A DNA stretch of 64,000 bases from a virus. The stretch is taken from positions 1 to 64,000 of the IMG/VR virus record IMGVR_UViG_3300042301_004094. One strand, 5' to 3'. Shown piece by piece: positions 1 to 64,000 of this stretch. The notes beneath the pieces are model-generated. The model was given only the letters and a program-made list of their open reading frames with translations. It made no database searches and was not told the origin of the DNA. Positions within the stretch are counted from its first letter, which is position 1. Every line of letters begins with the position of its first letter. Made by a program: the position numbers and the translations under genes.

Positions 1-76
1 GCTTCCAATAAGGGGCTTCAGCCGAACCGTAGTTCTCATGGATCTGAGCCGTAATTCTTACTAACGTGTCTTTCAT
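1..76 (-). CDS. Partial CDS, N-terminus only
   Basis: An open frame starts at ATG (position 76) and reads MKDTLVRITAQIHENYG... for 25 codons to the window edge without a stop. It follows a bipartite promoter copy at 101-125 and an A/T-rich leader ending AAAGGTT-ATG, as other genes here do. Too little remains to assign a function. Confidence 0.6.
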   Translation of the reverse strand, partial: MKDTLVRITAQIHENYGSAEAPYWK

Positions 77-100
77 AACCTTTATATCTTTAAGTACAAT

Positions 101-125
101 GTAAATATCGGAACAAAACCCTGCC
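101..125 (-). promoter_or_regulatory. Bipartite phage promoter (class I)
   Basis: On the minus strand: box GGCAGGG, nine bases, then GATATTTAC, about 25 nt before the start at 76. The box, spacing and A/T-rich element match about 18 other sites in the window. Confidence 0.65.
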
Positions 126-135
126 CAACCAACCG

Positions 136-291
136 TTACTTCACAAATCGGCCGTTACGCAAGTCACGCTTACGAACAACCCCACGTTTGTCGGCCACCG
201 TAACGATGAAACGATTTTTAAACATGTTGTAGAGAAACATCCCCCCAAAAGCCAAAAGTACGGCCGATCCTAAAATTTGAAATAATTCCAT
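136..291 (-). CDS. Small membrane protein (51 aa)
   Basis: ATG at 291, stop at 136. The protein begins MELFQILGSAVLLAFGG and has one hydrophobic segment at about residues 5-24, followed by a basic tail rich in K and R (KRGVVRKRDLRNGR). This predicts a single-pass inner-membrane protein with its basic end in the cytoplasm. No family recognised. It lies between the 69-aa gene and the partial gene at the window edge. Confidence 0.6.
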   Translation of the reverse strand: MELFQILGSAVLLAFGGMFLYNMFKNRFIVTVADKRGVVRKRDLRNGRFVK

Positions 292-315
292 TTATTATTT
301 GTGTTTAAGTGTAAA

Positions 316-525
316 TTACTTTTTTGTAAATACTGCCTGCATTTTGTCCAAACCATACCTTACTCCAGAATGAAAAATGAACAACAAATCAGTGTCTCTT
401 CTTAACTCAATTGAGATTTTCACCTGACCTGACTCATCTTCTTCCTGCAAAACAATGATTTGATCCCCTAATTCCTCTTGTAAATAAACAAGACGTTCTG
501 ATTGAATATAAATTTCTGCTTTCAT
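316..525 (-). CDS. Hypothetical protein (69 aa)
   Basis: Compact charged protein beginning MKAEIYIQSERLVYLQEEL, with alternating hydrophobic and charged residues suggesting a small alpha/beta fold. No catalytic motif seen and no family recognised. ATG at 525 follows the leader AATTAATAAGTT and a class I promoter at 547-571, which supports both start and strand. Confidence 0.7.
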   Translation of the reverse strand: MKAEIYIQSERLVYLQEELGDQIIVLQEEDESGQVKISIELRRDTDLLFIFHSGVRYGLDKMQAVFTKK

Positions 526-546
526 AACTTATTAATTTTTATTGAC

Positions 547-571
547 GTAAATGTACGAAGTGGGTTTTGCC
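547..571 (-). promoter_or_regulatory. Bipartite phage promoter (class I)
   Basis: Minus strand GGCAAAA, nine bases, TACATTTAC, upstream of the start at 525. The box is in the loop of a short inverted repeat, GTGGG...CCCAC. Confidence 0.7.
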
Positions 572-579
572 CCACCACA

Positions 580-735
580 CTAGAATGAAATGTAATCGAT
601 TGCTTTCTCACCTATCGACTTTCCATCTCTGGTGATCTCGTAATCAGGATCCATACCAGAAATCATGATATGAGCAATCAAATCACCAATACAGGTAAAT
701 TCGGCTCTGTAATAATCACATTTTAAACTATACAT
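580..735 (-). CDS. Hypothetical protein (51 aa)
   Basis: Reads from ATG at 735 to a TAG at 580. The product begins MYSLKCDYYRAEFTCIGDL and ends in an acidic/basic segment (YEITRDGKSIGEKAIDYISF). Predicted soluble; no family recognised. A class I promoter at 758-782 lies about 23 nt upstream, supporting expression of this short frame. Confidence 0.6.
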   Translation of the reverse strand: MYSLKCDYYRAEFTCIGDLIAHIMISGMDPDYEITRDGKSIGEKAIDYISF

Positions 736-757
736 ACGTTTTAATTTTTAGTACGTT

Positions 758-782
758 GTAAAGGTACAAAAAAAACTGTGAC
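758..782 (-). promoter_or_regulatory. Bipartite phage promoter (class I, divergent box)
   Basis: Minus strand GGTCACA, nine bases, TACCTTTAC, upstream of the 51-aa gene starting at 735. The upstream box is the least conserved of the set, but spacing and the TACnTTTAC element are kept. Confidence 0.5.
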
Positions 783-792
783 CGAACAAAAC

Positions 793-1443
793 CTATCGCC
801 TAGATGTTTTCGGACGGCCGCGGCGGCCTCCAGTGCGTGCCTTAACCAGTGCCTTTTGAGCCGCGCGTGAGGAAATCATTTCACTAGTGAGTGAAGGACG
901 TCCGCGCTTTCCTCCGGTGGAAGTTTTTGGTGTCTTTGGAGTGACACCAGAAGCGGGCCTTCCTCTCCGGCCTCCACTTCTTTCTGCACGCGCGACCTTC
1001 TCAAGTTCACGTGCGGCCTTCACCTCTGGATCAAGTGCTGGACGTCCCCTACGGGTGCCCTCGACCTTCTCCTTCTTCGGTTTTAAACCACGTTGCAGAT
1101 CACTGACGCGCTTACGCTCGGCTTTCTCATCACTGCGATTCATCATGTTAAGGGTGCGTCGGTGCTTAATCACGGACGGGTGTAAAATTACCTGATCCAG
1201 ATCAAAGCAACGACTAGCACCTCCCTCATCACGTACCTCATATCCACCACGGGGCCATCCTGGCTCACCTGGTTCGCGTTGTTTGATCAGTGAAAAAAAC
1301 ATACGCGTCTCATAAAAGTACGGTGCGGGTAAAACCCTATCACGTGGCTGAGGATTAGCTAGCTCAGGGAAAATATCAGCGTAGCGTTTCACAGTTCCTA
1401 TTTGGTCCTCACCAACCATAAACGGGGTTTCAATTATCTTCAT
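793..1443 (-). CDS. AT-hook DNA-binding protein (216 aa)
   Basis: Four AT-hook cores (R/K-R-G-R-P) lie near residues 131-135, 159-163, 179-183 and 207-211, spaced about 20-28 residues in a basic C-terminal half. AT-hooks bind the minor groove of AT-rich DNA, so the protein probably coats or bends DNA (inference). The N-terminal ~100 residues look like a separate folded domain that I do not recognise. The gene is clearly more GC-rich than the rest of the window, partly because GRP-rich coding uses GC codons. ATG at 1443 follows a class I promoter at 1462-1486 and an unusual non-coding stretch. Confidence 0.75.
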   Translation of the reverse strand: MKIIETPFMVGEDQIGTVKRYADIFPELANPQPRDRVLPAPYFYETRMFFSLIKQREPGEPGWPRGGYEVRDEGGASRCFDLDQVILHPSVIKHRRTLNMMNRSDEKAERKRVSDLQRGLKPKKEKVEGTRRGRPALDPEVKAARELEKVARAERSGGRRGRPASGVTPKTPKTSTGGKRGRPSLTSEMISSRAAQKALVKARTGGRRGRPKTSRR

Positions 1444-1461
1444 ATCTTAATTTTTATTGAC

Positions 1462-1486
1462 GTAAATGTACGACAAAAACTCTGCC
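1462..1486 (-). promoter_or_regulatory. Bipartite phage promoter (class I)
   Basis: Minus strand GGCAGAG, nine bases, TACATTTAC, 19 nt before the AT-hook gene start at 1443. Confidence 0.7.
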
Positions 1487-1913
1487 ACAACAACACCCTC
1501 CTGCAACAAAAACGTCACAAAAAACCGCGACAAAATTGCTACAAAAAACACCTAAAGGTACGAACACTTTGTGCAACAACCAAAAAAAGTTATGCAACAA
1601 AAAAGTGTAGTTGTGCGTCAAAAAAGGAATGGGGTTTGGGACAAAAAGTTCATAAAAAAAAGTTTGGATCGCGTGGAGAGAAAATGGGGTGGAACTCAAC
1701 ACCAAATCACCGTCACCAACCAACTCGTCACATACTATAACGAACCTAAACAAAACATTACGTGGATAAAAATCCGACTCGTTCCATACTATCCCTATTC
1801 CTCACCCATTATATAACCTACGCTATAAAAAACAGCGCAAATTCAACGCAAAAACAACGCAAAAAACGGCGGCCTCTACACAACAATATCACTCACCGTC
1901 TCCGTATCTCTCG
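1487..1913 (-). other. Non-coding region with strand-biased composition and iteron-like repeats
   Basis: About 430 nt without a convincing gene. The + strand is rich in A and C and poor in T, with many CAAAAA and GCAACAAAAA tracts. Near 1835-1868, CGCAAA recurs about every 11 nt (gcgcaaattcaa, cgcaaaaacaa, cgcaaaaaac). The open frames here are compositional and lack plausible proteins or leaders. It could be a replication origin, a long leader or a protein-binding array; the sequence alone does not decide. Confidence 0.4.
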
Positions 1914-2168
1914 CTATTTAACCATATCTTCAGGATAACATTGTAACAAAAATTTCTTATTGTACACGGTATCCCATGCTCGTCCGTCCAACGTACTCAC
2001 AGCAGCATAATGAGCCGCCATTAGTGATTTGCGCACGTGCATCCTAGCAAACTCAGTCATCAATTCCTCCGTGTTCATTATACCACCAAGTTGCTTGATT
2101 AGTTCTTTCGCCGTCACCGTCTCACCCGTATGCTGAGTATTCATTATCCTATTCATCATCGTCCTCAT
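1914..2168 (-). CDS. Hypothetical protein (up to 84 aa)
   Basis: Small helical protein; the body reads TAKELIKQLGGIMNTEELMT. No family recognised. The start is uncertain: in-frame ATGs at 2168, 2159, 2156 and 2144 all overlap or abut the end of the upstream gene (stop at 2149), so translation is probably coupled to it. The stop borders the long non-coding stretch. Confidence 0.6.
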   Translation of the reverse strand: MRTMMNRIMNTQHTGETVTAKELIKQLGGIMNTEELMTEFARMHVRKSLMAAHYAAVSTLDGRAWDTVYNKKFLLQCYPEDMVK

Positions 2169-2445
2169 CCCCTTTCATCATTTTAACCCGTTGCTGTTGT
2201 AGCCGTTGAATCTCTAGTTTCAAATCCTCGTTTCCCGAACGTGTTTTTAGTTCAATTACCTTTTTAGCCATCGAATCCATTTTACCGTTTTTATGTTCCC
2301 TAACCATATGATCCAGTACGTCCTTAACCATATCAATACCGTGTTTGGTTTGTGTATCAATATATCCTGGATATTCTACTGTGGCTTTTGAGTAGTTACC
2401 CTCATCATCCACCAATTTAATTTCAATGTGTTTCAACTTGCTCAT
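2149..2445 (-). CDS. Hypothetical coiled-coil protein (98 aa)
   Basis: Begins MSKLKHIEIKLVDDEGNY, then a beta-rich segment, then a helix (EDLKLEIQRLQQQRVKMM) with coiled-coil character, ending in acidic residues. I chose ATG at 2445 rather than 2478, because the longer start runs deep into the preceding gene. Overlaps its neighbours by about 20 nt on both sides, as expected in a compact operon. Function unknown. Confidence 0.6.
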   Translation of the reverse strand: MSKLKHIEIKLVDDEGNYSKATVEYPGYIDTQTKHGIDMVKDVLDHMVREHKNGKMDSMAKKVIELKTRSGNEDLKLEIQRLQQQRVKMMKGDEDDDE

Positions 2446-2629
2446 GGTTCGTGATTTTATATATGATTGTTCTATCAATTGGGTAACACGCTACTATCTC
2501 ACCTTGCTCCATTTTGAATAGATATATTCCATTCTCCACTGTGAATCCCTCCGCGTTGCATGTTGTTACATACGTTCCATTATTAACCGCCTTATTTCCC
2601 GTTATTATTTGTAGATGGAATGTTTTCAT
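2423..2629 (-). CDS. Hypothetical protein (68 aa)
   Basis: Predicted beta-rich soluble protein beginning MKTFHLQIITGNKAVNNGTY. Its 5' end overlaps the 56-aa membrane gene at 2592-2762 in another frame, and its 3' end overlaps the next gene. No motif or family recognised. Confidence 0.55.
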   Translation of the reverse strand: MKTFHLQIITGNKAVNNGTYVTTCNAEGFTVENGIYLFKMEQGEIVACYPIDRTIIYKITNHEQVETH

Positions 2630-2762
2630 TGTCTTGAAATAGTTTTAACTCGCTCTTGATTCGGTAAATGTAGAGCATCTGTGCTCCGATCATTCCCATT
2701 AGTATTAAGTACACTACTAGAATTAGGTTCCATTCTGTAATGAATCGTTTTATTCTTTCCAT
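2592..2762 (-). CDS. Small membrane protein (56 aa)
   Basis: Reads MERIKRFITEWNLILVVYLI onward with one long hydrophobic helix at about residues 12-32 and a charged, Asn-rich tail. The stop at 2592 lies inside the next gene. Its ATG (2760-2762) directly abuts the stop of the 70-aa gene ending at 2763, which supports translational coupling. Single-pass membrane protein, function unknown. Confidence 0.55.
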   Translation of the reverse strand: MERIKRFITEWNLILVVYLILMGMIGAQMLYIYRIKSELKLFQDNENIPSTNNNGK

Positions 2763-2975
2763 TTAATATTGTCTAATATGCTTGCTATATGCTTCTTCAA
2801 TCGTTTGCTCAAGTTGTCTGGCTACGTTAAACACGATCACTGATAATTCCTTTATATGCTCACTATACTCGTCATGTTTCTCATAGTTGATGCCCTTGAT
2901 TATCTGCATCTTATACCATTCCAACATTTCGTTGTAGCGATCATACATCGCCTTCATGTCTGCTATTGTTAGCAT
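2763..2975 (-). CDS. Hypothetical helical protein (70 aa)
   Basis: Almost entirely helical by composition (begins MLTIADMKAMYDRYNEMLEW), rich in E, K, Y and M. No signal peptide, membrane segment or known motif. Part of the run of small genes between 3.5 and 1.9 kb. Confidence 0.6.
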   Translation of the reverse strand: MLTIADMKAMYDRYNEMLEWYKMQIIKGINYEKHDEYSEHIKELSVIVFNVARQLEQTIEEAYSKHIRQY

Positions 2976-2998
2976 ATACTTCGTTTTAATATTCTATT

Positions 2999-3211
2999 CT
3001 ATTGATTTGGTCTTCTATAACTATTGAATGTGCTTTCGGTTGCTGTCCACTGTGACTTTCTCTTAAACGTTGGATCATAATTCTCTATACCCTTCAAATA
3101 CATTTCCTTCATTTGCTTCTGTTCCATCTCCAACGCTTCCTGAAATACACCTGATGGTAATGTTTCACCACGCTCAATGTATTGTTGTTTTAGGTATTCT
3201 ACTGCTGTCAT
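2999..3211 (-). CDS. Hypothetical protein (70 aa)
   Basis: Begins MTAVEYLKQQYIERGETLPS; a helix QEALEMEQKQMKEMY follows, a sequence style often seen in small phage proteins. C-terminus basic. No catalytic motif and no family recognised. The upstream membrane-protein gene ends 4 nt before its ATG. Confidence 0.6.
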   Translation of the reverse strand: MTAVEYLKQQYIERGETLPSGVFQEALEMEQKQMKEMYLKGIENYDPTFKRKSQWTATESTFNSYRRPNQ

Positions 3212-3215
3212 CTAT

Positions 3216-3461
3216 CTATAATTTTAAATACCATTTACTAATCATGTATAGTCCCTTACATAATCCAACTGCGATTAATACTGGTACTATCATGAACCAC
3301 ATTACTGAGAATCCGAAGTATGCTTGTTCATTGCTCTCCCAATCTTCATACCATCCATCTTTATTCCATTCGTCATAATCGAATCCGATTCGCTTTCCAA
3401 AGTATTTGAAGAACGTTAACGTTATTAAGAATCCAAGTGGGTATATTAGCATTAGTATCAT
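3216..3461 (-). CDS. Two-TM membrane protein (81 aa)
   Basis: Starts MILMLIYPLGFLITLTFF, a clear N-terminal hydrophobic segment. A polar acidic stretch follows (DYDEWNKDGWYEDWES), then a second segment (FGFSVMWFMIVPVLIAVG) and a short basic tail. Topology: two transmembrane helices joined by an acidic Trp-rich loop. Holin- or superinfection-exclusion-like roles are possible but unproven. Confidence 0.6.
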   Translation of the reverse strand: MILMLIYPLGFLITLTFFKYFGKRIGFDYDEWNKDGWYEDWESNEQAYFGFSVMWFMIVPVLIAVGLCKGLYMISKWYLKL

Positions 3462-3580
3462 CTATCCTTCGTTTTAATTACTTCGTTAATTGGGTACCAT
3501 GGAATGAATCTATTCATAGCGAATCGTATATACGTATTTAAGTATTGTGTGGTGTGGCCACCAACTTTTGTGGCTTAACT

Positions 3581-3865
3581 TTAGGGTGCTATTTCTAGTT
3601 TCTGTATTTGTTCTAGTAATTTAGTTACATCTTCTTCACTTAGATATCCAACAACATCTCCGTTAGCAACAGGATTGTCATAGTGAAGTTCTCCATTACT
3701 ATCTAATACCGCTAATTCATATAGACCGTTTTTACCACCATATGACATTGGACCTTTAACTACACTTGCTCCATACCCGTTATCAAACGAAATACGACTG
3801 ATTATACCTCCATATTCTGCTCCCATTGGGTGATCAATGAATTCTAGATCATTAAATGTTTTCAT
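3581..3865 (-). CDS. Hypothetical protein (94 aa)
   Basis: Soluble, Gly-rich N-terminal half (DHPMGAEYGGIISRISFDNG) that looks beta-sheet forming, then a C-terminal helix (EEDVTKLLEQIQKLE). No family recognised. The start overlaps the stop of the 54-aa gene upstream by 14 nt. The 119 nt between its stop side and the membrane-protein gene holds only a 19-codon frame that I do not call. Confidence 0.6.
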   Translation of the reverse strand: MKTFNDLEFIDHPMGAEYGGIISRISFDNGYGASVVKGPMSYGGKNGLYELAVLDSNGELHYDNPVANGDVVGYLSEEDVTKLLEQIQKLEIAP

Positions 3866-4016
3866 ATCTGAATTGTTTTTTAGGATGGAACGCTGCTCTA
3901 GCCTCGTCCAATCGTTTTAGGAATTGTCTATTCTTACTATCGCCCTTGTCCCATAGTGTTGATACACCATGCTTGCGAGCCCATTCTTCCAGTGTTAATT
4001 CGTTATTCGTCTTCAT
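3852..4016 (-). CDS. Small helical protein (54 aa)
   Basis: Reads MKTNNELTLEEWARKHGVST and continues as a basic helical peptide (RQFLKRLDEARAAFHPKK). The LTLEEWARKHGVS segment resembles the first helices of helix-turn-helix domains, but the frame is too short to be sure. It overlaps the next gene by 14 nt. Confidence 0.5.
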   Translation of the reverse strand: MKTNNELTLEEWARKHGVSTLWDKGDSKNRQFLKRLDEARAAFHPKKQFRYENI

Positions 4017-4025
4017 ATTATGAAT

Positions 4026-4901
4026 TTACGCTACTTGTTCTGCCTGTCCAATGTATCTATTGTAACGAGCCGTCTCATCAGCTTCTTGTCTCGCCTTATT
4101 ATTTGTTTCCCAGGCATATACGCTTTCAATGAATGAGTCGAAATAGTCATGTTTAACCTCGATATCACTCCATTGTTCATCACATGTTCTCTTAACCTGT
4201 AATGCTATTTTATTATACTTAGCAGGTCCAACTACTCTATAGACGTTTACATTTGTGTAATCCCACTTACCACGTCCTGTTTCTAATACGAGTGAATTTG
4301 GTGTTTCTACTAATTCATATTGATTGGTATCGTAATTAAATTTACAATGTAGGTAAGGCGATATGGTATGTTCGAATCCTGGTACTTTATATTCTTCACG
4401 TTTAGCAACGTGAATCTCTTGTTTAACTCTATTTATTTCTTGTTCCAACCTATAAAGTTCACTATTCAATTCCCAATATGGTTTGTAGATTTCTTTGTAT
4501 GCTGGTTTCCACTCGTTCTCTATATTGTCAATAATTAAAGCAATATGCTGCGCTACTTTACCTAATATAGTTAAGTAGTACATGTTAGTAGTATTTATTT
4601 TGGTATGGCTACTTCTGTAGTCAATATCATAATAAGCATCTTCATCTCTATAGCTATATTGTTTTCTAATATTAATAGCACTAGGCCATCTACCATCTTC
4701 TACTGGAACGATTTCTAATGTATTATCTGTGTATTTAACGTTATATGGACTTACACTTAATACGCTACTGAACCAATCATGAATAGATTGATTTAATCTA
4801 ACTAATGCGGGATTATACACTGTTGTTTCGTATTGTTCGAACTCGTTCTGCTTAACTGCGAACTGTGATGCGAGTGCATCTAAGATGATTTGCTTATTCA
4901 T
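4026..4901 (-). CDS. Hypothetical protein (291 aa)
   Basis: I place the start at ATG 4901 (MNKQIILDALASQF), directly after the conserved leader AATTAAAGGTT and a class I promoter at 4925-4949; the longer frame runs through the promoter. Predicted soluble, with a central long helix (around YRLEQEINRVKQEIHVAKRE) that could form a coiled coil. No recognisable family or catalytic motif. Confidence 0.7.
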   Translation of the reverse strand: MNKQIILDALASQFAVKQNEFEQYETTVYNPALVRLNQSIHDWFSSVLSVSPYNVKYTDNTLEIVPVEDGRWPSAINIRKQYSYRDEDAYYDIDYRSSHTKINTTNMYYLTILGKVAQHIALIIDNIENEWKPAYKEIYKPYWELNSELYRLEQEINRVKQEIHVAKREEYKVPGFEHTISPYLHCKFNYDTNQYELVETPNSLVLETGRGKWDYTNVNVYRVVGPAKYNKIALQVKRTCDEQWSDIEVKHDYFDSFIESVYAWETNNKARQEADETARYNRYIGQAEQVA

Positions 4902-4924
4902 AACCTTTAATTTTTTAGTACGAT

Positions 4925-4949
4925 GTGAATATACGAACGGAACCCTGCC
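4925..4949 (-). promoter_or_regulatory. Bipartite phage promoter (class I)
   Basis: Minus strand GGCAGGG, nine bases, TATATTCAC, 24 nt upstream of the 291-aa gene. It lies directly behind a terminator hairpin. Confidence 0.7.
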
Positions 4950-4952
4950 AAC

Positions 4953-4977
4953 CAATAAGAAAGCGCCTATTGGCGCT
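4953..4977 (-). terminator. Rho-independent terminator
   Basis: Minus strand AGCGCC-AATA-GGCGCT followed by TTCTTATT. The six-bp perfect stem contains the stop codon of the upstream gene, and the next promoter starts 4 nt later. Confidence 0.6.
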
Positions 4978-5560
4978 CCTTAATTAGTTTTAAAGCATTC
5001 GAGTCGAAACACAACTCACTAAATTCACCTGCAGTGATATTTTCAGTATCATTTACTGCTACCTTATAGCTTTCAATCTTACCTGTTTTAAGGTTAACTA
5101 ATGCTACTTGATTTGATACACGACCACCTATTAGGAGGTAACGATTACCATCTTCATGTTTATATCTGTTACCTACTTTATGAGTAGCGAAATACTCAGG
5201 GAATTGTAGTTTGATTTGCTCTTTTAGTTCTTTAAGAGCAGCAATCATTGATGCTGATAATTCCATACTGTTTAAATTAAAATATTCTGGGTTGTGGGTT
5301 TGTGGTTCATTTACATTTGAAATATACTCCTTTGCATCTACAGGAATGAAATATGATTGGAATTCACCTACTGGTACAGCAATGTTAACTCCACGACCTG
5401 ATGCTTTTTCCATAACATAATAGCCTGTAAATTCATGTTCGTCGTGTTCAGTACTCCATTTGAATTTTTGACCTGATCTGCAGCGATCGTTATATTGGTC
5501 TGTAAATCCTTTGTAACATTCGTAAGTAACGCCGTGATGTGGTTTGATTTTTGTGCTCAT
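4967..5560 (-). CDS. Hypothetical protein (197 aa)
   Basis: Begins MSTKIKPHHGVTYECYKGFT. Predicted soluble with mixed alpha/beta content. The C-terminal half (VGNRYKHEDGNRYLLIGGRV) resembles a small beta-barrel that might bind nucleic acid or substrate, but no family is recognised. The stop codon lies inside a terminator hairpin, so this is a single-gene transcript from the promoter at 5590-5614. Confidence 0.65.
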   Translation of the reverse strand: MSTKIKPHHGVTYECYKGFTDQYNDRCRSGQKFKWSTEHDEHEFTGYYVMEKASGRGVNIAVPVGEFQSYFIPVDAKEYISNVNEPQTHNPEYFNLNSMELSASMIAALKELKEQIKLQFPEYFATHKVGNRYKHEDGNRYLLIGGRVSNQVALVNLKTGKIESYKVAVNDTENITAGEFSELCFDSNALKLIKERQ

Positions 5561-5589
5561 AACTTTTATTTTTTATTTATTTGTGTAAT

Positions 5590-5614
5590 GTAAATATACG
5601 AACCTTACTCTGCC
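5590..5614 (-). promoter_or_regulatory. Bipartite phage promoter (class I)
   Basis: Minus strand GGCAGAG, nine bases, TATATTTAC, 30 nt before the start at 5560. It overlaps the last codons of the preceding gene. Confidence 0.7.
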
Positions 5615-6180
5615 AAGAACAATCTATTGTAATTGTAGAAGGCAACTGGATTTTCCTCAACTATTAATTCATAGTTATCTATGACGTGCTCATAAATAAC
5701 ATTTAATGGTTCATTAATCACTTCACCTACTAATTTAGAGAAATAATTATTAGATACATTTACTGTATCTTGGGATATACCTGGTAAGCCACAATATAAT
5801 GCTTCGCTTACTTCACTAATGAACATACCACTATAAAATCCATTTAATTGATGTTCACTCATGAATTGATCAGCATTACACCATATTGCAATACATTCTT
5901 TATCTCTCAGTAATGGTACTGTTGAACTATCAATAGCATAAGTATGGTTAAATCGTTGTGGATATATAGATGATTTAGCATCACTAAACATACCTACAGC
6001 AAATAATCCACTAGGCGAGCCATGTCCCATCATTATGATGCGATCATGTTCTTTAATTAGTTGTGTTAATTGATCTTTACTAACCCCACCATTAACAATA
6101 ATGGCGTCGTTAATGTTACTATATATCGGCTTTAAAAAGTCCGTTGTTGGATCCGATGGGTGAATAATTAAATTTTTCAT
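5605..6180 (-). CDS. Caspase-like (clan CD) protein, putative (191 aa)
   Basis: Two short motifs in the right order suggest a caspase/CHAT-type fold: DRIIMMGHGSPSGLF (His53 after a hydrophobic strand) and CIAIWCNADQF (Cys101 after a hydrophobic strand). In caspase-like peptidases the HG histidine and a cysteine after the next strand form the catalytic dyad. The rest is a mixed alpha/beta domain with no signal peptide, so it would act in the cytoplasm. I infer a cysteine peptidase or a degenerate relative; substrate unknown. The start at 6180 lies 3 nt after the promoter element, suggesting a leaderless mRNA. Confidence 0.5.
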   Translation of the reverse strand: MKNLIIHPSDPTTDFLKPIYSNINDAIIVNGGVSKDQLTQLIKEHDRIIMMGHGSPSGLFAVGMFSDAKSSIYPQRFNHTYAIDSSTVPLLRDKECIAIWCNADQFMSEHQLNGFYSGMFISEVSEALYCGLPGISQDTVNVSNNYFSKLVGEVINEPLNVIYEHVIDNYELIVEENPVAFYNYNRLFLAE

Positions 6181-6183
6181 GAC

Positions 6184-6208
6184 ATAAAGATAGGCAAATT
6201 ACTTTGCC
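6184..6208 (-). promoter_or_regulatory. Bipartite phage promoter (class I)
   Basis: Minus strand GGCAAAG, nine bases, TATCTTTAT, ending 3 nt before the ATG at 6180. GGCAAA also pairs with TTTGCC in the spacer. Confidence 0.65.
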
Positions 6209-6217
6209 CATCCACAT

Positions 6218-6367
6218 TTAATTCATTATTCCTATTATGTTTCGCCTCCACCACTTTGCAAAGCGAGTATTGGGATTTTTAGTTGATACTGATTCTCCAA
6301 CTACTAACCCTATTGTAAATAGTGCTGATAGTAAACACAATAATATTAAAATTTTAAATAATGCCAT
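6218..6367 (-). CDS. Small membrane protein (49 aa)
   Basis: Starts MALFKILILLCLLSALFTIG: one hydrophobic helix covering residues 3-23, followed by a basic, Trp-containing tail (RFAKWWRRNIIG). Probably a single-pass membrane protein with its tail in the cytoplasm, or an uncleaved signal anchor. Function unknown. Lies directly downstream of the acidic 71-aa gene. Confidence 0.55.
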   Translation of the reverse strand: MALFKILILLCLLSALFTIGLVVGESVSTKNPNTRFAKWWRRNIIGIMN

Positions 6368-6376
6368 TACTATAGT

Positions 6377-6592
6377 TTAATAATTGTCATCATAATCATC
6401 ATCATTATTCATAAAGTCTTCATCAAGTGAAGATTCGGAATAAATCAATTCCCCTAGGTCATCTAGTTCTTCATAATACGATTCTAAAGTATAAATGAAT
6501 TCTTCTAGATCAAAGTTATCAGGGTGGCCATTATGATTTAACTCATTGTTTGCTACTAGGATTAGCTCCTTTAAGACATCTTTAATTTCCAT
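6377..6592 (-). CDS. Acidic small protein (71 aa)
   Basis: Begins MEIKDVLKELILVANNELNH and ends in a run of Asp, Asn and Tyr. Strongly acidic and helical; small acidic phage proteins often mimic DNA or bind host enzymes, but nothing here shows a target. Two nt separate it from the upstream 144-aa gene, so they are probably co-transcribed. Confidence 0.6.
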   Translation of the reverse strand: MEIKDVLKELILVANNELNHNGHPDNFDLEEFIYTLESYYEELDDLGELIYSESSLDEDFMNNDDDYDDNY

Positions 6593-6594
6593 TT

Positions 6595-7029
6595 TTAATT
6601 TTGTTTTTTCTTGCTATAAATATGTTGATAAAATTCTAACAATGTACCATCAAATTGAAGCATTTCTTCTTCTAGTTCTTCTTTTTCCATTCTAAATTCA
6701 ATCCAGAAATCTTTATACATTGCCTCTAATATTTGAGCTTCTTCTCGCTCAAAATCTACAGTTAGTCTGCGTATACGTTCACTATGTAAACCTCTCAATT
6801 CATGTACTAATGCTATATCTGTTACATCTTTGATTGCGTCGTTTTCTAATTTCCTCTCCCACATTAACCACCAATGATAATCACTTATTTCATAATCACC
6901 ATTTTTAATTTTGCTTTCAAGTGGTTGGTATTTATGAAGTGGACTTTTACTATTTTTAAAACGCCTCCACCAATAATACGGATTGTATTTTGTTGGAGTG
7001 TAGGTTGCTATACGTTGACTTAATTCCAT
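6595..7029 (-). CDS. Hypothetical helical protein (144 aa)
   Basis: N-terminus basic and aromatic (TKYNPYYWWRRFKNSK), followed by long amphipathic helices (DFEREEAQILEAMYKDF; MEKEELEEEMLQFDG). Likely a soluble helical-bundle protein. Its ATG overlaps the stop of the SWIM-type protein by about 10 nt, linking their translation. No family recognised. Confidence 0.6.
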   Translation of the reverse strand: MELSQRIATYTPTKYNPYYWWRRFKNSKSPLHKYQPLESKIKNGDYEISDYHWWLMWERKLENDAIKDVTDIALVHELRGLHSERIRRLTVDFEREEAQILEAMYKDFWIEFRMEKEELEEEMLQFDGTLLEFYQHIYSKKKQN

Positions 7030-7382
7030 CCGTTTTCAGTTTTTACTTGATCAATATGTTTACATTTTCGAGAATTACCTGACCAGCCAAATGCAGGACA
7101 AGTACAACTCCATCTATTGTCTTCATTTTTAACTGTGTATTTTTTACCTTTACTACCATCAACCTCCTGTTCAAATGTATTTTTGAACGCTTCGTTTTTA
7201 GTATTTCTATCTTCTTTTCTAAACCACACTATATCTTTATAGGTGAAATGGTTTGGAACCTCTACCCATCCATCTTCAGATGTAATAGCATATTTCTTTT
7301 CAGGTTCTTGAATTGAATTAAATAATACTGGTACTCGCCAACTATGAATAACTAATTTATCCCCACCAATAATAACTGACAT
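7020..7382 (-). CDS. SWIM-type zinc-finger protein (120 aa)
   Basis: The C-terminus has the SWIM pattern CxCx(n)CxH: Cys93, Cys95, Cys107, His109 in WSCTCPAFGWSGNSRKCKHI. SWIM domains bind zinc and mediate DNA or protein contacts. The N-terminal ~80 residues have no recognised domain. I place the start at ATG 7382 (MSVIIGGDKL), right after AATTAAAGGTT-like sequence and the promoter at 7404-7428; the longer frame reads back through the promoter. Confidence 0.65.
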   Translation of the reverse strand: MSVIIGGDKLVIHSWRVPVLFNSIQEPEKKYAITSEDGWVEVPNHFTYKDIVWFRKEDRNTKNEAFKNTFEQEVDGSKGKKYTVKNEDNRWSCTCPAFGWSGNSRKCKHIDQVKTENGWN

Positions 7383-7403
7383 AACCTTTAATTTTAGTAC
7401 GTT

Positions 7404-7428
7404 GTAAATGTACAAACGTTGCTCTGCC
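7404..7428 (-). promoter_or_regulatory. Bipartite phage promoter (class I)
   Basis: Minus strand GGCAGAG, nine bases, TACATTTAC, 22 nt upstream of the SWIM gene. It abuts the ligase stop codon. Confidence 0.7.
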
Positions 7429-8510
7429 TATTCAAAGTCCCTAATTGCGATTACCTTTGGAAAGCGAGGGATACCATCCTCAGTTAATTCAAAGTATTTA
7501 ACTGTTGCTTGCTTACCAATCAAATCATTTCGTTGTAGCAACTCAGCTAAGTATTCCCAATCACCATTAACAGCAGACTCAAACGGTTTACCATCAATTT
7601 CAAATTGCAATTTACCTACTTTACCTGTTAAGTTACCTTTACCTTCAATCACACCCAATATTGTAAACTCAGCGTCACTGAATGTTTTATGTTTTAGAAG
7701 TGATTTACTACGTTTATTCTCATATTTGGAATCAGTTCTTAATATCTGTCCCTCATAACCCAAATGCATGTAATCATAATAATAAGCTAATAAATCGTTT
7801 TCATTATCGATTTGATCAGTTTGTACTATAACACAGCACTCTGGTAGTTTTAATTTGAATAATGATTTGAATCGTTGAATGAACGTACCACCATTGCTTG
7901 GTAAATCATAAATGTGGTATTGAATACAATCAGCACTTAACTTCAAATCATCTCTAGTTGGTTTAGTTTTGCGAACACAAGATATAATTGTGTTAAAGTC
8001 AGCTACTGATTTGTCAGCATATAATTCACCATCAAGAATTAAATCTGGGTCTTGTTCGAATAACGATCTAAGTGAATAATAGATATGGGGTGCTGAGATA
8101 ATTGGTTTACCATTTCGAGACCACATTCCATCTGCTCTAATGATACATCTCACACCGTCTAATTTTGGTTGGCCAAAGATAGGGAATGTAATCTTATCTT
8201 TATAGTCCTCATAGTCATGAGCCAACATTGGTTTGAAATATACTGGTGTGTCTATTTTATTAATGTCTTCCCAATAACCTAGATCTTTGCGTTTGGTATA
8301 CATTGCTTCTACTTCAGCATGAGCTTGTTGTTCATCAGTAGTAGAATTTTTCTTACCAACGTTTTTAGCCTTACAACACGTCCATTCAGATGTTACTTTT
8401 TGACCATCTGAGAATCCACTTATTGTTCTAAAGCAATTACCTTCGATTTCGGCTTGCCATGTTGATACTTTTCCAGTAACGGAACGTTTGTATAGAATTG
8501 GATACATCAT
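7428..8510 (-). CDS. ATP-dependent DNA ligase (360 aa)
   Basis: Seals nicks in duplex DNA. The nucleotidyltransferase core has motif I KLDGVR (Lys116 is the adenylation site), motif III-like ILDGELYADK, motif IV EGQILRT and motif V SLLKHK, then an OB-like C-terminal segment. The first ~80 residues (YKRSVTGKVSTWQAEIEG... to the GYW segment) resemble a WGR-like module, an accessory DNA-contact domain in some ligases. Size is normal for a small phage ligase. ATG at 8510 follows a class I promoter at 8529-8553. Confidence 0.9.
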   Translation of the reverse strand: MMYPILYKRSVTGKVSTWQAEIEGNCFRTISGFSDGQKVTSEWTCCKAKNVGKKNSTTDEQQAHAEVEAMYTKRKDLGYWEDINKIDTPVYFKPMLAHDYEDYKDKITFPIFGQPKLDGVRCIIRADGMWSRNGKPIISAPHIYYSLRSLFEQDPDLILDGELYADKSVADFNTIISCVRKTKPTRDDLKLSADCIQYHIYDLPSNGGTFIQRFKSLFKLKLPECCVIVQTDQIDNENDLLAYYYDYMHLGYEGQILRTDSKYENKRSKSLLKHKTFSDAEFTILGVIEGKGNLTGKVGKLQFEIDGKPFESAVNGDWEYLAELLQRNDLIGKQATVKYFELTEDGIPRFPKVIAIRDFE

Positions 8511-8528
8511 AACTTTTAATTTTAGAAC

Positions 8529-8553
8529 GTCAATGTACGCTTAGAACTTTACC
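8529..8553 (-). promoter_or_regulatory. Bipartite phage promoter (class I)
   Basis: Minus strand GGTAAAG, nine bases, TACATTGAC, 19 nt before the ligase ATG. Confidence 0.6.
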
Positions 8554-8849
8554 TCCCAAAACTGCCACCATTTTCTCTTCTTAGGAGTTTTAGGTTCAAA
8601 TGGTTTTGTATTGTCATAACAATTGATAATACCCCCATAACGAGCAGCCATCATCTGTATCATTGTAGAATGCCATTCAGATGGAATTTTTTCGAAATCA
8701 GCTTTAATTTCAACAATCAATTCAACCTGCTTATCTCTCCCTGTTAATAATACTAAATGATCATTCATTTGAACAATCTGAGAAGCCTTCATTGTTATTT
8801 GTTGACCCTTACCTATGGATATCGATCCGTTATTTTCTAATTCCCACAT
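8541..8849 (-). CDS. Hypothetical protein (102 aa)
   Basis: Begins MWELENNGSISIGKGQQITM, a beta-rich N-terminal half, and ends with a basic Trp-rich tail (PKKRKWWQFWEVKF) that could touch membrane or nucleic acid. No family recognised. One nt separates it from the 62-aa gene upstream; its final codons carry the ligase promoter box. Confidence 0.6.
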   Translation of the reverse strand: MWELENNGSISIGKGQQITMKASQIVQMNDHLVLLTGRDKQVELIVEIKADFEKIPSEWHSTMIQMMAARYGGIINCYDNTKPFEPKTPKKRKWWQFWEVKF

Positions 8850-8850
8850 A

Positions 8851-9039
8851 TTACTTTTTCGGATTTACAATTATTTCTAAATTATTATCTTCAAATCTAA
8901 GTCCAACAACTTCACCACCATACTCTGCAGCTTCTACTTTTTCTAAGAACTTCTTTAAATCAAATGCTCTTATAAAGAATCCACCTTTGGCTTCCCCATC
9001 GGTGAAATCTTCCTTCCAAAATACTTGTCCGTCAAACAT
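8851..9039 (-). CDS. Hypothetical protein (62 aa)
   Basis: Small soluble protein starting MFDGQVFWKEDFTDGEAKGG. It shares style with the 102-aa product next to it (a YGG segment in the middle of both), so the two may be related or act together; this is only an impression. No known motif. Confidence 0.55.
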   Translation of the reverse strand: MFDGQVFWKEDFTDGEAKGGFFIRAFDLKKFLEKVEAAEYGGEVVGLRFEDNNLEIIVNPKK

Positions 9040-9056
9040 TAGTATATTATTTAAGA

Positions 9057-9803
9057 TTAAAGATATGATTCTGCTAATTCAAATAATTGCTCGTTCAATT
9101 GGATATCCTTTTGGAAGTTCTTTACTGATCTAGCCTTACGACCACCAGATGTATATGAACCACCTAATATTTTCTCTTGAACACGATTGAATACAACCCA
9201 CAAATCATTACCTTGATCCTCAGTACGTGTAGCACTAAGTACATCCATGATATTAACTGTTTTCTTAGTTCTTAACTGAGATGCTTTGGTTGCAAAGTCA
9301 TTCATTTCAACTTCAGTTAATGTTTTAGCTTTGAATACATTAATCTTATTTACCAACCCTGGTAATTTAGCAATAATCTCATTAATCTTGGTTTGTAATG
9401 ATTCGAAGGTATAATTGGTATGTCTAATAGATACATTATTAAAATCAGCATCACTGATTACCAACCCATTACTACATACTAATCTGAAGATACCAACTCT
9501 GAAATTGAAAGCGGCTTTACCATCATGAGAATTAGTTAATAGGATTTGAGGAAACGAATCGTCTCCATTTTCACCCTTAATCATAATATCAGGATTGCGG
9601 AACACAACTAAGTGTTTTTGGAAACCTTTGTACTTACGAGATTTAACCTCTTGTACTTTAGTTACTACCCAACCTAAATTCATTAAATCCTCTACTACAC
9701 GTGATGTAGGAGTTTGTACATACTTGTCTGACAAGTGAGATGCTTTTTCAGTTGTAAATACTGACGGTGCAATTACCTTGATGTTTTCTAAACTGTAGTT
9801 CAT
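9057..9803 (-). CDS. DUF932-family protein (248 aa)
   Basis: Matches the DUF932 / phage-plasmid-like family in layout: an N-terminal part on protecting or shaping a target (PTSRVVEDLMNLGW), the central hallmark FRLVCSNGLVISDAD, and a C-terminal NRVQEKILGGSY segment. The family is common on phages and plasmids and has no settled biochemical role. Soluble, full length for the family. ATG at 9803 follows AAAGGTT and a promoter at 9837-9861. Confidence 0.75.
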   Translation of the reverse strand: MNYSLENIKVIAPSVFTTEKASHLSDKYVQTPTSRVVEDLMNLGWVVTKVQEVKSRKYKGFQKHLVVFRNPDIMIKGENGDDSFPQILLTNSHDGKAAFNFRVGIFRLVCSNGLVISDADFNNVSIRHTNYTFESLQTKINEIIAKLPGLVNKINVFKAKTLTEVEMNDFATKASQLRTKKTVNIMDVLSATRTEDQGNDLWVVFNRVQEKILGGSYTSGGRKARSVKNFQKDIQLNEQLFELAESYL

Positions 9804-9836
9804 AACCTTTATATTTTAAATATTAATTTTTACGTT

Positions 9837-9861
9837 GTAAATATACGTTGACAGCCTTGCC
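9837..9861 (-). promoter_or_regulatory. Bipartite phage promoter (class I)
   Basis: Minus strand GGCAAGG, nine bases, TATATTTAC, 34 nt before the DUF932 gene. Confidence 0.7.
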
Positions 9862-9870
9862 CGGCCACCT

Positions 9871-10056
9871 TTAGTTTAATACTCCTAAGCGAGCATAAGC
9901 AATCGCTTCACTGTATGCTTCCATTTCATCTAACGATTCAGGTTCATACATTTCATCAATTTTAGCTACGATTTCTTCTTTATCAACTCCTCTCAATGTG
10001 AGCGATCGGGTCCAGTTCTCTATCTCCAGACATTTAATCTGCAATTCTGCTATCAT
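9871..10056 (-). CDS. Hypothetical protein (61 aa)
   Basis: Small acidic helical protein beginning MIAELQIKCLEIENWTRSLT. Preceded by AATTAAAGGTT and a class I promoter at 10080-10104, so expressed on its own. No family recognised. Confidence 0.6.
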   Translation of the reverse strand: MIAELQIKCLEIENWTRSLTLRGVDKEEIVAKIDEMYEPESLDEMEAYSEAIAYARLGVLN

Positions 10057-10079
10057 AACCTTTAATTTTTAAGTACGAT

Positions 10080-10104
10080 GTAAATGTAATCGAAGGGCCC
10101 TGCC
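10080..10104 (-). promoter_or_regulatory. Bipartite phage promoter (class I)
   Basis: Minus strand GGCAGGG, nine bases, TACATTTAC, 24 nt before the start at 10056. Confidence 0.7.
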
Positions 10105-10112
10105 CATCCAAA

Positions 10113-10304
10113 CTACATTTCTCGCTCTTTTTGTTTGCGTCTCAATACGATCCACTGTTCTTGCTCAGCCAATGAAGCGCCTCGTCTATTTAAATCATCC
10201 CAACTCTCCTGGCTTAATGGCACTTGTTTCTTTTTCTTGTTTAATACTCTGTCTAACTTTTTACTTACTTTGTCTTGAGCTTCGTCTCGAGTTTGAAATG
10301 CCAT
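10113..10304 (-). CDS. Basic small protein (63 aa)
   Basis: Lys/Arg-rich and helical (DKVSKKLDRVLNKKKKQVPL), with a second helix EQEQWIVLRRKQKER. The charge pattern would suit nucleic-acid binding, but no motif proves it. Own class I promoter at 10320-10344. Confidence 0.6.
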   Translation of the reverse strand: MAFQTRDEAQDKVSKKLDRVLNKKKKQVPLSQESWDDLNRRGASLAEQEQWIVLRRKQKEREM

Positions 10305-10319
10305 ATTTTATTATTTGAC

Positions 10320-10344
10320 GTAAATGTACGACTCTTATTTTGCC
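10320..10344 (-). promoter_or_regulatory. Bipartite phage promoter (class I)
   Basis: Minus strand GGCAAAA, nine bases, TACATTTAC, 16 nt before the start at 10304. The box lies in the last codons of the AdoMetDC-like gene. Confidence 0.7.
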
Positions 10345-10733
10345 ATCCACTTTCCACTGCTAATCAATTCAAATTCATCTGTATTTCTATCTATGAACTG
10401 CCATGTTGCTGATTGTAGAGTAAAGTATTCATTAATGTGGCTTAATACTTGATCAGGGGTAAATTCAGAACAACTATATAAATCAAACTGAAACATAGGT
10501 AATTCTAAAGCATCCCATACATGAATCGAAGCATGTGATGTTGCTAAAGTTACTGTACCTGTTATTCCTTCATTTCCAGGTTCATTAACATATATTGAGG
10601 TAGGACCAGCAACAACTACCATTCCTACTTTACTTACTAATTCTCGAAGCCAGTCATTTAATAATTCTTCTGATTTGGGTGGGTTAGTGATGTAACCTTT
10701 CACTAATAGGTGTAAATGGTTGGGTACAAACAT
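10335..10733 (-). CDS. speD-like: S-adenosylmethionine decarboxylase-like protein (132 aa)
   Basis: Prokaryotic AdoMetDC proteins self-cleave before a serine that becomes the pyruvoyl cofactor. Here TSHASIHVWD (Ser66, His67, His71) fits that site, followed by Cys88 in DLYSCSEF at the usual distance for the catalytic cysteine. The N-terminus HLHLLVKG also fits. The residue before the serine is Thr65, not the usual Glu, so processing or substrate may differ. In the classic pathway the enzyme makes decarboxylated AdoMet for spermidine; some phage members are reported to use other amino acids. No polyamine synthase is nearby. Confidence 0.7.
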   Translation of the reverse strand: MFVPNHLHLLVKGYITNPPKSEELLNDWLRELVSKVGMVVVAGPTSIYVNEPGNEGITGTVTLATSHASIHVWDALELPMFQFDLYSCSEFTPDQVLSHINEYFTLQSATWQFIDRNTDEFELISSGKWMAK

Positions 10734-10749
10734 TATTCTTGATTATTTT

Positions 10750-11370
10750 TTATTGATGATCAGATGGTGGGCAAATCATTTCTAATTCACTCCACTTAAA
10801 TTTAGGTTTTTCATTTAAGAATACATAGCATTTCCATTTCTTTTGTGTTTCGAAATAGATATGTTTCTGAAGATGTGAGGGGATTGCTGCGTTTGTAGGT
10901 ATTCTTTTTACAGGATTATCAAAATGAACTGTAATTAATACTGTTAAATTTTCAGCATCATCCCACTTTCTTTCTTGTTCCTCTAATAATCTCCATTCAC
11001 CTCTATTAAGGTATTGGTCTTGTAGGATACAATTTAGGTAGGAAAATGTTTGCTTTAAATTTTCTTGATTATCAGAAAATGTAGCAGCTGGTGCTCCATG
11101 TCCTTTATCGTAGATGTTTGCTTTGTAGTCATCCGCATCTGATGTTTTGATGTTTGGTTCCTTATAGAAATCCATTGAACCTCTATTTACATTCGTGGGA
11201 CGGTTTGTTGATCTATATTTAATTTTAAGAGGTTGTTCTAAACTTTGAGAATAAAGAACTTCAAATACATTATTTTTGATTATAATGTTTTGTGTAATTG
11301 GTGTTATACCTTGACTATAAGATACAACAGCTACTAATGTTAATAGTAGGGATATTAGGCATTTTTTCAT
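10750..11370 (-). CDS. Secreted DNA/RNA non-specific endonuclease (206 aa)
   Basis: NUC1-type beta-beta-alpha-metal nuclease. The signature DKGHGAPAA (residues 88-96, general base His91) replaces the usual DRGH, and the metal-ligand Asn lies in LNRGEW (about Asn122), followed by LLEEQERKW. Residues 1-20 form a cleavable signal peptide (KKCLISLLLTLVAVVSYSQG), so the enzyme would act in the periplasm or outside the cell. It would cut any nucleic acid. A phage exporting a nuclease is unusual; roles could be degrading competing DNA or recycling nucleotides (inference). Confidence 0.8.
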   Translation of the reverse strand: MKKCLISLLLTLVAVVSYSQGITPITQNIIIKNNVFEVLYSQSLEQPLKIKYRSTNRPTNVNRGSMDFYKEPNIKTSDADDYKANIYDKGHGAPAATFSDNQENLKQTFSYLNCILQDQYLNRGEWRLLEEQERKWDDAENLTVLITVHFDNPVKRIPTNAAIPSHLQKHIYFETQKKWKCYVFLNEKPKFKWSELEMICPPSDHQ

Positions 11371-11374
11371 GCCT

Positions 11375-11383
11375 ATAAATATA
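11375..11383 (-). promoter_or_regulatory. TATATTTAT promoter-like element (class II)
   Basis: Minus strand TATATTTAT ends 4 nt before the nuclease ATG (11370). No GGCAAAG-type box lies at the class I distance. Such a close element implies a leaderless or very short leader mRNA. Confidence 0.4.
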
Positions 11384-11393
11384 TACGATTAGC

Positions 11394-11519
11394 CTATTTT
11401 ATTACCCAATCAGTTAATAATGATACTATAATGGTAATAACCATGCAGATCAAAGCAAACACAGCAAATGAATTACTATCTTCTACCTGATTGTCTCTTT
11501 TACCTTGATTTCTATTCAC
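11394..11519 (-). CDS. Small membrane protein, GTG start (41 aa, tentative)
   Basis: A frame from GTG at 11519 reads (M)NRNQGKRDNQVEDSNSF, then a hydrophobic helix (AVFALICMVITIIVSLL) and ends DWVIK. The start overlaps the stop of the upstream gene by 8 nt. The single TM helix after a polar N-terminus argues for a real protein, but the GTG start and short length leave doubt. Confidence 0.4.
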   Translation of the reverse strand: MNRNQGKRDNQVEDSNSFAVFALICMVITIIVSLLTDWVIK

Positions 11520-11709
11520 TTAAGTGTTCTTTAATCGATTCATAATACTCTTCACGTAAACGCCTAACGGCTGCCTCAGCACTAGCTACACCCGCCTTAA
11601 ACATTTGTTCCTGATCCCCGTACCCACGCTCATTAATTGCTTTAAATACTGCTTCGAATACTTCAAATCCAAATAAATTGTTACCTAGCGCTTGATACTT
11701 ATCGCTCAT
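11512..11709 (-). CDS. Hypothetical protein (65 aa)
   Basis: Small helical protein starting MSDKYQALGNNLFGFEVFEA and ending in charged helices (RRLREEYYESIKEHLSE). No known motif. Next to the 94-aa gene (1 nt gap), probably one operon. Confidence 0.6.
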   Translation of the reverse strand: MSDKYQALGNNLFGFEVFEAVFKAINERGYGDQEQMFKAGVASAEAAVRRLREEYYESIKEHLSE

Positions 11710-11710
11710 A

Positions 11711-11995
11711 TTAGAATCGTTTTGATAAATTAATAATATATTCTTCTTCTTCTTTAGTTAGCTTCCACCCATTTCCAAACAATTTATGTAGTGCTAAATT
11801 AAAATCATCTGTACTTTCATCTAATGTTCTTCGTTCTACATGGGCTGCTGCTTTTACATGACCATCATTTGTAATAACACATGATTGAGAAATATAATCA
11901 TTATCTTGCATTGCTTTAAATAATGCTTTTCTATCATAGGTTCCCATCCCCCAGATAATATCTTCAATGTCTATATCAATACTAATTGAGTTCAT
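11711..11995 (-). CDS. Hypothetical protein (94 aa)
   Basis: Soluble acidic protein; begins MNSISIDIDIEDIIWGMGTY and ends in KEEEEYIINLSKRF. Mixed alpha/beta composition. No recognised family. Six nt separate it from the 63-aa gene upstream. Confidence 0.6.
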   Translation of the reverse strand: MNSISIDIDIEDIIWGMGTYDRKALFKAMQDNDYISQSCVITNDGHVKAAAHVERRTLDESTDDFNLALHKLFGNGWKLTKEEEEYIINLSKRF

Positions 11996-12001
11996 AATTT
12001 A

Positions 12002-12193
12002 TTAGTTAAAATTGAAAAATTTTTGTTTTTGATTTAATGGTCTTTGTACTACTACTCGTTCTTTTGGTTTACGGCCTCTAGACTTAACGATACGATCTTC
12101 ATCTTGACCCCAATTTGTTTCTCGTACTTGTTTATAGAAGCGTTCACGAACATGCTTCATGTATTCCTCATCTAATCCAAATTCGTTTTCCAT
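12002..12193 (-). CDS. Basic protein with AT-hook-like motif (63 aa)
   Basis: The N-terminal half is a charged helix (EEYMKHVRERFYKQVRE); the second half carries KSRGRKPKERVV, which resembles an AT-hook (RGRKP instead of RGRP) and suggests DNA or RNA binding. Its start lies about 18 nt behind the structured RNA at 12211-12274, so that RNA forms its 5' leader and may control it. Confidence 0.55.
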   Translation of the reverse strand: MENEFGLDEEYMKHVRERFYKQVRETNWGQDEDRIVKSRGRKPKERVVVQRPLNQKQKFFNFN

Positions 12194-12210
12194 AACTGTT
12201 TATTTAAATA

Positions 12211-12274
12211 GGAAAGGTTGCCTACTAACACCTCACACCCGAATTGTAGGCAGGTCGGGTCGCTTAACCTTTCC
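12211..12274 (-). ncRNA. Compact pseudoknotted RNA, class unknown
   Basis: On the minus strand three perfect helices nest within 64 nt. P1 is GGAAAGGTT (12274-12266) with AACCTTTCC (12219-12211), 9 bp. P2 is GCCTAC (12251-12246) with GTAGGC (12225-12220), 6 bp. A pseudoknot joins ACCCGA (12260-12255) with TCGGGT (12242-12237) in the P2 loop. P2 and P1 share a zero-base junction on the 3' side, so they can stack. It begins just after one stop codon and ends 17 nt before the next ATG, with no U-tract. That fits a riboswitch, ribozyme or translational control element rather than a terminator. I cannot match a known class. Confidence 0.6.
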
Positions 12275-12275
12275 T

Positions 12276-12479
12276 TTAATTTATATAATCTAAGACAAGT
12301 TCTTCGCCCCAACACATTCTTTGTAATGTTTTAAATTTAAGTTCATTATCTAGTGGTTTTGCTTCTTTATAATCACTACACCACACTGATTTCCCACCAT
12401 ATGCTAACCCACAAAAATATTCTAATTGTGAATTCATTACAATAAATTCTTTACGCTTCTCTTTTTTCTTCCCTGTCAT
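12276..12479 (-). CDS. Hypothetical protein (67 aa, start uncertain)
   Basis: From ATG 12479 it reads a Lys-rich start (TGKKKEKRKEF) then MNSQLEYFCGLAYGGKSVW. The second ATG at 12437 follows A/T-rich sequence and is equally plausible, giving 53 aa. No family recognised. The stop codon sits immediately upstream of the pseudoknotted RNA. Confidence 0.5.
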   Translation of the reverse strand: MTGKKKEKRKEFIVMNSQLEYFCGLAYGGKSVWCSDYKEAKPLDNELKFKTLQRMCWGEELVLDYIN

Positions 12480-12630
12480 CTTGAATTAGTTGTGAATTTG
12501 TTTCTAATATGTTTGCTATTGAATGTACGATCTCTTCGGGTCCAAAAGTGGTTTTCCAATCAAATTCATCTGATACTTTATTTACCCACTCCATGTAAAG
12601 TTTATACAATTCGTCTCTATTAATTTTCAT
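12451..12630 (-). CDS. Hypothetical protein (59 aa)
   Basis: Soluble acidic protein starting MKINRDELYKLYMEWVNKVS, with helix EEIVHSIANILETNSQLIQ. Overlaps the upstream gene by 11 nt and the downstream one by 29 nt. Composition is protein-like throughout and the frame fills an otherwise empty gap. Function unknown. Confidence 0.55.
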   Translation of the reverse strand: MKINRDELYKLYMEWVNKVSDEFDWKTTFGPEEIVHSIANILETNSQLIQDDREEKREA

Positions 12631-12913
12631 AAATACAATTACTAAATTTTAAACCCCACATAAGTGATATCATTCCCATTTCTCTTTCAGCCCACTGTTT
12701 ATTATACCTGAATCTCTTTTTCATTTCCCTAATCCCCCATTCTTTCCAGGTATCATTTTGCTCCACAGTCATTGTCCATTGAGCATACCAATCATCTTTT
12801 CTATCTTTAATATCATCAAATGTAACAGTATGTCCTGCAATCTCAAACATTTTATTGATTACATCCACAATAAAGATATCTTTTTTTTCCTGAAGTGTTA
12901 ATCTTTTAGCCAT
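12620..12913 (-). CDS. Hypothetical protein (97 aa)
   Basis: Helical, Trp/Met-rich protein starting MAKRLTLQEKKDIFIVDVIN; the middle reads DDWYAQWTMTVEQNDTWKEW. No motif recognised. Start overlaps the previous gene's stop by 16 nt. Confidence 0.55.
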   Translation of the reverse strand: MAKRLTLQEKKDIFIVDVINKMFEIAGHTVTFDDIKDRKDDWYAQWTMTVEQNDTWKEWGIREMKKRFRYNKQWAEREMGMISLMWGLKFSNCIYEN

Positions 12914-13509
12914 TTTGATTTGAGTATTTTAGTATAGTAATCTGTTGTTACTGGTTCTTCATTATATCTGCTTGAAGTCCATGTTTGTGGAGCTTCTTTT
13001 CTACATTGTTCTATTCTCTCTCTCTTTGATTTGGTTTTATCAGTAGCATACTCATAATATAACCATGGTTCCCAATAGTGGGAATGATATGGACTGTAAA
13101 ATGTTAATGCAATTTGATATCCGAAAAATACGAACGACAATACTGGATTCCACTCATGTCTAAAATCCTCAGATGACCATTTTGTTTTCCACCCTAACCC
13201 ACAGTAACTAAATCCGACTTTAAGAGGTACTGGGAAAGTATAGTTTAATTTTTCATGAAATAATTCTCCAATTGATTTTATTTTACGTGCATGTTCAGGA
13301 TTAAGTTTGTTCCATTTTTCTTGTTGTTCAATCTCCTCACTAGCTGCTTTATATGCTAGTTCTGGTGTTGCTTTTACCCATTTACGAGGTAGGAAGTATG
13401 GAGTACCCACCTGTGTTTTACCAGCGTATAATTTAACTTTGAATGGTTTGAATGGACTATTCAACGCCTTTAGCCATCTCAAATCGGTAAGAATGTATTT
13501 TAGTTTCAT
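12898..13509 (-). CDS. Hypothetical protein (203 aa)
   Basis: Begins MKLKYILTDLRWLKALNSPF; aromatic-rich, with a beta-strand section LSFVFFGYQIALTFYSPYHS that is too polar at its edges to be a sure membrane helix. No catalytic motif or family recognised. Leader TAAAGGTT precedes the ATG, and the phosphoesterase gene lies 5 nt upstream. Confidence 0.6.
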   Translation of the reverse strand: MKLKYILTDLRWLKALNSPFKPFKVKLYAGKTQVGTPYFLPRKWVKATPELAYKAASEEIEQQEKWNKLNPEHARKIKSIGELFHEKLNYTFPVPLKVGFSYCGLGWKTKWSSEDFRHEWNPVLSFVFFGYQIALTFYSPYHSHYWEPWLYYEYATDKTKSKRERIEQCRKEAPQTWTSSRYNEEPVTTDYYTKILKSKWLKD

Positions 13510-13514
13510 AACCT

Positions 13515-14255
13515 TTATTTTAATTCTCCTAAAGATACGTCTCCATCTTTGACAATCAAATATTGTCTTGGTATTGTGTCTATAAAATAATAACGACCAC
13601 CAGTGGATTTACCTTCAATATCGATTTGTCTTTGACCTGTATGGCCTACTACTTGTCTAATCTTAGTACGTAATGTATCGTAATTAGCTTTCATTAATGA
13701 TTTAGGTCGAATCCAAATTGGACCTTGGAATGTCTCATCACCATAACCTCCAGTACCATACACTTGATCTCCAATTTGTTTATATGAACGATATCCTATT
13801 TTAAGGGGTTGATACTTGAATAAATCATTTAAGTACATAGCTAGATTAGGTACATCCCACATTACAATACTATCATTTAACCATTCACTACTTACACCAG
13901 CATGAGTAACTAAGAAATCATCAAACTGATAAGCTAGTTGTAAATGGTTTCTGTTAATATCAACAATATGTTGAATTGTAGGTGCCATTCTAACTTGGTA
14001 ACCCGAACAGCCATTTTCCCCAATTTCAGGGAAATAATGATAATCATGATTACCAATCAACAGTATAACTTCTTTATCTGTTGTAGTTTTAAATTCAATA
14101 ATATCTTGAAAATTTTGGCATTGTATTAAACCAGGAACATCAAATGAATCAAAATAATCACCTACAAAGATGAATCTATCTGCGTCTTGTTCTTGATTAA
14201 TAATTTGTTTCCATGCATCACGACCATGGATGTCTCCGATTATCACTGTTTTCAT
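13515..14255 (-). CDS. Calcineurin-like metallophosphoesterase (246 aa)
   Basis: Contains the metal-binding signature in order: GDIHGR (residues 7-12), FVGDYFDSF, LIGNHDYHYF and THAGVS. This is the arrangement of Ser/Thr protein phosphatase-type phosphoesterases (lambda PP family), which use two metal ions to hydrolyse phosphomonoesters. Cytoplasmic, full length. Substrate cannot be told; phage members remove phosphate from proteins or nucleotides. Confidence 0.85.
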   Translation of the reverse strand: MKTVIIGDIHGRDAWKQIINQEQDADRFIFVGDYFDSFDVPGLIQCQNFQDIIEFKTTTDKEVILLIGNHDYHYFPEIGENGCSGYQVRMAPTIQHIVDINRNHLQLAYQFDDFLVTHAGVSSEWLNDSIVMWDVPNLAMYLNDLFKYQPLKIGYRSYKQIGDQVYGTGGYGDETFQGPIWIRPKSLMKANYDTLRTKIRQVVGHTGQRQIDIEGKSTGGRYYFIDTIPRQYLIVKDGDVSLGELK

Positions 14256-14284
14256 AACTTGAATTTAATAACCTATTTTTGCCA

Positions 14285-14509
14285 CTACCAAATCTTCCAC
14301 CAAGGTTTCTTAGTTTCGGGTTGTGATTTTGCTATTTTGAAAGGACGATTGAAAAATAAATTAGCATTACGTACAATGATTAATCTTTCAGATGTATCTA
14401 ATTTACTTATGTCAATATTAATTTGAACGTACGTTTCAACACCATGTGCTGTAAATGTTGTTGTAACAACACAATATTCTTTTCCTTTAATATTAATTGT
14501 ACGTGTCAT
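14285..14509 (-). CDS. Hypothetical protein (74 aa)
   Basis: Begins MTRTINIKGKEYCVVTTTFT, beta-rich, ends in a Pro/Lys/Trp tail (ETKKPWWKIW). No family recognised. An A/T element (TATATTTAT, 14517-14525) precedes its ATG by 7 nt. Confidence 0.6.
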   Translation of the reverse strand: MTRTINIKGKEYCVVTTTFTAHGVETYVQINIDISKLDTSERLIIVRNANLFFNRPFKIAKSQPETKKPWWKIW

Positions 14510-14516
14510 AGCATAT

Positions 14517-14525
14517 ATAAATATA
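14517..14525 (-). promoter_or_regulatory. TATATTTAT promoter-like element (class II)
   Basis: Minus strand TATATTTAT, 7 nt upstream of the start at 14509, without the upstream GGCAAAG box. Confidence 0.4.
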
Positions 14526-14530
14526 TGCTC

Positions 14531-14965
14531 CTATTGTTTTATAGAAACCATGTCACTTGAGTTGTATATTTTATCTCCCAATCCATCAACAATTTTTATT
14601 CCTAAAGAATCACAAATCATTTTTTCAGGAATCTCATTTGCAAATCTATCTCCCCCCTTTGTAAAAATAATTTCAGACTCGGGATCTAGAGATTTAATTT
14701 TATTATAAAGTAACTGAATTGTTTTACAAACACTACTATCTTGATCAATTGATATTTTTACATGATCAACATATCTGATAGATTCAATAACGGTTTTACG
14801 GTATTGTTCGTTTTGGAACGAAGGTATCCCACGTTTTAGTTCTGCTTGTTTATCATTATTTACTATAACCCACAATTCATCAACAATTTCTTTAGATAAC
14901 ATTAAACATTCAATATGGCCTGGATGGATTGGGTTTCCATACATTGAGGTTATTCCGTGTTTCAT
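14531..14965 (-). CDS. Cytidylyltransferase-like nucleotidyltransferase (144 aa)
   Basis: Starts with the superfamily signature GNPIHPGHIECL (HxGH motif), which binds the nucleotide phosphates, and has the C-terminal ISSSD-like counterpart IYNSSDMVSIK. It therefore transfers AMP or CMP to a phosphorylated small molecule, as in NMN adenylyltransferase or glycerol-3-phosphate cytidylyltransferase. Size (about 16 kDa) fits the single-domain type. The substrate is unknown; NAD salvage or sugar/lipid activation are both possible. Confidence 0.75.
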   Translation of the reverse strand: MKHGITSMYGNPIHPGHIECLMLSKEIVDELWVIVNNDKQAELKRGIPSFQNEQYRKTVIESIRYVDHVKISIDQDSSVCKTIQLLYNKIKSLDPESEIIFTKGGDRFANEIPEKMICDSLGIKIVDGLGDKIYNSSDMVSIKQ

Positions 14966-14982
14966 ATCTAACCAGAAATATT

Positions 14983-15243
14983 TTATTCAGTCTCGTGGTT
15001 CATAAAATTTACAAACTGAAGAGCAGCATTAGGATTTACTTGTTGTAAATGATCTAAAGTTAATTCATACCTATCAAGTTGTACATGATTTATAAAATTT
15101 TCATCACGTAAACTATCTACAGTGGATTGTAATGTTTTTACTTCAACCTTAAATTGATTAATTCTTTCGTTCTGAAAGTAAATGGTTGTTAATAGTGCTA
15201 ACAGTGAACATGCTGTTAGTATTGGGTTTATATACTGTTTCAT
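14983..15243 (-). CDS. Membrane-anchored coiled-coil protein (86 aa)
   Basis: N-terminal helix MKQYINPILTACSLLALLTT is a membrane anchor; the rest (NERINQFKVEVKTLQSTVDSL) has heptad-like hydrophobics. This layout resembles Rz-type inner-membrane spanins, though no outer-membrane partner is obvious beside it (the small lipoprotein at 15983 could be considered). Start overlaps the next gene by 4 nt. Confidence 0.5.
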   Translation of the reverse strand: MKQYINPILTACSLLALLTTIYFQNERINQFKVEVKTLQSTVDSLRDENFINHVQLDRYELTLDHLQQVNPNAALQFVNFMNHETE

Positions 15244-15425
15244 AATACATTATCTTTATCTTCTTCATCGAATAAATCATATCCTTTATAATCAGGATGG
15301 TTTTCTTTCATAAAATCAATTCCTACCACCCATCTCCAAGCTATCAAAGCGGATGCTAATACTATACTGATTATTGCTATTGCCATTTTATTGTTGTTTA
15401 TATAATTAATCCCACCATCTTTCAA
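15240..15425 (-). CDS. Small membrane protein (61 aa)
   Basis: Central hydrophobic helix (MAIAIISIVLASALIAW) flanked by polar ends; the C-terminus is acidic (DLFDEEDKDNVL). Single-pass membrane protein of unknown role, overlapping the genes on both sides. Confidence 0.55.
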   Translation of the reverse strand: MKDGGINYINNNKMAIAIISIVLASALIAWRWVVGIDFMKENHPDYKGYDLFDEEDKDNVL

Positions 15426-15924
15426 TATTTTCTTCTAAAATACTGAATAATAATTTTTTTGCTCTTAAATGATTTATATGACTCATGTTAATAGCGATTC
15501 CATCCTTAGTGTCTTTTGAGAATGGAGGATTATCCATTTTGTTTACCGCTACCCAAATACGAGGATATTTTACAAAATAATCATCAAAATTTTCAGATAT
15601 TTCTTTCAAATCCAATTCATAATTACCTGGATGGGTTGGACTTGGAGTAGTTATAAATTCTGTTTGATGATAATTACTATATTCATGTAAATAATATTGT
15701 GATTGTATTTTTTCAATTAAACGAGTACATAACATCATTATCTCAGCATCACGTTTAGCACTGACGTGTCTATTGTGATAACCAATGTATTTAGATTGAT
15801 TCTTTAATTTGAATTTTAATATTTCCCAAATGTAATGATCATCCCAATCTTGATCTTTCCAAATAATTGGAAACCAACGAATTAGGTTACGGATACGTTT
15901 AAAGAAGCGTTTGATCTTATACAT
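15406..15924 (-). CDS. Hypothetical protein (172 aa)
   Basis: Basic N-terminus (MYKIKRFFKRIRNLIRWF), then an alpha/beta body with a histidine-containing middle (YLHEYSNYHQTEFITTPSPT). No known family. The ATG lies 3 nt after the class I promoter element at 15928-15952, so the mRNA is probably leaderless. Confidence 0.6.
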   Translation of the reverse strand: MYKIKRFFKRIRNLIRWFPIIWKDQDWDDHYIWEILKFKLKNQSKYIGYHNRHVSAKRDAEIMMLCTRLIEKIQSQYYLHEYSNYHQTEFITTPSPTHPGNYELDLKEISENFDDYFVKYPRIWVAVNKMDNPPFSKDTKDGIAINMSHINHLRAKKLLFSILEENIERWWD

Positions 15925-15927
15925 GAC

Positions 15928-15952
15928 ATAAATGTAAAGCAGAAATTTGGCC
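15928..15952 (-). promoter_or_regulatory. Bipartite phage promoter (class I)
   Basis: Minus strand GGCCAAA, nine bases, TACATTTAT, ending 3 nt before the ATG at 15924. The box is one arm of the hairpin at 15946-15977. Confidence 0.65.
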
Positions 15953-15977
15953 CAACCAAATTAATGGTGGGGCCAAA
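15946..15977 (-). terminator. Terminator-like hairpin overlapping a promoter box
   Basis: Minus strand TTTGGCCCCACC, 8-nt loop, GGTTGGGCCAAA with one mismatch, then TTTCTG. It follows the stop codon of the small lipoprotein gene, and its 3' arm contains the next promoter's GGCCAAA box. Confidence 0.5.
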
Positions 15978-15982
15978 ATAAC

Positions 15983-16150
15983 TTACTTAGTTACAGTTGT
16001 ATCATTAGGTGCGATACATTCTGTTGAATCTGTTACTACTGCTGTAGTGTCAGTTGATACTGCTGTTGAATCAGTTCCTTCAGTTGAAGTACCTTTACCA
16101 CCACATGCAGTCAAAGCTGCGATTGCGAAAATTGCGATTACTTTTTTCAT
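15983..16150 (-). CDS. Small lipoprotein (55 aa)
   Basis: Residues 1-16 form a lipoprotein signal ending in the lipobox LTAC (MKKVIAIFAIAALTAC), followed by GGKG and a Thr/Ser/Asp-rich tail. After lipidation on Cys16 it would be anchored in a membrane as a ~40-residue flexible peptide. The Thr-rich tail may be a tether or surface decoration. It is the first of several exported proteins encoded up to 24.9 kb. Promoter at 16183-16207. Confidence 0.7.
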   Translation of the reverse strand: MKKVIAIFAIAALTACGGKGTSTEGTDSTAVSTDTTAVVTDSTECIAPNDTTVTK

Positions 16151-16182
16151 TTGTTTGTTTTTGTTTAATAAATTTATTTGAT

Positions 16183-16207
16183 GTAAATATACGATTGAGG
16201 TTTTGAC
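16183..16207 (-). promoter_or_regulatory. Bipartite phage promoter (class I)
   Basis: Minus strand GTCAAAA, nine bases, TATATTTAC, 33 nt before the lipoprotein gene at 16150. Confidence 0.7.
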
Positions 16208-16217
16208 CGAACCAATT

Positions 16218-17618
16218 TTATAGTTGAAGTCTTGAACCTATTAGAAAGAAACTTAATATTGGAGAGCCAGGTACCGTTGATACACTAGCTTTATAATCAA
16301 TGTTAAATCCAAATCTTTTGCTCAATTTAAGACTGTATCCTGTGCCCACCAAACTCATTACATTATAATTCCAAGTACTTCCTAACTTACTGTTGTATGT
16401 GTATGGAGAGGCCATTAAGAACACTCCTGGAGATAAGGTTGATTTTCTGCTTATTTGATATGGTTTAGTCCAAAATGCTGTAGCTGATGACATCATTGAG
16501 TATGAATAACTATTTTCAGCTAATTTCAGTTTAATATTAATAATAGATAAGTTATACCCATATGTTCCATATTTCGGGTGAGGCACAACATGGGTGAAAC
16601 CACCAAAAGTCATATGTGTACCTGCTACGTAAGCAACGGTATATGAATAGGCATCTATTGATTTGAGTGCTCCGTTTTTAAAATTCATCGTGCTTTTATT
16701 AGCAGATAAAGCAAATGATTTAAAATCCATCCAAATCATACTTGATACACCCCAACTAGATTCACCTGTAGTTGATGCTTGAGACATACTTAATGACATG
16801 ACAGGTGTAAACCCACCAGTGGGATTTTGAGCTACAGTTAAATCAGAACCCAACATTATTGGATTCATTTTAACTTGTTTCTTTTCTTCTTTTTTATCCT
16901 CTTTCTTTTCTTCTTTAGATTCTTCCTTTTTTTCTTCTTTCTTTTCTTCTTTAGACTCAGATTTACTTTCTTCTTTTTTCTCTTCTGATTTGGATTCAGA
17001 CTTAGATTCAGATTTACTCTCTGACTTTGATTCGCTGCTTGAACTGCTGCTTTCGCTTTTCTTTTCTCCACCAGAATTTGATGAAGAGGAAGACCCAGAA
17101 GATGAAGACGATTGGGAAGATGATGATGAGGATGAAGAGGATGATGATTGGGTAGATGTACCACTCGAGGTAGCTGCTCCTGAACTTGCTGCTGACGCTC
17201 CTGTAGATGCGGCTCCTGAAGCTGCTCCACTTGCTGCTCCTGAGGCTGCATTTGATGCTGCTGAACTTGCTGCTGATGATGCTGCTGAGCTTGCTGCTTG
17301 AGATGCTGCTTGTGATACTGTATTTTGTACTGTTTGTGTTACTACGGGTGCTGCTACGGGACATGCTAGTGAATTATAGTAAGCGTAAGTTGTTTGGAGC
17401 CATATTTGTAATTCTCCACTTGCCACTTGTGCTGGAGTAAATGATCTTACCTGTCCATAAAATGATACTATTGAGTTACCATTTACTATGGTTGTAGTAG
17501 CAATTTTAACTTGACCTGAACATTTATCAATAAAAGTTTGAGTATAAACCTGCCCACTTGCTGTTTTAGCAAATAGGAAAAGGGTGATTAATAATAAACT
17601 TATTAACCATTTTTTCAT
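16218..17618 (-). CDS. Exported protein: Ala/Ser and Glu/Lys low-complexity linker plus beta-barrel-like domain (466 aa)
   Basis: Signal peptide about residues 1-22 (WLISLLLITLFLFAKTASGQ). A small N-terminal domain (~23-95) is followed by AS repeats, a poly-Ser tract, and a long ESKSESK/EEKKEE segment to about residue 250. The C-terminal ~215 residues have alternating aromatic/polar strands (MSSATAFWTKPYQISRK, WNYNVMSLVGTGYSLKLS), as in small outer-membrane beta-barrels. Probably a surface or periplasm-spanning protein. The low-complexity tract generates long spurious frames on other strands. Its ATG overlaps the stop of the CsgG-like gene (TAATG). Confidence 0.65.
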   Translation of the reverse strand: MKKWLISLLLITLFLFAKTASGQVYTQTFIDKCSGQVKIATTTIVNGNSIVSFYGQVRSFTPAQVASGELQIWLQTTYAYYNSLACPVAAPVVTQTVQNTVSQAASQAASSAASSAASSAASNAASGAASGAASGAASTGASAASSGAATSSGTSTQSSSSSSSSSSSQSSSSSGSSSSSNSGGEKKSESSSSSSESKSESKSESKSESKSEEKKEESKSESKEEKKEEKKEESKEEKKEDKKEEKKQVKMNPIMLGSDLTVAQNPTGGFTPVMSLSMSQASTTGESSWGVSSMIWMDFKSFALSANKSTMNFKNGALKSIDAYSYTVAYVAGTHMTFGGFTHVVPHPKYGTYGYNLSIINIKLKLAENSYSYSMMSSATAFWTKPYQISRKSTLSPGVFLMASPYTYNSKLGSTWNYNVMSLVGTGYSLKLSKRFGFNIDYKASVSTVPGSPILSFFLIGSRLQL

Positions 17619-18337
17619 TAGTTTGGAAATATGCCTTTCTTAACCATTCTATCTAAAATTCTAGCACAAGCGATATCTAATGCTTTCTTTGTTGCTATAG
17701 AAATAGTTGATTGATTGAATTTCATTTCATCCACAGTTGCATCTGATAAGAATGTTAATTCTCTAGTTGTAGTGGCTTCACCTAAACCAGATGCTGCAAA
17801 CACAACACCAGTCTCAGCATTAGTAAATCGAACTTGTAAACCAATACGAGTTACCATCATGTTTTTAACTCCATCTTTTAGGTTGATAGTTTCATCTTCA
17901 GATACTGAGTAATCATAACATTCGATTGTAACGAAGTATTCAGCTAGATTAATTTTACCTCGACCATCTAATTTATTCTCAGAAATACCTGCTTGTGATG
18001 CTTGGAATTGCTTAACCATTCTGTTTTTAATTTCTGTTTTATCTTCAGTAAATTTAAAACGATTAAGGTTCTCTAAATATTCCATTGAAATGTTAGCTAC
18101 ACCTAAACCAACTCTTTTTTCTTTTAATTCAGGATACATCTCATACATTTCATCAGATATACCTGCCTTTAAGATTTGAATTGGGATTTGTTTACCTTCA
18201 TAATCCATAAAACGAGAAATATCAATCGCAGTTTCGAATGATGCTTTATATTGTTCAGTTTTTGTTGAACCTACGTTTTGAGCCACAGCAATGTTGCTTA
18301 GTAAAAAGCAACTTAATAATATAAATAAATTTTTCAT
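17618..18337 (-). CDS. CsgG-like exported protein (239 aa)
   Basis: Start at ATG 18337 gives a clean signal peptide (MKNLFILLSCFLLSNIAVAQ) directly after a terminator; the longer frame reads through that terminator. The domain order fits CsgG/LpoB-like proteins: KRVGLGVANISMEYL strand, a helix FTEDKTEIKNRMVKQF, then YFVTIECYDYSV, RIGLQVRFTNAETGVVFAAS, GLGEATTT, and a final helix TKKALDIACARILDRM. CsgG forms the curli export pore in the outer membrane. The cleavage site here is not a lipobox, unlike true CsgG, so pore formation is uncertain. Confidence 0.6.
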   Translation of the reverse strand: MKNLFILLSCFLLSNIAVAQNVGSTKTEQYKASFETAIDISRFMDYEGKQIPIQILKAGISDEMYEMYPELKEKRVGLGVANISMEYLENLNRFKFTEDKTEIKNRMVKQFQASQAGISENKLDGRGKINLAEYFVTIECYDYSVSEDETINLKDGVKNMMVTRIGLQVRFTNAETGVVFAASGLGEATTTRELTFLSDATVDEMKFNQSTISIATKKALDIACARILDRMVKKGIFPN

Positions 18338-18351
18338 ACATGTTTTAAATT

Positions 18352-18377
18352 TAAAAAAGGGAACCGAAGTTCCCTTT
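18352..18377 (-). terminator. Rho-independent terminator
   Basis: Minus strand AAAGGGAAC-TTCG-GTTCCCTTTTTT: a perfect stem with UUCG loop and a U-run. It ends the transcript carrying the 79-aa membrane protein and separates it from the CsgG-like gene. Confidence 0.85.
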
Positions 18378-18389
18378 AGTTTTGTTTTT

Positions 18390-18629
18390 TTAATCTTCTT
18401 TCTTTTTATGAGAGAATTTATCGAATGTATCAGCACCCATTCCAATCGCGGTAATTACCATTACTGCGTTTACTAATTCAGCTGATGGAGCAAAATCAGC
18501 ATGTGAAAATGAGTTTAACATCATTGTAACACATAAGAACATAGCTCCTACAAATGCGATAACCGGTTTTACTGAAGTTGATCCTCTTTCATCTTTGAAT
18601 AGATCAATAACCCACTGTTTGAAATTCAT
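18390..18629 (-). CDS. Holin-like two-TM protein (79 aa)
   Basis: Two hydrophobic helices (PVIAFVGAMFLCVTMMLNSF and VNAVMVITAIGMGADTF) joined by a short turn, with a charged N-terminal amphipathic stretch and a basic tail (FDKFSHKKKED). Size and layout suit a small phage holin or related membrane protein, but no lysis gene is adjacent. A strong terminator follows directly. Confidence 0.5.
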   Translation of the reverse strand: MNFKQWVIDLFKDERGSTSVKPVIAFVGAMFLCVTMMLNSFSHADFAPSAELVNAVMVITAIGMGADTFDKFSHKKKED

Positions 18630-18647
18630 ACTTTTAATTTTTAATGG

Positions 18648-19256
18648 TTAGTGAGATTCGTCGTAAGCATCTTTCAATAAACCACACTTTTGACACTCTA
18701 ATTCACCGTCATTGTCTGAGTCACCCCAAACGTGTTCACAGTATCTATGTGCTTTCATTTCATGCTCTAATTTTAATTTAGCCATTTCTTGCTCATGTTC
18801 TTGAGCATCTTTAGCCATTGCTTGATTATGTTCTTGTTGATCAGCTGCTAATTCATGGTTTTGTTTATTTTCAACTACAGCTAAATCTCTAGCTGCTGCA
18901 GCACCTGCTACAAATGCATCTGGGATCAATGGAGTAACTGGTTTGTTTGTTTCTTTCATATCATTAGTATGACCTAAAGTAACACCATCTTCTTCATCCA
19001 TCTTCTGTACTAACATTTTATCTTTGTCAGTATCACTGAACCAGTAATCAATAATCTTACCATAACTACCAATGAAGGCACCTAACAATAACATTAATAA
19101 TTCTTTCCATGCTGCTGCCATTGGTGTTTGTCCCACAACAGCAGCAAAAATACCTGCTATTATTAAAATAAACCCACCTAATACCATTGCTGTGATGTAC
19201 CATCTTCTGGCCATCATCTTGTTTAATAATTCTTTAAATCCTGTGTTTGGTTGCAT
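18648..19256 (-). CDS. Membrane protein with coiled coil and zinc ribbon-like end (202 aa)
   Basis: Two TM helices near residues 18-40 and 48-66 (YITAMVLGGFILIIAGIFAA; ELLMLLLGAFIGSY). Next come a His/Glu/Gln-rich helix (QQEHNQAMAKDAQEHEQEMA) likely to coil, and a C-terminal CEHVWGDSDNDGELECQKCG with CxH...CxxC that could bind zinc. Inner-membrane protein with a cytoplasmic regulatory tail. No family recognised; part of the membrane/export block. Confidence 0.55.
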   Translation of the reverse strand: MQPNTGFKELLNKMMARRWYITAMVLGGFILIIAGIFAAVVGQTPMAAAWKELLMLLLGAFIGSYGKIIDYWFSDTDKDKMLVQKMDEEDGVTLGHTNDMKETNKPVTPLIPDAFVAGAAAARDLAVVENKQNHELAADQQEHNQAMAKDAQEHEQEMAKLKLEHEMKAHRYCEHVWGDSDNDGELECQKCGLLKDAYDESH

Positions 19257-19275
19257 ATCTAATTTTGTTTATAAA

Positions 19276-19599
19276 TTACCACTTAGGAGCTTCTTCCTTA
19301 AACTCATCACCCTCTTTTTTCTTAGCAGGTTTAGCTGCGGGTTGAGCGGCTGCTGGCTTTTCAACAACTCTTTCTTTAATTATAGTAGTTCCACCTGCAG
19401 ATTGTTGTTGTTGATTTGAGTTAGTAATGTTAATTACTGGAGCTGGTGCTGTAGCAGGAGCTGCTTCTTTATCACCACCTGTTAATTGAGTTACACCCCA
19501 AGTTCCTAAACCCATAACTGCTGTTGTAGCAACACCAATAATAGTCTTTTTTAATCCAGACCAAGTACCATCATTGTTTTGTTCTAATTCTTCTGACAT
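19276..19599 (-). CDS. Membrane-anchored Pro/Ala/Lys-rich protein (107 aa)
   Basis: One TM segment (TIIGVATTAVMGLGTWGV) near residues 18-37, then a flexible Ala/Pro and Gln-rich stretch and a KP/AK-rich end. The layout resembles TonB-like or spanin-like periplasmic tethers. It would reach from the inner membrane into the periplasm. No family recognised. Confidence 0.55.
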   Translation of the reverse strand: MSEELEQNNDGTWSGLKKTIIGVATTAVMGLGTWGVTQLTGGDKEAAPATAPAPVINITNSNQQQQSAGGTTIIKERVVEKPAAAQPAAKPAKKKEGDEFKEEAPKW

Positions 19600-19610
19600 T
19601 TTATTTAAAT

Positions 19611-19979
19611 TTATAGTTTGTTAAAATCTGTTATTCCTAATTCAATACCTTTAGAATCGTATAATCCAATTCTATAAGCAGATGAAGGCAATGCTGATGT
19701 ATATACTTTAAGTAAGTTATCACCTGCTTTAACCACTACGGTTTCTTTTGATACGACTCTATTGGAGATATCAAAAATCTTAATTGTAACGGATTGTGCT
19801 GTTTCTAACTTAACATTCATAGCAACTTCAGTTGTCACGAATGCTGATTCTAGTTTAAGTCCAACTGCATTTTGGATTTGCAATTCTTTTTTAACTTCTA
19901 AAACAGGTTCAATTAAATCATCTTTATAACATCCAGATAATCCAACTGCTAGTAATACTACTACAAGTAATTTTTTCAT
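19611..19979 (-). CDS. Lipoprotein with beta-sandwich domain (122 aa)
   Basis: Lipobox LSGC at residues 14-17 after MKKLLVVVLLAVG. The C-terminal ~75 residues (VTIKIFDISNRVVSKETVVV, GDNLLKVYTSALPSSAYRIG) follow the pattern of type IX secretion C-terminal domains (strand, D-SGRVV-like turn, G-x-N, LPxGxY-like), though placed on a lipoprotein. It would be anchored to a membrane by lipid. Paralogous to the adjacent 114-aa protein. Confidence 0.6.
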   Translation of the reverse strand: MKKLLVVVLLAVGLSGCYKDDLIEPVLEVKKELQIQNAVGLKLESAFVTTEVAMNVKLETAQSVTIKIFDISNRVVSKETVVVKAGDNLLKVYTSALPSSAYRIGLYDSKGIELGITDFNKL

Positions 19980-19980
19980 T

Positions 19981-20325
19981 TTAATTAATTTTAATGGTTG
20001 TTTTAGCTATTTGAGTTCTAGACCCATCTTCTAATACTAAGTATAAATATTGAGACTGTATTGAACTCGTGTAAATCTTCTTTATATTTTCGCCCGTTTT
20101 ACCAGTGAATCGTTCTCTACTAACAACTTGGTCATTTTTCTTATCAATCAGGGTTAATGTATATACTCCTGGTGATGGTAAATCAAAATGTATAGATTGT
20201 CCATCAGTTACACTACTCTCAGATACATTAAATATCTTTTGAACAGGGGTTGGAGTTGGTTCTATTTCCATTTTAGTACACCCCACTAATAAGACCACAA
20301 ATATTAGTAATATCTTTTTTATCAT
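19981..20325 (-). CDS. Lipoprotein, paralogue of the preceding (114 aa)
   Basis: Lipobox LVGC at residues 12-15 after MIKKILLIFVVL. The body (GVYTLTLIDKKNDQVVSRER, FTGKTGENIKKIYTSS) repeats the beta-sandwich pattern of the 122-aa neighbour, so the pair arose by duplication. Its start overlaps the stop of the large lectin protein by 4 nt. Role unknown; it probably sits beside its neighbours at the cell surface. Confidence 0.6.
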   Translation of the reverse strand: MIKKILLIFVVLLVGCTKMEIEPTPTPVQKIFNVSESSVTDGQSIHFDLPSPGVYTLTLIDKKNDQVVSRERFTGKTGENIKKIYTSSIQSQYLYLVLEDGSRTQIAKTTIKIN

Positions 20326-22598
20326 TTGATTTTTACTTTTAATTGTTTACCAGCTTTATTAACAGCATCTGTTGTTGATATTGATGTCAACCCTAATATA
20401 TCAGATATATTACCTACGGGAGTGAATATAACTCGATATTCAGTTGTCTTATCTAATACATCTCCACTTGTTATCAATGATCCTATATTAATTAAATTAC
20501 CTTTATCAGTTCCAAAATTAGTAGGATTACCTTTTGTTATAAATTCAACTTTTTCAAACTTTAATCTAGTATTATCATAATTTAATTGAAATTGTGTACC
20601 TACTAATTCTTGTTGTAATGGGTCTACTGATAATATAATTATAACCTTATTATTTATAATTTCACCTATAGTTGATACATTTATTTCATTTATAATAGCA
20701 TTACTCATTAAACTCATAGTTCTAATTGAATTGCTACTAACATTAGTAATGCTTTGTTGAGCTGAATGTGATTGGTTTACATCACCTAACCAAGTTACAT
20801 TTATGTTGTACGTATTATTCATTCCACTTAAAGTAAATGGAATTAAATTACGAGTTGAATTAAATTGAGTTCCCCAATTGCTCGTTGTTATAGCATCATA
20901 ATCTGATTTATTGTATAGCTTTATTAAATTTGTTAGAGTAGTATTTTGGGTAAGTGATTGAGTACCTGTTAAATGTTGTAATAATTTGTATGTGTCATTT
21001 TCATTAAATACACCATTACCATCAACATCAGCATTCATATATTGAATACCATTTGTTAAGCCTAATCCACTTTGATTACCAAATATACCTCCATCTGCTA
21101 ATTCCTTAAATGCTAGATAAACATCTGATACACCCACAATGTTATTATATAATGTATTCAATTCAGTTTGATTAGTATGAGATAATTCTATCCCATGTTG
21201 TTTAAACATCATATTAGGTGTGAATGTAAATTCCGCTCTTAATCCCCAGAAAAATCCAGCTCGTCTTATACTAGATGTAAATGATGAGCCTGAGAAATTA
21301 AGTTCTGTTGGTGATGAAATCCAATAAGCTGCCCATGTTCCATCATCCCATTGATATGTTACAGGCCCATTCCATAAATCAAATAACTGTAAACTTGTAA
21401 CATTACTTGCTGAGGTGCCTTGTGGAAATTCTCTCTTATCAATTAAAATTTGGTATCGTTGATTTTGAGGTTCATAATCATACACCACACACCACTCTAC
21501 TTCTCCACCTGTTGTTGTTGCTCTTACTCCCTCACCACTTACTTTTACTGTATCTAAATCATTTGTTAAATCTACTTTACCTAATCCACTTAATGCTCTT
21601 GATGTATTTGTTGTTACACCCCATGTATTATTTACAAACGTATTTGCTTTTGATGTAAATTTTGTTTCATCAACATTACCACCAAAATCAAAATTAAATC
21701 TTGCAGTTAATACATCTCCGTTTGTATGTGTTACTGAGTTAGTGTAGAATTCAGTGAATGTTGCATCATCTGGGTTGGTCCAAGTTCCATATTCAATTAC
21801 ATACGGATTTGAAAAATGATTTGGTAAATCGTTCCATTGAGAACCATTCCATTTAGTTACTGCATAATCTTCGTTACTACTATTGTTTGGTTCACCGGGT
21901 GCCCAGTTATTATACTGCCCTTGAATGTTTCCGGCAAATTGTCCGTTTGATGTTTTGATTAAAGTTCCTGCTTCCGGGCCAGCATCGATTCTCCATTGAC
22001 CTTCGACTAATTCATCAGTTAACGCAAACCAAATATTACTTTGAGGCACATTATTAAAAATAAATGCATCTTCATCTGCTGAAGTGATTGTTACTAAATA
22101 TCCTCTTTGTCCTTTAAATGTTGTATTTAATGATGCTGATCTTGCGTTTGTATAAGTTGCTCCGGTTGTTATTGGTCTATAAAAGTGTCCGTTTACACCA
22201 TTGTAATAATATCCTACTGGATTGACTGTTGCTGCCACAGATAATGCAACATTACCTCTTACCGAACCTGTATTTACTTTTAAAGATGCTAATGCCGTAT
22301 TAATACTTACCATCGTTCCAGTAACTACTAATCGAGTTTTATTACCTGTTAAAGTGAATCCACTTGCCGCTGTTAGACCTGTTGTTGTAGTTAAATTAAA
22401 TGTTGTACCAGTTGGTGGATTAACTAAACTAATTGATGCTAATAAAGTTGCAGTAGAATTAAATCCACTTAATACAAACCCACTAGCATCTTGTCCTGAT
22501 GTAGATTGTGTAAAAGATTTAGAGTCCGGAGCAGATACACTCTGTCCGAACCCTAAAAATGATGTTAATAAAAATAATGTAACTAATAGATATTTCAT
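20322..22598 (-). CDS. Exported C-type-lectin protein with dockerin- and cohesin-like modules (758 aa)
   Basis: Signal peptide about residues 1-19 (YLLVTLFLLTSFLGFGQ). A C-type lectin fold spans about 136-271: the WIGL-like IWFALTD, the EPNN calcium/sugar motif (236-239) and WND (255-257). A Ca-loop near 524-535 (DVDGNGVFNEND) looks like half a dockerin. The last ~110 residues (VIIILSVDPLQQELVGTQF, LNYDNTRLKFEKVEF) resemble a cohesin-type beta domain. So one protein may bind sugars and also dock to partners. It probably acts outside the cell or on its surface; a virion role is not excluded. Confidence 0.7.
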   Translation of the reverse strand: MKYLLVTLFLLTSFLGFGQSVSAPDSKSFTQSTSGQDASGFVLSGFNSTATLLASISLVNPPTGTTFNLTTTTGLTAASGFTLTGNKTRLVVTGTMVSINTALASLKVNTGSVRGNVALSVAATVNPVGYYYNGVNGHFYRPITTGATYTNARSASLNTTFKGQRGYLVTITSADEDAFIFNNVPQSNIWFALTDELVEGQWRIDAGPEAGTLIKTSNGQFAGNIQGQYNNWAPGEPNNSSNEDYAVTKWNGSQWNDLPNHFSNPYVIEYGTWTNPDDATFTEFYTNSVTHTNGDVLTARFNFDFGGNVDETKFTSKANTFVNNTWGVTTNTSRALSGLGKVDLTNDLDTVKVSGEGVRATTTGGEVEWCVVYDYEPQNQRYQILIDKREFPQGTSASNVTSLQLFDLWNGPVTYQWDDGTWAAYWISSPTELNFSGSSFTSSIRRAGFFWGLRAEFTFTPNMMFKQHGIELSHTNQTELNTLYNNIVGVSDVYLAFKELADGGIFGNQSGLGLTNGIQYMNADVDGNGVFNENDTYKLLQHLTGTQSLTQNTTLTNLIKLYNKSDYDAITTSNWGTQFNSTRNLIPFTLSGMNNTYNINVTWLGDVNQSHSAQQSITNVSSNSIRTMSLMSNAIINEINVSTIGEIINNKVIIILSVDPLQQELVGTQFQLNYDNTRLKFEKVEFITKGNPTNFGTDKGNLINIGSLITSGDVLDKTTEYRVIFTPVGNISDILGLTSISTTDAVNKAGKQLKVKIK

Positions 22599-24247
22599 TA
22601 TTCTATTATTAAGTCTATTTTATTTCCTTTAGCATCTACCGCATCTGATAATACAAAATAGAATAAACCTGCAGTATTTGTTAATTGTACTTTAGGGGTG
22701 AATATTAATTTATATGGTGTACCAATTTTGATTCTTGCTGTTTTTAATTGATCAATAGAACCAAATGTTAATCTACCATCATTATGAGTTGAAAAGTTAG
22801 TAATAGTTGAACCTGAATCAAATATGATATTGTCTAATGTTAATTTAGATTCATCATAATTCATTATCACTTGTAACCCAGCTAATTCTGCTTTAGTTAA
22901 TGTTGTTGTTAATATTACTTTACCATTTTCTAATGTAGATGTTACACTTAATTTAGCAGTTTCTACAGCTTCAGTTCTATATGCCATCACAGGTGTTGAA
23001 CTCATTGATTTTTTCAAATTCACTTCACCATTAACTGAGTTGGTATACAATCCACTACTAATTCTAGTAGCAATTACAGCAGGGTCTGATGAGTGTGACC
23101 AGTTCAAATCACCACCCCAAGCAAATACGGCATGTACTTCTTTTATTGGTGTATCAATTAATACTTTATTTTTAGCAACACCATCTAACCAACTCTGGTT
23201 TAATAGTCCACTTTGCCATCTTACTGATGTTGAGGTTGATGTTGGGATCATTGCTACTGAACTCATATTTTGTCCCATTACGTGAGCAAACAATGCATAT
23301 GAATCGGATTCGTTAAATGTATTATCATTTAGTGTTACATTACCTACTCTAGTTTCTAAATTAGGGTAAGTAAAGAAATTAGGTGTTCCACTAATATCAG
23401 TTTGAGAATGTCCTAAAAATGCTTTGTATGCATCTGATACTGTTATGATATTATTCATCCAAGCTTTAGTCATTGATGGACCAACAAATACACCAACCGA
23501 ATCACCAACTTTAACTTGTGTTGTAAATAATGCTTCACCACTACCATCTAAGGGTAATTGAGCAATAGGTTGTTTTGTCCAATCAATATTACCATCTGTT
23601 TTAAGTGGCATTAATTGAACATTGTGATCAGTAATAGTATACCCTTGTGGGAACAATACTTTAACTTTGAATTGAGATGTGTTACCTGTTACATTTGTTA
23701 ATGATAAATTAGTAGCACTACGAGTAATTGGAGTAATTGGGGAAGAAGTATCATTTACTGCATAAGCTAAATCCAATTTATGAATATCATTGTAAGTGTT
23801 TTGGTCTTTTAATACAAACTTCTGTGTTGCAATATCACCATTCACTGCAGCATCTGTTCTTTGAACTGTTAATTGTCCAACATTCCAATCATTATTTACG
23901 GCATAACCCCAAGGAGTTGCTTGATATTGTCCAGATAAATTAGTTTCAGCAACATTTGCTGCAGGGGTAAATCTGTAATTATTCCAACCTGTAAAGAATG
24001 TTTGAACTGATGTACCTTGTGAGAATACTGTACTATTTGGTACCATCGCTAATGCCTTGTTATTAAATGAGTATCTCAACCAAAAATAACGAGGTGTTGT
24101 TGTTCCTCTAGCTATTGTGTATTTTACAGTTAAAGTATCACCAACTTCATAAGGTGGGGCTGGAGTAACTGATTGTGATACAGTAATCTGACTAAATGAT
24201 GTTAATGATGTTAGGAATATTCCTAAAAATAATAATAATTTTTTCAT
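22598..24247 (-). CDS. Exported protein with dockerin- and cohesin-like modules (549 aa)
   Basis: ATG 24247 gives a signal peptide (MKKLLLFLGIFLTSLTSFSQ); the longer frame uses a TTG. Beta-rich N-terminal domains follow. A dockerin-like loop (LNDNTFNESDSYALFAHVMG) lies around residue 320. The last ~110 residues (VILTTTLTKAELAGLQVIMN, YDESKLTLDNIIFD) match the cohesin-like end of the lectin protein, so the two are paralogues over their C-terminal halves. Their loops and cohesin-like ends could pair with each other (inference). Overlaps the lectin gene by 1 nt. Confidence 0.65.
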   Translation of the reverse strand: MKKLLLFLGIFLTSLTSFSQITVSQSVTPAPPYEVGDTLTVKYTIARGTTTPRYFWLRYSFNNKALAMVPNSTVFSQGTSVQTFFTGWNNYRFTPAANVAETNLSGQYQATPWGYAVNNDWNVGQLTVQRTDAAVNGDIATQKFVLKDQNTYNDIHKLDLAYAVNDTSSPITPITRSATNLSLTNVTGNTSQFKVKVLFPQGYTITDHNVQLMPLKTDGNIDWTKQPIAQLPLDGSGEALFTTQVKVGDSVGVFVGPSMTKAWMNNIITVSDAYKAFLGHSQTDISGTPNFFTYPNLETRVGNVTLNDNTFNESDSYALFAHVMGQNMSSVAMIPTSTSTSVRWQSGLLNQSWLDGVAKNKVLIDTPIKEVHAVFAWGGDLNWSHSSDPAVIATRISSGLYTNSVNGEVNLKKSMSSTPVMAYRTEAVETAKLSVTSTLENGKVILTTTLTKAELAGLQVIMNYDESKLTLDNIIFDSGSTITNFSTHNDGRLTFGSIDQLKTARIKIGTPYKLIFTPKVQLTNTAGLFYFVLSDAVDAKGNKIDLIIE

Positions 24248-24251
24248 GATT

Positions 24252-24902
24252 TTATTTTTCAAATAATTTTGTGACTAATTTATCACAACCTTTTTTGAGA
24301 GCATTACTTAGTGAAGTTTGATTAAATTTACCACCTTCATCCACAAGTAAAGTAGACATGGAAACTTCAGATGAAGATTCTTCAACAATAATTTCTTTTT
24401 CTTTTATACCATCTTTATATAAGATTCCTTTTAAACGAATAATGACTTCTTCTTCACCTTTATGGAAAACTGAAATATTTTTCTTAGTAGTTAATACATC
24501 TAAATAAACAATTTCGACACGTAATTTGTTTGTAGCGTCTGATGATATATTATAGCCTTTATCTTGTAAAAATTCTTCTAATACATTCTTAACACCAAAT
24601 TCTAGATTACGATTACCTGCTAATTTACCAACAACTATTTTATTAGTAACTTTTTCAACATAGATATGTTCATCTGCGTTATACCAGATATTACCTGGGG
24701 AATTTTTAAATGTACCGTCAATTTTATGACTAATTGCATTAGACATTTGTAAATTTTCATCATAAGATTTAAAAATTTGACAATATACAAAATACAATTG
24801 TACTACTAATGCAGCTATTACAAGGGATCCTAGTAAATAGAACACACCTAGCGCGAACACATCACGCAGTTTGGTGGCCATGTTTATGGCTATTTGTTTC
24901 AT
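24252..24902 (-). CDS. Membrane-anchored CsgG/LpoB-fold-like protein (216 aa)
   Basis: A TM anchor at about residues 17-39 (VFYLLGSLVIAALVVQLYFV) precedes a periplasmic domain. That domain has strands VEIVYLDVLTTKKNISVF and EVIIRLKGILYKDGIKEKE, and a final helix NALKKGCDKLVTKLFEK. The order resembles the CsgG-like protein at 17.6 kb and LptE/LpoB-type folds. It heads the exported block downstream of the tmRNA and could be the inner-membrane partner of that apparatus (inference). Confidence 0.5.
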   Translation of the reverse strand: MKQIAINMATKLRDVFALGVFYLLGSLVIAALVVQLYFVYCQIFKSYDENLQMSNAISHKIDGTFKNSPGNIWYNADEHIYVEKVTNKIVVGKLAGNRNLEFGVKNVLEEFLQDKGYNISSDATNKLRVEIVYLDVLTTKKNISVFHKGEEEVIIRLKGILYKDGIKEKEIIVEESSSEVSMSTLLVDEGGKFNQTSLSNALKKGCDKLVTKLFEK

Positions 24903-24929
24903 CTTCTTTTAATTTTTAATGGTTCGAAC

Positions 24930-24938
24930 ATAAATATG
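24930..24938 (-). promoter_or_regulatory. TATATTTAT-like element (class II, variant)
   Basis: Minus strand CATATTTAT about 27 nt before the gene starting at 24902, just after the tmRNA terminator. Likely promoter of the exported block. Confidence 0.4.
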
Positions 24939-24939
24939 C

Positions 24940-24970
24940 AAAAAAAAAGACAACCATTTCTGGTTGTCTT
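24940..24970 (-). terminator. Rho-independent terminator of the tmRNA
   Basis: Minus strand AAGACAACCA-GAAA-TGGTTGTCTT followed by a run of Ts: a perfect 10-bp stem 7 nt after the tmRNA 3' end. Confidence 0.9.
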
Positions 24971-24976
24971 AAATTG

Positions 24977-25367
24977 TGGAGGTGAAGGGAGTCGAACCCT
25001 TGTCCAGATACGGATTTAATAAATCTCGTTCACAAGCTTAGTTAATTTTTCTAAATTAACAAAATATGAAGTTTGATGTATGTGGGAATCATACTTCCAA
25101 ATTACCTGGTTGTGGAATTATTTTATGAGGGCTCCACCCTAAGACCCCCTTTGTAGGCACTTCTGTTCCTAGGTTATATGTGCACCGACCCGAGTTGGAC
25201 TAGGCAGCTACTGCGTAATCCGCACCAACGAATGCCATAGCATCTTCGAAGGTCATTGTAGATAATTCTACGTCATTTATTGTTCGATAGGTATTTACGG
25301 ATTTCCATCTAACCCGGCTTGCATCAACTATACCAACTCATCGCACCTGTCAAAACCAGGCACCCCC
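24977..25367 (-). ncRNA. ssrA: tmRNA (transfer-messenger RNA)
   Basis: The 5' end GGGGGTGCCTGGTTTTGACA pairs with the 3' acceptor CACCTCC-A, and the 3' part has the T-arm AGGGTTCGACTCCCTT. Between them, 391 nt hold pseudoknot-like repeats and a tag frame ending GADYAVAA and a TAG at 25200-25202. The frame stays open upstream (EDAMAFVGADYAVAA), so the resume codon is uncertain. No CCA is encoded. tmRNA rescues stalled ribosomes together with SmpB, which is not encoded here, so the host protein would be used. Confidence 0.9.
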
Positions 25368-25372
25368 ATGTG

Positions 25373-25696
25373 TTAAATAACTTCTGCTTTTTTCTTTCGT
25401 TTTTTGCCTTCTAATATTTTTTGAATATCAGCACACAATTCATATTCTTCTAACTTGATCAAATCATCCATACAATTACTTAACAATTCTTTGTATTGTG
25501 ATTTCTCAATGTTAAATATCATCCCACTTGTGTCTTTGAATGTAATATCAAATATATCTATTCGATCTTTACCTCGTTTATGAGCACTAAGAACACATCT
25601 AACCATTTTAAGTATTAAATCACTATCCCTATCCCTCATCATTTGAAGGAATTGACGATTACTTTCTAACATTAATACCCAACAGGCCATATCCAT
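25373..25696 (-). CDS. Hypothetical protein with UVR-like end (107 aa)
   Basis: Start at ATG 25696 (MDMACWVLMLESNRQFLQMM); the longer frame reads through tRNA-Leu. The C-terminus (KLEEYELCADIQKILEGKK) resembles the UVR motif of UvrB/UvrC, a two-helix protein-contact element. A similar ending occurs in the 99-aa protein at 28.3 kb, suggesting a phage family that uses it to bind a partner. Ends 6 nt before the tmRNA. Confidence 0.6.
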   Translation of the reverse strand: MDMACWVLMLESNRQFLQMMRDRDSDLILKMVRCVLSAHKRGKDRIDIFDITFKDTSGMIFNIEKSQYKELLSNCMDDLIKLEEYELCADIQKILEGKKRKKKAEVI

Positions 25697-25704
25697 AATT
25701 ATTG

Positions 25705-25788
25705 TACCAGGAGCGGGAATCGAACCCGCACTCGCGTTGGCGAACAAGATTTTAAGTCTTGCGTGTCTACCTATTCCACCACCCCGGC
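25705..25788 (-). tRNA. tRNA-Leu (TAA)
   Basis: Class II cloverleaf of 84 nt: acceptor GCCGGGG with G-U pairs, D-arm GTGGAATAGGTAGACAC, anticodon loop CTTAAAA and T-arm GCGGGTTCGATTCCCGC. No encoded CCA. Reads UUA/UUG, common in AT-rich genomes. Confidence 0.9.
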
Positions 25789-25903
25789 ATGTGCAACTTT
25801 TGTATTACCCTATGAGTTGCCAACATCGCCGTCATACGATACGGAGAGTTTCATGTTGCCAGAGGAGTTACTCTGTCTTCGTCGTTCCACGTTCGAACGA
25901 TTG

Positions 25904-26062
25904 CTGTAGGGGAAGGATTCGAACCTCCACGCGGCGATTCAACAAATGACACTTTTGCTAGCTAGCCTGTGGTCAACCCATTATCATTTGTCTATCTCGA
26001 ACTCCGCACCCTCGAGACGGGAGGGCATGTCTGCCAAGCGTACGCCTTTTCACCACCCTACA
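25904..26062 (-). tRNA. tRNA-like RNA with an 80-nt variable arm
   Basis: Acceptor TGTAGGG/CCCTACA pairs over 7 bp with discriminator G. The T-arm GGAGG-TTCGAAT-CCTTC and a D-stem GTG/CAT are present, and the anticodon stem CCCTC/GAGGG encloses loop CCGTCTC. This places GTC at the anticodon, with C instead of the near-universal U33. The D-loop carries about 10 extra bases including palindrome GCGTACGC. The variable region (26008-25929) folds into a long hairpin (GACAAATGA/TCATTTGTT plus flanking GCGG/CCGC). Could be a functional tRNA, an allo-tRNA-like molecule, or a derived tRNA mimic. Confidence 0.55.
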
Positions 26063-26077
26063 ATTCCAGCTTAATAA

Positions 26078-26287
26078 CTATTGTTTGAAATGTCTTTCAA
26101 GCGTGGCAATTTTATCTTCAGCATCAACTAACATTGTAAGCGCTTCTTCAGCGTTATTGTAGAAGTCTTTTGTTGAATGATCACCAATACCAGCGGCGTG
26201 ATAAGACAATAGATCCAAAGTTAATAGAGCTTTTGTTTTGTCAGCTATTGCTGAAGCCATAAGCATGTCGTATAATTCTTTTTTCAT
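26078..26287 (-). CDS. Hypothetical helical protein (69 aa)
   Basis: Starts MKKELYDMLMASAIADKTKA; helical throughout with an Asp/Glu-rich end. No family recognised. It sits among the tRNAs and has its own class I promoter at 26293-26317, a few nt before the ATG. Confidence 0.65.
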   Translation of the reverse strand: MKKELYDMLMASAIADKTKALLTLDLLSYHAAGIGDHSTKDFYNNAEEALTMLVDAEDKIATLERHFKQ

Positions 26288-26292
26288 ATGTG

Positions 26293-26317
26293 GTTAATTT
26301 ACAATTTTCTTTTTGCC
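26293..26317 (-). promoter_or_regulatory. Bipartite phage promoter (class I)
   Basis: Minus strand GGCAAAA, nine bases, TAAATTAAC, 5 nt before the start at 26287. The A/T element is more divergent than at other sites. Confidence 0.5.
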
Positions 26318-26365
26318 CGTCCAACATTTTTTCTAAATTTCCTTATGTCAAATAAACGTTGCACG

Positions 26366-26439
26366 TGGGCCTGGTAGGAATCGAACCTACTACCTTCACA
26401 TTATGAGTGTGCCGCTCTAACCGATTGAGCTACAGGCCC
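26366..26439 (-). tRNA. tRNA-Met or tRNA-Ile2 (CAT)
   Basis: Standard 74-nt cloverleaf: GGGCCTG/CAGGCCC, D-arm AGCTCAATCGGTTAGAGC, anticodon loop CTCATAA, T-arm GTAGGTTCGATTCCTAC. CAT with this loop occurs in both elongator Met and lysidine-modified Ile2 tRNAs, so the amino acid is not settled. No encoded CCA. Confidence 0.85.
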
Positions 26440-26445
26440 TTGTTG

Positions 26446-26517
26446 AGCTCCCACTCGGAATCGAACCAAGTTATCATGATTACAAGTCATGCGCATCGCC
26501 TGCAATGCTTTAGGAGC
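26446..26517 (-). tRNA. tRNA-Thr (TGT)
   Basis: 72-nt cloverleaf: GCTCCTA/TGGGAGC, D-stem GCAT/ATGC, anticodon loop CTTGTAA, T-arm CTTGGTTCGATTCCGAG. No encoded CCA. Reads ACA and related codons. Confidence 0.85.
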
Positions 26518-26526
26518 ATTAATATG

Positions 26527-26611
26527 CGGAAAGACAGGGATTCGAACCCCAGATACCTTTCAGTATGCCGGTTTTCAAGACCGGTGCATTCAACCACTCT
26601 GCCATCTTTCC
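26527..26611 (-). tRNA. tRNA-Ser (TGA)
   Basis: 85-nt class II cloverleaf: GGAAAGA/TCTTTCC, anticodon stem CCGGT/ACCGG with loop containing TGA, extra arm CATACTGAAAGGTATC, T-arm TGGGGTTCGAATCCCTG. Discriminator G as usual for serine tRNAs. Confidence 0.9.
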
Positions 26612-26666
26612 TGGAGTGCAGTGGGAGCTAGCTTCCCTGTGGTTACTGCACATTTTATCCACTTTG

Positions 26667-26738
26667 TACTCAGTACGGGATTCGAACCCGTATTACATCC
26701 GTGAAAGGGATGTGACCTAACCCTTAGTCGAACTGAGC
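26667..26738 (-). tRNA. tRNA-Glu (TTC)
   Basis: 72-nt cloverleaf: GCTCAGT/ACTGAGT (one G-U), anticodon arm CATCC-CTTTCAC-GGATG, T-arm ACGGGTTCGAATCCCGT. No encoded CCA. Confidence 0.85.
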
Positions 26739-26744
26739 AGCTGT

Positions 26745-26972
26745 TTATTCAGCTTCTACAGAGTCTAGTAAAATTACTTCTGCAATTTTAGCTTCAGATG
26801 CTGATTTTACTTCAAACTCATCTTCTCCTCTGCTTACTAAATATTGTACTGTTCTAGCTTCTGCTTCAGTTACTGACTGAGCATCAACTAAATAATTTAC
26901 ATTTTGTTTTTTTACTTTACCTCTATCGTCTTCAGTTGTAAACTGAACTTTTACTTGGAAAAACTGTGCCAT
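26745..26972 (-). CDS. DUF4494-like protein (75 aa)
   Basis: Starts MAQFFQVKVQFTTEDDRGKV; the order strand, strand, NYLVDAQSVTEAEARTVQYL helix, strand matches the DUF4494 family of small Bacteroidota phage/element proteins as I know it. Function unknown. Located directly after tRNA-Glu. Short cytoplasmic alpha/beta protein. Confidence 0.6.
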   Translation of the reverse strand: MAQFFQVKVQFTTEDDRGKVKKQNVNYLVDAQSVTEAEARTVQYLVSRGEDEFEVKSASEAKIAEVILLDSVEAE

Positions 26973-26973
26973 G

Positions 26974-27267
26974 TTATTTTATTTTTTTTGTGTATACTGA
27001 ATAATCATAAATGTGTGCTCTATATTTGAATAGTGCTTTTTGAAATTTAGTGCGGTTTCTGTAATCTTCTAATGACTCGCTTTCTCTACGAGCAGGACCA
27101 ATTCCTGAGTAATAATCAATCATGTTATTGTTTAATTTTACTTCATTAGCAAAGAACATCATTTTAGCCATATTTCTAGAGCCAAATGGTTGATAGCCAA
27201 CTTTGTACATTTGATTTACTTCTTCTGGTAATTCAAAACCAGCGTATTGGTTGTGTAATCCTTCCAT
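26974..27267 (-). CDS. Hypothetical protein (97 aa)
   Basis: Begins MEGLHNQYAGFELPEEVNQM; mixed composition, basic C-terminus (ALFKYRAHIYDYSVYTKKIK). No recognised motif. A TATATTCAC element (27285-27293) lies before the ATG but lacks the GGCAAAG box. One nt separates it from the DUF4494-like gene. Confidence 0.6.
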   Translation of the reverse strand: MEGLHNQYAGFELPEEVNQMYKVGYQPFGSRNMAKMMFFANEVKLNNNMIDYYSGIGPARRESESLEDYRNRTKFQKALFKYRAHIYDYSVYTKKIK

Positions 27268-27305
27268 ATTTTATAACTTTATTTAATGTGAATATACGAC
27301 GGGCA

Positions 27306-27899
27306 TTATAGGATTCCAAGCGCTTTCATATTTTCTATTTGATCTTCTGAAAGCTGGAAATCCGGTTCCTCTACTTTGAATTTGTTAGTGGTGAAACTCT
27401 CAATTTTATCCACTTGATCAGGGGTAAACACGTCACCTATGAATAGAAAATAGCAATTGTAACATAACAATTCTAAATTCTCTAAACGATAATTACGTTT
27501 ATTATTATCTTTAAAATTAAGTAACAATGGTATCTTGTAATCAGTTACTCGACGCTCACAGAATCCACAATTAGCACAATCTTCAGATATTTTATTTTCA
27601 TAAATCAATCTATTCTTAATCTTTTCAGGATTAAAATGAGATGGATCCATCTGCCCATTTAATATCTGTTCTAAAGCAGGTTCTTTTTTAACTCCAACTA
27701 AATGTTTTGGAATGCCTTTACCAGACTGGTTAAAGTGAGTATCAAATAGAGTTTTACCAGTTTCATCATCTTTATAGAGCTTAGCGTATGCTTTGTAATG
27801 AGTATAAGAACAATCTAAGTAACGAGCAGCTGCTCTATTACTACGAGTGTGTCTCATAGCCCTTAAGATATCATCTTTCGAAAACGGTTTTGGTTTCAT
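27306..27899 (-). CDS. HTH plus degenerate HNH-type protein (197 aa)
   Basis: An N-terminal helix-turn-helix (RSNRAAARYLDCSYTHYKAY) is followed at about residues 100-155 by an HNH-like zinc fold: CANCGFCERR, then PLLLNFKDNNKRNYRLENLELLCYNCYFLF. The zinc cysteines (CxxC twice) remain, but the HNH catalytic histidines are replaced (LN for HH-type, CYNCY for CPNCH). I infer a DNA-binding protein that no longer cuts. Phage homologues with active HNH are homing-type or terminase-associated nucleases. Confidence 0.6.
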   Translation of the reverse strand: MKPKPFSKDDILRAMRHTRSNRAAARYLDCSYTHYKAYAKLYKDDETGKTLFDTHFNQSGKGIPKHLVGVKKEPALEQILNGQMDPSHFNPEKIKNRLIYENKISEDCANCGFCERRVTDYKIPLLLNFKDNNKRNYRLENLELLCYNCYFLFIGDVFTPDQVDKIESFTTNKFKVEEPDFQLSEDQIENMKALGIL

Positions 27900-27901
27900 A
27901 A

Positions 27902-28315
27902 CTATTTTTTCTTCTTCTCATTCCCATTTATAACTTGTAATAACATCCACAAATCATCAGGATTTTGCAAGAGTATTTCGTTACCATTAGGATCAACTAA
28001 AACTTGTATATTTCCTTCAGGATCAATTCGATCATATAAATAGAAAAATATTAATTCAGATGCTTCTTTTCCAAAATGTAATATAATTAAATTATCAATA
28101 GCCTCATAAAATACATCATCGTATTTAGTAAGATCTAATTGAAAATCACCACTTAATAGAAAAGATCTTGTGTTTGCTTGTTCTAGATTAATTATAATTT
28201 TATTAAATAATTCTCTAGTAGCATCAGCTTGTGTCTTTTTTCTTCTTGTAAGTGTTGTATCAGAACCTAAAATTAAATCTATTGATTTTTTTGCGTCATC
28301 AACATTTCCTTCCAT
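27902..28315 (-). CDS. Hypothetical protein (137 aa)
   Basis: Helical; N-terminus reads KSIDLILGSDTTLTRRKKTQ, with a hydrophobic patch LIILHFGKEASELIFFYLYD. No signal peptide. No family recognised; position between the HNH-like protein and the ClpP-like gene gives no strong clue. It might be a virion or assembly protein. Confidence 0.55.
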   Translation of the reverse strand: MEGNVDDAKKSIDLILGSDTTLTRRKKTQADATRELFNKIIINLEQANTRSFLLSGDFQLDLTKYDDVFYEAIDNLIILHFGKEASELIFFYLYDRIDPEGNIQVLVDPNGNEILLQNPDDLWMLLQVINGNEKKKK

Positions 28316-28317
28316 AA

Positions 28318-28617
28318 CTAAATTTGTTTTATTAAATCCCTTATCTCAATACATCTATCATAGTCTTCGTTTTCTACATAGTGCTCTAATAGATTTTCAA
28401 GAGTTGGTTGCCATTTCTCTTTTTCTAATTCCAAATATGAAGTTGTACCTGCAATTTGAAATAAAGAAATTGATTTTTTCTTCTTTTTAATTCCGTCTTT
28501 TATAGCAAATATTGTTTCCTCTATAACTGCTTTTCTAATTGCAGGATGTGTACTTACTTGTTCATAGGTTGCCCCATCACCAAGTGATATTTTAAACACT
28601 GGAATTCTCCTTTTCAT
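28318..28617 (-). CDS. Hypothetical protein with UVR-like C-terminus (99 aa)
   Basis: N-terminal ISLGDGATYEQVSTHPAIRK, a Lys cluster in the middle, and the C-terminal ENLLEHYVENEDYDRCIEIR segment, which fits the UVR-like pattern and parallels the 107-aa protein near 25.5 kb. Probably binds another protein by this end. Function unknown. Confidence 0.55.
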   Translation of the reverse strand: MKRRIPVFKISLGDGATYEQVSTHPAIRKAVIEETIFAIKDGIKKKKKSISLFQIAGTTSYLELEKEKWQPTLENLLEHYVENEDYDRCIEIRDLIKQI

Positions 28618-28638
28618 ATTATTCCTTTTTAACAGTGA

Positions 28639-28983
28639 TTACTCAGCTGTAACTTCTTCTTCTGGCGCTGCAGGGGCTTCTGTTGGAACTTCCTCTGCTG
28701 GTTGTTCTTCAGGCATAATTGCCTTTTTAATCATCAATCGGATATCCTGAATAGGAATTAGAAAACCAATAACATTATCAAAAGGAACATCTGTGTCCAT
28801 ATTTGCAGTCATATTAAATTGTTGCAAACCTTGGTTTAATTTTGATTGTAGCTTTTGAGTCATAGCAGCTTTATCATCACCCACTAATGTTTGAGGTAAT
28901 GCAAATTGTACCTTAATACCCTTTTTTGTTGGGTTATGGTTTACATCTACTTTAAGTTTTGGTTTTATGTTTAAATCTGCCAT
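28639..28983 (-). CDS. Hypothetical protein with acidic tail (114 aa)
   Basis: Begins MADLNIKPKLKVDVNHNPTK; a folded alpha/beta part reaches to about residue 90, then a Pro/Glu/Ala-rich acidic tail (EEQPAEEVPTEAPAAPEEE). Such tails are typical of flexible linkers. It precedes the ClpP-like gene in reading order by 27 nt. No family recognised. Confidence 0.55.
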   Translation of the reverse strand: MADLNIKPKLKVDVNHNPTKKGIKVQFALPQTLVGDDKAAMTQKLQSKLNQGLQQFNMTANMDTDVPFDNVIGFLIPIQDIRLMIKKAIMPEEQPAEEVPTEAPAAPEEEVTAE

Positions 28984-29010
28984 TATAATATGTTTATATA
29001 TAAATATTAA

Positions 29011-29553
29011 TTATTCTATGATCTCATCAACAAGACCATATTTTTGTGCTGTTCTAACATCAAAATACCACTCCGCTTGCCTGTCTCTGTGAGGTTGTAA
29101 TATTTTTGGTGTTAGTTTTGTTTTAGAAATCAGATAAGTATCACATAATTTATCAATACGTTCTGTTTCTTTTAATTCTTGTTTATGAAATGCTACTTTA
29201 CCATTAATTTCATATGCCGCTTCGTGATACATAAATGTCGAATATTTACTCGCAATTCTGTGATGTCCCGCAGCATATACTATTAAAGCCATTGACATTG
29301 CTGTACCATGGCATATAGTATGGATTGGAGTCTGCGAATTATCAATTACATCAATTAAAGCCAATCCACTGAACACTTCCCCACCAAATGAATTAATAAT
29401 GAGTTTAATTGGTTCTACTGTTTGCTTTTTAGCGTCTTCATTGTTAATCTCATATATATCTTGTATAATTTGATTAACAGTTTCACACTCAATATCCCCC
29501 AATGTTATGATCCGACTTAATGGGTCTAATTTGGAACGACGCTCTCTTGACAT
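29011..29553 (-). CDS. clpP-like: ClpP-like serine peptidase (180 aa)
   Basis: S14 fold: the strand-turn INSFGGEVFSGLAL, the nucleophile elbow CHGTAMSMALIVYAAG (Ser in MSM), and His in TFMYHEAAYE, with an Asp late (WYFDVRTAQKYG). In tailed phages this family often serves as the head maturation protease; it could instead pair with host ClpX as a degradation subunit. No scaffold or capsid gene is next to it, so the role is open. ATG follows the class II element at 29572-29580. Confidence 0.75.
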   Translation of the reverse strand: MSRERRSKLDPLSRIITLGDIECETVNQIIQDIYEINNEDAKKQTVEPIKLIINSFGGEVFSGLALIDVIDNSQTPIHTICHGTAMSMALIVYAAGHHRIASKYSTFMYHEAAYEINGKVAFHKQELKETERIDKLCDTYLISKTKLTPKILQPHRDRQAEWYFDVRTAQKYGLVDEIIE

Positions 29554-29571
29554 AATTTATAATTTTCTCTT

Positions 29572-29580
29572 ATAAATATA
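29572..29580 (-). promoter_or_regulatory. TATATTTAT promoter-like element (class II)
   Basis: Minus strand TATATTTAT 19 nt upstream of the ClpP-like gene, with no GGCAAAG box. Confidence 0.4.
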
Positions 29581-29588
29581 AGTCCAAA

Positions 29589-30371
29589 TTATTGCTTAAA
29601 CAAAGGAGGACAGTTAGAATTTGTTTTTCCGTCTCGGTACCCATAGAAACCCCATTTATATTTAAAATATTCATGGCATTCCCTCTCAATTAATCCTTTC
29701 TGATATGTTACTTCAGGTTCTACTTTTCTAGTACCTACTGAAACAAAATGATAAAAGTGAGTATTATATGTTCTTTTCATCTCCATCCCCATCATTTCAC
29801 ATTTCATAAAAAATTCCCAATCAACAACCCAAGGACCAGGATATGTTTCGTCCCAACCCCCAACTTGGAGATATTTGGTTTTATTCATGAATATAGGAAG
29901 AGTGGAACCACAGTTATCAGATTCTTTTCTATTGATTGTTTCAGTATATTCCCAAAATTTATTAATATCAAATTCTTCTACTGTTCCTAAAGGATGAATT
30001 ACAAACTGTTGAAATATTCCTGGATTAGGTTCTATTTGGTTTGGAGCCCAAACAATGTTTGGATCATATATTTCTTCTAATTTAACATCCCAATCTTTAT
30101 CAAATACATTATCATCATTTACAATTAATATCTTATCTGATGATGCATTGTATACTCCAAAATTAGTAGCTGTATTTAATCCTCTATTTTCAGGTAAATT
30201 AAGTACATCAATATGTTTAGAATATTTATCTAATACCTCTTTATTAATATCGTAGAAACCATCTACAACAACTATAATTTGGTTTTTATTTGTTTGTCCT
30301 TCAATTGCTGATTTTAGACATACGTCTAAAGCGTGAGGTTCTTTATATGTTGGAATTATTACGGATACCAT
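29589..30371 (-). CDS. Family 2-type glycosyltransferase (260 aa)
   Basis: GT-A fold: the start MVSVIIPTYKEPHALDVCLK is typical for family 2, followed by the nucleotide-sugar site VNDDNVFDKDWDVKL and an ED-like acidic stretch. It transfers a sugar from an activated donor to an unknown acceptor, in the cytoplasm. Part of an operon with three more glycosyltransferases and two methyltransferases (29.6-35.6 kb); its 5' end overlaps the next gene. Confidence 0.8.
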   Translation of the reverse strand: MVSVIIPTYKEPHALDVCLKSAIEGQTNKNQIIVVVDGFYDINKEVLDKYSKHIDVLNLPENRGLNTATNFGVYNASSDKILIVNDDNVFDKDWDVKLEEIYDPNIVWAPNQIEPNPGIFQQFVIHPLGTVEEFDINKFWEYTETINRKESDNCGSTLPIFMNKTKYLQVGGWDETYPGPWVVDWEFFMKCEMMGMEMKRTYNTHFYHFVSVGTRKVEPEVTYQKGLIERECHEYFKYKWGFYGYRDGKTNSNCPPLFKQ

Positions 30372-30916
30372 CTTAATGAGTTATATGTTGATAATACCTT
30401 AGGAATATACGACTTTGTTTTTGCTTTACCAAAACATTCTACAGCAAAATACCCATCAGCATCATATTTTTCAATTTGAAATCTTGTATCACCTATAGTT
30501 TCTCTATCAACTATAAAATTATGACTATCAACTCTATGTAAGGCGATATTGTCTCCGTTTAGTCTAAAAGTTCCATTTTGATTTTCCTGATCAAATGAAA
30601 TAAAATTTTCATTTAGGTCTTTAATATTATTCCATAAATCATAATGAATAACAGTATCATCATCATTTGAATAAACATACCCTTCATTTATAAGAGAAAT
30701 AGCATAATTTCTTTGAGCATGACCTGCTATACTTCCTTCTTCTTGATAATTATGAAACTCACAATTTTCAGGTAAAATATATTCACTTAATGTAGATAAA
30801 TCAGAAGCGTCTAGTACAACTATCCATCTATAATTCTCTTTAGGAATATTAATACTTTTACTTATTGTCATTAGGTTTTGTGGCCTAGAACATGGTGTTA
30901 TAATATTTAAAAACAT
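30359..30916 (-). CDS. GT-A-like glycosyltransferase (185 aa)
   Basis: Begins MFLNIITPCSRPQNLMTISK, the GT-A donor-binding start, and has the DxD-type metal motif in YSNDDDTVIHYDLWNN. Smaller than a typical family 2 enzyme, so it may be a compact version or partially reduced. Acceptor unknown. Overlaps the downstream family 2 gene by 13 nt. Confidence 0.65.
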   Translation of the reverse strand: MFLNIITPCSRPQNLMTISKSINIPKENYRWIVVLDASDLSTLSEYILPENCEFHNYQEEGSIAGHAQRNYAISLINEGYVYSNDDDTVIHYDLWNNIKDLNENFISFDQENQNGTFRLNGDNIALHRVDSHNFIVDRETIGDTRFQIEKYDADGYFAVECFGKAKTKSYIPKVLSTYNSLRWYP

Positions 30917-30918
30917 AA

Positions 30919-31479
30919 TTATACTCTTTTAATCCAACTAGTATCAGAAAATGTTTGATCTATCTTTAGCATCTCATTTATCCCATCAATAACACCTTGG
31001 TGGTTTGGGTGGTAATCATGTCCTGCTATAAATCCTCCTTTTTTTATTAAAGGGAGATAGTTTTCAATATCTTTTTTTATTTGATCGTAAGTGTGGAGAC
31101 CATCAATATAGATAAAATCAAATGATTGAGTTTTTAAATCTTCAATAGCATCATCTGATAATTTCTGAATGTGTTTAATATTATTTTTATCTTCTATATT
31201 TAGTAAAAATTGTTCGTGAACTACTGATAAAGAAACATGTTTACAAGTCTCGTCGTTTGGGTCATAATCATCTAAAAAAGGATCTATTGTAATAACCTCT
31301 TTAAAATGATCAGCAAATACTAAAGTAGATTCGCCTAAATAAGATCCTATTTCAACCATTTTCATTTTTTTGGTTGGGGATATTTCATTTATATACTCAA
31401 TGAGATCATATAACCCTTGGATCATAATAGATTCTGTTCTCATATACCTAAAGTTAGGTAATTTTTTCTTTATCTCCAT
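30919..31479 (-). CDS. SAM-dependent methyltransferase, class I (186 aa)
   Basis: Motif I MVEIGSYLGESTLVFADHF binds S-adenosylmethionine; the acidic strand ITIDPFLDD follows, then IYIDGLHTYDQIKKDIENY, the pattern of the Methyltransf_24 family, which often O-methylates sugars or small molecules. Two nt separate it from the GT-A-like gene, so it may modify the same glycan (inference). Confidence 0.8.
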   Translation of the reverse strand: MEIKKKLPNFRYMRTESIMIQGLYDLIEYINEISPTKKMKMVEIGSYLGESTLVFADHFKEVITIDPFLDDYDPNDETCKHVSLSVVHEQFLLNIEDKNNIKHIQKLSDDAIEDLKTQSFDFIYIDGLHTYDQIKKDIENYLPLIKKGGFIAGHDYHPNHQGVIDGINEMLKIDQTFSDTSWIKRV

Positions 31480-32105
31480 TTTAATTCATTTGATATTGTG
31501 TTGTGAGGATATATAGAACCATTAGTATAGTTCTTAAAATTATTAATTATTCTATTAGGGTAGTTGGAGATATATTTTTTATCTTTAATATAAACTGATA
31601 TATAATCACTCCAAATGTCATTTTCTTTATCACTAGTATATTGTTCTAATACACCACAATTATATCCATTTCTAACTCCCCAATTAGATAATGAATGTGC
31701 ACTATCTGGGAAGAATCTCCAATAATCCATAGGGTATCTGTGAAATGCTCCTATAGATGGAGCATTGATATAAAGAACTCCTGTTGGTTTTAATATTCTT
31801 ATTGCTTCTAAGAATGTTAACCAGAAGAATTCAATATGTTCAAAGCATGAAGAACTCACAATAAAATCTACAGAATTATCTTCAATAGGAAATTTATAAG
31901 GATCCTCTAATACTACATCTACCCCAGGCATTTTTTCTAAATCTATTCCTATGTACTTAGAACCTGATGGGGCTAATGAACGGATATTAAATTCTCTCCC
32001 ATTTCCCCCTATTTGAGATCCTATTTCAGTTATAATTGGGTTTGAAACTTGATTAACATAAGTTCCAAAAAATCTTCTAGCGTTAGCTTCAGCAGTTGCG
32101 TGCAT
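31470..32105 (-). CDS. SAM-dependent methyltransferase (211 aa)
   Basis: Motif I ITEIGSQIGGNGREFNIRSL, acidic ribose-binding strand YIGIDLEKMPGVDVV, and the post-motif segment NSVDFIVSSSCFEHIEFFW, then RILKPTGVLYINAP. This is the Methyltransf_11 arrangement. Probably works on the same glycan substrate as its neighbours. Overlaps the downstream methyltransferase by 10 nt and abuts the zinc-ribbon gene. Confidence 0.8.
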   Translation of the reverse strand: MHATAEANARRFFGTYVNQVSNPIITEIGSQIGGNGREFNIRSLAPSGSKYIGIDLEKMPGVDVVLEDPYKFPIEDNSVDFIVSSSCFEHIEFFWLTFLEAIRILKPTGVLYINAPSIGAFHRYPMDYWRFFPDSAHSLSNWGVRNGYNCGVLEQYTSDKENDIWSDYISVYIKDKKYISNYPNRIINNFKNYTNGSIYPHNTISNELKWR

Positions 32106-32536
32106 TAATCTTGTTTAAAATATTCAATGTAATTTAAAGCCTCCATGTATGTGCTTCCAAAGTGTTGAATTGTTTTCATATCTGCTTTGTGAGTAGCACC
32201 TTCAGGGAATTTTGCTTTTTCTTCTTCAGTAATAGGAGTAGCTTTAACTCCAGCCCACTGCCAAACATTATCGGCTAAATCAACAAATACCATTCCTTTA
32301 GTTGGGTGGTTGATTGTTGAAGGATACCAATAATATCCGTTGTTATCTAGTTTTTTAATAGCTCTATATAATTCGGGTAATACAGCTTCTGTTTGTTCTA
32401 AATTGATTTTTTCAATATGTTGATCTGAATTAGAAGCAAATCCACATCCAAAACAATGCCATAGTTTCTTTTGCTCTTGTTCTACTTCATAACAGAAGTC
32501 TGAACTACAAATAGGGCAAGTGATTAATTTATCCAT
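32105..32536 (-). CDS. Zinc-ribbon protein (143 aa)
   Basis: N-terminal CPICSSDFCYEVEQE and WHCFGCGFASN supply two CxxC pairs that would bind zinc. The remaining ~100 residues form an alpha/beta domain (YRAIKKLDNNGYYWYPSTIN) of unknown identity. Possibly a regulatory or scaffold protein of the glycan operon; it overlaps the methyltransferase gene by 1 nt. Confidence 0.55.
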   Translation of the reverse strand: MDKLITCPICSSDFCYEVEQEQKKLWHCFGCGFASNSDQHIEKINLEQTEAVLPELYRAIKKLDNNGYYWYPSTINHPTKGMVFVDLADNVWQWAGVKATPITEEEKAKFPEGATHKADMKTIQHFGSTYMEALNYIEYFKQD

Positions 32537-32822
32537 TATTTTTTAATTTATTTGTTGTTGTTGTAACCCAATTTCCACCTAAATCTTCTGCGTTGTAGTG
32601 AAGACCTTCGTTTCCATTCTGTCCTATAATATCCATTCTACGTTCTAATTCTTCTTCATTCCAGCTTTCTTGATCATGACCTGAGCAAGGGGGTGTTTTA
32701 GAGGTATCATTTACTTCTTCTAATTTTTCTTTCAATGTATCCCATTGTTTTGGAGTAAGATTATACTCATGTACCCCTTCTGTAAATCCCTTCAACCAAA
32801 TTACAAATTCTTTACTTGTCAT
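32529..32822 (-). CDS. Hypothetical protein (97 aa)
   Basis: Helical acidic protein starting MTSKEFVIWLKGFTEGVHEY; a central segment (LKEKLEEVNDTSKTPPCSGH) and a small C-terminal tail. No family recognised. Both ends overlap neighbours by 8-11 nt. Confidence 0.55.
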   Translation of the reverse strand: MTSKEFVIWLKGFTEGVHEYNLTPKQWDTLKEKLEEVNDTSKTPPCSGHDQESWNEEELERRMDIIGQNGNEGLHYNAEDLGGNWVTTTTNKLKNNG

Positions 32823-34116
32823 CTTCAGCTTTATTTAAGGTTGGTAATGTTGTTTTGCTTAGCTTAGGAAGTGGTATTTCTTTAGTAAAATTAGCATCTA
32901 ATATTTCAACTAATTTTTCACCCATTTTTTCTAAACTAAAATCATTACGACAAATATACGACTGTCTCTTTGCTTTTTCAACATACTCATCATAATCTGC
33001 ATAAACTGCTTTTAATGCTAATGAAGCTTGGTTATAGTCCGGAGTAAACCATTTTGATTCTAATATCAGCATATTTTCAACAACAGCACTCTTATCTATT
33101 GGCTTTATTTCACCACCAACAAACACACTAAATTCTTTACTTAAGAAATCAGTATGTCCACTCCATCCACTAACAACAATTGGTTTTTGTGCTTGAGTGA
33201 ATTCAATTAATGGTCTACCATATCCTTCACCTTTAGTTAAGCTTAGCATTGCTTTTACTTTGGAATGATTATATAAACCATTCATTTCGTCATCTGTTAA
33301 TTCACCATGTAATAAATAAATGTTTGGTAAATCACCATCAACCATTGATTTAACTTCTTCTATTTTAGCAATCATTTGGTCTCTATCCATAATTGAATAA
33401 TTACCACCATTTACTTTTAGAATAAGTCCTGGTTTTATTTTTCTATTTTTAAAGGTTTCAAGAAATGCTTTAATGGTTCCACCCATATTTTTTCTATCTT
33501 CCCCAAAATTACCTTGTAACCAATGACCAACAACTAAAAAATTAAAATGCTCAGGAATGCTTTTTAATATATCGTCTAAAGTTTCATCAACTTTATTTGT
33601 TTTTTTATAAATTTGAGTATCAACTCCTTCAAACAACACTTCTACTGGTACTGTTGTTTCAATTATTCCAACAACTTCTTCAGGATTGTCTTTTTTACGT
33701 TGTTCGTATTTTGAATTTAAGAATACCTTTTTAGAATGGTTACATGAAGTTAATACTAAATCCATTCTATTACATCCTTCAATCCAAGTAGTAGCACATA
33801 AATCCGTTTCAATACCAGCAGTAATACCAATATTGTATTTACCTACCTTTTGAAATTCGTTAGGTACTGTAATTTGAATCCAAATATCAGGAACTCCTTC
33901 TAATTTATTATTGCTTAGCTGAATGCAATCAATAATTTTTTTATGGTCTGGGTTTGATGGATTTAAAAATCCAAATGGAGTACTACCCCATCTTTGTGAT
34001 AGGATTTTAACTTCATATTTTTCTGAGTTGATAAGTGCTTTAACTACATCTCTCGATCTTGCTCCATAGCCACTAAATGTATCTATTGGGCAACTAATTG
34101 CTATAACTGGTTTCAT
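32812..34116 (-). CDS. GT-B glycosyltransferase, group 1 type (434 aa)
   Basis: Starts with CPIDTFSGYGARSRDVVKAL, as in GT4-type enzymes. The C-terminal half has FNFLVVGHWLQGNFGEDRKN and the donor-site LSLTKGEGYGRPLIEFTQ (the E-x7-E-like glutamates). It retains the sugar nucleotide between two Rossmann domains. Acceptor unknown. With the 484-aa GT-B enzyme next to it, the pair could add two sugars in sequence. Confidence 0.8.
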   Translation of the reverse strand: MKPVIAISCPIDTFSGYGARSRDVVKALINSEKYEVKILSQRWGSTPFGFLNPSNPDHKKIIDCIQLSNNKLEGVPDIWIQITVPNEFQKVGKYNIGITAGIETDLCATTWIEGCNRMDLVLTSCNHSKKVFLNSKYEQRKKDNPEEVVGIIETTVPVEVLFEGVDTQIYKKTNKVDETLDDILKSIPEHFNFLVVGHWLQGNFGEDRKNMGGTIKAFLETFKNRKIKPGLILKVNGGNYSIMDRDQMIAKIEEVKSMVDGDLPNIYLLHGELTDDEMNGLYNHSKVKAMLSLTKGEGYGRPLIEFTQAQKPIVVSGWSGHTDFLSKEFSVFVGGEIKPIDKSAVVENMLILESKWFTPDYNQASLALKAVYADYDEYVEKAKRQSYICRNDFSLEKMGEKLVEILDANFTKEIPLPKLSKTTLPTLNKAEDDK

Positions 34117-34118
34117 AA

Positions 34119-35573
34119 CTATTCTGCTATTAAATAAGGGTTATAATGTTGTGGTTGATCCGGGGTTTCAACAGGAATTAATTCATATGTGTATCTTGGA
34201 GTCCATTTTTTAAATGTTTCTTCAATACCGTCTATAACATTTTTAGACATTAATCTAGCTGACATCATTGATTCATCTGATGTTACCCATTTATAAGCTG
34301 CTTGGCCTCTTTCTTTAAAGTTTTGAGGTGTGATTGTTTTAAGACCATATACTACTGAGATTTGTTCAGCAATAGCAAATGGTTCAGCTCTATCATCAAA
34401 TATGTAAGGTGTTGGTTGAGAACCTACTAAACTTAAATTGTTTGGAAATACGGGGAATGCCCACCCACCACAGTTTTTATATTTACCTCTATGGTTGGAA
34501 CCAAACTCTTCAGTGAATTTAATCCACTCACCTAATTCATTTTCAAATCGCATTTGGTCTTGCATACCACCTGTTACTGTAGCTATAATAGGTTTGCCAC
34601 ACATCATAGATTCAGTTAAACTTAAACCCCATCCTTCATTACTACTAGGTAATACAGTTGCATCACAAGCATTGTAAAGTAAATTCATTACTTGTGCTGG
34701 TTGTTTACCTTGAGAGAAGATAATGTTTCCACCTTCTTTTCCAAAGATCATATCTCGCACTGCTTCTAAATCAGTACCATGCTCATCTTTTACATGAGTA
34801 TGCATTACTAAACAAGTTTTACTTGCTTTTTCTTTAGGTAATTGAGAACGAAATTTATTCCATGCTAACATCAAATCAGGTACTGATTTGCGTCTTATGT
34901 TTCTAGCATTATATAATAATGTAAAATCATATTTTTTATCACCAAACAATTGTTTTTTAAACTCTTGTAAAGCTAAATATTCAGGTTTATCTTCAGTGAT
35001 AGGGAAGAAAATATTTTCATTTATTCCATGAGGAACATATTTAATTACTTTTTCTTCAGCTGCCTCCCCTAATACAACCCTATTAATGTTTTCTGTTTGT
35101 TTACTAATTGCTAGTAAAGCATCACATGACTCGTAGTATGATTTATTATACATTGGGTAAGGAATACTATCCCAAATGTTTAAATAAATAAGAGGCATTT
35201 GTTTTCTTATCTCATGCTCATTTTGAAATAACCAAATCCAATAACGAGGATCTGTAAAGATCATCATTGCATCTGGTTTTTCATTCTTGATGATTTGGCG
35301 TACAAATTCTATAGTGCCGTATCCTTTTACAGGATAAATAAATACACTAGAATCTTCAATACCAGCATGTTCGTTAGTACTAGCACAAATATCTAATTTT
35401 TTACCTTCTTCAGGGTGGTTTACACCACCACCTAAATTGACCCAATTAAAGTGATGAGCGGTACCCACTACTATTTCTCTAGCCATAGTGGATATACCGC
35501 TCGTCATTCTAATATCATCACAAAGTAATAGGATTTTCTTTCTATCCTCTTGTTTAATATAACCTTCTTTCAT
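34119..35573 (-). CDS. GT-B glycosyltransferase, group 1 type (484 aa)
   Basis: N-terminal Rossmann half starts KILLLCDDIRMTSGISTMAR; donor half has LLYNARNIRRKSVPDLMLAW and VLPSSNEGWGLSLTESMMCG, the conserved EGWGLS..E of GT4 enzymes. Full length. Heads the glycan operon (35.6 to 29.6 kb). Phages use such enzymes to decorate virion proteins or DNA, or alter host surface glycans; no evidence here chooses. Confidence 0.8.
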   Translation of the reverse strand: MKEGYIKQEDRKKILLLCDDIRMTSGISTMAREIVVGTAHHFNWVNLGGGVNHPEEGKKLDICASTNEHAGIEDSSVFIYPVKGYGTIEFVRQIIKNEKPDAMMIFTDPRYWIWLFQNEHEIRKQMPLIYLNIWDSIPYPMYNKSYYESCDALLAISKQTENINRVVLGEAAEEKVIKYVPHGINENIFFPITEDKPEYLALQEFKKQLFGDKKYDFTLLYNARNIRRKSVPDLMLAWNKFRSQLPKEKASKTCLVMHTHVKDEHGTDLEAVRDMIFGKEGGNIIFSQGKQPAQVMNLLYNACDATVLPSSNEGWGLSLTESMMCGKPIIATVTGGMQDQMRFENELGEWIKFTEEFGSNHRGKYKNCGGWAFPVFPNNLSLVGSQPTPYIFDDRAEPFAIAEQISVVYGLKTITPQNFKERGQAAYKWVTSDESMMSARLMSKNVIDGIEETFKKWTPRYTYELIPVETPDQPQHYNPYLIAE

Positions 35574-35580
35574 AACGTAG

Positions 35581-35775
35581 TTAGTCTTCTTTTTTCAGTT
35601 GTGTATTTAATTGGTTATGTACCGTTTTACGAAATTCTTCATCAGTTAAATATAAATACATTGCACGCTCTGTTAATTTTTGAATGCTGAATTTATGTTT
35701 AACACAGGCTATTTTGAATTCTTCAAATAACGATTCAGGCACCTTTACACTTGTTAATTGCATTTTTTCTGCCAT
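35581..35775 (-). CDS. Ribbon-helix-helix-like protein (64 aa)
   Basis: The order strand TSVKVPESLFEEFKIACVKH followed by helix SIQKLTERAMYLYL fits a ribbon-helix-helix DNA-binding dimer (Arc/CopG class). Could repress the glycan operon directly downstream (7 nt gap). ATG lies 27 nt after a class II element at 35802-35810. Confidence 0.6.
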   Translation of the reverse strand: MAEKMQLTSVKVPESLFEEFKIACVKHKFSIQKLTERAMYLYLTDEEFRKTVHNQLNTQLKKED

Positions 35776-35801
35776 AGTTTGTAGTTTTTATATATTCGGA
35801 T

Positions 35802-35810
35802 ATAAATATA
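35802..35810 (-). promoter_or_regulatory. TATATTTAT promoter-like element (class II)
   Basis: Minus strand TATATTTAT in the gap between the nuclease and the ribbon-helix-helix gene, 27 nt before the start at 35775. Confidence 0.4.
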
Positions 35811-35817
35811 TAAATTT

Positions 35818-36759
35818 TTAAGAAACTATGATTTTGTCGCAAAGCTCTGGTGAATCATTATAAGGACACCATTTACATGAGCTTTCGCCTACATTTTTAA
35901 GGTACGATTTTATTTGTGGTTTCCCAAAACCATCGAAACAATCTTTAAGAAAATTATTAAAATTATCTATTGCTTGCTTTCGTTTGATTTTACCACTTGC
36001 TGGTTTAAATGATTGGACTCTTGGAGTTGGGTATTCTGATTGCTCCCAGATTTTTCGTTTAACAATGAAGTATTCGACTTCAATTTTCTCAATATCGACC
36101 CCAAATTGTTTTGAAAAGTACTCCTTGTATAATAACACTTGAGCAATTTTATTATCGTCTTTCTTTTCTCTATCTCCCCACCCTCGTGTTGATGTTTTGA
36201 TATCATATATATAAATTTTATCTAAATCTTCATCATACAACACAAAATCAATAAATCCTTTTAAAAATACATTATTAGCAACATTTGTTAATATTGGTAT
36301 TTCAATACCTAATAATTTTACTCGACGAATACTAAATAATATATTTCTATTTTTCTTAATCCACTTCATTATAGCAACAGCATCCTCATAAAATTCTCCC
36401 ATTTCTTGAGGTGTAGTAAAATGAGATCCCATTTTCTTATATTCCTTAGAATATACTTCTGAGAATTTAGCTTGGAATAATTCTTCCAAATCCATTCTGT
36501 CTGCTGCAGCTCCACTTACATTATACATCGTTTCAAGATACGATTGTATAGTTTCATGAAATGCTGTTCCAAATACAGTATGAATACTAGCTTGGTATGG
36601 TTGTTTGTTTTCTACGTAAGTTAAATACCACTTATGAGGACATGAAGCCCACATAGTATATTGAGAGTAAGATACAGTTTTATGAAATGCAGGATTAACC
36701 TCAGGTTGTTGGTGGTTTTTTATCTTAAGTTCAACCTCAGTTAATTTTTTCTTTCCCAC
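35818..36759 (-). CDS. RecB/Cas4-like PD-(D/E)XK nuclease with Fe-S cysteines (313 aa)
   Basis: The nuclease core shows GTAFHETIQSYL, GFIDFVLYDEDLDKIYIYD and DIKTS (catalytic D...DIK). One Cys near the N-terminus (WASCPHKWYL) plus three at the C-terminus (SSCKWCPYNDSPELCDK) match the 4-Cys iron-sulfur cluster of Cas4, Dna2 and AddB. Likely a 5'-3' or end-processing exonuclease in phage recombination. No cas genes or CRISPR arrays are nearby. Confidence 0.75.
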   Translation of the reverse strand: MGKKKLTEVELKIKNHQQPEVNPAFHKTVSYSQYTMWASCPHKWYLTYVENKQPYQASIHTVFGTAFHETIQSYLETMYNVSGAAADRMDLEELFQAKFSEVYSKEYKKMGSHFTTPQEMGEFYEDAVAIMKWIKKNRNILFSIRRVKLLGIEIPILTNVANNVFLKGFIDFVLYDEDLDKIYIYDIKTSTRGWGDREKKDDNKIAQVLLYKEYFSKQFGVDIEKIEVEYFIVKRKIWEQSEYPTPRVQSFKPASGKIKRKQAIDNFNNFLKDCFDGFGKPQIKSYLKNVGESSCKWCPYNDSPELCDKIIVS

Positions 36760-36991
36760 TAATTTCTTGTTTAATTTTTTCTAAATACAAGATAGCATCC
36801 ATATGCTCTTGTTTAGCGTGCTCAATCCACTCAAGTAAAGATAAATCAGTACGGTCTAAAGTAACACCATATTTTTTCTTTCCCATAATAGCTCTTGTTG
36901 TAAACTGAGTAATAATTGAACTTACAACTGAGTCTATTTGGTGTAATTCTCCATTCTCGTCTTCAGTATAATAGTATTCTTTACTTTCCAT
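36737..36991 (-). CDS. Small phage protein with KYGxTLDRxD motif (84 aa)
   Basis: Starts MESKEYYYTEDENGELHQID, then GKKKYGVTLDRTDLSLLEWI and helix HAKQEHMDAILYLEKI. This sequence style is common in small T4-like phage proteins; a relation to MazG-like or DUF5664 proteins is possible but I cannot confirm it. Overlaps the nuclease and clamp-loader genes. Confidence 0.5.
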   Translation of the reverse strand: MESKEYYYTEDENGELHQIDSVVSSIITQFTTRAIMGKKKYGVTLDRTDLSLLEWIEHAKQEHMDAILYLEKIKQEISGKEKIN

Positions 36992-37355
36992 TGATTTGTG
37001 ATATTATATTATTTAATTCGTCTTTAGGAAGCATTGAAATATATTCTTTAGCTTCCTTCTTACTTACTTCGAAGTACAATGATACTGCTTCTACTTCGCC
37101 AGCATCATAATCTTTCTTATTTTTAGGCTTAATATATTTAAGATACTTGTATTGTTTGGGAATAAGATCCTTATACAAATTGTATAGGTGTTCGCCCTTC
37201 ATTTGCCAAGTATTCTTTTGAACAACATTAACTACTTCACAATAATCAGGATCCATACTGAGAAAACGATTAATCATCCAGTTGTTCCAACCTTCATCTC
37301 CTAAGTATGTTCCTTTATTAGTTGTGATATTTTTAATATGATCAAATATATTCAT
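36981..37355 (-). CDS. gp62-like: Clamp-loader small subunit, gp62-like (124 aa)
   Basis: In T4, gp62 pairs with gp44 to load the sliding clamp. Here the layout WNNWMINRFLSMDPDYCEVV, HLYNLYKDLIPKQYKYLKYI and final LPKDELNNIISQI follows that of gp62-type proteins in distant T4-like phages, and its place near the clamp-loader ATPase supports it. Shorter than T4 gp62 (187 aa). No ATPase motif, as expected. Confidence 0.65.
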   Translation of the reverse strand: MNIFDHIKNITTNKGTYLGDEGWNNWMINRFLSMDPDYCEVVNVVQKNTWQMKGEHLYNLYKDLIPKQYKYLKYIKPKNKKDYDAGEVEAVSLYFEVSKKEAKEYISMLPKDELNNIISQINGK

Positions 37356-37624
37356 TAGTATTGTCTTGTATTTTGTAATACGTCATTCTTCAATTTATCC
37401 ATACGACTTGTAAAATGGCTATATTGAGATTTGATTTGTTTATCTAAATTATCATTAATTGCTCTTTGAAGATTTTCTGATCGTTCAAATAGGGAATTAG
37501 TGTCATAGATTTGTTGACCTAAATCATTTATTTGGTCTTGGAGTTTATCCATTCTTTTAGTGCTATAGTATACTGTAACTGCATTGGCAATTGCTACTAT
37601 AAGTAATGCTATTGATGTTATCAT
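37355..37624 (-). CDS. Membrane-anchored coiled-coil protein (89 aa)
   Basis: N-terminal TM helix (SIALLIVAIANAVTVYYS), then a heptad-rich helix (DQINDLGQQIYDTNSLFERS) to the end. A membrane tether with a cytoplasmic or periplasmic coiled coil. Overlaps the gp62-like gene by 1 nt inside the clamp-loader operon. Role unknown. Confidence 0.55.
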   Translation of the reverse strand: MITSIALLIVAIANAVTVYYSTKRMDKLQDQINDLGQQIYDTNSLFERSENLQRAINDNLDKQIKSQYSHFTSRMDKLKNDVLQNTRQY

Positions 37625-37627
37625 AAT

Positions 37628-37909
37628 TTAAAATTTAATAATTCGTCCACCTTCTTCTTCAGGTTTAGTAGTGGGTTGTGATTGTGGTTGCTGTCTCATT
37701 TGTATTGGTAAGAATTCTTCATTCACACTTCCACAACTCATACAGGCAAACACTTGAATAGGAATCAAAGCATCTTGTGCTGTTCCTGTTAATAATCGAG
37801 ATGCTTTTCTAAGCAATACTCCTTCTTGGAAAACTTGACTACCACACTTATCGCAAGATACTGGTGATGTCTTGTCTAAACCAATGTTTAGGTTCATTTG
37901 TTGATCCAT
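37628..37909 (-). CDS. Zinc-ribbon protein (93 aa)
   Basis: CxxC pairs in CDKCGSQVFQEGVLLRKASR and FACMSCGSVNEEF would hold zinc. Gln/Pro-rich tail (QQPQSQPTTKPEEEGG). Its stop-start junction with the clamp loader at 37909 is tight. No family recognised; a zinc-binding adaptor for replication is possible. Confidence 0.55.
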   Translation of the reverse strand: MDQQMNLNIGLDKTSPVSCDKCGSQVFQEGVLLRKASRLLTGTAQDALIPIQVFACMSCGSVNEEFLPIQMRQQPQSQPTTKPEEEGGRIIKF

Positions 37910-38829
37910 TATAATACTTGTTTTTTGATTGTTTCTAATACTTTAGCTATACAAGCAGCAAAGTTAATTTCTTTATCAGGCACTACACCTGCTCTCCAGA
38001 TAAAATCATCTAATATAACTGATAGTTGAGCATCATTTCCATAACTAAATTCAGCTAAATGCTCAAACATATAACGATAAGCGGTTTGAAAATCGTCTAC
38101 TTGAGCGTCAGCTACAAGTTGGCGTACTTGATACCAAGCGTTTTTCTCGCGTTTAGATAGTATTTGAACCAATTGTTTAGTCCAGTTATCATCTAAAGCA
38201 GTAACAACTAATTTACTTTCCTTAATATTAGATTGTAATACTTTGATTACAGAACGAATATCAGGATAAAATTCATTAATGACTTTAGCTACATCAACCA
38301 TTTCATATGTAATACCTTCAACATCTAAAATATTGATGCAGATATGTTTTGCAACAGCACCTTTAGTTGGTGGTTTAAGCATATGTAACTCACAACGTGA
38401 TTGAAGTGGTTCAATTAAGCGCTCAACATAATTACAAGTCAATATAAAGCGAGTATATGCTGAATATTCTTCAATTAGGTTACGTAATGCTGCTTGAGCG
38501 GGCTGTGTTAGGAAATCTGCTTCATCCAATATTACAACCTTAATAGGTTGAAATGATGCTGTTGAGGCAAATCCTTTTACTTTATCTCTAATTGTATCAA
38601 TTCCATTCTCATCGCTAGCGTTGAGGTAAAGATAGTCGCATTGAATGTTTCCCACAATTAGTTTAGCTAATGTAGTTTTACCTGTACCTGCGCTGCCAGC
38701 GAATATGAAATGGGGTATATCATTCTTAGCAATACAATCAGCAATACGATCTTTAACAACATCGTTACCAATGTATTGTTCTAAGGTTTGTGATCTGTAT
38801 TTTTCTATCCAGAGTGTGTGTTGTTTCAT
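37909..38829 (-). CDS. gp44-like: Clamp-loader ATPase, gp44/RFC-like (306 aa)
   Basis: AAA+ signatures in order: Walker A GSAGTGKTTLAKL, Walker B VVILDEADFLTQ, sensor 1 FILTCNY and the SRC motif RLIEPLQSRC that contacts the clamp-loaded primer. Together with the gp62-like subunit it would use ATP to open and load the clamp encoded at 41.8 kb. Length matches gp44 (319 aa). Confidence 0.85.
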   Translation of the reverse strand: MKQHTLWIEKYRSQTLEQYIGNDVVKDRIADCIAKNDIPHFIFAGSAGTGKTTLAKLIVGNIQCDYLYLNASDENGIDTIRDKVKGFASTASFQPIKVVILDEADFLTQPAQAALRNLIEEYSAYTRFILTCNYVERLIEPLQSRCELHMLKPPTKGAVAKHICINILDVEGITYEMVDVAKVINEFYPDIRSVIKVLQSNIKESKLVVTALDDNWTKQLVQILSKREKNAWYQVRQLVADAQVDDFQTAYRYMFEHLAEFSYGNDAQLSVILDDFIWRAGVVPDKEINFAACIAKVLETIKKQVL

Positions 38830-39191
38830 AACTGATTTTGATGTTTAATTACATTGTTAATGTATGCTTCTATATTTGCCTTACCAACAGGATTTGCAGA
38901 ATGACAATTCCATTTTGGGTAAGGAGTATCGGTTAACAGACAATGTCGTCCTAACCATATTGCAGCGTCATAACCACTTTTAGTTTCCTTCTTTTGCTCT
39001 CTTGCTTTACGTTTAGACATTCCTGCCTCTACTTTTTCTTTAGCAACATCTTCTCCCAAATCATGGTCGAATGATACTTCATCAGGAACACCATTTAATC
39101 TAATCCATGCTACGAAATCATCGTAGTTACGAACGATAACCCACCCCTCTGTTTGAGGGGTGCGGATATCGTCTAAGTATAACTTTTTCAT
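38826..39191 (-). CDS. Cyclic-phosphate-processing receiver-like protein (121 aa)
   Basis: LYLDDIRTPQTEGWVIVRNY, DEVSFDHDLGEDV, GYDAAIWLGR and NCHSANPVGKANIEAYIN match the receiver-like domain family predicted to process cyclic-phosphate ends (PF20274-type), with acidic residues and His conserved. The biochemical role is predicted, not tested, for the family. Its stop overlaps the clamp-loader start by 4 nt. Confidence 0.6.
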   Translation of the reverse strand: MKKLYLDDIRTPQTEGWVIVRNYDDFVAWIRLNGVPDEVSFDHDLGEDVAKEKVEAGMSKRKAREQKKETKSGYDAAIWLGRHCLLTDTPYPKWNCHSANPVGKANIEAYINNVIKHQNQL

Positions 39192-39200
39192 GTATTAAAT

Positions 39201-40826
39201 TTACATACCAAATCCTGCCATACCACCCATGTCATCCTTCTTTTCATTAGGTTTTTCATGAACAACACATTCAGTCATTAGTAATGTAACAGCAGCTGAT
39301 GCTGCATTTTCTAGGGCGCAACGTACTACCTTAGTTGGATCAATGATACCTAATTCAAACGCGTCTACTACTGTATTATTTGTTAAATCTGGTACAGATG
39401 ATGAATCAGAATTTATAATTTTTATCCACCATTCAGTAGCATCTTCACCAGCATTTTTTAGAATTTGTTTAAATGGAGCCGCACAAGCTTGAAATACAAT
39501 TTCAGCACCTTTAGCTATGTCTTCTTTTTTATCTAAATCAGCTAATAATGTTTTTCTAGCATTTAGTAATGCTACACCTGCACCTGGTAAGATACCTTCT
39601 TCAAGAGCGGCTTTAGTTGCTTGTAAAGCATCATCAATACGATCTTTTTTCTCTTCGATCTCAATTTCATTACCACCACCAACATTGATGATAGCAACTC
39701 CACCTACCATTTTACCTAAACGCTCTTGATATTTTTCAATTTCATAAGGTGTAGTATCTGGTTTGTCCATTTGAGCTTTAATATTCAAGATACGCTCTTC
39801 AATTTTATCAACATTACCTTTACCATCAACGATTGTAGTAGTATCTTTACCAACAGTAGCAACTCTAGATTTACCTAACCAGTTAATATCTAGTTTAGCT
39901 AAAGTCATACCTTTTTCAGATGAAACTACTTGTCCACCAGTTAATGTAGCAATGTCTTCCAAAATTGCTGTTCTACGATCTCCAAATTCAGGAGCTTTAA
40001 CAGCACATACTTGTAATACACCTCTTGCTTTATTCATTACTAATGTAGCTAACGCTTCACCATCAATGTCTTCAGCAATAATTAAAAGAGATTTACTTTC
40101 AGTAGAAACACGTTCAAGTAATGGAAGTAAATCCTTAACCGCACTAATACGCTTATCATAAATTAAAATATAAGGGTCATTTAATGTAACTTGCATTGAA
40201 TTGTTATCGGTTACAAAGTAAGGTGATTTATAACCTCTATCAAATTGCAAACCTTCAACAACTTCCAATGTTGTCTCACCTGTACGAGATTTCTCTACAG
40301 TTACTACTCCATCTCTACCTACTTTATCAATAGCTGTAGCTACAATATTACCAATTTCTTCATCACCATTAGCTGATAATGTAGCAATTTGTTTAATTTG
40401 TGCTTCATCTGTAATATCCACAGACATTGCTTTCAATTCAGCAACTACTTTCTTAACAGCCTGTTCAATACCACGCTTTACCTGAGTGGCATTTGTTGAA
40501 GCATAAGATGTTGCTTGTAATGCTTGAATTGCAATTGAATGAGCTAGTACAGTAGATGTAGTTGTTCCATCCCCTGCTTGATCAACTGTCTTTGATGCTG
40601 CTTGTTTAATAACAGTTGCAGCCATGTTTTCAATTGGGTCTTCCAATGTAATTGATTTAGCTACAGTAACACCATCTTTAGTAGATGATACTTGACCATA
40701 TTCTTTTTCAATTAATACATTACGTCCGAAGGGACCCATTGTTGTTGCTACAGCTTTGTAGACCTTGTCTACACCTTCCTGTAGTTTTTCTTTTGCTTCG
40801 CGTTCGAAACTGATTATTTTACTCAT
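39201..40826 (-). CDS. groL: GroEL chaperonin (541 aa)
   Basis: Full-length Hsp60: AVATTMGPFGRNVLIEKEYG, DGTTTSTVLAHSI, KAPEFGDRRTAILEDIATLT and the Gly/Met tail MGGMAGFGM. It folds proteins in a 14-mer with GroES, in the cytoplasm. A complete phage-encoded GroEL with its own GroES is uncommon; T4 brings only a GroES-like cap (gp31). It may fold the major capsid protein (inference). Confidence 0.95.
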   Translation of the reverse strand: MSKIISFEREAKEKLQEGVDKVYKAVATTMGPFGRNVLIEKEYGQVSSTKDGVTVAKSITLEDPIENMAATVIKQAASKTVDQAGDGTTTSTVLAHSIAIQALQATSYASTNATQVKRGIEQAVKKVVAELKAMSVDITDEAQIKQIATLSANGDEEIGNIVATAIDKVGRDGVVTVEKSRTGETTLEVVEGLQFDRGYKSPYFVTDNNSMQVTLNDPYILIYDKRISAVKDLLPLLERVSTESKSLLIIAEDIDGEALATLVMNKARGVLQVCAVKAPEFGDRRTAILEDIATLTGGQVVSSEKGMTLAKLDINWLGKSRVATVGKDTTTIVDGKGNVDKIEERILNIKAQMDKPDTTPYEIEKYQERLGKMVGGVAIINVGGGNEIEIEEKKDRIDDALQATKAALEEGILPGAGVALLNARKTLLADLDKKEDIAKGAEIVFQACAAPFKQILKNAGEDATEWWIKIINSDSSSVPDLTNNTVVDAFELGIIDPTKVVRCALENAASAAVTLLMTECVVHEKPNEKKDDMGGMAGFGM

Positions 40827-40829
40827 AGT

Positions 40830-41120
40830 TTATTTTTCTAATACAATTAACAAATCTGATTCCTTCATAATAATGTATTCTACATCATCAACAGTAATTT
40901 TAGTACCCCCAAATGAAGGAAATACCACAACGTCCCCTACTTTAAGTGTTGTTGGAACAAAAGCCCCTGTTTCTGTATATCTACCAGGACCAATTTCTAC
41001 AATTTCACCTTGTAGTGGTTTTTCTTTACCTAGATCGGCAACAACAATGTTACCATACTTTTGTTCTTGATTTTCATCTTGTTTAATCACAACGTGATTA
41101 TGCAACGCATTTATTTTCAT
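40830..41120 (-). CDS. groS: GroES co-chaperonin (96 aa)
   Basis: GroES pattern: N-terminal INALHNHVVIKQDENQEQKY (mobile-loop region), GEIVEIGPGRYTETGAFVPT, VGDVVVFPSFGGTKI, and final EYIIMKESDLLIVLE. Normal length. Forms the lid of GroEL, whose gene starts 4 nt downstream. A short inverted repeat copy lies about 25 nt upstream (41146-41163). Confidence 0.9.
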   Translation of the reverse strand: MKINALHNHVVIKQDENQEQKYGNIVVADLGKEKPLQGEIVEIGPGRYTETGAFVPTTLKVGDVVVFPSFGGTKITVDDVEYIIMKESDLLIVLEK

Positions 41121-41145
41121 TATTATTATTTTTGTATGTAAAATG

Positions 41146-41163
41146 AAGATACTGACAGGTCTT
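41146..41163. repeat. Inverted repeat, left copy
   Basis: aagatactgacaggtctt on the + strand. Its reverse complement recurs at 41814-41832 with one extra A. The pair flanks the hsp20 gene. Confidence 0.65.
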
Positions 41164-41175
41164 CGGTTTTCAAAA

Positions 41176-41766
41176 CTATTTGATGGTTACTTTCTTAGGT
41201 TTGTTTTCTTTTGCAAATGGAATTTCCAAAATTAACAATCCTTTTTCTAGTTTAGCATCCATTTTCTGTAAGTCATACTTACTTGAGATTTTAATCCCAA
41301 TATCAAAACTTGCTTTTTTAATTGTTCTTAACAAGTATCTATACTCGTTCTTTTCTGCTTCTTCTTCCTTATCTGATTTACGATAAGCCACACGTAGTGT
41401 TTCTGAATCCACAATTATGTCCAGATCTTCTTTATCTAGACCTACTGCTGCAATTTCTATCAGCAATCCATTTTCTGTTTCTTGAATATCGCAAGGAATA
41501 CTTGCTACTTTTTCCTTAATAGGACGATAACCTGCATTGCTATCGAAGAAAGACTTCCACAGCAAATCAAACTCCTCATTGAAGTTCCAAAAGTCATCGT
41601 ATGTTGGTTGAATTAATGAGTTACCACTATTGAAAAGTGTAGTGGTACCAATAGCTGGTGAATAACCAAATGTAAGGCTTGAATTTCCTCCTGTTGTGTT
41701 AATTACGGCGGATGTTGTTGTTCCTTGCAAGGTAACAGGGACATCCCCAAAGTTTGTTTTTGTCAT
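41176..41766 (-). CDS. hsp20: Small heat-shock protein, Hsp20/alpha-crystallin (196 aa)
   Basis: N-terminal flexible region (~85 residues) followed by the alpha-crystallin domain: VASIPCDIQETENGLLIEIA, LDIIVDSETLRVAY, KLEKGLLILEIPFAKENKPK. It holds unfolding proteins until GroEL can refold them. Flanked by the inverted repeats and ended with KKVTIK (an IxI-like tail is not clear). Longer than typical bacterial Hsp20 (~150 aa). Class II element at 41837-41845. Confidence 0.85.
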   Translation of the reverse strand: MTKTNFGDVPVTLQGTTTSAVINTTGGNSSLTFGYSPAIGTTTLFNSGNSLIQPTYDDFWNFNEEFDLLWKSFFDSNAGYRPIKEKVASIPCDIQETENGLLIEIAAVGLDKEDLDIIVDSETLRVAYRKSDKEEEAEKNEYRYLLRTIKKASFDIGIKISSKYDLQKMDAKLEKGLLILEIPFAKENKPKKVTIK

Positions 41767-41813
41767 TTTTTAAACGTTTGTGCTTCCCTAAGGTAAGCGG
41801 TTGATAAATAAAT

Positions 41814-41832
41814 AAGACCTGTCAAGTATCTT
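41814..41832. repeat. Inverted repeat, right copy
   Basis: aagacctgtcaagtatctt on the + strand, reverse complement of 41146-41163 except one inserted A. It lies just downstream of the hsp20 promoter element. Confidence 0.65.
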
Positions 41833-41836
41833 AAAT

Positions 41837-41845
41837 ATAAATATA
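41837..41845 (-). promoter_or_regulatory. TATATTTAT promoter-like element (class II)
   Basis: Minus strand TATATTTAT between clamp and hsp20 genes, next to the right inverted repeat. Confidence 0.4.
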
Positions 41846-41851
41846 GTGTTT

Positions 41852-42574
41852 TTAGATTTTTGCTAAAATTATATAAGAGGATTTCTGTCCATCTTCACTT
41901 GCAAAATCCAATTTCATTGCACCCTCATTGCTTATCCACATAGTACCTGCTGCTCCATAATTAGCATCAAATATTGATTTTAAATATTCGGCATTGAATT
42001 GCAATGGTGTATGGATAGTATGTTTTGATTCTAATGGCACTTCCTCAAATTCAATTTTATTTGAATGACCTTCGGGCTCACCTAAAGTAAAATTAATCAC
42101 ATTACCTGTGTCTTTAGTTGTTAAACCAATAGTACAAAATTCACTACCTAATGCTTTTTTAGCTTTAATCCATTTACCAATAAATTCATTTGTAATGCTA
42201 AATGAATAATCACTTTCAAATTCCTCAACTGTAAAGTTTACTTGTGGTGCTAACATCAAATTAGCAAGCGCATACTCTAAGTTGTATTCATTATCGGCTA
42301 CTAGTAATTTAGTGGCGATATTGCCTTGAAATTGTATATCCGTAGTAAGGAATTGGTTACATATACCAACAAGCTTTAGAAATTTACTTGTGTCAAATAT
42401 AACAAACTCACTATCGACTAATTCAACAGCGCCTGTTACTACTCCTACCATGTCTTTAGTAGCAGAGAATGTTTTGATAGTAGCTACACCATCTTTAACA
42501 CTCCACCTTACTTTCTCACCTACCCCATTTAGGTAGTACTTATCGATTAACGAAACGAATGATTGTTTTTCCAT
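41852..42574 (-). CDS. gp45-like: DNA sliding clamp, gp45-like (240 aa)
   Basis: Length and layout fit the T4 gp45 clamp: VSLIDKYYLNGVGEKVRWSV, central VEFDTSKFLKLVGICNQF-type strand, and C-terminal TIHTPLQFNAEYLKSIFDAN followed by SSYIILAKI. The ring tethers polymerase to DNA and, in T4, also activates late transcription. Gene lies beside the clamp loader and DNA polymerase. Confidence 0.75.
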   Translation of the reverse strand: MEKQSFVSLIDKYYLNGVGEKVRWSVKDGVATIKTFSATKDMVGVVTGAVELVDSEFVIFDTSKFLKLVGICNQFLTTDIQFQGNIATKLLVADNEYNLEYALANLMLAPQVNFTVEEFESDYSFSITNEFIGKWIKAKKALGSEFCTIGLTTKDTGNVINFTLGEPEGHSNKIEFEEVPLESKHTIHTPLQFNAEYLKSIFDANYGAAGTMWISNEGAMKLDFASEDGQKSSYIILAKI

Positions 42575-42575
42575 A

Positions 42576-42914
42576 TTATTTCCAAAGTATTTGAATTAAA
42601 ATTATGCAGATTCCTAGGCCCAAACAAGTAAGTGTTTTAGGAGTTAGAGGTTCATCAAACATATAATATGACATAGCAGTAAATACTACTACACCAATAC
42701 CAAACCCGATCAAACGAGATGGCCATATAGCACCATCATATGCTCCTACAAAGTTACGTACAGAATACATAAATAACAATGATATTGGTATTCCCATACA
42801 TGCTACTAAGAATGTATTGTTTTTAAACCATTCTATCTTCATTTGTCCTTGTAATTGGAGGAATGTAAGTACTTGAGCAAATAGACCAAATATAAAACCT
42901 TTTAATAATTGCAT
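42576..42914 (-). CDS. Multi-TM membrane protein (112 aa)
   Basis: Four hydrophobic segments (GFIFGLFAQVLTFLQL; TFLVACMGIPISLLFMYS; IGFGIGVVVFTAMSYYMF; LTCLGLGICIILIQILW). Could be a small transporter or holin-like protein; the spacing resembles half of a DMT-type transporter. ATG sits 3 nt after the class I promoter element, suggesting a leaderless mRNA. Confidence 0.6.
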   Translation of the reverse strand: MQLLKGFIFGLFAQVLTFLQLQGQMKIEWFKNNTFLVACMGIPISLLFMYSVRNFVGAYDGAIWPSRLIGFGIGVVVFTAMSYYMFDEPLTPKTLTCLGLGICIILIQILWK

Positions 42915-42917
42915 AAC

Positions 42918-42942
42918 GTGAATATATGATTAGTATTTGGAC
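42918..42942 (-). promoter_or_regulatory. Bipartite phage promoter (class I)
   Basis: Minus strand GTCCAAA, nine bases, TATATTCAC, ending 3 nt before the ATG at 42914. The box is one arm of ATTTGGA-TAG-TCCAAAT. Confidence 0.65.
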
Positions 42943-45515
42943 TATCCAAATTTAAAGAACTTGCTTGCTTTCTCATGCATTGATGGAAAGTCCCAACCTA
43001 AATCCTCATAAATACCCACTAGTTTATTCATCAATGTTGCTTCAAATCCTTCATCTCTGTCGGCATACTGATCAATAAACTGCTCAATAAAATCAGGGTC
43101 TTTACCTGTGAAACCAATTACATCAATTCTATATGGGTTATCCTTTAATTGGATATATTTCATTTTATCACCTTCAGTAAAACATGGATATTGCTTATCT
43201 AGTTTCTTGAATCGCAATAAATCATTGTACCATATTGCTGCTTTAGTATTGATGGGACATTTTAACTTTAATGTACTAAATATTTCACCAACACCTGGTT
43301 TGCGATCAATATATGATGATACTTGTTTTACTCCTGTAGGTTTAGCTAGTTCAGCAATAGGGATTGTTTTAACGTGTTTCTTAAAGTCAATTATTTGTTG
43401 GTCGATTTCTGCTTTAGGTTTACCAAACATAATGTCTTGAATTAGTTTTTCACCAAATTTAGAATACATTGGAGTCATATTTGATTTCATCAAATCAAGA
43501 CCTTTCATATCTAATTCATCAACAGTAACACCTTCCTTATTTACAATATACATTGCATAACGACGTTTGCCTGCAAAATAACCTCTTTCAATAATCACTT
43601 CCTGTTTTAATTCAAAGTAATGTGGACGTTCTTTAACATTGAAATATTCTCTAGTTACTTTATCAATATTATCATTTGCTGCTTTTTGTATTTCGGTAGC
43701 AATCTCTAATACTGCTTTAATATATTCGTCCTTTGTTTTGGTTTCAGGATAACGTTGCAATACTAAGTCCTTACACTCAATAAACAATGAATCGGTATCA
43801 GAAGTAACTACATAATCTTTATCTGTAGTGCCTAATTCATTATTCATCCATTTATTTACAAACTTAATTGATTCTTGTGTTACACGCTGGCCAGTTAATG
43901 TAATTGCTTTAGATATTAATTTATGACCATCGGTATATCTCCAACCATTGATAGCATAACAACCATAAACGTCATTCAATTTAATTTTGTAAGCATGTTG
44001 GCGTCTATTATAAAATTCCCCTTTTACAGCATCACCTGCTTTGTATGCTGTTTTCATCAGGTTCTTATATTCAACACGTTTATTAAACCAATCAGTTAAT
44101 ACATCACATACAACTGATGAGCGATCTGTTCTGAACATAGCACCTGATGCTGCAACTAATATATCTCCATCTTCAATAAATTTAATGATTTGACCTACTG
44201 TAGCTTGAGATTGATTAGTTGTCTTATCATCTTTTAATCGCTCAATAGTAATCAATTGTTCAGGATTCATTCGTTTTAAATCACCCAATGTCCATTGATT
44301 GTCGTATTTATCATTATTAACTATTCGGCCAACGTATGTTTCAATACCAATATTTAACGAGCGTATAATTGACGGATACAACGATGTAAAGTCAAGATCA
44401 ATAACCCATTCATATAACCCAGGTACTGGGTCTTTTAGGTACCCACCTGCATATTCTTCTTTAATATCATATAATGAAGGACGAGTGGTAGTTGGTTTAT
44501 TTGGTGAAACTATACCTTGACGTTTTAGATATGTTAATATAGCTCCATCATTTAGTGCTGTAGATAGATAAATTTGTTCGTAAGGCACATGACACAAATG
44601 GCAAATAGCAATTGTTAATTCAATAAATTTAAATTTCTTTTCTAATTCAATTAGAATCTCAACGTCACGAATATTGTACTCAATAAACTTATTTATATCC
44701 TCAGCAAATAATCTATCAAGATTACCTTCATATTCTATTTTAGATAACTTAGCATACTTTTCTCCAATATCACCTAATCTGTAAGATGGTTCTTGTTTAG
44801 CATTATATTTTTTAAATAATAACATATAATCTAAATGATTAACACCTGCTAATTCTACAGGGGAATCATTCACATATTGTCCAAATTTAACCTTCTTAAG
44901 TGGAGATAAACGATTTGCTTCATTAGTACCTAATTGATTTTCTATTCTGTAATATAAGAACGGAACGTCAAAATATTCACTATTCCAACCAGTAATAATA
45001 GTTGGATCTAATTGCTCCCATAAATTAAGGAAGGCATGTAATAAATCATGCTCATGGGAGAATGGAATAACAGCTCTATTTTCTTCATTAATAGTTTGGA
45101 GTTGCTTCTTCTCATCTAAGATTAAACAGTAATACTTTTTAGTAGTATTATCATAAACAGCAATAGAGGTAATTTTAGTTGGAGCACGTTTAATAAGATC
45201 AGGTGTTAATGCACCTGCGATCTCACACTCAATATCAAAATAAACTATGTTTTGCCATTCAGGAGCATCATCACTATCTCTGTATTTATCAATTAATACT
45301 GCTGTATTAGCATCTAAATCAGATTCATATAATGAATTATCTTTCCACTCATATTTAGTAATTGGATTGGCTCGTTTACCATCTAAAGTAGGAAATTGAC
45401 CATTTGGGTCAATAATAAAACGGGGGCGAGTGTACTTAAATTCACTCCACCCCTTTTTATCATCACGTAAGTGAAATGTGTAGGTTGACCTATCGTAATA
45501 AATTGCTTGATACAT
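42942..45515 (-). CDS. gp43-like: Family B DNA polymerase, gp43-like (857 aa)
   Basis: 3'-5' exonuclease motifs are intact: exo I VYFDIECE (D94, E96), exo II GWNSEYFDVPFLYYR, exo III YNIRDVEIL. Polymerase motifs: A LDFTSLYPSIIRSLNIG, B KLNDVYGCYAI, C SDTDSLFIE. This is the replicative enzyme; it would use the clamp at 41.9 kb. ATG at 45515 starts 3 nt after the promoter element, so probably leaderless. Confidence 0.95.
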   Translation of the reverse strand: MYQAIYYDRSTYTFHLRDDKKGWSEFKYTRPRFIIDPNGQFPTLDGKRANPITKYEWKDNSLYESDLDANTAVLIDKYRDSDDAPEWQNIVYFDIECEIAGALTPDLIKRAPTKITSIAVYDNTTKKYYCLILDEKKQLQTINEENRAVIPFSHEHDLLHAFLNLWEQLDPTIITGWNSEYFDVPFLYYRIENQLGTNEANRLSPLKKVKFGQYVNDSPVELAGVNHLDYMLLFKKYNAKQEPSYRLGDIGEKYAKLSKIEYEGNLDRLFAEDINKFIEYNIRDVEILIELEKKFKFIELTIAICHLCHVPYEQIYLSTALNDGAILTYLKRQGIVSPNKPTTTRPSLYDIKEEYAGGYLKDPVPGLYEWVIDLDFTSLYPSIIRSLNIGIETYVGRIVNNDKYDNQWTLGDLKRMNPEQLITIERLKDDKTTNQSQATVGQIIKFIEDGDILVAASGAMFRTDRSSVVCDVLTDWFNKRVEYKNLMKTAYKAGDAVKGEFYNRRQHAYKIKLNDVYGCYAINGWRYTDGHKLISKAITLTGQRVTQESIKFVNKWMNNELGTTDKDYVVTSDTDSLFIECKDLVLQRYPETKTKDEYIKAVLEIATEIQKAANDNIDKVTREYFNVKERPHYFELKQEVIIERGYFAGKRRYAMYIVNKEGVTVDELDMKGLDLMKSNMTPMYSKFGEKLIQDIMFGKPKAEIDQQIIDFKKHVKTIPIAELAKPTGVKQVSSYIDRKPGVGEIFSTLKLKCPINTKAAIWYNDLLRFKKLDKQYPCFTEGDKMKYIQLKDNPYRIDVIGFTGKDPDFIEQFIDQYADRDEGFEATLMNKLVGIYEDLGWDFPSMHEKASKFFKFG

Positions 45516-45518
45516 AAC

Positions 45519-45543
45519 TTAAATGTAAGATGGGGGTTTTGAC
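45519..45543 (-). promoter_or_regulatory. Bipartite phage promoter (class I)
   Basis: Minus strand GTCAAAA, nine bases, TACATTTAA, ending 3 nt before the polymerase ATG. The box lies in the loop and 3' part of a GGGGGT/ACCCCC hairpin. Confidence 0.65.
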
Positions 45544-45550
45544 ACCCCCA
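45531..45550 (-). terminator. Hairpin, possible terminator over promoter
   Basis: Minus strand TGGGGGT-GTCAAA-ACCCCCA, perfect 7-bp stem between the dCTP deaminase-like gene stop and the polymerase gene. Followed by TCTTACATTT, not a pure U-tract. Confidence 0.45.
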
Positions 45551-45555
45551 ATTAC

Positions 45556-46083
45556 TTATAATGAATTTCTTTGCTTATCACCTTGCCACTGCCCATTATA
45601 TTCTTCAGCAGAGTCACATTTGTGGAAATAAATTTGTGCTACACGAGCATCTTTTTCAATGAATATGGTTTCATGAACATACAATATAGTACCCATGTTT
45701 TCAGTTTCAAATCCTGGATCAAATACAGGGCTATTAATAATTGCTCCATTACGATATAATGATGATCGTTGTTTAATGAATGCTACTCTGTTGTTTGGTA
45801 TTTTACAACCTTCATTAAATGTAATATCGTATACACCTTCATATAATAACCAACCTTCAGCGCCATCTAATTTGATAGATTCTATTGGTGTGTATGTAGT
45901 TAATTCAGTTTTGTCTTTTAGTACTTTACCAATTTTACCATCCACCATAAAATTACCACCAATTCTATTACCGATTTTCTGTACTGCTTTAAGTGATAAA
46001 TCATAACCTACTTGAGCAGGTTTACCTTTAGTGTTTTCTAACTTAAGTAGTCCTTGTTCAAGGATTTGTTCTGCGTTTAACAT
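45556..46083 (-). CDS. dCTP deaminase / dUTPase-family protein (175 aa)
   Basis: Trimeric Dcd/Dut fold: the conserved IKQRSSLYRNGAI segment, INSPVFDPGFETE, and VAQIYFHKCDSAE. Dcd makes dUTP from dCTP and Dut removes dUTP; I cannot tell which from sequence. It would adjust dTTP supply alongside NrdAB. Its position in the replication region fits nucleotide metabolism. Confidence 0.75.
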   Translation of the reverse strand: MLNAEQILEQGLLKLENTKGKPAQVGYDLSLKAVQKIGNRIGGNFMVDGKIGKVLKDKTELTTYTPIESIKLDGAEGWLLYEGVYDITFNEGCKIPNNRVAFIKQRSSLYRNGAIINSPVFDPGFETENMGTILYVHETIFIEKDARVAQIYFHKCDSAEEYNGQWQGDKQRNSL

Positions 46084-46093
46084 AATTTATATT

Positions 46094-46255
46094 TTATAAT
46101 TCTTCAATAATACCTAACATTTCAGCAAATGCAAAAGCAAAAGCTGCTTGTTGGATGAAACTGTATCCTAAAAGAACACAAGCTCCTAATCTAATAACAC
46201 TTTTAATCATACTAAGAATAAAGTGTGTGTTTGTTTTACTTTCCTTTGGCTGCAT
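46094..46255 (-). CDS. Small membrane protein (53 aa)
   Basis: Start at ATG 46255 (MQPKESKTNTHFILSMIKSV). A hydrophobic helix (VIRLGACVLLGYSFIQQAAF) follows. Single or paired TM segments. It overlaps the phosphoribosyltransferase gene by 20 nt. Function unknown. Confidence 0.45.
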   Translation of the reverse strand: MQPKESKTNTHFILSMIKSVIRLGACVLLGYSFIQQAAFAFAFAEMLGIIEEL

Positions 46256-46649
46256 AATCTTGAATTGGTTTTGAATCTGCTCTTTCCCATGGATATACAA
46301 TCCAATCATCTCCCACTACTTCATAATGGAAGGTTGGTTGAACAGATGCTGTTAGTTTAGTATGAATTGTTGCGAATGGAATGCCATATTTCCAATAATT
46401 GTACATTGTTGTGCCAGAATCACAAATATCATCTACTACCAACGTTGTACTACTTATCACCATCCCTGGTGTAAATAAAGGGATACTTAGTTTATGAGAT
46501 AACATTACTGTAGGGATTAATCCTCCCCTAGGCATACCATAAACATGTTCAATCTGATGATCACTGGACAATATTTGAGCTGCTATATTTTCTATAGCAG
46601 CATCAATATATTCCCAGGTAATAAATCTTTTATTAGAATTTTGCTCCAT
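46236..46649 (-). CDS. Phosphoribosyltransferase (137 aa)
   Basis: PRPP-binding motif LVVDDICDSGTTM with the preceding hood YGMPRGGLIPTVML, and the C-terminal aromatic base site FHYEVVGDDWIVYPWE. Resembles xanthine/guanine PRTases, which salvage purine bases to nucleotides. Salvaging guanine could feed GTP into the adjacent FolE pathway (inference). Confidence 0.75.
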   Translation of the reverse strand: MEQNSNKRFITWEYIDAAIENIAAQILSSDHQIEHVYGMPRGGLIPTVMLSHKLSIPLFTPGMVISSTTLVVDDICDSGTTMYNYWKYGIPFATIHTKLTASVQPTFHYEVVGDDWIVYPWERADSKPIQDYAAKGK

Positions 46650-47265
46650 TTACTTCAATTGCGTGTAAGAATTCTTCTCTAATTAAATTATCTTTTTCCA
46701 TAAACACACCACTAAATTTATTTGTAGTCATTACAGAACCATGTTTGATACCTCTATGTGAACAACAAGTGTGTTTACAAGCAATACTAACTGCTACTGA
46801 CCCACATTCCATCTTATCAGCAACATAATCATGGATTTGTGTTGTTAATGACTCTTGCATTTGTGGTCTACGTCCAAACCATTCAACAATACGATTTAAT
46901 TTACTTAAACCAATAACGTTTTCAGCAGGTACATAAGCTACTGTAGCATAACCTGTAAATGCTAAATTATGGTGAGCACACATACTAACAATAGGAATAC
47001 CTGATTGAATTACTAATCCATCATATCCTTCATCATTAGGGAATACTGTAATGTTTGGTTCATCAGTAACAGAACCTACAATCAAATCCTTTAACCATGC
47101 TTTAGCAACACGACGAGGTGTATCTACTGTTTGACGATCAGCCTTATAATCAAACCCAACTGCTGTAAGGAACTGGGCATATGCTTCAGAAGCATTTTCG
47201 ATCATTTGCTCAATTTCTTCTGGTGTGCGAGCTAGATTACCATTTGATTTTTCTAATAACTTCAT
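46633..47265 (-). CDS. folE: GTP cyclohydrolase I, FolE (210 aa)
   Basis: First step to 7-deazaguanine and folate: GTP to dihydroneopterin triphosphate. Zn-site residues are present in IVSMCAHHNLAFTGYATVAY and the Cys of CKHTCCSHRGIKHG; the substrate arginine region LIVGSVTDEPN is also present. I place the start at ATG 47265 (MKLLEKSNGNLARTPEEIEQ), since the longer start overlaps the previous gene. Grouped with queE, queC and queD. Confidence 0.9.
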   Translation of the reverse strand: MKLLEKSNGNLARTPEEIEQMIENASEAYAQFLTAVGFDYKADRQTVDTPRRVAKAWLKDLIVGSVTDEPNITVFPNDEGYDGLVIQSGIPIVSMCAHHNLAFTGYATVAYVPAENVIGLSKLNRIVEWFGRRPQMQESLTTQIHDYVADKMECGSVAVSIACKHTCCSHRGIKHGSVMTTNKFSGVFMEKDNLIREEFLHAIEVNGAKF

Positions 47266-47290
47266 ATTTTTATTTTTATTTTGAATATAA

Positions 47291-47527
47291 TTAAAGAGAT
47301 TTGACATCCCAATATAATTGTCTTACTTTTGCTCCTAACTCATTATTATTTGGAGTACCATTAATAATATATTCAGGTACTAATATGGATTTATGAACAC
47401 TACCTCTATCATAACAACTAGGACATAATTGCCCAAACCCTTCAATATAACCCATTCTCATATCAATATGAGTATTTTTATCGTAAGCGGTCTCTACCTT
47501 ACAAATCATGCAATGATCTTTTTCCAT
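47291..47527 (-). CDS. Zinc-binding small protein (78 aa)
   Basis: CMICKVETAYDKNTHIDMRM and LCPSCYDRGS give CxxC...CxxC with a short spacer, a zinc-ribbon layout. C-terminus GAKVRQLYWDVKSL. Role unknown; between queE and folE, so perhaps connected with modification or simply co-transcribed. Confidence 0.6.
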   Translation of the reverse strand: MEKDHCMICKVETAYDKNTHIDMRMGYIEGFGQLCPSCYDRGSVHKSILVPEYIINGTPNNNELGAKVRQLYWDVKSL

Positions 47528-47528
47528 A

Positions 47529-47624
47529 TTATTTTAGTTTATTAATTTGTCTAATCATATTTACAGCACCAAATGCTGATAGTATAGCTATAACAACATA
47601 ACCCCAGATAATTAACTCTTCCAT
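47529..47624 (-). CDS. Single-TM micropeptide (31 aa)
   Basis: Reads MEELIIWGYVVIAILSAFGA, then VNMIRQINKLK: a short acidic end, one TM helix and a basic tail. It fills the 98-nt gap precisely: stop 2 nt before the next gene and start 2 nt after the QueE stop, supporting a real gene. Function unknown. Confidence 0.5.
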   Translation of the reverse strand: MEELIIWGYVVIAILSAFGAVNMIRQINKLK

Positions 47625-47625
47625 A

Positions 47626-48456
47626 TTATACATTTAGTGTTTTATTCCAAGCAGCAATATGCAATCTTGTTAAACCACGGAAACGATATTTTTTAGCCAT
47701 TTCAAGACAGAATTGAGTACGTTCTTCAAATTCAGCAGCATCGTCTAAACCAGGCATACAAACAACGTTTTTAAGTGGAATATTAAATGGTACTACAAAG
47801 TCACGGAATAATTCTTGTACATCTTCTTCTGTGCTGATAACGAACTTAAATTGATAGTTCTTATGTTCCATAATACGCTCAATAGCAGCAGGAACAATAC
47901 GTTGCTTTTCAGTCATACCTGAATTGGCTAGCTTAGGAGAACAGTTAATTTGGTCTAGTTGATTGAATAATTCGTCTCCAATATAGATTGTACCATTTGT
48001 TTCAATCTCACTATATGGAGTAACTGAAGTATCTAATTTATACCAGTAATATAGAAAATTACAAATGGCTTCTTGATGTCCTTTAATTGTAGGTTCACCT
48101 CCAGTCCAAATAATATGAATGTTACCATCTTTGATATCATCATAAATGTCCTGTTCTTTCCATCGATCGATTAGATATTGGAAATCTTTATCTTCACCTC
48201 TCCACAACCACTGGCTTGTAGAATCACAAGTCCAAGTTGCTTTACCTTCAGCATGAAGGTCACCAACGAATATTTCTCCATCTTCTAATGTTTGTTCTTT
48301 CATTAACTTGTTGGTAAACATTCTACTCATACCACAGGTAAGATTACAAACACCAAAACGTACGAAGTACGAAGGGACACCAGATGAAATACCTTCACCC
48401 TGCACACTGTAAAAATCACTACTGATTAGTAGTTTATTTGGATCAATTTTGCTCAT
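47626..48456 (-). CDS. queE: QueE, 7-carboxy-7-deazaguanine synthase (276 aa)
   Basis: Radical SAM enzyme that ring-contracts 6-carboxytetrahydropterin to CDG. N-terminal YSVQGEGISSGVPSYFVRFG; the cluster cysteines are split as CNLTC then, 35 residues later, WTCDS (normal enzymes have CxxxCxxC close together). SAM-binding IIWTGGEPTI and substrate site SEIETNG are present. The insertion is a phage-type variant that probably still binds the Fe-S cluster. Confidence 0.9.
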   Translation of the reverse strand: MSKIDPNKLLISSDFYSVQGEGISSGVPSYFVRFGVCNLTCGMSRMFTNKLMKEQTLEDGEIFVGDLHAEGKATWTCDSTSQWLWRGEDKDFQYLIDRWKEQDIYDDIKDGNIHIIWTGGEPTIKGHQEAICNFLYYWYKLDTSVTPYSEIETNGTIYIGDELFNQLDQINCSPKLANSGMTEKQRIVPAAIERIMEHKNYQFKFVISTEEDVQELFRDFVVPFNIPLKNVVCMPGLDDAAEFEERTQFCLEMAKKYRFRGLTRLHIAAWNKTLNV

Positions 48457-48575
48457 TTAAATATTGTTTTTATATAATTGAATATAGGACTAAAATTATG
48501 CCATTCCAAAATAATGAACATAATGCTTGGATGTTTATCTCCGCAAAACCCTAATACGTGGATTATTTCATGCAT
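48453..48575 (-). CDS. Small protein (40 aa, tentative)
   Basis: A frame from ATG 48575 to TGA 48453 reads MHEIIHVLGFCGDKHPSIMF onward (hydrophobic middle, basic end). It occupies the gap upstream of queE and overlaps its start by 4 nt (ATGA), as coupled genes do. Short length leaves the call tentative. Confidence 0.4.
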   Translation of the reverse strand: MHEIIHVLGFCGDKHPSIMFIILEWHNFSPIFNYIKTIFK

Positions 48576-48577
48576 GT

Positions 48578-49423
48578 TTAAAGTGAATTTATATATTCTT
48601 GTAATCTATCTTTTGGTTCCCATACTAGTTTTTCTAATGCGGAATCGTTTTCACGTAAAGTTTCTCTGTAGTTTCCTTTTTGATCTGACATGTATACTTT
48701 TACACAGTTAAATCTTTTAATAAACATATCTGCTACTTCGTTTATAGAATAGTTTTTACCTGTTCCTAATTCCCAAGCATCATTTTGTTTATGGTATGTT
48801 AAACCTATTTTATAAAGACCTTCTACTATATCATCTACATGAGTAAAATCTCTTTTCTGTTTACCATCACCAACAATTGTAATTGGATGGTTTTTTTTAA
48901 TCTGTCCTCTCCATCTACCTATAACTGCTGCCCAATCTCCTTCAGTAATTTCTTTAGGACCATAAACGTTATAAAATCTAACTATTTCAACATTTAATTC
49001 ATAAACCTCTTTATACATTTTACAAATTTCTTCTCCGATGTATTTGTAACATGCATATGGGGATCTATGTGGGTTGTGCCATCGAGAAGATGAACCAGCA
49101 TATATTAATTTAGCACCTATCTGTTTTGCAAAATCACAAACAGCCTGAGTGCCCATTGTATTTACTCTAAAAGTTTCTGATGGATTCTCAAATGAGGGTT
49201 GTATTCTACTAAGTGCTGCTAAATGGTAGATTATTTTAAAATCTTTATCCATTAATGATATTTGTTCAATATCACCTGAATGGTAACTACAACCATCAAT
49301 TTCGTTCTCTTTTGAGCCGCTATCATAGTTATCTAAAGATACTACTGTGTGTCCTTCTTTAAGCAATCTTGCTATAAGATTTGAACCAATAAATCCTGCT
49401 CCTCCAGTTACTAATATTTTCAT
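48578..49423 (-). CDS. NAD-dependent sugar epimerase/dehydratase (281 aa)
   Basis: Extended SDR: dinucleotide motif GGAGFIGSNLIARLL at the start (ATG 49423), Asp in VVSLDNYDSG, catalytic SSSRW...YACYKYIGE (Ser and YxxxK; YACYK) and RFYNVYGPKEI. Converts a nucleotide sugar, most like UDP-glucose/GDP-mannose type epimerases. May supply donors for the glycosyltransferases at 29.6-35.6 kb (inference). It sits inside the queuosine-type cluster. Confidence 0.8.
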   Translation of the reverse strand: MKILVTGGAGFIGSNLIARLLKEGHTVVSLDNYDSGSKENEIDGCSYHSGDIEQISLMDKDFKIIYHLAALSRIQPSFENPSETFRVNTMGTQAVCDFAKQIGAKLIYAGSSSRWHNPHRSPYACYKYIGEEICKMYKEVYELNVEIVRFYNVYGPKEITEGDWAAVIGRWRGQIKKNHPITIVGDGKQKRDFTHVDDIVEGLYKIGLTYHKQNDAWELGTGKNYSINEVADMFIKRFNCVKVYMSDQKGNYRETLRENDSALEKLVWEPKDRLQEYINSL

Positions 49424-49427
49424 AGTT

Positions 49428-49472
49428 TTAAAATAAAAAACATCTCCCCCATCCATAGACGAGGGAGATGTT
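49428..49472 (-). terminator. Rho-independent terminator
   Basis: Minus strand ACATCTCCC, 14-nt loop, GGGAGATGT, then TTTTTATTTT. A strong terminator after the 78-aa gene. Confidence 0.85.
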
Positions 49473-49483
49473 GGGTGGTTGAA

Positions 49484-49720
49484 TTAAGCAGTTGCTAATT
49501 CTGTGTTTTTAACACGACGACGAGTTAAATTATACATTGCGTTTGCAATTGGATCATTTACTCTACGTCTAAAGGCTGTAATGTTAGATAAATGACTAAC
49601 AGAATAACCTGTTTCTTCAGATAATCTTGTCAAATCACCAATACGTTGACGGTGAGTGAAGAATGACAATTTTGCTGTGCGGTTTAAGTAGTTCGCACGT
49701 ACTTTAGTTTGATAACTCAT
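49484..49720 (-). CDS. Putative DNA-binding protein (78 aa)
   Basis: Basic, with a helix-turn-helix-like stretch: IGDLTRLSEETGYSVSHLSN, where the second helix (SVSHLSNITAFRRR) would be the recognition helix. Could be a phage regulator. Ends in a strong terminator, so it is the last gene of its transcript. Confidence 0.55.
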   Translation of the reverse strand: MSYQTKVRANYLNRTAKLSFFTHRQRIGDLTRLSEETGYSVSHLSNITAFRRRVNDPIANAMYNLTRRRVKNTELATA

Positions 49721-49740
49721 AACTATATTTGATTTATTGT

Positions 49741-50628
49741 TTACGAATTGTGTTCAGCTAATACTTTTTCTACATGAGCCTTAGCTACTTCCCATGTTAC
49801 AGGACCTGTTTCGTCAGCATATGCTACAGGATCAGGACGTCCTAATCTAATGAATGCTTCAATACGCTCTACTGATGCTGCTGATTTATAATCAGAATAC
49901 CATTCACCATATTCATCTCCTTGACAGTAGTAAATTGGTTTATAAGATGTATTAGTACGTCTATACACTTCATCAAAATCGAGATTCAAGATACCACAAG
50001 ATCTTTGCCCATCCTCTAAAATGTCAAATTTATTTAACTCAAGATATGGAGTATAATGGTATACTAATTCAGAATCCCAGTTACCAATTTTAAACGCTTC
50101 AAAATCAACATCGCGGAACTCTTGTCTACAATCAGGATAAATTGCATGATCACCAGCATGAATCCCCATTGCGATTGCTACTGAATCTCCTATAGCACAA
50201 TCATCACCAATATTTTTAGTTGCAACTGATAATGCTACAGCTTGAATCAATGAAGCAAATATTTTATTACGATTAGGTACAACTGTTTCTTTCATGTTGT
50301 CCTGCTCATAATGTCCTTCTGGTACATCGGAACCACCAGTTACTAAAGCTGAGTTTAATAATTGTGATAAACCATCTAATTTAATAATTTGAAAGTTTAC
50401 TGTTGGGTAGAATTCTTCAAACCCGTTTGGAGCACGATCATGATGGAATACTCTTAATGGATTAGAGTTAATGTACTCTACTAATGATGTAGCACGCTCT
50501 AATTCTACTTTGTGTTTTTGACCATAATCAAAACCTAATGCTGTTACTTCATAGCCGCTAGCTAATAGGTGTAACAATAATGAACTACTGTCCATACCAC
50601 CTGATAATGATAAAACTGCTTTTTTCAT
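49741..50628 (-). CDS. queC: QueC, preQ0 synthase (295 aa)
   Basis: Converts CDG to 7-cyano-7-deazaguanine (preQ0) with ATP and ammonia. PP-loop SLSGGMDSSSLLLHLLASG; DYGQKHKVELERA; ends SVERIEAFIRLGRPDPVAY. The C-terminal zinc motif is altered: in the usual position WSCYxx...CGxCxxC there is TSYKPIYYCQGDE..., leaving one Cys of four. This matches the phage-type QueC as I know it and suggests zinc is not needed. Confidence 0.9.
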   Translation of the reverse strand: MKKAVLSLSGGMDSSSLLLHLLASGYEVTALGFDYGQKHKVELERATSLVEYINSNPLRVFHHDRAPNGFEEFYPTVNFQIIKLDGLSQLLNSALVTGGSDVPEGHYEQDNMKETVVPNRNKIFASLIQAVALSVATKNIGDDCAIGDSVAIAMGIHAGDHAIYPDCRQEFRDVDFEAFKIGNWDSELVYHYTPYLELNKFDILEDGQRSCGILNLDFDEVYRRTNTSYKPIYYCQGDEYGEWYSDYKSAASVERIEAFIRLGRPDPVAYADETGPVTWEVAKAHVEKVLAEHNS

Positions 50629-50680
50629 TCTAAATGAATTTATTTGGGATCGTATTTATTTATTAAACGCTTACTCCCGT

Positions 50681-50893
50681 TTAAGCGTTGTTGAATAATG
50701 CTTTAATCTTGAAAAACTGATCTAAAAACGGTTTTTCATAGGTAATAATAATGCCATTCTTAAATGGAGAATGAGCAACAATCTTAGTACCACGTCTCGC
50801 GTTTACAATCTTAGAGAAGTCATGTACTTGTTTGCCCAAAGCAGAACCTGCTGGTTTGCCTAAATAATCATAAAGTGAAATCATTGTTATCAT
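50681..50893 (-). CDS. Hypothetical protein (70 aa)
   Basis: Starts MITMISLYDYLGKPAGSALG; mixed alpha/beta, hydrophobic C-terminus (GIIITYEKPFLDQFFKIKAL). ATG at 50893 or 50884 cannot be distinguished. No family recognised. Directly downstream of the DpdA-like gene. Confidence 0.55.
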   Translation of the reverse strand: MITMISLYDYLGKPAGSALGKQVHDFSKIVNARRGTKIVAHSPFKNGIIITYEKPFLDQFFKIKALFNNA

Positions 50894-50900
50894 AACTTTT

Positions 50901-51686
50901 TTATTTTATAAATTTTCTGAATTGTTGTACGTTGAATGTAATATCTTCTACCTGCCCACTCAAGTCTTTCTCAAAGTAATGCTCTAATTTTTCCTTTGGT
51001 TTCCATGTTAAACCACTATCAGTGTATCTTTGTCCTTCAGCACCAACTAAAATAGGATTAGACGTATCTACTGATTTAACAAATGTCCAATCTTTATATG
51101 ACATAAACTCTTGTGGTAATGAACATCCTAACAAATGGTGGTAATGTGACTTTCTGATAGTATTAGATGCAACTAAACGTCTAATAAACTCCATTCTACC
51201 ATACATTGCTGCTTTTAAATGATCCATTCCTTCATATTCATATTGGTATGCAATGCTTGAATGATTAAATGCAATATGAGTATAACCTAAATCAACTAAT
51301 GTTTGATATGTTGTAATTAATTCACCCATGTCTTTACCTTGACATACAGCCATTAAATTAACTCCTTCAGGTAGATTTGGTTTATGATTAATCATCCAAC
51401 TTTTAGCATTAACTAATGTTGTTGTTGAATCGTTCCAGGCATCAGGTACAATGAATATATCAGGACGAACTAAATTAATCTTTTCTAATAAATCTTCTGT
51501 TGTATGCAATACACCTTCAAATAAACCATTATCCATGATAATGAAACGTTTATCTAAACGTGATTTTTGAAAGAATATTCTATATTGATCGTACTGATCA
51601 ATTAAGTGAGGTAAACAATAATCATAATCATTCCATTTATATGCATGGTGCATTAATGCTAAAGGTAATTCATGACTAATCTTCAT
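50901..51686 (-). CDS. dpdA-like: TGT/DpdA-like DNA guanine transglycosylase (261 aa)
   Basis: Belongs to the tRNA-guanine transglycosylase superfamily by motif order: IIMDNGLFEG (equivalent of TDSGGFQ, substrate Asp), FIVPDAWND, LMAVCQGKDMGELITT (QG), and KSVDTSNPILVG (likely nucleophile Asp). Phage members (DpdA) exchange guanine in DNA for preQ0 or derivatives. With FolE, QueD, QueE and QueC nearby, the predicted end product is 7-deazaguanine in phage DNA. Shorter than tRNA TGT, as expected for phage DpdA types. Confidence 0.75.
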   Translation of the reverse strand: MKISHELPLALMHHAYKWNDYDYCLPHLIDQYDQYRIFFQKSRLDKRFIIMDNGLFEGVLHTTEDLLEKINLVRPDIFIVPDAWNDSTTTLVNAKSWMINHKPNLPEGVNLMAVCQGKDMGELITTYQTLVDLGYTHIAFNHSSIAYQYEYEGMDHLKAAMYGRMEFIRRLVASNTIRKSHYHHLLGCSLPQEFMSYKDWTFVKSVDTSNPILVGAEGQRYTDSGLTWKPKEKLEHYFEKDLSGQVEDITFNVQQFRKFIK

Positions 51687-51963
51687 AGTGTTTTAATTTT
51701 TTCTTTAATCTATTAATTCTAATTTGACAATACCATTTACCCATATTACCAGATGCATTTTTATATCTTTCTTCCCAATACTTAATACCTTTGTTAGTTT
51801 TAGCATTTGCTTTTTCAAGATAATCAATGTCCCAATAACTGTTATTTTCCAACATAGCTTCTTCCCAATATCCTTCAGTATAATGGGGAGCTTGTTGTTC
51901 ATACTCTTCGCGAAGAGCTTTGCGTCGTGCTTTTTCTAGATTTTTACCTAGTTTCTTATTCAT
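51676..51963 (-). CDS. Hypothetical basic protein (95 aa)
   Basis: Helical and basic (KLGKNLEKARRKALREEYEQ; ending CQIRINRLKKKLKHYED). Many Tyr and Trp in between (YTEGYWEEAMLENNSYWDID). Both neighbours overlap it (8-11 nt), so it belongs to the DpdA/QueD operon. It could bind DNA as a helper; not recognised. Confidence 0.55.
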   Translation of the reverse strand: MNKKLGKNLEKARRKALREEYEQQAPHYTEGYWEEAMLENNSYWDIDYLEKANAKTNKGIKYWEERYKNASGNMGKWYCQIRINRLKKKLKHYED

Positions 51964-52417
51964 ATATGGCGGTATTTTTGTTGTTTTCCATGAATTCTAC
52001 TCTTACAACACTAACCCTACCATTAGTTTCTTCTTGAACAAATGTATTTAATTTTTCAAAAACATATTTTGCGAACTGTTCTGCGCCAACAGCTGGTAAT
52101 ATTCTAAGTTGAATAATACCAAGTTCACCCATTGTTTTAAACCCACCCAATGCTGGATCATCTTCAGTTATAATTGTAGTATGGTCAAACATATAGTCCA
52201 TCCATTCTTTAGGGTTTTTACCATCAATGTTTCCTTTAGCACGTTTCATACCACCAAAATCCCAAACCCAATTACGTTCATCTAATTCACCTTCAAACCA
52301 TACTCTAAATGATACTCCATATCCATGGAGGAATCTGCAGTGAGTACCTTCTGCTTTCCATTGACGAAATACTGTACTGAAACCGTCAAACAACTTTGTT
52401 GATTGAAACTTTGCCAT
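51956..52417 (-). CDS. queD: QueD, 6-carboxytetrahydropterin synthase-like (153 aa)
   Basis: Second step of 7-deazaguanine synthesis. The catalytic Cys is in GTHCRFLHGYG and DFGGMKR, FDHTTI and VRVEFMEN fit the T-fold. The zinc histidines differ: the usual AAH is TVF and HGH is HGY, so one or two ligands must be supplied otherwise (e.g. the His before the Cys). This looks like a phage-specific QueD form, still likely active. Confidence 0.85.
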   Translation of the reverse strand: MAKFQSTKLFDGFSTVFRQWKAEGTHCRFLHGYGVSFRVWFEGELDERNWVWDFGGMKRAKGNIDGKNPKEWMDYMFDHTTIITEDDPALGGFKTMGELGIIQLRILPAVGAEQFAKYVFEKLNTFVQEETNGRVSVVRVEFMENNKNTAIYE

Positions 52418-52418
52418 T

Positions 52419-52637
52419 TTATTTATCTTTTTTTATTGTAATATTTGATCTGAATAAGATTCCTGCCATTAGATTTAATCCACATGCTTCCCAAAAATTA
52501 ATATATCTTAACCCAAAAATATTTGGCATTAGTTGGTTCCATAAAAATTGTAGAGGTAGACCAAATAGCAAAGCAGCTAAGGCTAATAATCCTACAAGGT
52601 ACAAGGCTTGTTCAATTGGTTTCATGTTGTTATTCAT
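52419..52637 (-). CDS. Two-TM membrane protein (72 aa)
   Basis: Segments ALYLVGLLALAALLFGLPLQ and FWEACGLNLMAGILF are hydrophobic and could span the membrane; ends basic (RSNITIKKDK). Downstream of the 67-aa gene with an 8-nt overlap. Function unknown. Confidence 0.55.
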   Translation of the reverse strand: MNNNMKPIEQALYLVGLLALAALLFGLPLQFLWNQLMPNIFGLRYINFWEACGLNLMAGILFRSNITIKKDK

Positions 52638-52833
52638 TTTCTATTTCGTCGTTATTTAATTCGTCTAACTCTGTTTGATTTACTATTTTCCAGTTTTTAT
52701 CATCATCAATAATACTGTAAACTTGATCCATAATTTCTTCCAACTCTTTAGTTAATGAAGTAATGTCAACATCGTCTTCTGTTAATTTGGTTTGGATTTG
52801 TTCTGCTTTATTTAGTAATTCTATTAAGTTCAT
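52630..52833 (-). CDS. Acidic helical protein (67 aa)
   Basis: Highly acidic with leucine-rich helices (LIELLNKAEQIQTKLTEDDV, TSLTKELEEIMDQVYSIIDD). Resembles a small coiled-coil or inhibitor type protein. Overlaps genes on both sides. No known family. Confidence 0.55.
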   Translation of the reverse strand: MNLIELLNKAEQIQTKLTEDDVDITSLTKELEEIMDQVYSIIDDDKNWKIVNQTELDELNNDEIENE

Positions 52834-53039
52834 TTTTTCTTATTTGGAGTGAATTTAAGTATTTCCTCTGACAATACCACCCTTCCTTTAGTATCTCTTG
52901 GTTCATAAGGGCAATGTCTGCAATGATCACCACAGCAACTGCCTCTATTAATATGAGTAAGCGCAGTGAAAATCACGCGCTCACCCTCTATATAGTAATC
53001 AACTCCGTTTCTTAATTGCTTATCCTTCACAAGATACAC
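52830..53039 (-). CDS. DUF5522-like Cys-rich protein (69 aa)
   Basis: Central motif INRGSCCGDHCRHCPYEP matches the Bacteroidota DUF5522 pattern (GxCCGxxCRHCPY), which probably binds a metal. Overlaps the NrdA stop by 20 nt; its function next to a redox enzyme is unproven. Confidence 0.65.
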   Translation of the reverse strand: MYLVKDKQLRNGVDYYIEGERVIFTALTHINRGSCCGDHCRHCPYEPRDTKGRVVLSEEILKFTPNKKK

Positions 53040-54744
53040 ATTCAGATAAACGTTGTAAATTGTCTCCTCTCAATACTGATTCGGTACGTAAGTAGTATAA
53101 TGTTTTAATACCAGCTTTATGTGCTTCTTTATGTACTTGAGATATCCATTTTGGAGTGTCATTTGGATCAAAACATAAATTTAATGAAATTGCTTGATCA
53201 ATATATTGTTGTCTAATAGCGTTTTGTTTTACTATTTCTAATTGATTAATTTCTTTAAATGTTAAGAACACTGATTTTTCTTCATCAGTTAAAATATAAC
53301 TAGGAACATTAATTACTGATCCTTGATCTTTTAGGATTTGATCCCAAACACTATCAATATTATATCCTTTTTTATCTAGTAATTCTTCTAGAATTTTATT
53401 TCGTTTAATGAATACGCCTTTTGCTGTTTTAAGGTTATATACATTCGCTGGAATTGGTTCAATCGATGGTGACACACCTCCCGAGATATGAGCATTTGAT
53501 ACCGTTGGTGCAATTGCTAAATGGTGGGAATGTCTTAATCCAGTACCTTTACACCATTCTGGCTCACCGTATAGTTCTGCTTGGTCACGTGATGCTTTTA
53601 AAGTTTCTGTCTGGATAAATTCAGATATAACTCTAGTCAATGCTGATGATTGAATACTAGCAAATGGTATTCCTTTTGATTGTAGTAATGTATGCCATCC
53701 TAAAACACCAATTCCAATTGCTCTACCTTTAGTAGCAGAACGAACTGTATTTTCCATAAATTTGATATTCTTAGCTCTATCAATAAATTCTTGTAATACA
53801 CCTTCTAAGAACCAACATGCTACTTCTGGTAATGTCATACCATTTTCGAATTTATAGTCTTTCCATTCATCCCAACGTGCTAAATTTAATGATGATAAAC
53901 AACAAATAAATGAATGTAATTCGTCTGTGTATAATGAAATCTCACTACAAATGTTTGTCATTGATACATGAAGATTTAACTTCTTATATCCTTCAGGATT
54001 TGCATTGTTAACATTATCTTCAAACATGATATAAGGTTCACCAGTTTCAAGACGTGTTTTTAATATATCACCCCACAAACGCATAGAACGTTCATCCTTA
54101 TTTTCTAACTTATCCATAAATGTATCATCAATAACAACACATTGGTGTAAGTTCAAACATTGACGATTAACATCACCTTTTGGTCTACGGATTTGTAAAA
54201 ATTCTTCAATATCTGGGTGGTTGATACTTAGGTTAACAGATGCTGCACCTCTTCTAACTGATCCTTGGTTTGTAGCAAGAATAGTTGAGTCATAAATTTT
54301 ACACCAAGGCACTACACCTTCAGACACACCATTATCTCTAATGGCTTTACCTCTACCTCTAATACGAGATACTCCAATACCAACTCCACCACCTTGAGAT
54401 GATAATCTCATTAATTCAGAGTTTGCATCAGCAATACCTTCAATAGAATCACCAACATCAATACCAAAACATGAAATAGGCATTCCACGCTCAGTACCTA
54501 AATTTGATAATACTGGGGATGCTAAACATAGCCAGTTTTTTACTATCGCTTCATAGAATATTGGTTGTAAGTCTTTACGTCTTAATCTACGTGAAGAAGC
54601 TTTACTTACTCTTTTAAACGCACCAAATACATCTTCATCAGGCATTAAATACCCTTTAGAAATCATACTTAATGCTATTTCATCCATCCAAGAAGGAAAA
54701 TCTTTACCTTTAACCCAGGTACTGGTGTCTACTTGTATACTCAT
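53020..54744 (-). CDS. nrdA: Ribonucleotide reductase large subunit, NrdA (574 aa)
   Basis: Class I reductase. Active-site cysteines in MPISCFGIDV and TNICSEI, with CCLSSLNLARWD, and a redox pair at the C-terminus (LSECVSCEG). The radical-transfer tyrosines lie in TLYYLRTES. It lacks the N-terminal ATP-cone allosteric domain, so activity may not be shut off by dATP. Start at ATG 54744 (MSIQVDTSTWVKG). Works with NrdB next to it. Confidence 0.9.
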   Translation of the reverse strand: MSIQVDTSTWVKGKDFPSWMDEIALSMISKGYLMPDEDVFGAFKRVSKASSRRLRRKDLQPIFYEAIVKNWLCLASPVLSNLGTERGMPISCFGIDVGDSIEGIADANSELMRLSSQGGGVGIGVSRIRGRGKAIRDNGVSEGVVPWCKIYDSTILATNQGSVRRGAASVNLSINHPDIEEFLQIRRPKGDVNRQCLNLHQCVVIDDTFMDKLENKDERSMRLWGDILKTRLETGEPYIMFEDNVNNANPEGYKKLNLHVSMTNICSEISLYTDELHSFICCLSSLNLARWDEWKDYKFENGMTLPEVACWFLEGVLQEFIDRAKNIKFMENTVRSATKGRAIGIGVLGWHTLLQSKGIPFASIQSSALTRVISEFIQTETLKASRDQAELYGEPEWCKGTGLRHSHHLAIAPTVSNAHISGGVSPSIEPIPANVYNLKTAKGVFIKRNKILEELLDKKGYNIDSVWDQILKDQGSVINVPSYILTDEEKSVFLTFKEINQLEIVKQNAIRQQYIDQAISLNLCFDPNDTPKWISQVHKEAHKAGIKTLYYLRTESVLRGDNLQRLSECVSCEG

Positions 54745-54758
54745 CTTATAATTTAATT

Positions 54759-55709
54759 TTAAAGGTCTGACCAATCTGCGTTTGACTTTGAATAACTAGT
54801 CACGCGTCCTGCGAAGAAATCTTGGTGTGTTTTTCCACTTGTTAAATGTCCAAACCATTCCATTTGTTTTAGTAAGTTAGGATCAATATCATTGAAAATA
54901 CCATTATAACCTAATTCAACCATTTTTTCATTTGCTCTTGCTTTGATAAATGTTTTTAGTTGAGGGATGTTTAAACCTTCAATATCTCCCATTTCAAATG
55001 CTTTATCAATAAAATCAAATTCTAACTGAACTGATAATCGACAAGCTTCTGCTACACCTGATCTCATTTCTGCTGTATTTAATTCAGGTTGTTCTTCTAA
55101 TAATTTTTTAAATAACCAACATCCTGCTTTTGAGTGTAATGACTCATCTCTAACACTCCATTCTACAATCTGACCAGTTCCTTTCATTAAATTTCTTAAT
55201 TGAAAAGACATCAATATAGCAAATGAAGAGAATAAATTAACACCTTCAGTGAATGCTGAGAATATAGCTAATGATAATGCTTTTTCTTCAATATTATCAC
55301 CAGGTACTTCAATTAAGCGATCAATTTTTGCTTTTGATGCTTCGTCTTCCATAAATGCTTGGAAATCATCTAGTCCTAATTCTTCATTTAATCGAGCATA
55401 GGCTTCAGCATGAATACTTTCAAAATCAGCAAACACACGAGCCATAGCTTGAATCTCTGGTTTTGGGAACCATAATGATACTTTAGTAGACCAATAATCA
55501 TTAACGTGTACTTCTGTTTGAGCGAATGATTTTAGAATATTTCCTATCAAATTCTTTTCTGAATCGGTTAATTTTAATTTCCAATCATTTAGATCAGAAG
55601 CCAAAGGTACTTCATCAGCCAACCAGTGTACTCTATGTTGGTCTTTATAAAAGTTGAATGCTTCTTGGTATTCAAATGGTTTGTAGAAAATACGTGGTTC
55701 AGTTATCAT
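54759..55709 (-). CDS. nrdB: Ribonucleotide reductase small subunit, NrdB (316 aa)
   Basis: Diiron ferritin-fold protein: iron ligands in FADFESIHAEAYARL and VRDESLHSKAGCWLF; starts EPRIFYKPFEYQEAFNFYKD. It makes the radical used by NrdA. Start overlaps the stop of the thioredoxin gene by 4 nt, so the two are coupled. Confidence 0.9.
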   Translation of the reverse strand: MITEPRIFYKPFEYQEAFNFYKDQHRVHWLADEVPLASDLNDWKLKLTDSEKNLIGNILKSFAQTEVHVNDYWSTKVSLWFPKPEIQAMARVFADFESIHAEAYARLNEELGLDDFQAFMEDEASKAKIDRLIEVPGDNIEEKALSLAIFSAFTEGVNLFSSFAILMSFQLRNLMKGTGQIVEWSVRDESLHSKAGCWLFKKLLEEQPELNTAEMRSGVAEACRLSVQLEFDFIDKAFEMGDIEGLNIPQLKTFIKARANEKMVELGYNGIFNDIDPNLLKQMEWFGHLTSGKTHQDFFAGRVTSYSKSNADWSDL

Positions 55710-55966
55710 TTTAATGAATTTAATAAGTTAATTAATGTTGGTTTTGATTGCATACCCAAGGTACGCTTTACTTCTTGCCCATCAACTTCTATTACTAAAG
55801 TAGGAACTGAACGAATGTTATATTTTAGTGTTAAATCTGGATTGCTATCTACATCTATTGTTTCAAAATTAACATCTGTTAATTCTGATTGAACTTGCGC
55901 TACTAAAGGAGCAAGTTGCTTACATGGGCCGCACCAAGCAGCCGTGAACCTTTTTACCGTTACCAT
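55706..55966 (-). CDS. Thioredoxin (86 aa)
   Basis: Active site TAAWCGPCKQL with cis-Pro SVPTLVIEVDG. Short thioredoxin (86 aa versus ~105), as in other phages. Would reduce NrdA each cycle; located directly before nrdB. Reading-order start lies 20 nt after a TATATTTAT element. Confidence 0.9.
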   Translation of the reverse strand: MVTVKRFTAAWCGPCKQLAPLVAQVQSELTDVNFETIDVDSNPDLTLKYNIRSVPTLVIEVDGQEVKRTLGMQSKPTLINLLNSLK

Positions 55967-55985
55967 AATTTTTATTGTTGTAGTT

Positions 55986-55994
55986 ATAAATATA
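55986..55994 (-). promoter_or_regulatory. TATATTTAT promoter-like element (class II)
   Basis: Minus strand TATATTTAT, 20 nt before the thioredoxin gene, after the helicase stop. Confidence 0.4.
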
Positions 55995-56001
55995 GTATAT
56001 A

Positions 56002-57384
56002 CTATTGGTTTTTACTAAGCTCAAAAAACTTCTGTTGAAGATAATCTCTGTCGTCATTATTAACGCTACTGTATTGATTTACAGGTTTAGAGTCATCTTC
56101 ATCATCATCGTCTAATGGTGTTTCGTATATATCTATTTTTCCGTTTGATGTATCTATTTTGGAACCAAATGTTAATCCGTCAGCACCATATCTATTTTTC
56201 ATGACGTGCCAACGTCCTGTTCCGTTTACTTTATCTTTTCTTCCTCTAGCTAGAGATAAAATAATATCTCCAATCATAATCTTTTCATACGATCCTGCTG
56301 CATTATCACCTTCAATAATACTACTTTTAGCAGCACCTCTATTTGCTTGTGAAGGGGATATAACTGGTATTCCTAGTTCCTTAGCTAATGCTTTAGCTCC
56401 AACATAAACATCATCAATTTCTTCCTTACGTTCTCCATTTCTAGAACGAGATGAACTCTTAACATAATCAAGATAATCAATAATGATTAAATCTGGTTTG
56501 AAACCATGTTGCATTTCTAATTGTTGGAGATGAGCCTGAATTGTATCGAATGATGCTCTTTTAGGTGGGTATTCTTTAATAACAACTTTACCTCTAACTT
56601 TACTAATAGTTTCTTCAACTTTAGCTCTATTTTTATCCAAAGTATCAACAGGAATACCTGTAAATACAGCATCATATCTTTTACCTACGTAACCTTCAGC
56701 TAATTCAAGTGAATAGTGTACTACATTATACCCCATAGCAGCAGCATAAGCTCCCATATCAATAACAGCCCATGATTTACCACCCCCAGGATTACCAAAT
56801 ACTAGTACTAAATCACCTTTACCCATTCCCCCCTGAGTTAGACTATTGAATACAGGCCAAGGGAAAGGTATTGCATTTCTATCATCTATTCTGTATCTTG
56901 ATTCAATATCTTTATCATATTCATGACCAATATTTTTATCTTCACCTGCTTTTAGAGCATTATTCATTAGTGTTTTAATACTATCATAATCACCCATTCC
57001 AAGCAAGTCAACAGAAGTCATGATTGCTTTCTTTACTTGTTGGTTTTTACAAAAATTAGTAAATTCATTTTCTACCCACTCTAAATCATTGGCTTGGGAT
57101 TCTTTATAAGCCTCTCTTAGCCCCTCAGTAATAGCAATTTTTAAAACATCATTATCAACTTTTTTTACTTCAGTAGATAGTACCTCCATTGTTGGTACTG
57201 TATGATACTTAGAAAAATATGATTGTATTTCTTTAATAACCCATTGATTGGCTTGATTTTCGAAATATTCTTTTTCTAAAGAATCAGACACATTTACTAA
57301 GAAATTTTTCTGTGTTAATAGTGCTCCAATTACTTTCGTTTGAAACTGAGGTCCGTATGCTTGTAATTTTTGTAATGTTGTCAT
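56002..57384 (-). CDS. gp41-like: Replicative DNA helicase, DnaB/gp41-like (460 aa)
   Basis: RecA-type motor domain: Walker A VFGNPGGGKSWAVIDMG, H1a VVHYSLELAEGYVGK, Walker B LIIIDYLDYV, then ISPSQANRGA. The N-terminal ~150 residues form the helical interaction domain. It unwinds the fork ahead of the DNA polymerase. Ends with an acidic tail (DDDDEDDS), as in several phage helicases. No primase gene is visible in this window. Confidence 0.9.
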   Translation of the reverse strand: MTTLQKLQAYGPQFQTKVIGALLTQKNFLVNVSDSLEKEYFENQANQWVIKEIQSYFSKYHTVPTMEVLSTEVKKVDNDVLKIAITEGLREAYKESQANDLEWVENEFTNFCKNQQVKKAIMTSVDLLGMGDYDSIKTLMNNALKAGEDKNIGHEYDKDIESRYRIDDRNAIPFPWPVFNSLTQGGMGKGDLVLVFGNPGGGKSWAVIDMGAYAAAMGYNVVHYSLELAEGYVGKRYDAVFTGIPVDTLDKNRAKVEETISKVRGKVVIKEYPPKRASFDTIQAHLQQLEMQHGFKPDLIIIDYLDYVKSSSRSRNGERKEEIDDVYVGAKALAKELGIPVISPSQANRGAAKSSIIEGDNAAGSYEKIMIGDIILSLARGRKDKVNGTGRWHVMKNRYGADGLTFGSKIDTSNGKIDIYETPLDDDDEDDSKPVNQYSSVNNDDRDYLQQKFFELSKNQ

Positions 57385-57396
57385 AACTTTTTAAAT

Positions 57397-58425
57397 TTAA
57401 TTAAGAGAATTTATATAACCAAAAACTTCTGTAAGCCAATTATCTACATTCGGTATTGATTCTCCCAATTTATCATTTACATATATTTGGTGAAATAGAT
57501 ACTTATTTAATTCATATGAATCGTTAAAAGCATCTTTTACCAATTGTTTATTTTCAGGTGATAAGAAACTTCCATCTAAAGACATTAATTTTCTATTAAT
57601 TTCTAGTTGATGTCTTCTTTCTACTACTGACAGATACAATTTATTTTCATCTATTTTATTAGCAGATGACTCGATAATATCACTTAATTCTAATTTATTC
57701 TCACTGATTAATTCAGGAAATAATTTAAGTAACTTAACAGGTCCTAAGCCAGTAACCCCAGGAATGTTATCAGATTGGTCACCCATCAATATCTTGTAGT
57801 TAAGAAAATTATAACTACTAACACCGAATTCTTCTAATACATCTTTTGGTTTGTATACTTTCTTTTTAACTGGAGAATATACTTGTACTTTGTCTGAGAT
57901 TAATTGTAAGAAATCTTTGTCCGCAGACATGATTGTTACACTTGTTGTCTCATTATACGCCTGGAATTTATTTGATAAATAGCCAATAATATCATCTGCT
58001 TCCAAACCATCAATACTAATAACAGTAACTGGAAGGCATTTAAGATACTGAATCAATCTTGCCATCTGATTGTTTATACTCTCTGTTTCTTCTTCTTTTG
58101 AAGAGAAAATAGAATAATTTGTCATGCGATTAACATGACGATTTGCTTTATACTCAGGGTATAAGTTTCTTCTAGCATTCGAACCACCAACACCATCAAA
58201 TACAATTATCACTTTGGTTGGATTAAGCATTTTGATTGCATAACCAATTGATTTTAAAAATCCAGTTAGACCACCAATATGATGACCATTTGGATTAATG
58301 TGATTAATCATAGTAAACGACCTCAAGAATGTATTGAGGCCGTCTATGATTAAAATTGAGTCTAATTGTGTCCTAGTGTCTGGTTGAATACTTGAGATTA
58401 GATCAAAGTATTTATTCTTGGACAT
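57397..58425 (-). CDS. 5'-3' exonuclease / RNase H, FEN-type (342 aa)
   Basis: PIN-like nuclease: VIIVFDGVGGSNARRNLYPE, ISIDGLEADDIIGYL, TIMSADKDFLQLI, and the H3TH element KILMGDQSDNIPGVTGLGPV. T4 RNase H removes RNA primers and trims flaps; this is most likely the counterpart. Overlaps the UvsX gene by 14 nt, which fits a replication operon. Confidence 0.85.
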   Translation of the reverse strand: MSKNKYFDLISSIQPDTRTQLDSILIIDGLNTFLRSFTMINHINPNGHHIGGLTGFLKSIGYAIKMLNPTKVIIVFDGVGGSNARRNLYPEYKANRHVNRMTNYSIFSSKEEETESINNQMARLIQYLKCLPVTVISIDGLEADDIIGYLSNKFQAYNETTSVTIMSADKDFLQLISDKVQVYSPVKKKVYKPKDVLEEFGVSSYNFLNYKILMGDQSDNIPGVTGLGPVKLLKLFPELISENKLELSDIIESSANKIDENKLYLSVVERRHQLEINRKLMSLDGSFLSPENKQLVKDAFNDSYELNKYLFHQIYVNDKLGESIPNVDNWLTEVFGYINSLN

Positions 58426-59503
58426 CTACTAAGTTTATTTCTTTAAAATTTTCTTCCATTTCATCCTCTTCAACAATATCAAAATCAGCTGATCCTAGAA
58501 TTTGGAGCCATTCATTTGAATGTTCTTTTTTATAATTATCAATTGCTTTTTTATCATCAGGGATGAAACCATGAACTGTCATTGTAACAGTACCTTTTGT
58601 TTGTACTCCAGTAACGTGATTTTTATCAGCAGATATCTTAGTACGTTTAGCAAATTCAACGTCTTTACCATCTTTAGTTGCTTTAATTTTGCTAGTACCA
58701 CTGTTTGATACATTACCAAAAGTAATTACAAAAGATGAATCGAAGAACATTGTATCACCACCTTTATTTTTTAACTTAGGTTGTTCCATAGGTGAATTTG
58801 GTTTTGCAACCCACACCTTATTAACTGCTACAAATGTATTTGTATACGGTTGATTTTCTTTACGAGATAAGATAATCTTTTGGTTGATAAAGTTACCAAA
58901 TGTTTGAGACATTGCTCCAGCATTCCACTCATTGTTATTTTTATTTGATTCAACAGATAATCTACAAGGAATTGATCCTACTGAGTCCCACAGGAATAGT
59001 AGATCAAATGGTAATTTCCCTGCTGCTTGTTCACTTAACAAATCAGCTACGAAAGCACCCACATCTTCAATTGTGTTTAATGAACCTCTATCTACATAAA
59101 GGAAAAAACCTTTATAATCAATAACTTCACCTGTTTCAGGATCAGCTACAGATGTTAGTTCAAAACCCATTTGTACAGCATGTTCCCAATTCCATTTCAT
59201 CTCAGTGATGATAAAAACTGGAAGTACACCCATTTTTTGTGCAGACACTGCTGCTTCAAGCATTGCTGTTGTTTTACCTGTATCTGAATGGCCTCGTAAC
59301 AGGGTTATATGGCCCATAGGAATACCAGGAATCGACAATACGTCTTGGAATGCTTTTGAAAGCGGGATCCACCTTTGTGGTTTAAATTTAACAGATTGAT
59401 CTAAGAATTTAGATTTCTTAAACGCATCAATGTTAAATGATTTCTTTAACGATTCGGATACAACCGTCGTTAAACTGTCTTTACTTTTAGCCATTTTAGC
59501 CAT
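58412..59503 (-). CDS. uvsX-like: Recombinase, UvsX/RecA-like (363 aa)
   Basis: Walker A LLRGHSDTGKTTAML, Walker B LLFLWDSVGSI, and a loop region MSQTFGNFINQKIILSRKEN. It forms filaments on ssDNA and catalyses strand exchange for repair and recombination-dependent replication. Ends with an acidic stretch (EEDEMEENFKEINLVDVQE) that may dampen DNA binding as in RecA. Seven nt after the ssDNA-binding gene. Confidence 0.85.
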   Translation of the reverse strand: MAKMAKSKDSLTTVVSESLKKSFNIDAFKKSKFLDQSVKFKPQRWIPLSKAFQDVLSIPGIPMGHITLLRGHSDTGKTTAMLEAAVSAQKMGVLPVFIITEMKWNWEHAVQMGFELTSVADPETGEVIDYKGFFLYVDRGSLNTIEDVGAFVADLLSEQAAGKLPFDLLFLWDSVGSIPCRLSVESNKNNNEWNAGAMSQTFGNFINQKIILSRKENQPYTNTFVAVNKVWVAKPNSPMEQPKLKNKGGDTMFFDSSFVITFGNVSNSGTSKIKATKDGKDVEFAKRTKISADKNHVTGVQTKGTVTMTVHGFIPDDKKAIDNYKKEHSNEWLQILGSADFDIVEEDEMEENFKEINLVDVQE

Positions 59504-59509
59504 TATTTA

Positions 59510-60328
59510 TTAATCATTAAATAGTGAATCAAACTTATCAGTTGCTGTTGCTCTTGGTTTTACATCCAAAGAGTAAGGTTGGATTGGAGAATTGAGTTCT
59601 TTCAAGAAATCATCTTCCTCATCCACAATTGATGTTGGAGTTGCTTCCGGAGTTGATTCATCTTCAGGAGATAGCCACTTCTGCAATATATCTTTTAATG
59701 CATCATAAGTGTACTTTCGATTAATAGATAAGATGTCGGGTTGTTCTTCTAATGATTTAGTTACAAGTGCAGCATCATCAGAGATTGGTGTGGATTTTGG
59801 TTTTGGTCTTAGAGTACATTTAATACCTTTTCTACCAGCAATTACATCTTCAATTGCTTCAACTGTAAAATCACGACCGTCTGTAATGTCTGTAAAATCA
59901 CCGTAATCTTCATCACTAGCGATACCCATTAATTGGTCATTAACTAATTTACCAACTTCCCATAGACGTACACCTTGACTCTCTTCACCGCGAACGATTA
60001 CTGGAGCAAAATAGCGTGTTTTAGGAGAAATTTTGTTGGCTAGAGTCCAATCATCTTTATCAGATGATTTACGTAGTTTCTTAGCAAAATCTGTGATTGG
60101 GTCTTCTTCACCCCAGTTACTTAGTGCTAAGATTGGTCCTTTTGAAAAACCATAGTGCATTTGAACTTCGCGCAATGGCCACTCTTTTCTAAAAGTGTTT
60201 GGGACGATTCTGATCTGGTGTTTACCTGCTTTTGGTTTCCAGAAAATTTTAGTGTAGTCGATTTTTTCACGACCTGCGCCTTTGTTGGCGTTCGCTTCAA
60301 GCTTCTGCTTGACAAAACTTAAATCCAT
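59510..60328 (-). CDS. gp32-like: ssDNA-binding protein, gp32-like (272 aa)
   Basis: N-terminal basic start (SFVKQKLEANANKGAGREKI), core with KHQIRIVPNTFRKEWPLREV and LREVQMHYGF, and an acidic C-terminus (ATDKFDSLFND) that in T4 gp32 contacts partners. The zinc-binding Cys/His set of T4 gp32 is absent. Leader has a hairpin and an A-rich tract, consistent with autoregulation. Position beside UvsX and helicase matches T4-like order. Confidence 0.8.
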   Translation of the reverse strand: MDLSFVKQKLEANANKGAGREKIDYTKIFWKPKAGKHQIRIVPNTFRKEWPLREVQMHYGFSKGPILALSNWGEEDPITDFAKKLRKSSDKDDWTLANKISPKTRYFAPVIVRGEESQGVRLWEVGKLVNDQLMGIASDEDYGDFTDITDGRDFTVEAIEDVIAGRKGIKCTLRPKPKSTPISDDAALVTKSLEEQPDILSINRKYTYDALKDILQKWLSPEDESTPEATPTSIVDEEDDFLKELNSPIQPYSLDVKPRATATDKFDSLFND

Positions 60329-60352
60329 ATTGTTTTTGTTTTAATTGTAAGT

Positions 60353-60365
60353 CGTTCTATGAACG
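60353..60365 (-). promoter_or_regulatory. Hairpin in the gp32-like leader
   Basis: Minus strand CGTTC-ATA-GAACG followed by a 20-nt A/C-rich tract before the ATG at 60328. T4 gp32 represses itself through a folded leader plus an unstructured A/T-rich operator, so this is a candidate operator (inference). Confidence 0.4.
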
Positions 60366-60374
60366 GAATATATT

Positions 60375-60400
60375 GTGAATCTATGATTCTAAATTTGGCC
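60375..60400 (-). promoter_or_regulatory. Bipartite phage promoter (class I)
   Basis: Minus strand GGCCAAA, ten bases (nine if the box is shifted by one), TAGATTCAC, 47 nt upstream of the ssDNA-binding gene. TTTGG(AGGG)CCAAA forms a small dyad. Confidence 0.55.
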
Positions 60401-60407
60401 CTCCAAA

Positions 60408-60824
60408 CTATTTGTTGAAGTCTATTATCCTATGGATTGCTGTATCTAATCGACGTAGGCCAGGGCCATCTGTTAATAAAATACAATTTTTATAGTCATT
60501 CCAATTTACGATAAAGTTCTTGTCCATCACACCATTATTTAAAGTTCTTATTAAAGTATTAAGAGCATTAATGGTGTATAATGTATTTGATTCTTTTTTA
60601 CGATGTAACAAGATAGTATTGGCCATCGGTGCATCTTGTACGTTGCCCGAGTCAATATTATAAGTACACATCAATTCTTCGCTTTGTGGAGATTCAAGAA
60701 TGAATATCTTGTTAAAGAGAATAGCGTAACGACGATTGATTGTGTTAACTGTATTTTCCAAATCCAATGGAGTTGTAAATGTACAGAATAATTTGTTCAA
60801 GTCTAATTCGTTTAATTGTTCCAT
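60408..60824 (-). CDS. Conserved-looking hypothetical protein (138 aa)
   Basis: Starts MEQLNELDLNKLFCTFTTPL, mid-part ANTILLHRKKESNTLYTINA then LNTLIRTLNNGVMDKNFIVN, which looks like a helical DNA-replication accessory protein. Position between the family A polymerase and the SSB gene suggests a T4-like replication role; the RegA translational repressor sits near here in T4, but the sequence does not match it. Function unknown. Confidence 0.6.
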   Translation of the reverse strand: MEQLNELDLNKLFCTFTTPLDLENTVNTINRRYAILFNKIFILESPQSEELMCTYNIDSGNVQDAPMANTILLHRKKESNTLYTINALNTLIRTLNNGVMDKNFIVNWNDYKNCILLTDGPGLRRLDTAIHRIIDFNK

Positions 60825-60825
60825 A

Positions 60826-60834
60826 ATAAATATT
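60826..60834 (-). promoter_or_regulatory. AATATTTAT element (class II, weak)
   Basis: Minus strand AATATTTAT one nt before the ATG at 60824, over the polymerase stop codon. Weak on its own. Confidence 0.25.
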
Positions 60835-62123
60835 TATATTTTCTCCAAACCGTGGTACGATTGGCCTTGTTTAATGGTTACTGGATATTTTAATGTATTT
60901 ATTATATCCGAAATTAATTCTTTATCTTCTTCACTATAATCAAATAAGAAAGCATCATAAGTATACAATACTAATTTTGTTTTTCTACCTTCTAATTCAT
61001 TTAATACTAATCTTAATAACCCAACATTGGTTGATGTTTCTTTACTTTGAATTATATAATTAAATAACTTTGATCGAGTCATATCAGCGTCAAACATAAA
61101 TATTTTATTATCTGTCACTAAATGCTTTCCATATTGGTACGTATCCCACATACCATCTATAAACATATCTACTTCTTTAAAGAAGGGTTTATTTTTATAT
61201 TCAGCCCAAACACCACCATACAATTGTTTGAATGTTAATTCTTTGGCTTCTTGTTGTGTTACGCCTAATATTTCACCCAGATATTCATATGTGTTTCTAT
61301 TTTTAGGAAATTCAAAACCTACTAATTCGCCAATTAATCGTGGATGATAACCCTGAAAATCAATTTCAATAAATTTATCATTTTCTGATTTAAAACAGGC
61401 GCGTTCACCATCATCTTTATTTAATGCTGCGAAATTAATGCTATTAAATGTATTAGATGGACGTGAAGTTGTGGTGTATAGATTATATTGAGTGTATATT
61501 CTACTGCGGTTTAAATTAAATTGTGGGGTTGTTAATTTCCCATTGTAATAATCGATGAAGCAGTTTTTATCGACCATTATGCCGTTTTTCTCAATATGAT
61601 AAAATACATCTGATGTATAGAAATTTTGGAATTGAAACGGTGTATCACCTAATGTGTGTTGTTTAATGACAGGTAATGCCATATCAAATATAGCCTCACA
61701 CATTTCATAATGTTTACTAATTGGTATTAGACAATTAACATTAGGTAATGAATAATGTTTGCTGTAATAATAATTAATGCAAGTATTGTCTAGTGATTTG
61801 ATATCAACATGTTCAATAAAATTTACATCATATAATTTATCAGACAGTGGATATAAGTAATGTAATGCTTTTTTCTTATCTAATGTCCATAATTTATCAG
61901 TGTTATTTAATAACCAATCAGTTAGTTCTGATTTGTTTATTCCAAATGATTCATTATGGTTTAGGCAAAATATGTACCCCTTTTTATCCTTAAGTGGCCT
62001 AAGATATATTAAACTTAACTCAGTAAGAGATGGATGGAAATTGTCATTGAATGGGATGAACCGAATGAAACAATCTCCAAATGCGCGAGGCAATTGCGAT
62101 GATTTTTCAACAATATAAAACAT
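60834..62123 (-). CDS. Family A (Pol I-like) DNA polymerase domain protein (429 aa)
   Basis: Pol I motifs are visible in order: TSRPSNTFNSINFAAL (the T-x-GR-S..NLQNIP region, residues 219-234), motif A FIEIDFQGYHPRL (Asp255), motif B QEAKELTFKQLYGGV (Lys294, Tyr302), QSKETSTNVG, and motif C LYTYDAFLFD (Asp390; the usual HDE is YDA). No 3'-5' exonuclease motifs are seen. Much smaller than Pol I (429 aa), and additional to the family B replicative polymerase. Likely a translesion, gap-filling or initiation enzyme (inference). Confidence 0.75.
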   Translation of the reverse strand: MFYIVEKSSQLPRAFGDCFIRFIPFNDNFHPSLTELSLIYLRPLKDKKGYIFCLNHNESFGINKSELTDWLLNNTDKLWTLDKKKALHYLYPLSDKLYDVNFIEHVDIKSLDNTCINYYYSKHYSLPNVNCLIPISKHYEMCEAIFDMALPVIKQHTLGDTPFQFQNFYTSDVFYHIEKNGIMVDKNCFIDYYNGKLTTPQFNLNRSRIYTQYNLYTTTSRPSNTFNSINFAALNKDDGERACFKSENDKFIEIDFQGYHPRLIGELVGFEFPKNRNTYEYLGEILGVTQQEAKELTFKQLYGGVWAEYKNKPFFKEVDMFIDGMWDTYQYGKHLVTDNKIFMFDADMTRSKLFNYIIQSKETSTNVGLLRLVLNELEGRKTKLVLYTYDAFLFDYSEEDKELISDIINTLKYPVTIKQGQSYHGLEKI

Positions 62124-62141
62124 AACCTTTTTTTTGTAGAC

Positions 62142-62166
62142 TTAAATGTAATATAAAAACTTTGAC
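62142..62166 (-). promoter_or_regulatory. Bipartite phage promoter (class I)
   Basis: Minus strand GTCAAAG, nine bases, TACATTTAA, 19 nt before the polymerase gene at 62123. AACTTT...AAAGTT flanks the box. Confidence 0.65.
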
Positions 62167-62661
62167 TTAAAAAGTTTCTTCTTGAAGATAAAGTTTTATT
62201 CCAGGCATTTTTTTATCGGCCTGTTCTACTTCATCTATGTTAAAAGTTCCCCCTTTTCTAAAACCTCCTGTTACATCACAATTTAATACTACTGTTTGGT
62301 ATAAAGGATTATTTTTAACAGAATTATAAGTATCAATATTTATTTCTTTTATATAAACAGGAATAGTATGGATGTATTTAATAAAATATCTTAACACAAA
62401 CTTTTCATCAGTTGATATATTCCCTTCTTCATCTTCTTCAGGAATGACATCATTTAAATTAAAATAATATCCATTTACTTTATTATTTTTAACTAAACTA
62501 GATGCTAATATTAACTGTTTTGATCTTCCTGTATATACTTTTCCAGGATATGCTTTACCCTTCACCTCACAGTAATATCCTGTATAGGGGTTATAATTAG
62601 AATCTAAATATTTTTCCCCTGATGTATAATTTACTTTTGCTACATTTTTAGGTACTCTCAT
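62167..62661 (-). CDS. Putative structural protein (164 aa)
   Basis: Beta-rich: VAKVNYTSGEKYLDSNYNPY, YYCEVKGKAYPGKVYTGRSK, IPVYIKEINIDTYNSVKNNP. No signal peptide. It overlaps the stop of the baseplate hub gene by 1 nt, so it probably is a virion component. No family recognised. Confidence 0.55.
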   Translation of the reverse strand: MRVPKNVAKVNYTSGEKYLDSNYNPYTGYYCEVKGKAYPGKVYTGRSKQLILASSLVKNNKVNGYYFNLNDVIPEEDEEGNISTDEKFVLRYFIKYIHTIPVYIKEINIDTYNSVKNNPLYQTVVLNCDVTGGFRKGGTFNIDEVEQADKKMPGIKLYLQEETF

Positions 62662-64000
62662 TATAAATTTTTAAGTATATACTGTTTAATTGTTTGTCCT
62701 TCAGATGGGGCTTTTGTAGCACGTCCTTTTGAATCTTTTGGAGCAATTTCACCATGTCCAAAGATTTGACTCTTTTTAAATCCTAAAAAGTGTATAAGGC
62801 GTGCTGCTGCTATCACCTGAACTGGTAATACATCTGCATCATTTAGTGCTACTACCTCTACTCCTATTGATTTACCATTATAATTTCCAGCATGCCATCC
62901 TTTAGCTCCATCTGGCATAAATCTATAAATTCCTCCATCCCTTCCAATTACATATTGTGCTGGTAGGCCCCTATCATAAAAAGTTCTGTATGTGTGTATT
63001 GATCCTTCACGTCCGTCTCTTCCAGTGCTACCCGCAGTGTGGTGAACTACAAATGCTGTTGGGGGTGAGGAAATAGTACCTAAATTAAATCTATTTAATT
63101 TTGTATCATCAATAATTCCCGCTTCTGTTAATAGCGGTATTTTTTGTTTTGATAAATCTATATCTGATGTTCCTTTAATAAATTTGTAATTTGGATAGTA
63201 TTTAGAGAAATTTTGAGTTGATACTGCTTCTCCTACTTTAACTAAAGTCCCTCCTTCTGCATTTTTTACATTTTCTTTCCATGTTCCAGTACCATCTGTG
63301 TAGTTAGAACTTCTTAATCCTCCACCACCATTTCTAACTTTAGCAGTAGCACTAGTAACTCTACTTCCTTGTAAAGTAACATCAAATAAATCTACTTCTT
63401 CACCATCTGGGTCTTCTAGAATAATTGTTTGTCCCTCTAATTTAGTTGTCCAACCACTGTCATTAATTGTATGTCCTATACCTGTTAAAATATATCCTAA
63501 TCTTCTACCAACTTCACCATCAGTTTTATATCCTTTAGGAAGTAAATCTGGGTGGATATTAAACATATGTCCTATAATTAGATTTGATATACCATCTATT
63601 TCTAATGATAGTTTTGTTGGGATAATTGCTTTAAATTTAATTGGATTTGCAGACAATGCTCTAAAAATTGCTATAACATCTCTAAGAGCACCTTCATATT
63701 TAGATGCTTCAGTTACTTCAAAATCTGCTTCAAAATCACCAATCCAGCTTTTACCCATCCAACTAATAAATTCATATATAGGTAATAAATTAGTTAATAA
63801 ATTTTCTAATTGAATAGCAGTGCTATCATCAGCACTCGTTGTATTCATAGCATTTATTTTTTTCTTTAAACGGTCTTTTACACCTTGGTTAAAACCAACC
63901 ATAGTATCATTTTCTAAGCCTAATTGACCACCCCCTGTTTGGGCTCCTATTGCTACGATAGAAGATTGTTCAGAAAATATTTGTGATTCTAATGAATAAT
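62661..64000 (-). CDS. Baseplate hub-like protein with C-terminal amidase (partial; 5' end beyond the window)
   Basis: The frame stays open from 63902 to 64000 (SLESQIFSEQSSIVAIGAQT upstream of the internal Met), so this is the C-terminal part of a larger gene. The middle (FKAIIPTKLSLEIDGISNLI, IGHMFNIHPDLLPKGYKTDG) resembles baseplate hub proteins of myoviruses. The end is an Amidase_2/PGRP domain: FVVHHTAGSTG (zinc His), AQYVIGRDGGIYRF, WHAGNYNGKSIGVEV, HGEIAPKDS. It would cleave peptidoglycan during injection, as T4 gp5 lysozyme does. Confidence 0.8.
   Translation of the reverse strand, partial: YSLESQIFSEQSSIVAIGAQTGGGQLGLENDTMVGFNQGVKDRLKKKINAMNTTSADDSTAIQLENLLTNLLPIYEFISWMGKSWIGDFEADFEVTEASKYEGALRDVIAIFRALSANPIKFKAIIPTKLSLEIDGISNLIIGHMFNIHPDLLPKGYKTDGEVGRRLGYILTGIGHTINDSGWTTKLEGQTIILEDPDGEEVDLFDVTLQGSRVTSATAKVRNGGGGLRSSNYTDGTGTWKENVKNAEGGTLVKVGEAVSTQNFSKYYPNYKFIKGTSDIDLSKQKIPLLTEAGIIDDTKLNRFNLGTISSPPTAFVVHHTAGSTGRDGREGSIHTYRTFYDRGLPAQYVIGRDGGIYRFMPDGAKGWHAGNYNGKSIGVEVVALNDADVLPVQVIAAARLIHFLGFKKSQIFGHGEIAPKDSKGRATKAPSEGQTIKQYILKNL

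Follow-up and report, generated by a model that had tools for sequence, protein, structure and literature searches.

Ten tightly packed genes, here called A to J, run from position 24902 to position 16218 on the minus strand of the 64,000-nucleotide stretch of viral DNA that was analysed (the window), and most of them encode exported or membrane proteins. Since the intergenic gaps measure only -11 to +58 bp and four of them are overlaps, we treat A-J as one operon-like unit. The virus record is 133 kb long, the window being its first 64 kb, and comes from a T4-like phage that is kin to Flavobacterium phage immuto by its structural genes (major capsid 58-60%, terminase 54%, portal 56%); a nucleotide search of known phages gave no match. 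Within the record the head genes occupy ~108-123 kb, the tail genes 63-75 kb and the replication genes 53-62 kb. The block, at 16-25 kb, adjoins a tmRNA gene and five tRNA genes, and both here and in immuto it is far from the structural genes, tens of kb from those for head and tail. The tmRNA gene (24976-25367) is complete and stands directly upstream of the block (Rfam 100 bits; ARAGORN tag DVELSTMTFEDAMAFVGADYAVAA), with tRNAs Leu, Met, Thr, Ser and Glu behind it; phage Melnitz, a carrier of CsgGF, also has a tmRNA. Just beyond the block are a nucleotidyltransferase-like gene (14531-14965) and a metallophosphoesterase-like gene (13515-14255), both recognised by eye and kept in the closest relatives.

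Gene A (24252-24902) encodes a second CsgG/YajG-type periplasmic protein of 216 aa with an N-terminal membrane anchor. The two large exported proteins come next: B (22598-24262, 554 aa), with an EF-hand/dockerin-like region at about residues 316-390 and a cohesin-like C-terminus, and C (20322-22598, 758 aa), with a C-type lectin domain, a dockerin-like loop (ADVDGNGVFNENDTY) and a predicted cohesin C-terminus. D (19981-20325, 114 aa; lipobox VGC, then TKMEIE) is a lipoprotein with a domain related to the T9SS C-terminal domain (CTD), and E (19611-19979, 122 aa) is a lipoprotein with a C-Y-K-D-D surface-export signal and a CTD-like Ig domain. F (19276-19599) is a small membrane protein with a P/Q-rich tail and a terminal Trp, G (18648-19256) a small inner-membrane protein with a hydrophilic tail, and H (18390-18629) a membrane protein of 79 aa that is holin-like by size only. 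I (17618-18331, 237 aa) is an exported protein with a modelled CsgG fold and the conserved hub of the set, and J (16218-17618) is exported, with a signal peptide, an N-terminal domain, a low-complexity S/E/K-rich linker and a probable C-terminal outer-membrane beta-barrel. K (15983-16150, minus strand, 55 aa; lipobox TAC, then GGKGTS) is a lipoprotein lacking the surface-export signal. It lies 67 bp past J and is probably a neighbour outside the module; in other phages its relatives occupy other places, in some cases on the opposite strand. The lipoboxes of D, E and K were called by sequence, and F, G and H (19599-18390) were called membrane proteins from hydrophobic stretches judged by eye.

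This inventory confirms the observation made in a sequence-only reading of the same DNA, every listed component of which is present: two CsgG-fold-like proteins, one exported (I, through its CsgG-fold model) and one anchored (A), a beta-barrel-like protein (J, by its signal peptide, linker and barrel-like C-terminus), two large exported proteins (B and C, the lectin domain lying in C) and several inner-membrane proteins (F, G and H). Its three lipoproteins all have lipoboxes, but K probably drops out of the module. It had also taken the genes to form a coherent set and called for a comparison across related phages; the tight packing and the recurrence described below bear this out. That reading did not pick up the cohesin and dockerin modules, the surface-export signal of the lipoproteins or the T9SS sorting domains that relatives carry.

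We scanned IMG/VR twice for I, obtaining 477 and 113 relatives, and took on the best 80 of each. Full loci (n=85) were those that extend 8.5 kb or more upstream and 5 kb or more downstream of I. Because these loci were picked by I, the figures describe what accompanies I and not how frequent I is. A and a B/C-type protein were present in 85 of 85 and J in 83, followed by F (65/85), the G family (55/85) and the H family c6 (44/85). The block is a conserved module, beyond chance, and the operon is found in hundreds of phages from aquatic settings with Flavobacteria-like hosts. Among 50,697 deposited phage records I matched immuto records only, and among phages with related capsids one of 17 larger contigs, the already-known one, had I, most contigs of that kind being fragments.

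Protein I had no Pfam match, none to the CsgG profile, and no sequence or profile match in the PDB. Its AlphaFold2 model, built from 50 relatives, reached a pLDDT of 78.7 and a pTM of 0.77. In a Foldseek search of the PDB with this model, CsgG, in both pore and pre-pore forms, made up the top 15 of 35 matches at E of 1e-3 or below (best 2.2e-6, TM ~0.5), followed by GNA1162, HP0492, LptE, FlgT and, further down, PelC. Against a viral structure library the sole match below 1e-3 was an uncultured phage protein named CsgG. Since its top PDB matches are all CsgG, I has, as modelled, the CsgG fold. At the places that we take to be those of the CsgG hairpins, I has segments of similar length with invariant acids (E125-D126-E127 and E165) and no hydrophobic alternation, a pattern that argues against CsgG-type transmembrane hairpins. 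Most members of the I family, the window protein included, carry an SPI-type signal instead of a lipobox, and a few relatives (L133, L163) look like lipoproteins. Neither CsgF nor the curli subunits CsgA/B gave a Pfam match among the block proteins or the tested relatives. The secretion part of the sequence-only reading, taken as a system built on a CsgG pore, is thus not supported: I lacks the lipid anchor and the obvious hairpins of CsgG, and neither CsgF nor a curli subunit was detected. A matched the YajG-like family Lipoprotein_16 above the Pfam cut-off (3.8e-6), and immuto gp19 is a relative of A (E 4e-7). Periplasmic proteins of the PelC, LptE and YajG type share a fold family with I and A and are without membrane hairpins. 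All three are bacterial envelope proteins, PelC and LptE serving exopolysaccharide and LPS export, whereas I is phage-specific save for two metagenome-assembled contigs, the only matches among bacterial and archaeal genomes.

In C, Pfam identified Lectin_C (1.6e-6); B itself had no Pfam match. The C-terminus of the C model resembles solved cohesins in the fold search (best TM 0.67 to 2jh2, E 3e-6), and by this model it folds as a cohesin. Per-member Pfam scans found Cohesin in 22 of 42 window-clade B/C relatives (best 1.4e-7), and among 40 others they found Cohesin in 15 (best 1.4e-12), Lectin_C in 18 and Dockerin_1 in 12 (best 2.3e-4). Cohesin and Por_Secre_tail occur together on immuto gp15, L151 and L133, all above the curated cut-offs. 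The cohesin calls rest on these scans and on the fold search, which replaced a local hhalign comparison of the C-terminal domains; the latter was dropped for its high probabilities over edge columns and its mixing by relatives with fused sorting domains. As with I, sequence-only PDB searches with J and C gave no match. A strict dockerin loop, D-x-N-x-D...D, was present in 25 of 30 distinct lectin sequences versus 3 of 4028 other ORFs. C of the window phage has this loop and B a degenerate form of it; across the window clade, similarity to dockerins is weak, and by eye the second calcium loop seems truncated. Phage cohesin-dockerin modules were not reported in the papers searchable to us, whose coverage is incomplete.

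Export signals are a consistent property of the set. A predicted SPI site followed by Gln occurred in 107/114 I, 115/127 B/C-type, 108/110 J and 27/30 lectin sequences, and the signal peptide of B ends at SFS before such a Gln; the same feature was found in 0/78 control proteins and in 216 of 3574 background ORFs (6%). Gln at +1 after the SPI site is the Bacteroidota Q-rule (PMC5837995). The lipoproteins carry a different signal. E starts with CYKDDL, which fits C-X-K-(D/E)2-X, the signal that experiments in Capnocytophaga established for lipoprotein export (PMC5080379), and D fits it in part (CTKMEIE). Across 37 distinct N-termini of the D/E family, Lys stood at +3 in 59%, an acidic residue at +4 in 51% and at +5 in 68%. 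Pfam matches of E lay below cut-off (DUF3244 9e-4, Por_Secre_tail 0.029), and eleven lipoproteins of the D/E family matched the T9SS sorting-domain model, with E down to 1.4e-5. Neither B nor C of the window gave a Pfam match to a type A C-terminal sorting domain, which is present in relatives (Por_Secre_tail 1.7e-11). Across the 85 loci, 34 had a lipoprotein (D/E or c12), 48 had a sorting domain on a cohesin-family protein and 3 had neither, one of the three (L076) being of a type that matches Por_Secre_tail in Pfam. Five nominal overlaps of lipoprotein and CTD are read as D/E proteins that themselves match the CTD model. We take the surface lipoprotein and the fused CTD to be alternative anchors that replace each other; the replacement events are not independent, since the split partly follows the two clades of I.

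For J, the terminal residue is Leu or Phe in 139 of 148 proteins of its type, and matches to the barrel family DUF5777 are weak (0.005) and found in 2 of 19. A hydrophobicity-alternation score failed to separate barrels from soluble proteins. The terminal residue and the DUF5777 matches weakly favour a probable outer-membrane beta-barrel. Several phages have, between C and D, another exported barrel-like protein (L012:7035-7922) that is 22% identical to the C-terminus of J. F has a relative in immuto (gp16, 43% identical), and neither G nor H matched Pfam or PHROG.

Conservation is higher for I than for the major capsid protein: I is 87-93% identical to the window protein in phages whose capsid proteins are 45-58% identical to that of the window phage, the capsid alignment in the most distant group covering the protein in parts only. 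Beyond the two closest relatives of the window phage, synonymous sites were near saturation (pS 0.51-0.75) while the dN of I was 0.05-0.11, compared with 0.25-0.52 for A and 0.12-0.40 for F of the same clade. We rejected a recent transfer of I alone as the cause of its high identity, since dN is 0.05-0.09 at dS from about 1 to saturation; this is purifying selection. I is thus kept nearly unchanged, and a conserved host partner may be what constrains it. Two clades of I and two capsid types occur in all four combinations. With capsids at ~60%, clade 1 is found in G003 and G009 and clade 2 in G012-G017; with capsids at ~46%, clade 1 is found in G004 and G006-G008 and clade 2 in G021, G025 and G027. 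The module, or at least I, has therefore moved between phage lineages. A small exported protein with an HExxH-like motif (L151:14506-14937, VIVHESFH; weak Peptidase_M48 match, 0.096) has family members near the block in 30 of the 85 full loci. A complete TonB-dependent receptor (L008:10796-14475, L172-L251; Plug 4.2e-8, barrel 2.2e-25), with the gene for a ~398-aa lipoprotein following it, is found in related phages. The pair matched 113 IMG/VR stretches, and 26 of the best 80 loci hold I, with the pair mostly inside the block. A phage precedent is one SusC-like gene in megaphage Mar_Mega_1 (PMC9723777).

The closest known counterpart is in immuto (vB_FspM_immuto, NC_055915), whose gp13-gp19 form an equivalent set. 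It shares the lectin, an exported dockerin-type protein, a cohesin protein, F (43%), I (51%) and the J-type and A-type proteins, and it differs in having a T9SS sorting domain on the cohesin protein and no D/E lipoproteins. Its record names the cohesin and lectin domains and leaves the remaining module proteins hypothetical. The immuto set lies 65-110 kb from the structural genes. Published work from 2020-2022 describes CsgG-bearing phages of SAR11 and OM43 (PMC7029224, PMC9004378, PMC9599517). The earlier statement that no known phage system has this set thus needs qualifying on both counts. Like the window block, the curli genes of the pelagiphages and Melnitz place a phage CsgG-fold protein in an operon of exported proteins. 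They contain recognisable CsgG and CsgF, and in some cases curli repeat proteins, whereas the window block has none of these and carries cohesin, dockerin, lectin and surface lipoproteins instead. Cryophage (PMC7468147) likewise encodes proteins bearing T9SS sorting domains, for which the host system is the presumed exporter, but its cargo consists of variable enzymes and a PA14 protein, whereas the module described here is conserved and has cohesin-dockerin parts. Cellulosome scaffoldins also combine cohesin and dockerin modules, a surface anchor and a carbohydrate-binding domain; unlike them, the block is phage-encoded, no enzymes were found in its core set and its dockerin is partly degenerate.

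From these parts and targeting signals, which can be read in the loci themselves, we infer a function. We consider it reasonably likely that the block is an envelope or surface-display module that works in the infected cell. Most of its proteins carry Sec signals, either SPI with Gln at +1 or lipoprotein signals. I, A, F and J would together act as an adaptor linking the periplasm with the outer membrane. Outside the cell, B and C would be joined by predicted cohesin-dockerin contacts and would be anchored by the surface lipoproteins D/E in the window clade or by a fused T9SS sorting domain in the immuto clade. If B and C are docked and anchored in this way, the infected cell would display a lectin. 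The purpose is the least certain step. Our first choice is that the display might mask receptors or exclude rival phages (superinfection exclusion); alternatively, it might tether the cell to neighbours or particles and so bring progeny into contact with hosts. Of the proposal that the block resembles a bacterial secretion or adhesion system, a probable surface assembly, rather than a virion module, is what we retain, and secretion around a CsgG pore is what we give up. More tentatively, and at a probability short of even, the block could be a cellulosome-like lectin assembly that uses two host export routes and a phage-specific CsgG-fold hub and is traded among T4-like lineages.

An unlikely alternative, though the foremost, is that the CsgG-fold protein, the barrel and the small membrane proteins act at lysis by permeabilising or bridging the envelope. 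Such a role has been suggested for CsgGF of phage Melnitz, a precedent that is itself only a proposal. An endolysin (PG_binding_1 + GH19) is near the block in 51 of the 85 full loci, a nearness that also fits late expression and so counts against the surface-display reading, and the block contains small membrane proteins of holin size. These holin-sized proteins have no Pfam or PHROG assignment, and there is no endolysin in the window block, nor was the c5-type endolysin found in the window genome. In immuto the annotated endolysin and holin lie at 43.7-44.8 kb, away from the module, which adjoins nucleotide-metabolism genes. A lysis module would give no obvious role to the lectin, cohesin and T9SS sorting domains, and I is without clear pore hairpins. 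Another alternative is a curli-like (type VIII) system, in which I would be an outer-membrane pore exporting B, C or other subunits. CsgG, pore and pre-pore, is the best structural match of I and phage CsgG modules exist, but the hairpin positions hold invariant acids without hydrophobic alternation and the window I is not a lipoprotein. B and C are large, folded and multidomain, unlike curli subunits, and equivalent proteins in relatives have T9SS sorting domains, which leaves this route improbable.

A similarly low probability attaches to the idea that the infected-cell surface captures nutrients or extracellular DNA to feed phage replication. The receptor and lipoprotein pair does lie inside the block in about a third of TonB-receptor loci, and an exported DNA/RNA non-specific endonuclease (10750-11370; Endonuclease_NS 1.5e-21) is encoded ~4.8 kb beyond J in the window, with a relative adjoining the block in immuto. 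The pair is absent from the window phage, however, and is often elsewhere in the genome, and the nuclease family is near the block in only 18 of the 85 full loci. Least probable of all, to the point that we give it very little weight, is a virion component, for instance a set that binds receptors or determines host range. Phage tails do include C-type lectins, and the L151 lectin matches a PHROG of virion structural proteins (2.9e-8), which leaves a small opening for the lectin domain in virions. Tailed-phage virions are assembled in the cytoplasm, and Sec-exported proteins are not expected in them; the Sec signals on nearly all members are hard to square with such assembly, and the block is tens of kb from the head and tail genes.

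The surface-display module can be tested because a cultured phage, immuto (host Flavobacterium sp. LMO8), carries the set. If the module works as proposed, hundreds of common aquatic phages would remodel the surface of infected cells with cellulosome docking modules, delivered by the T9SS or lipoprotein export of the host. It would then help to address the reason for CsgG-type genes in phages, which the pelagiphage work did not settle. In its cellulosome-like form, the block would represent a new class of phage-built cell-surface machine.
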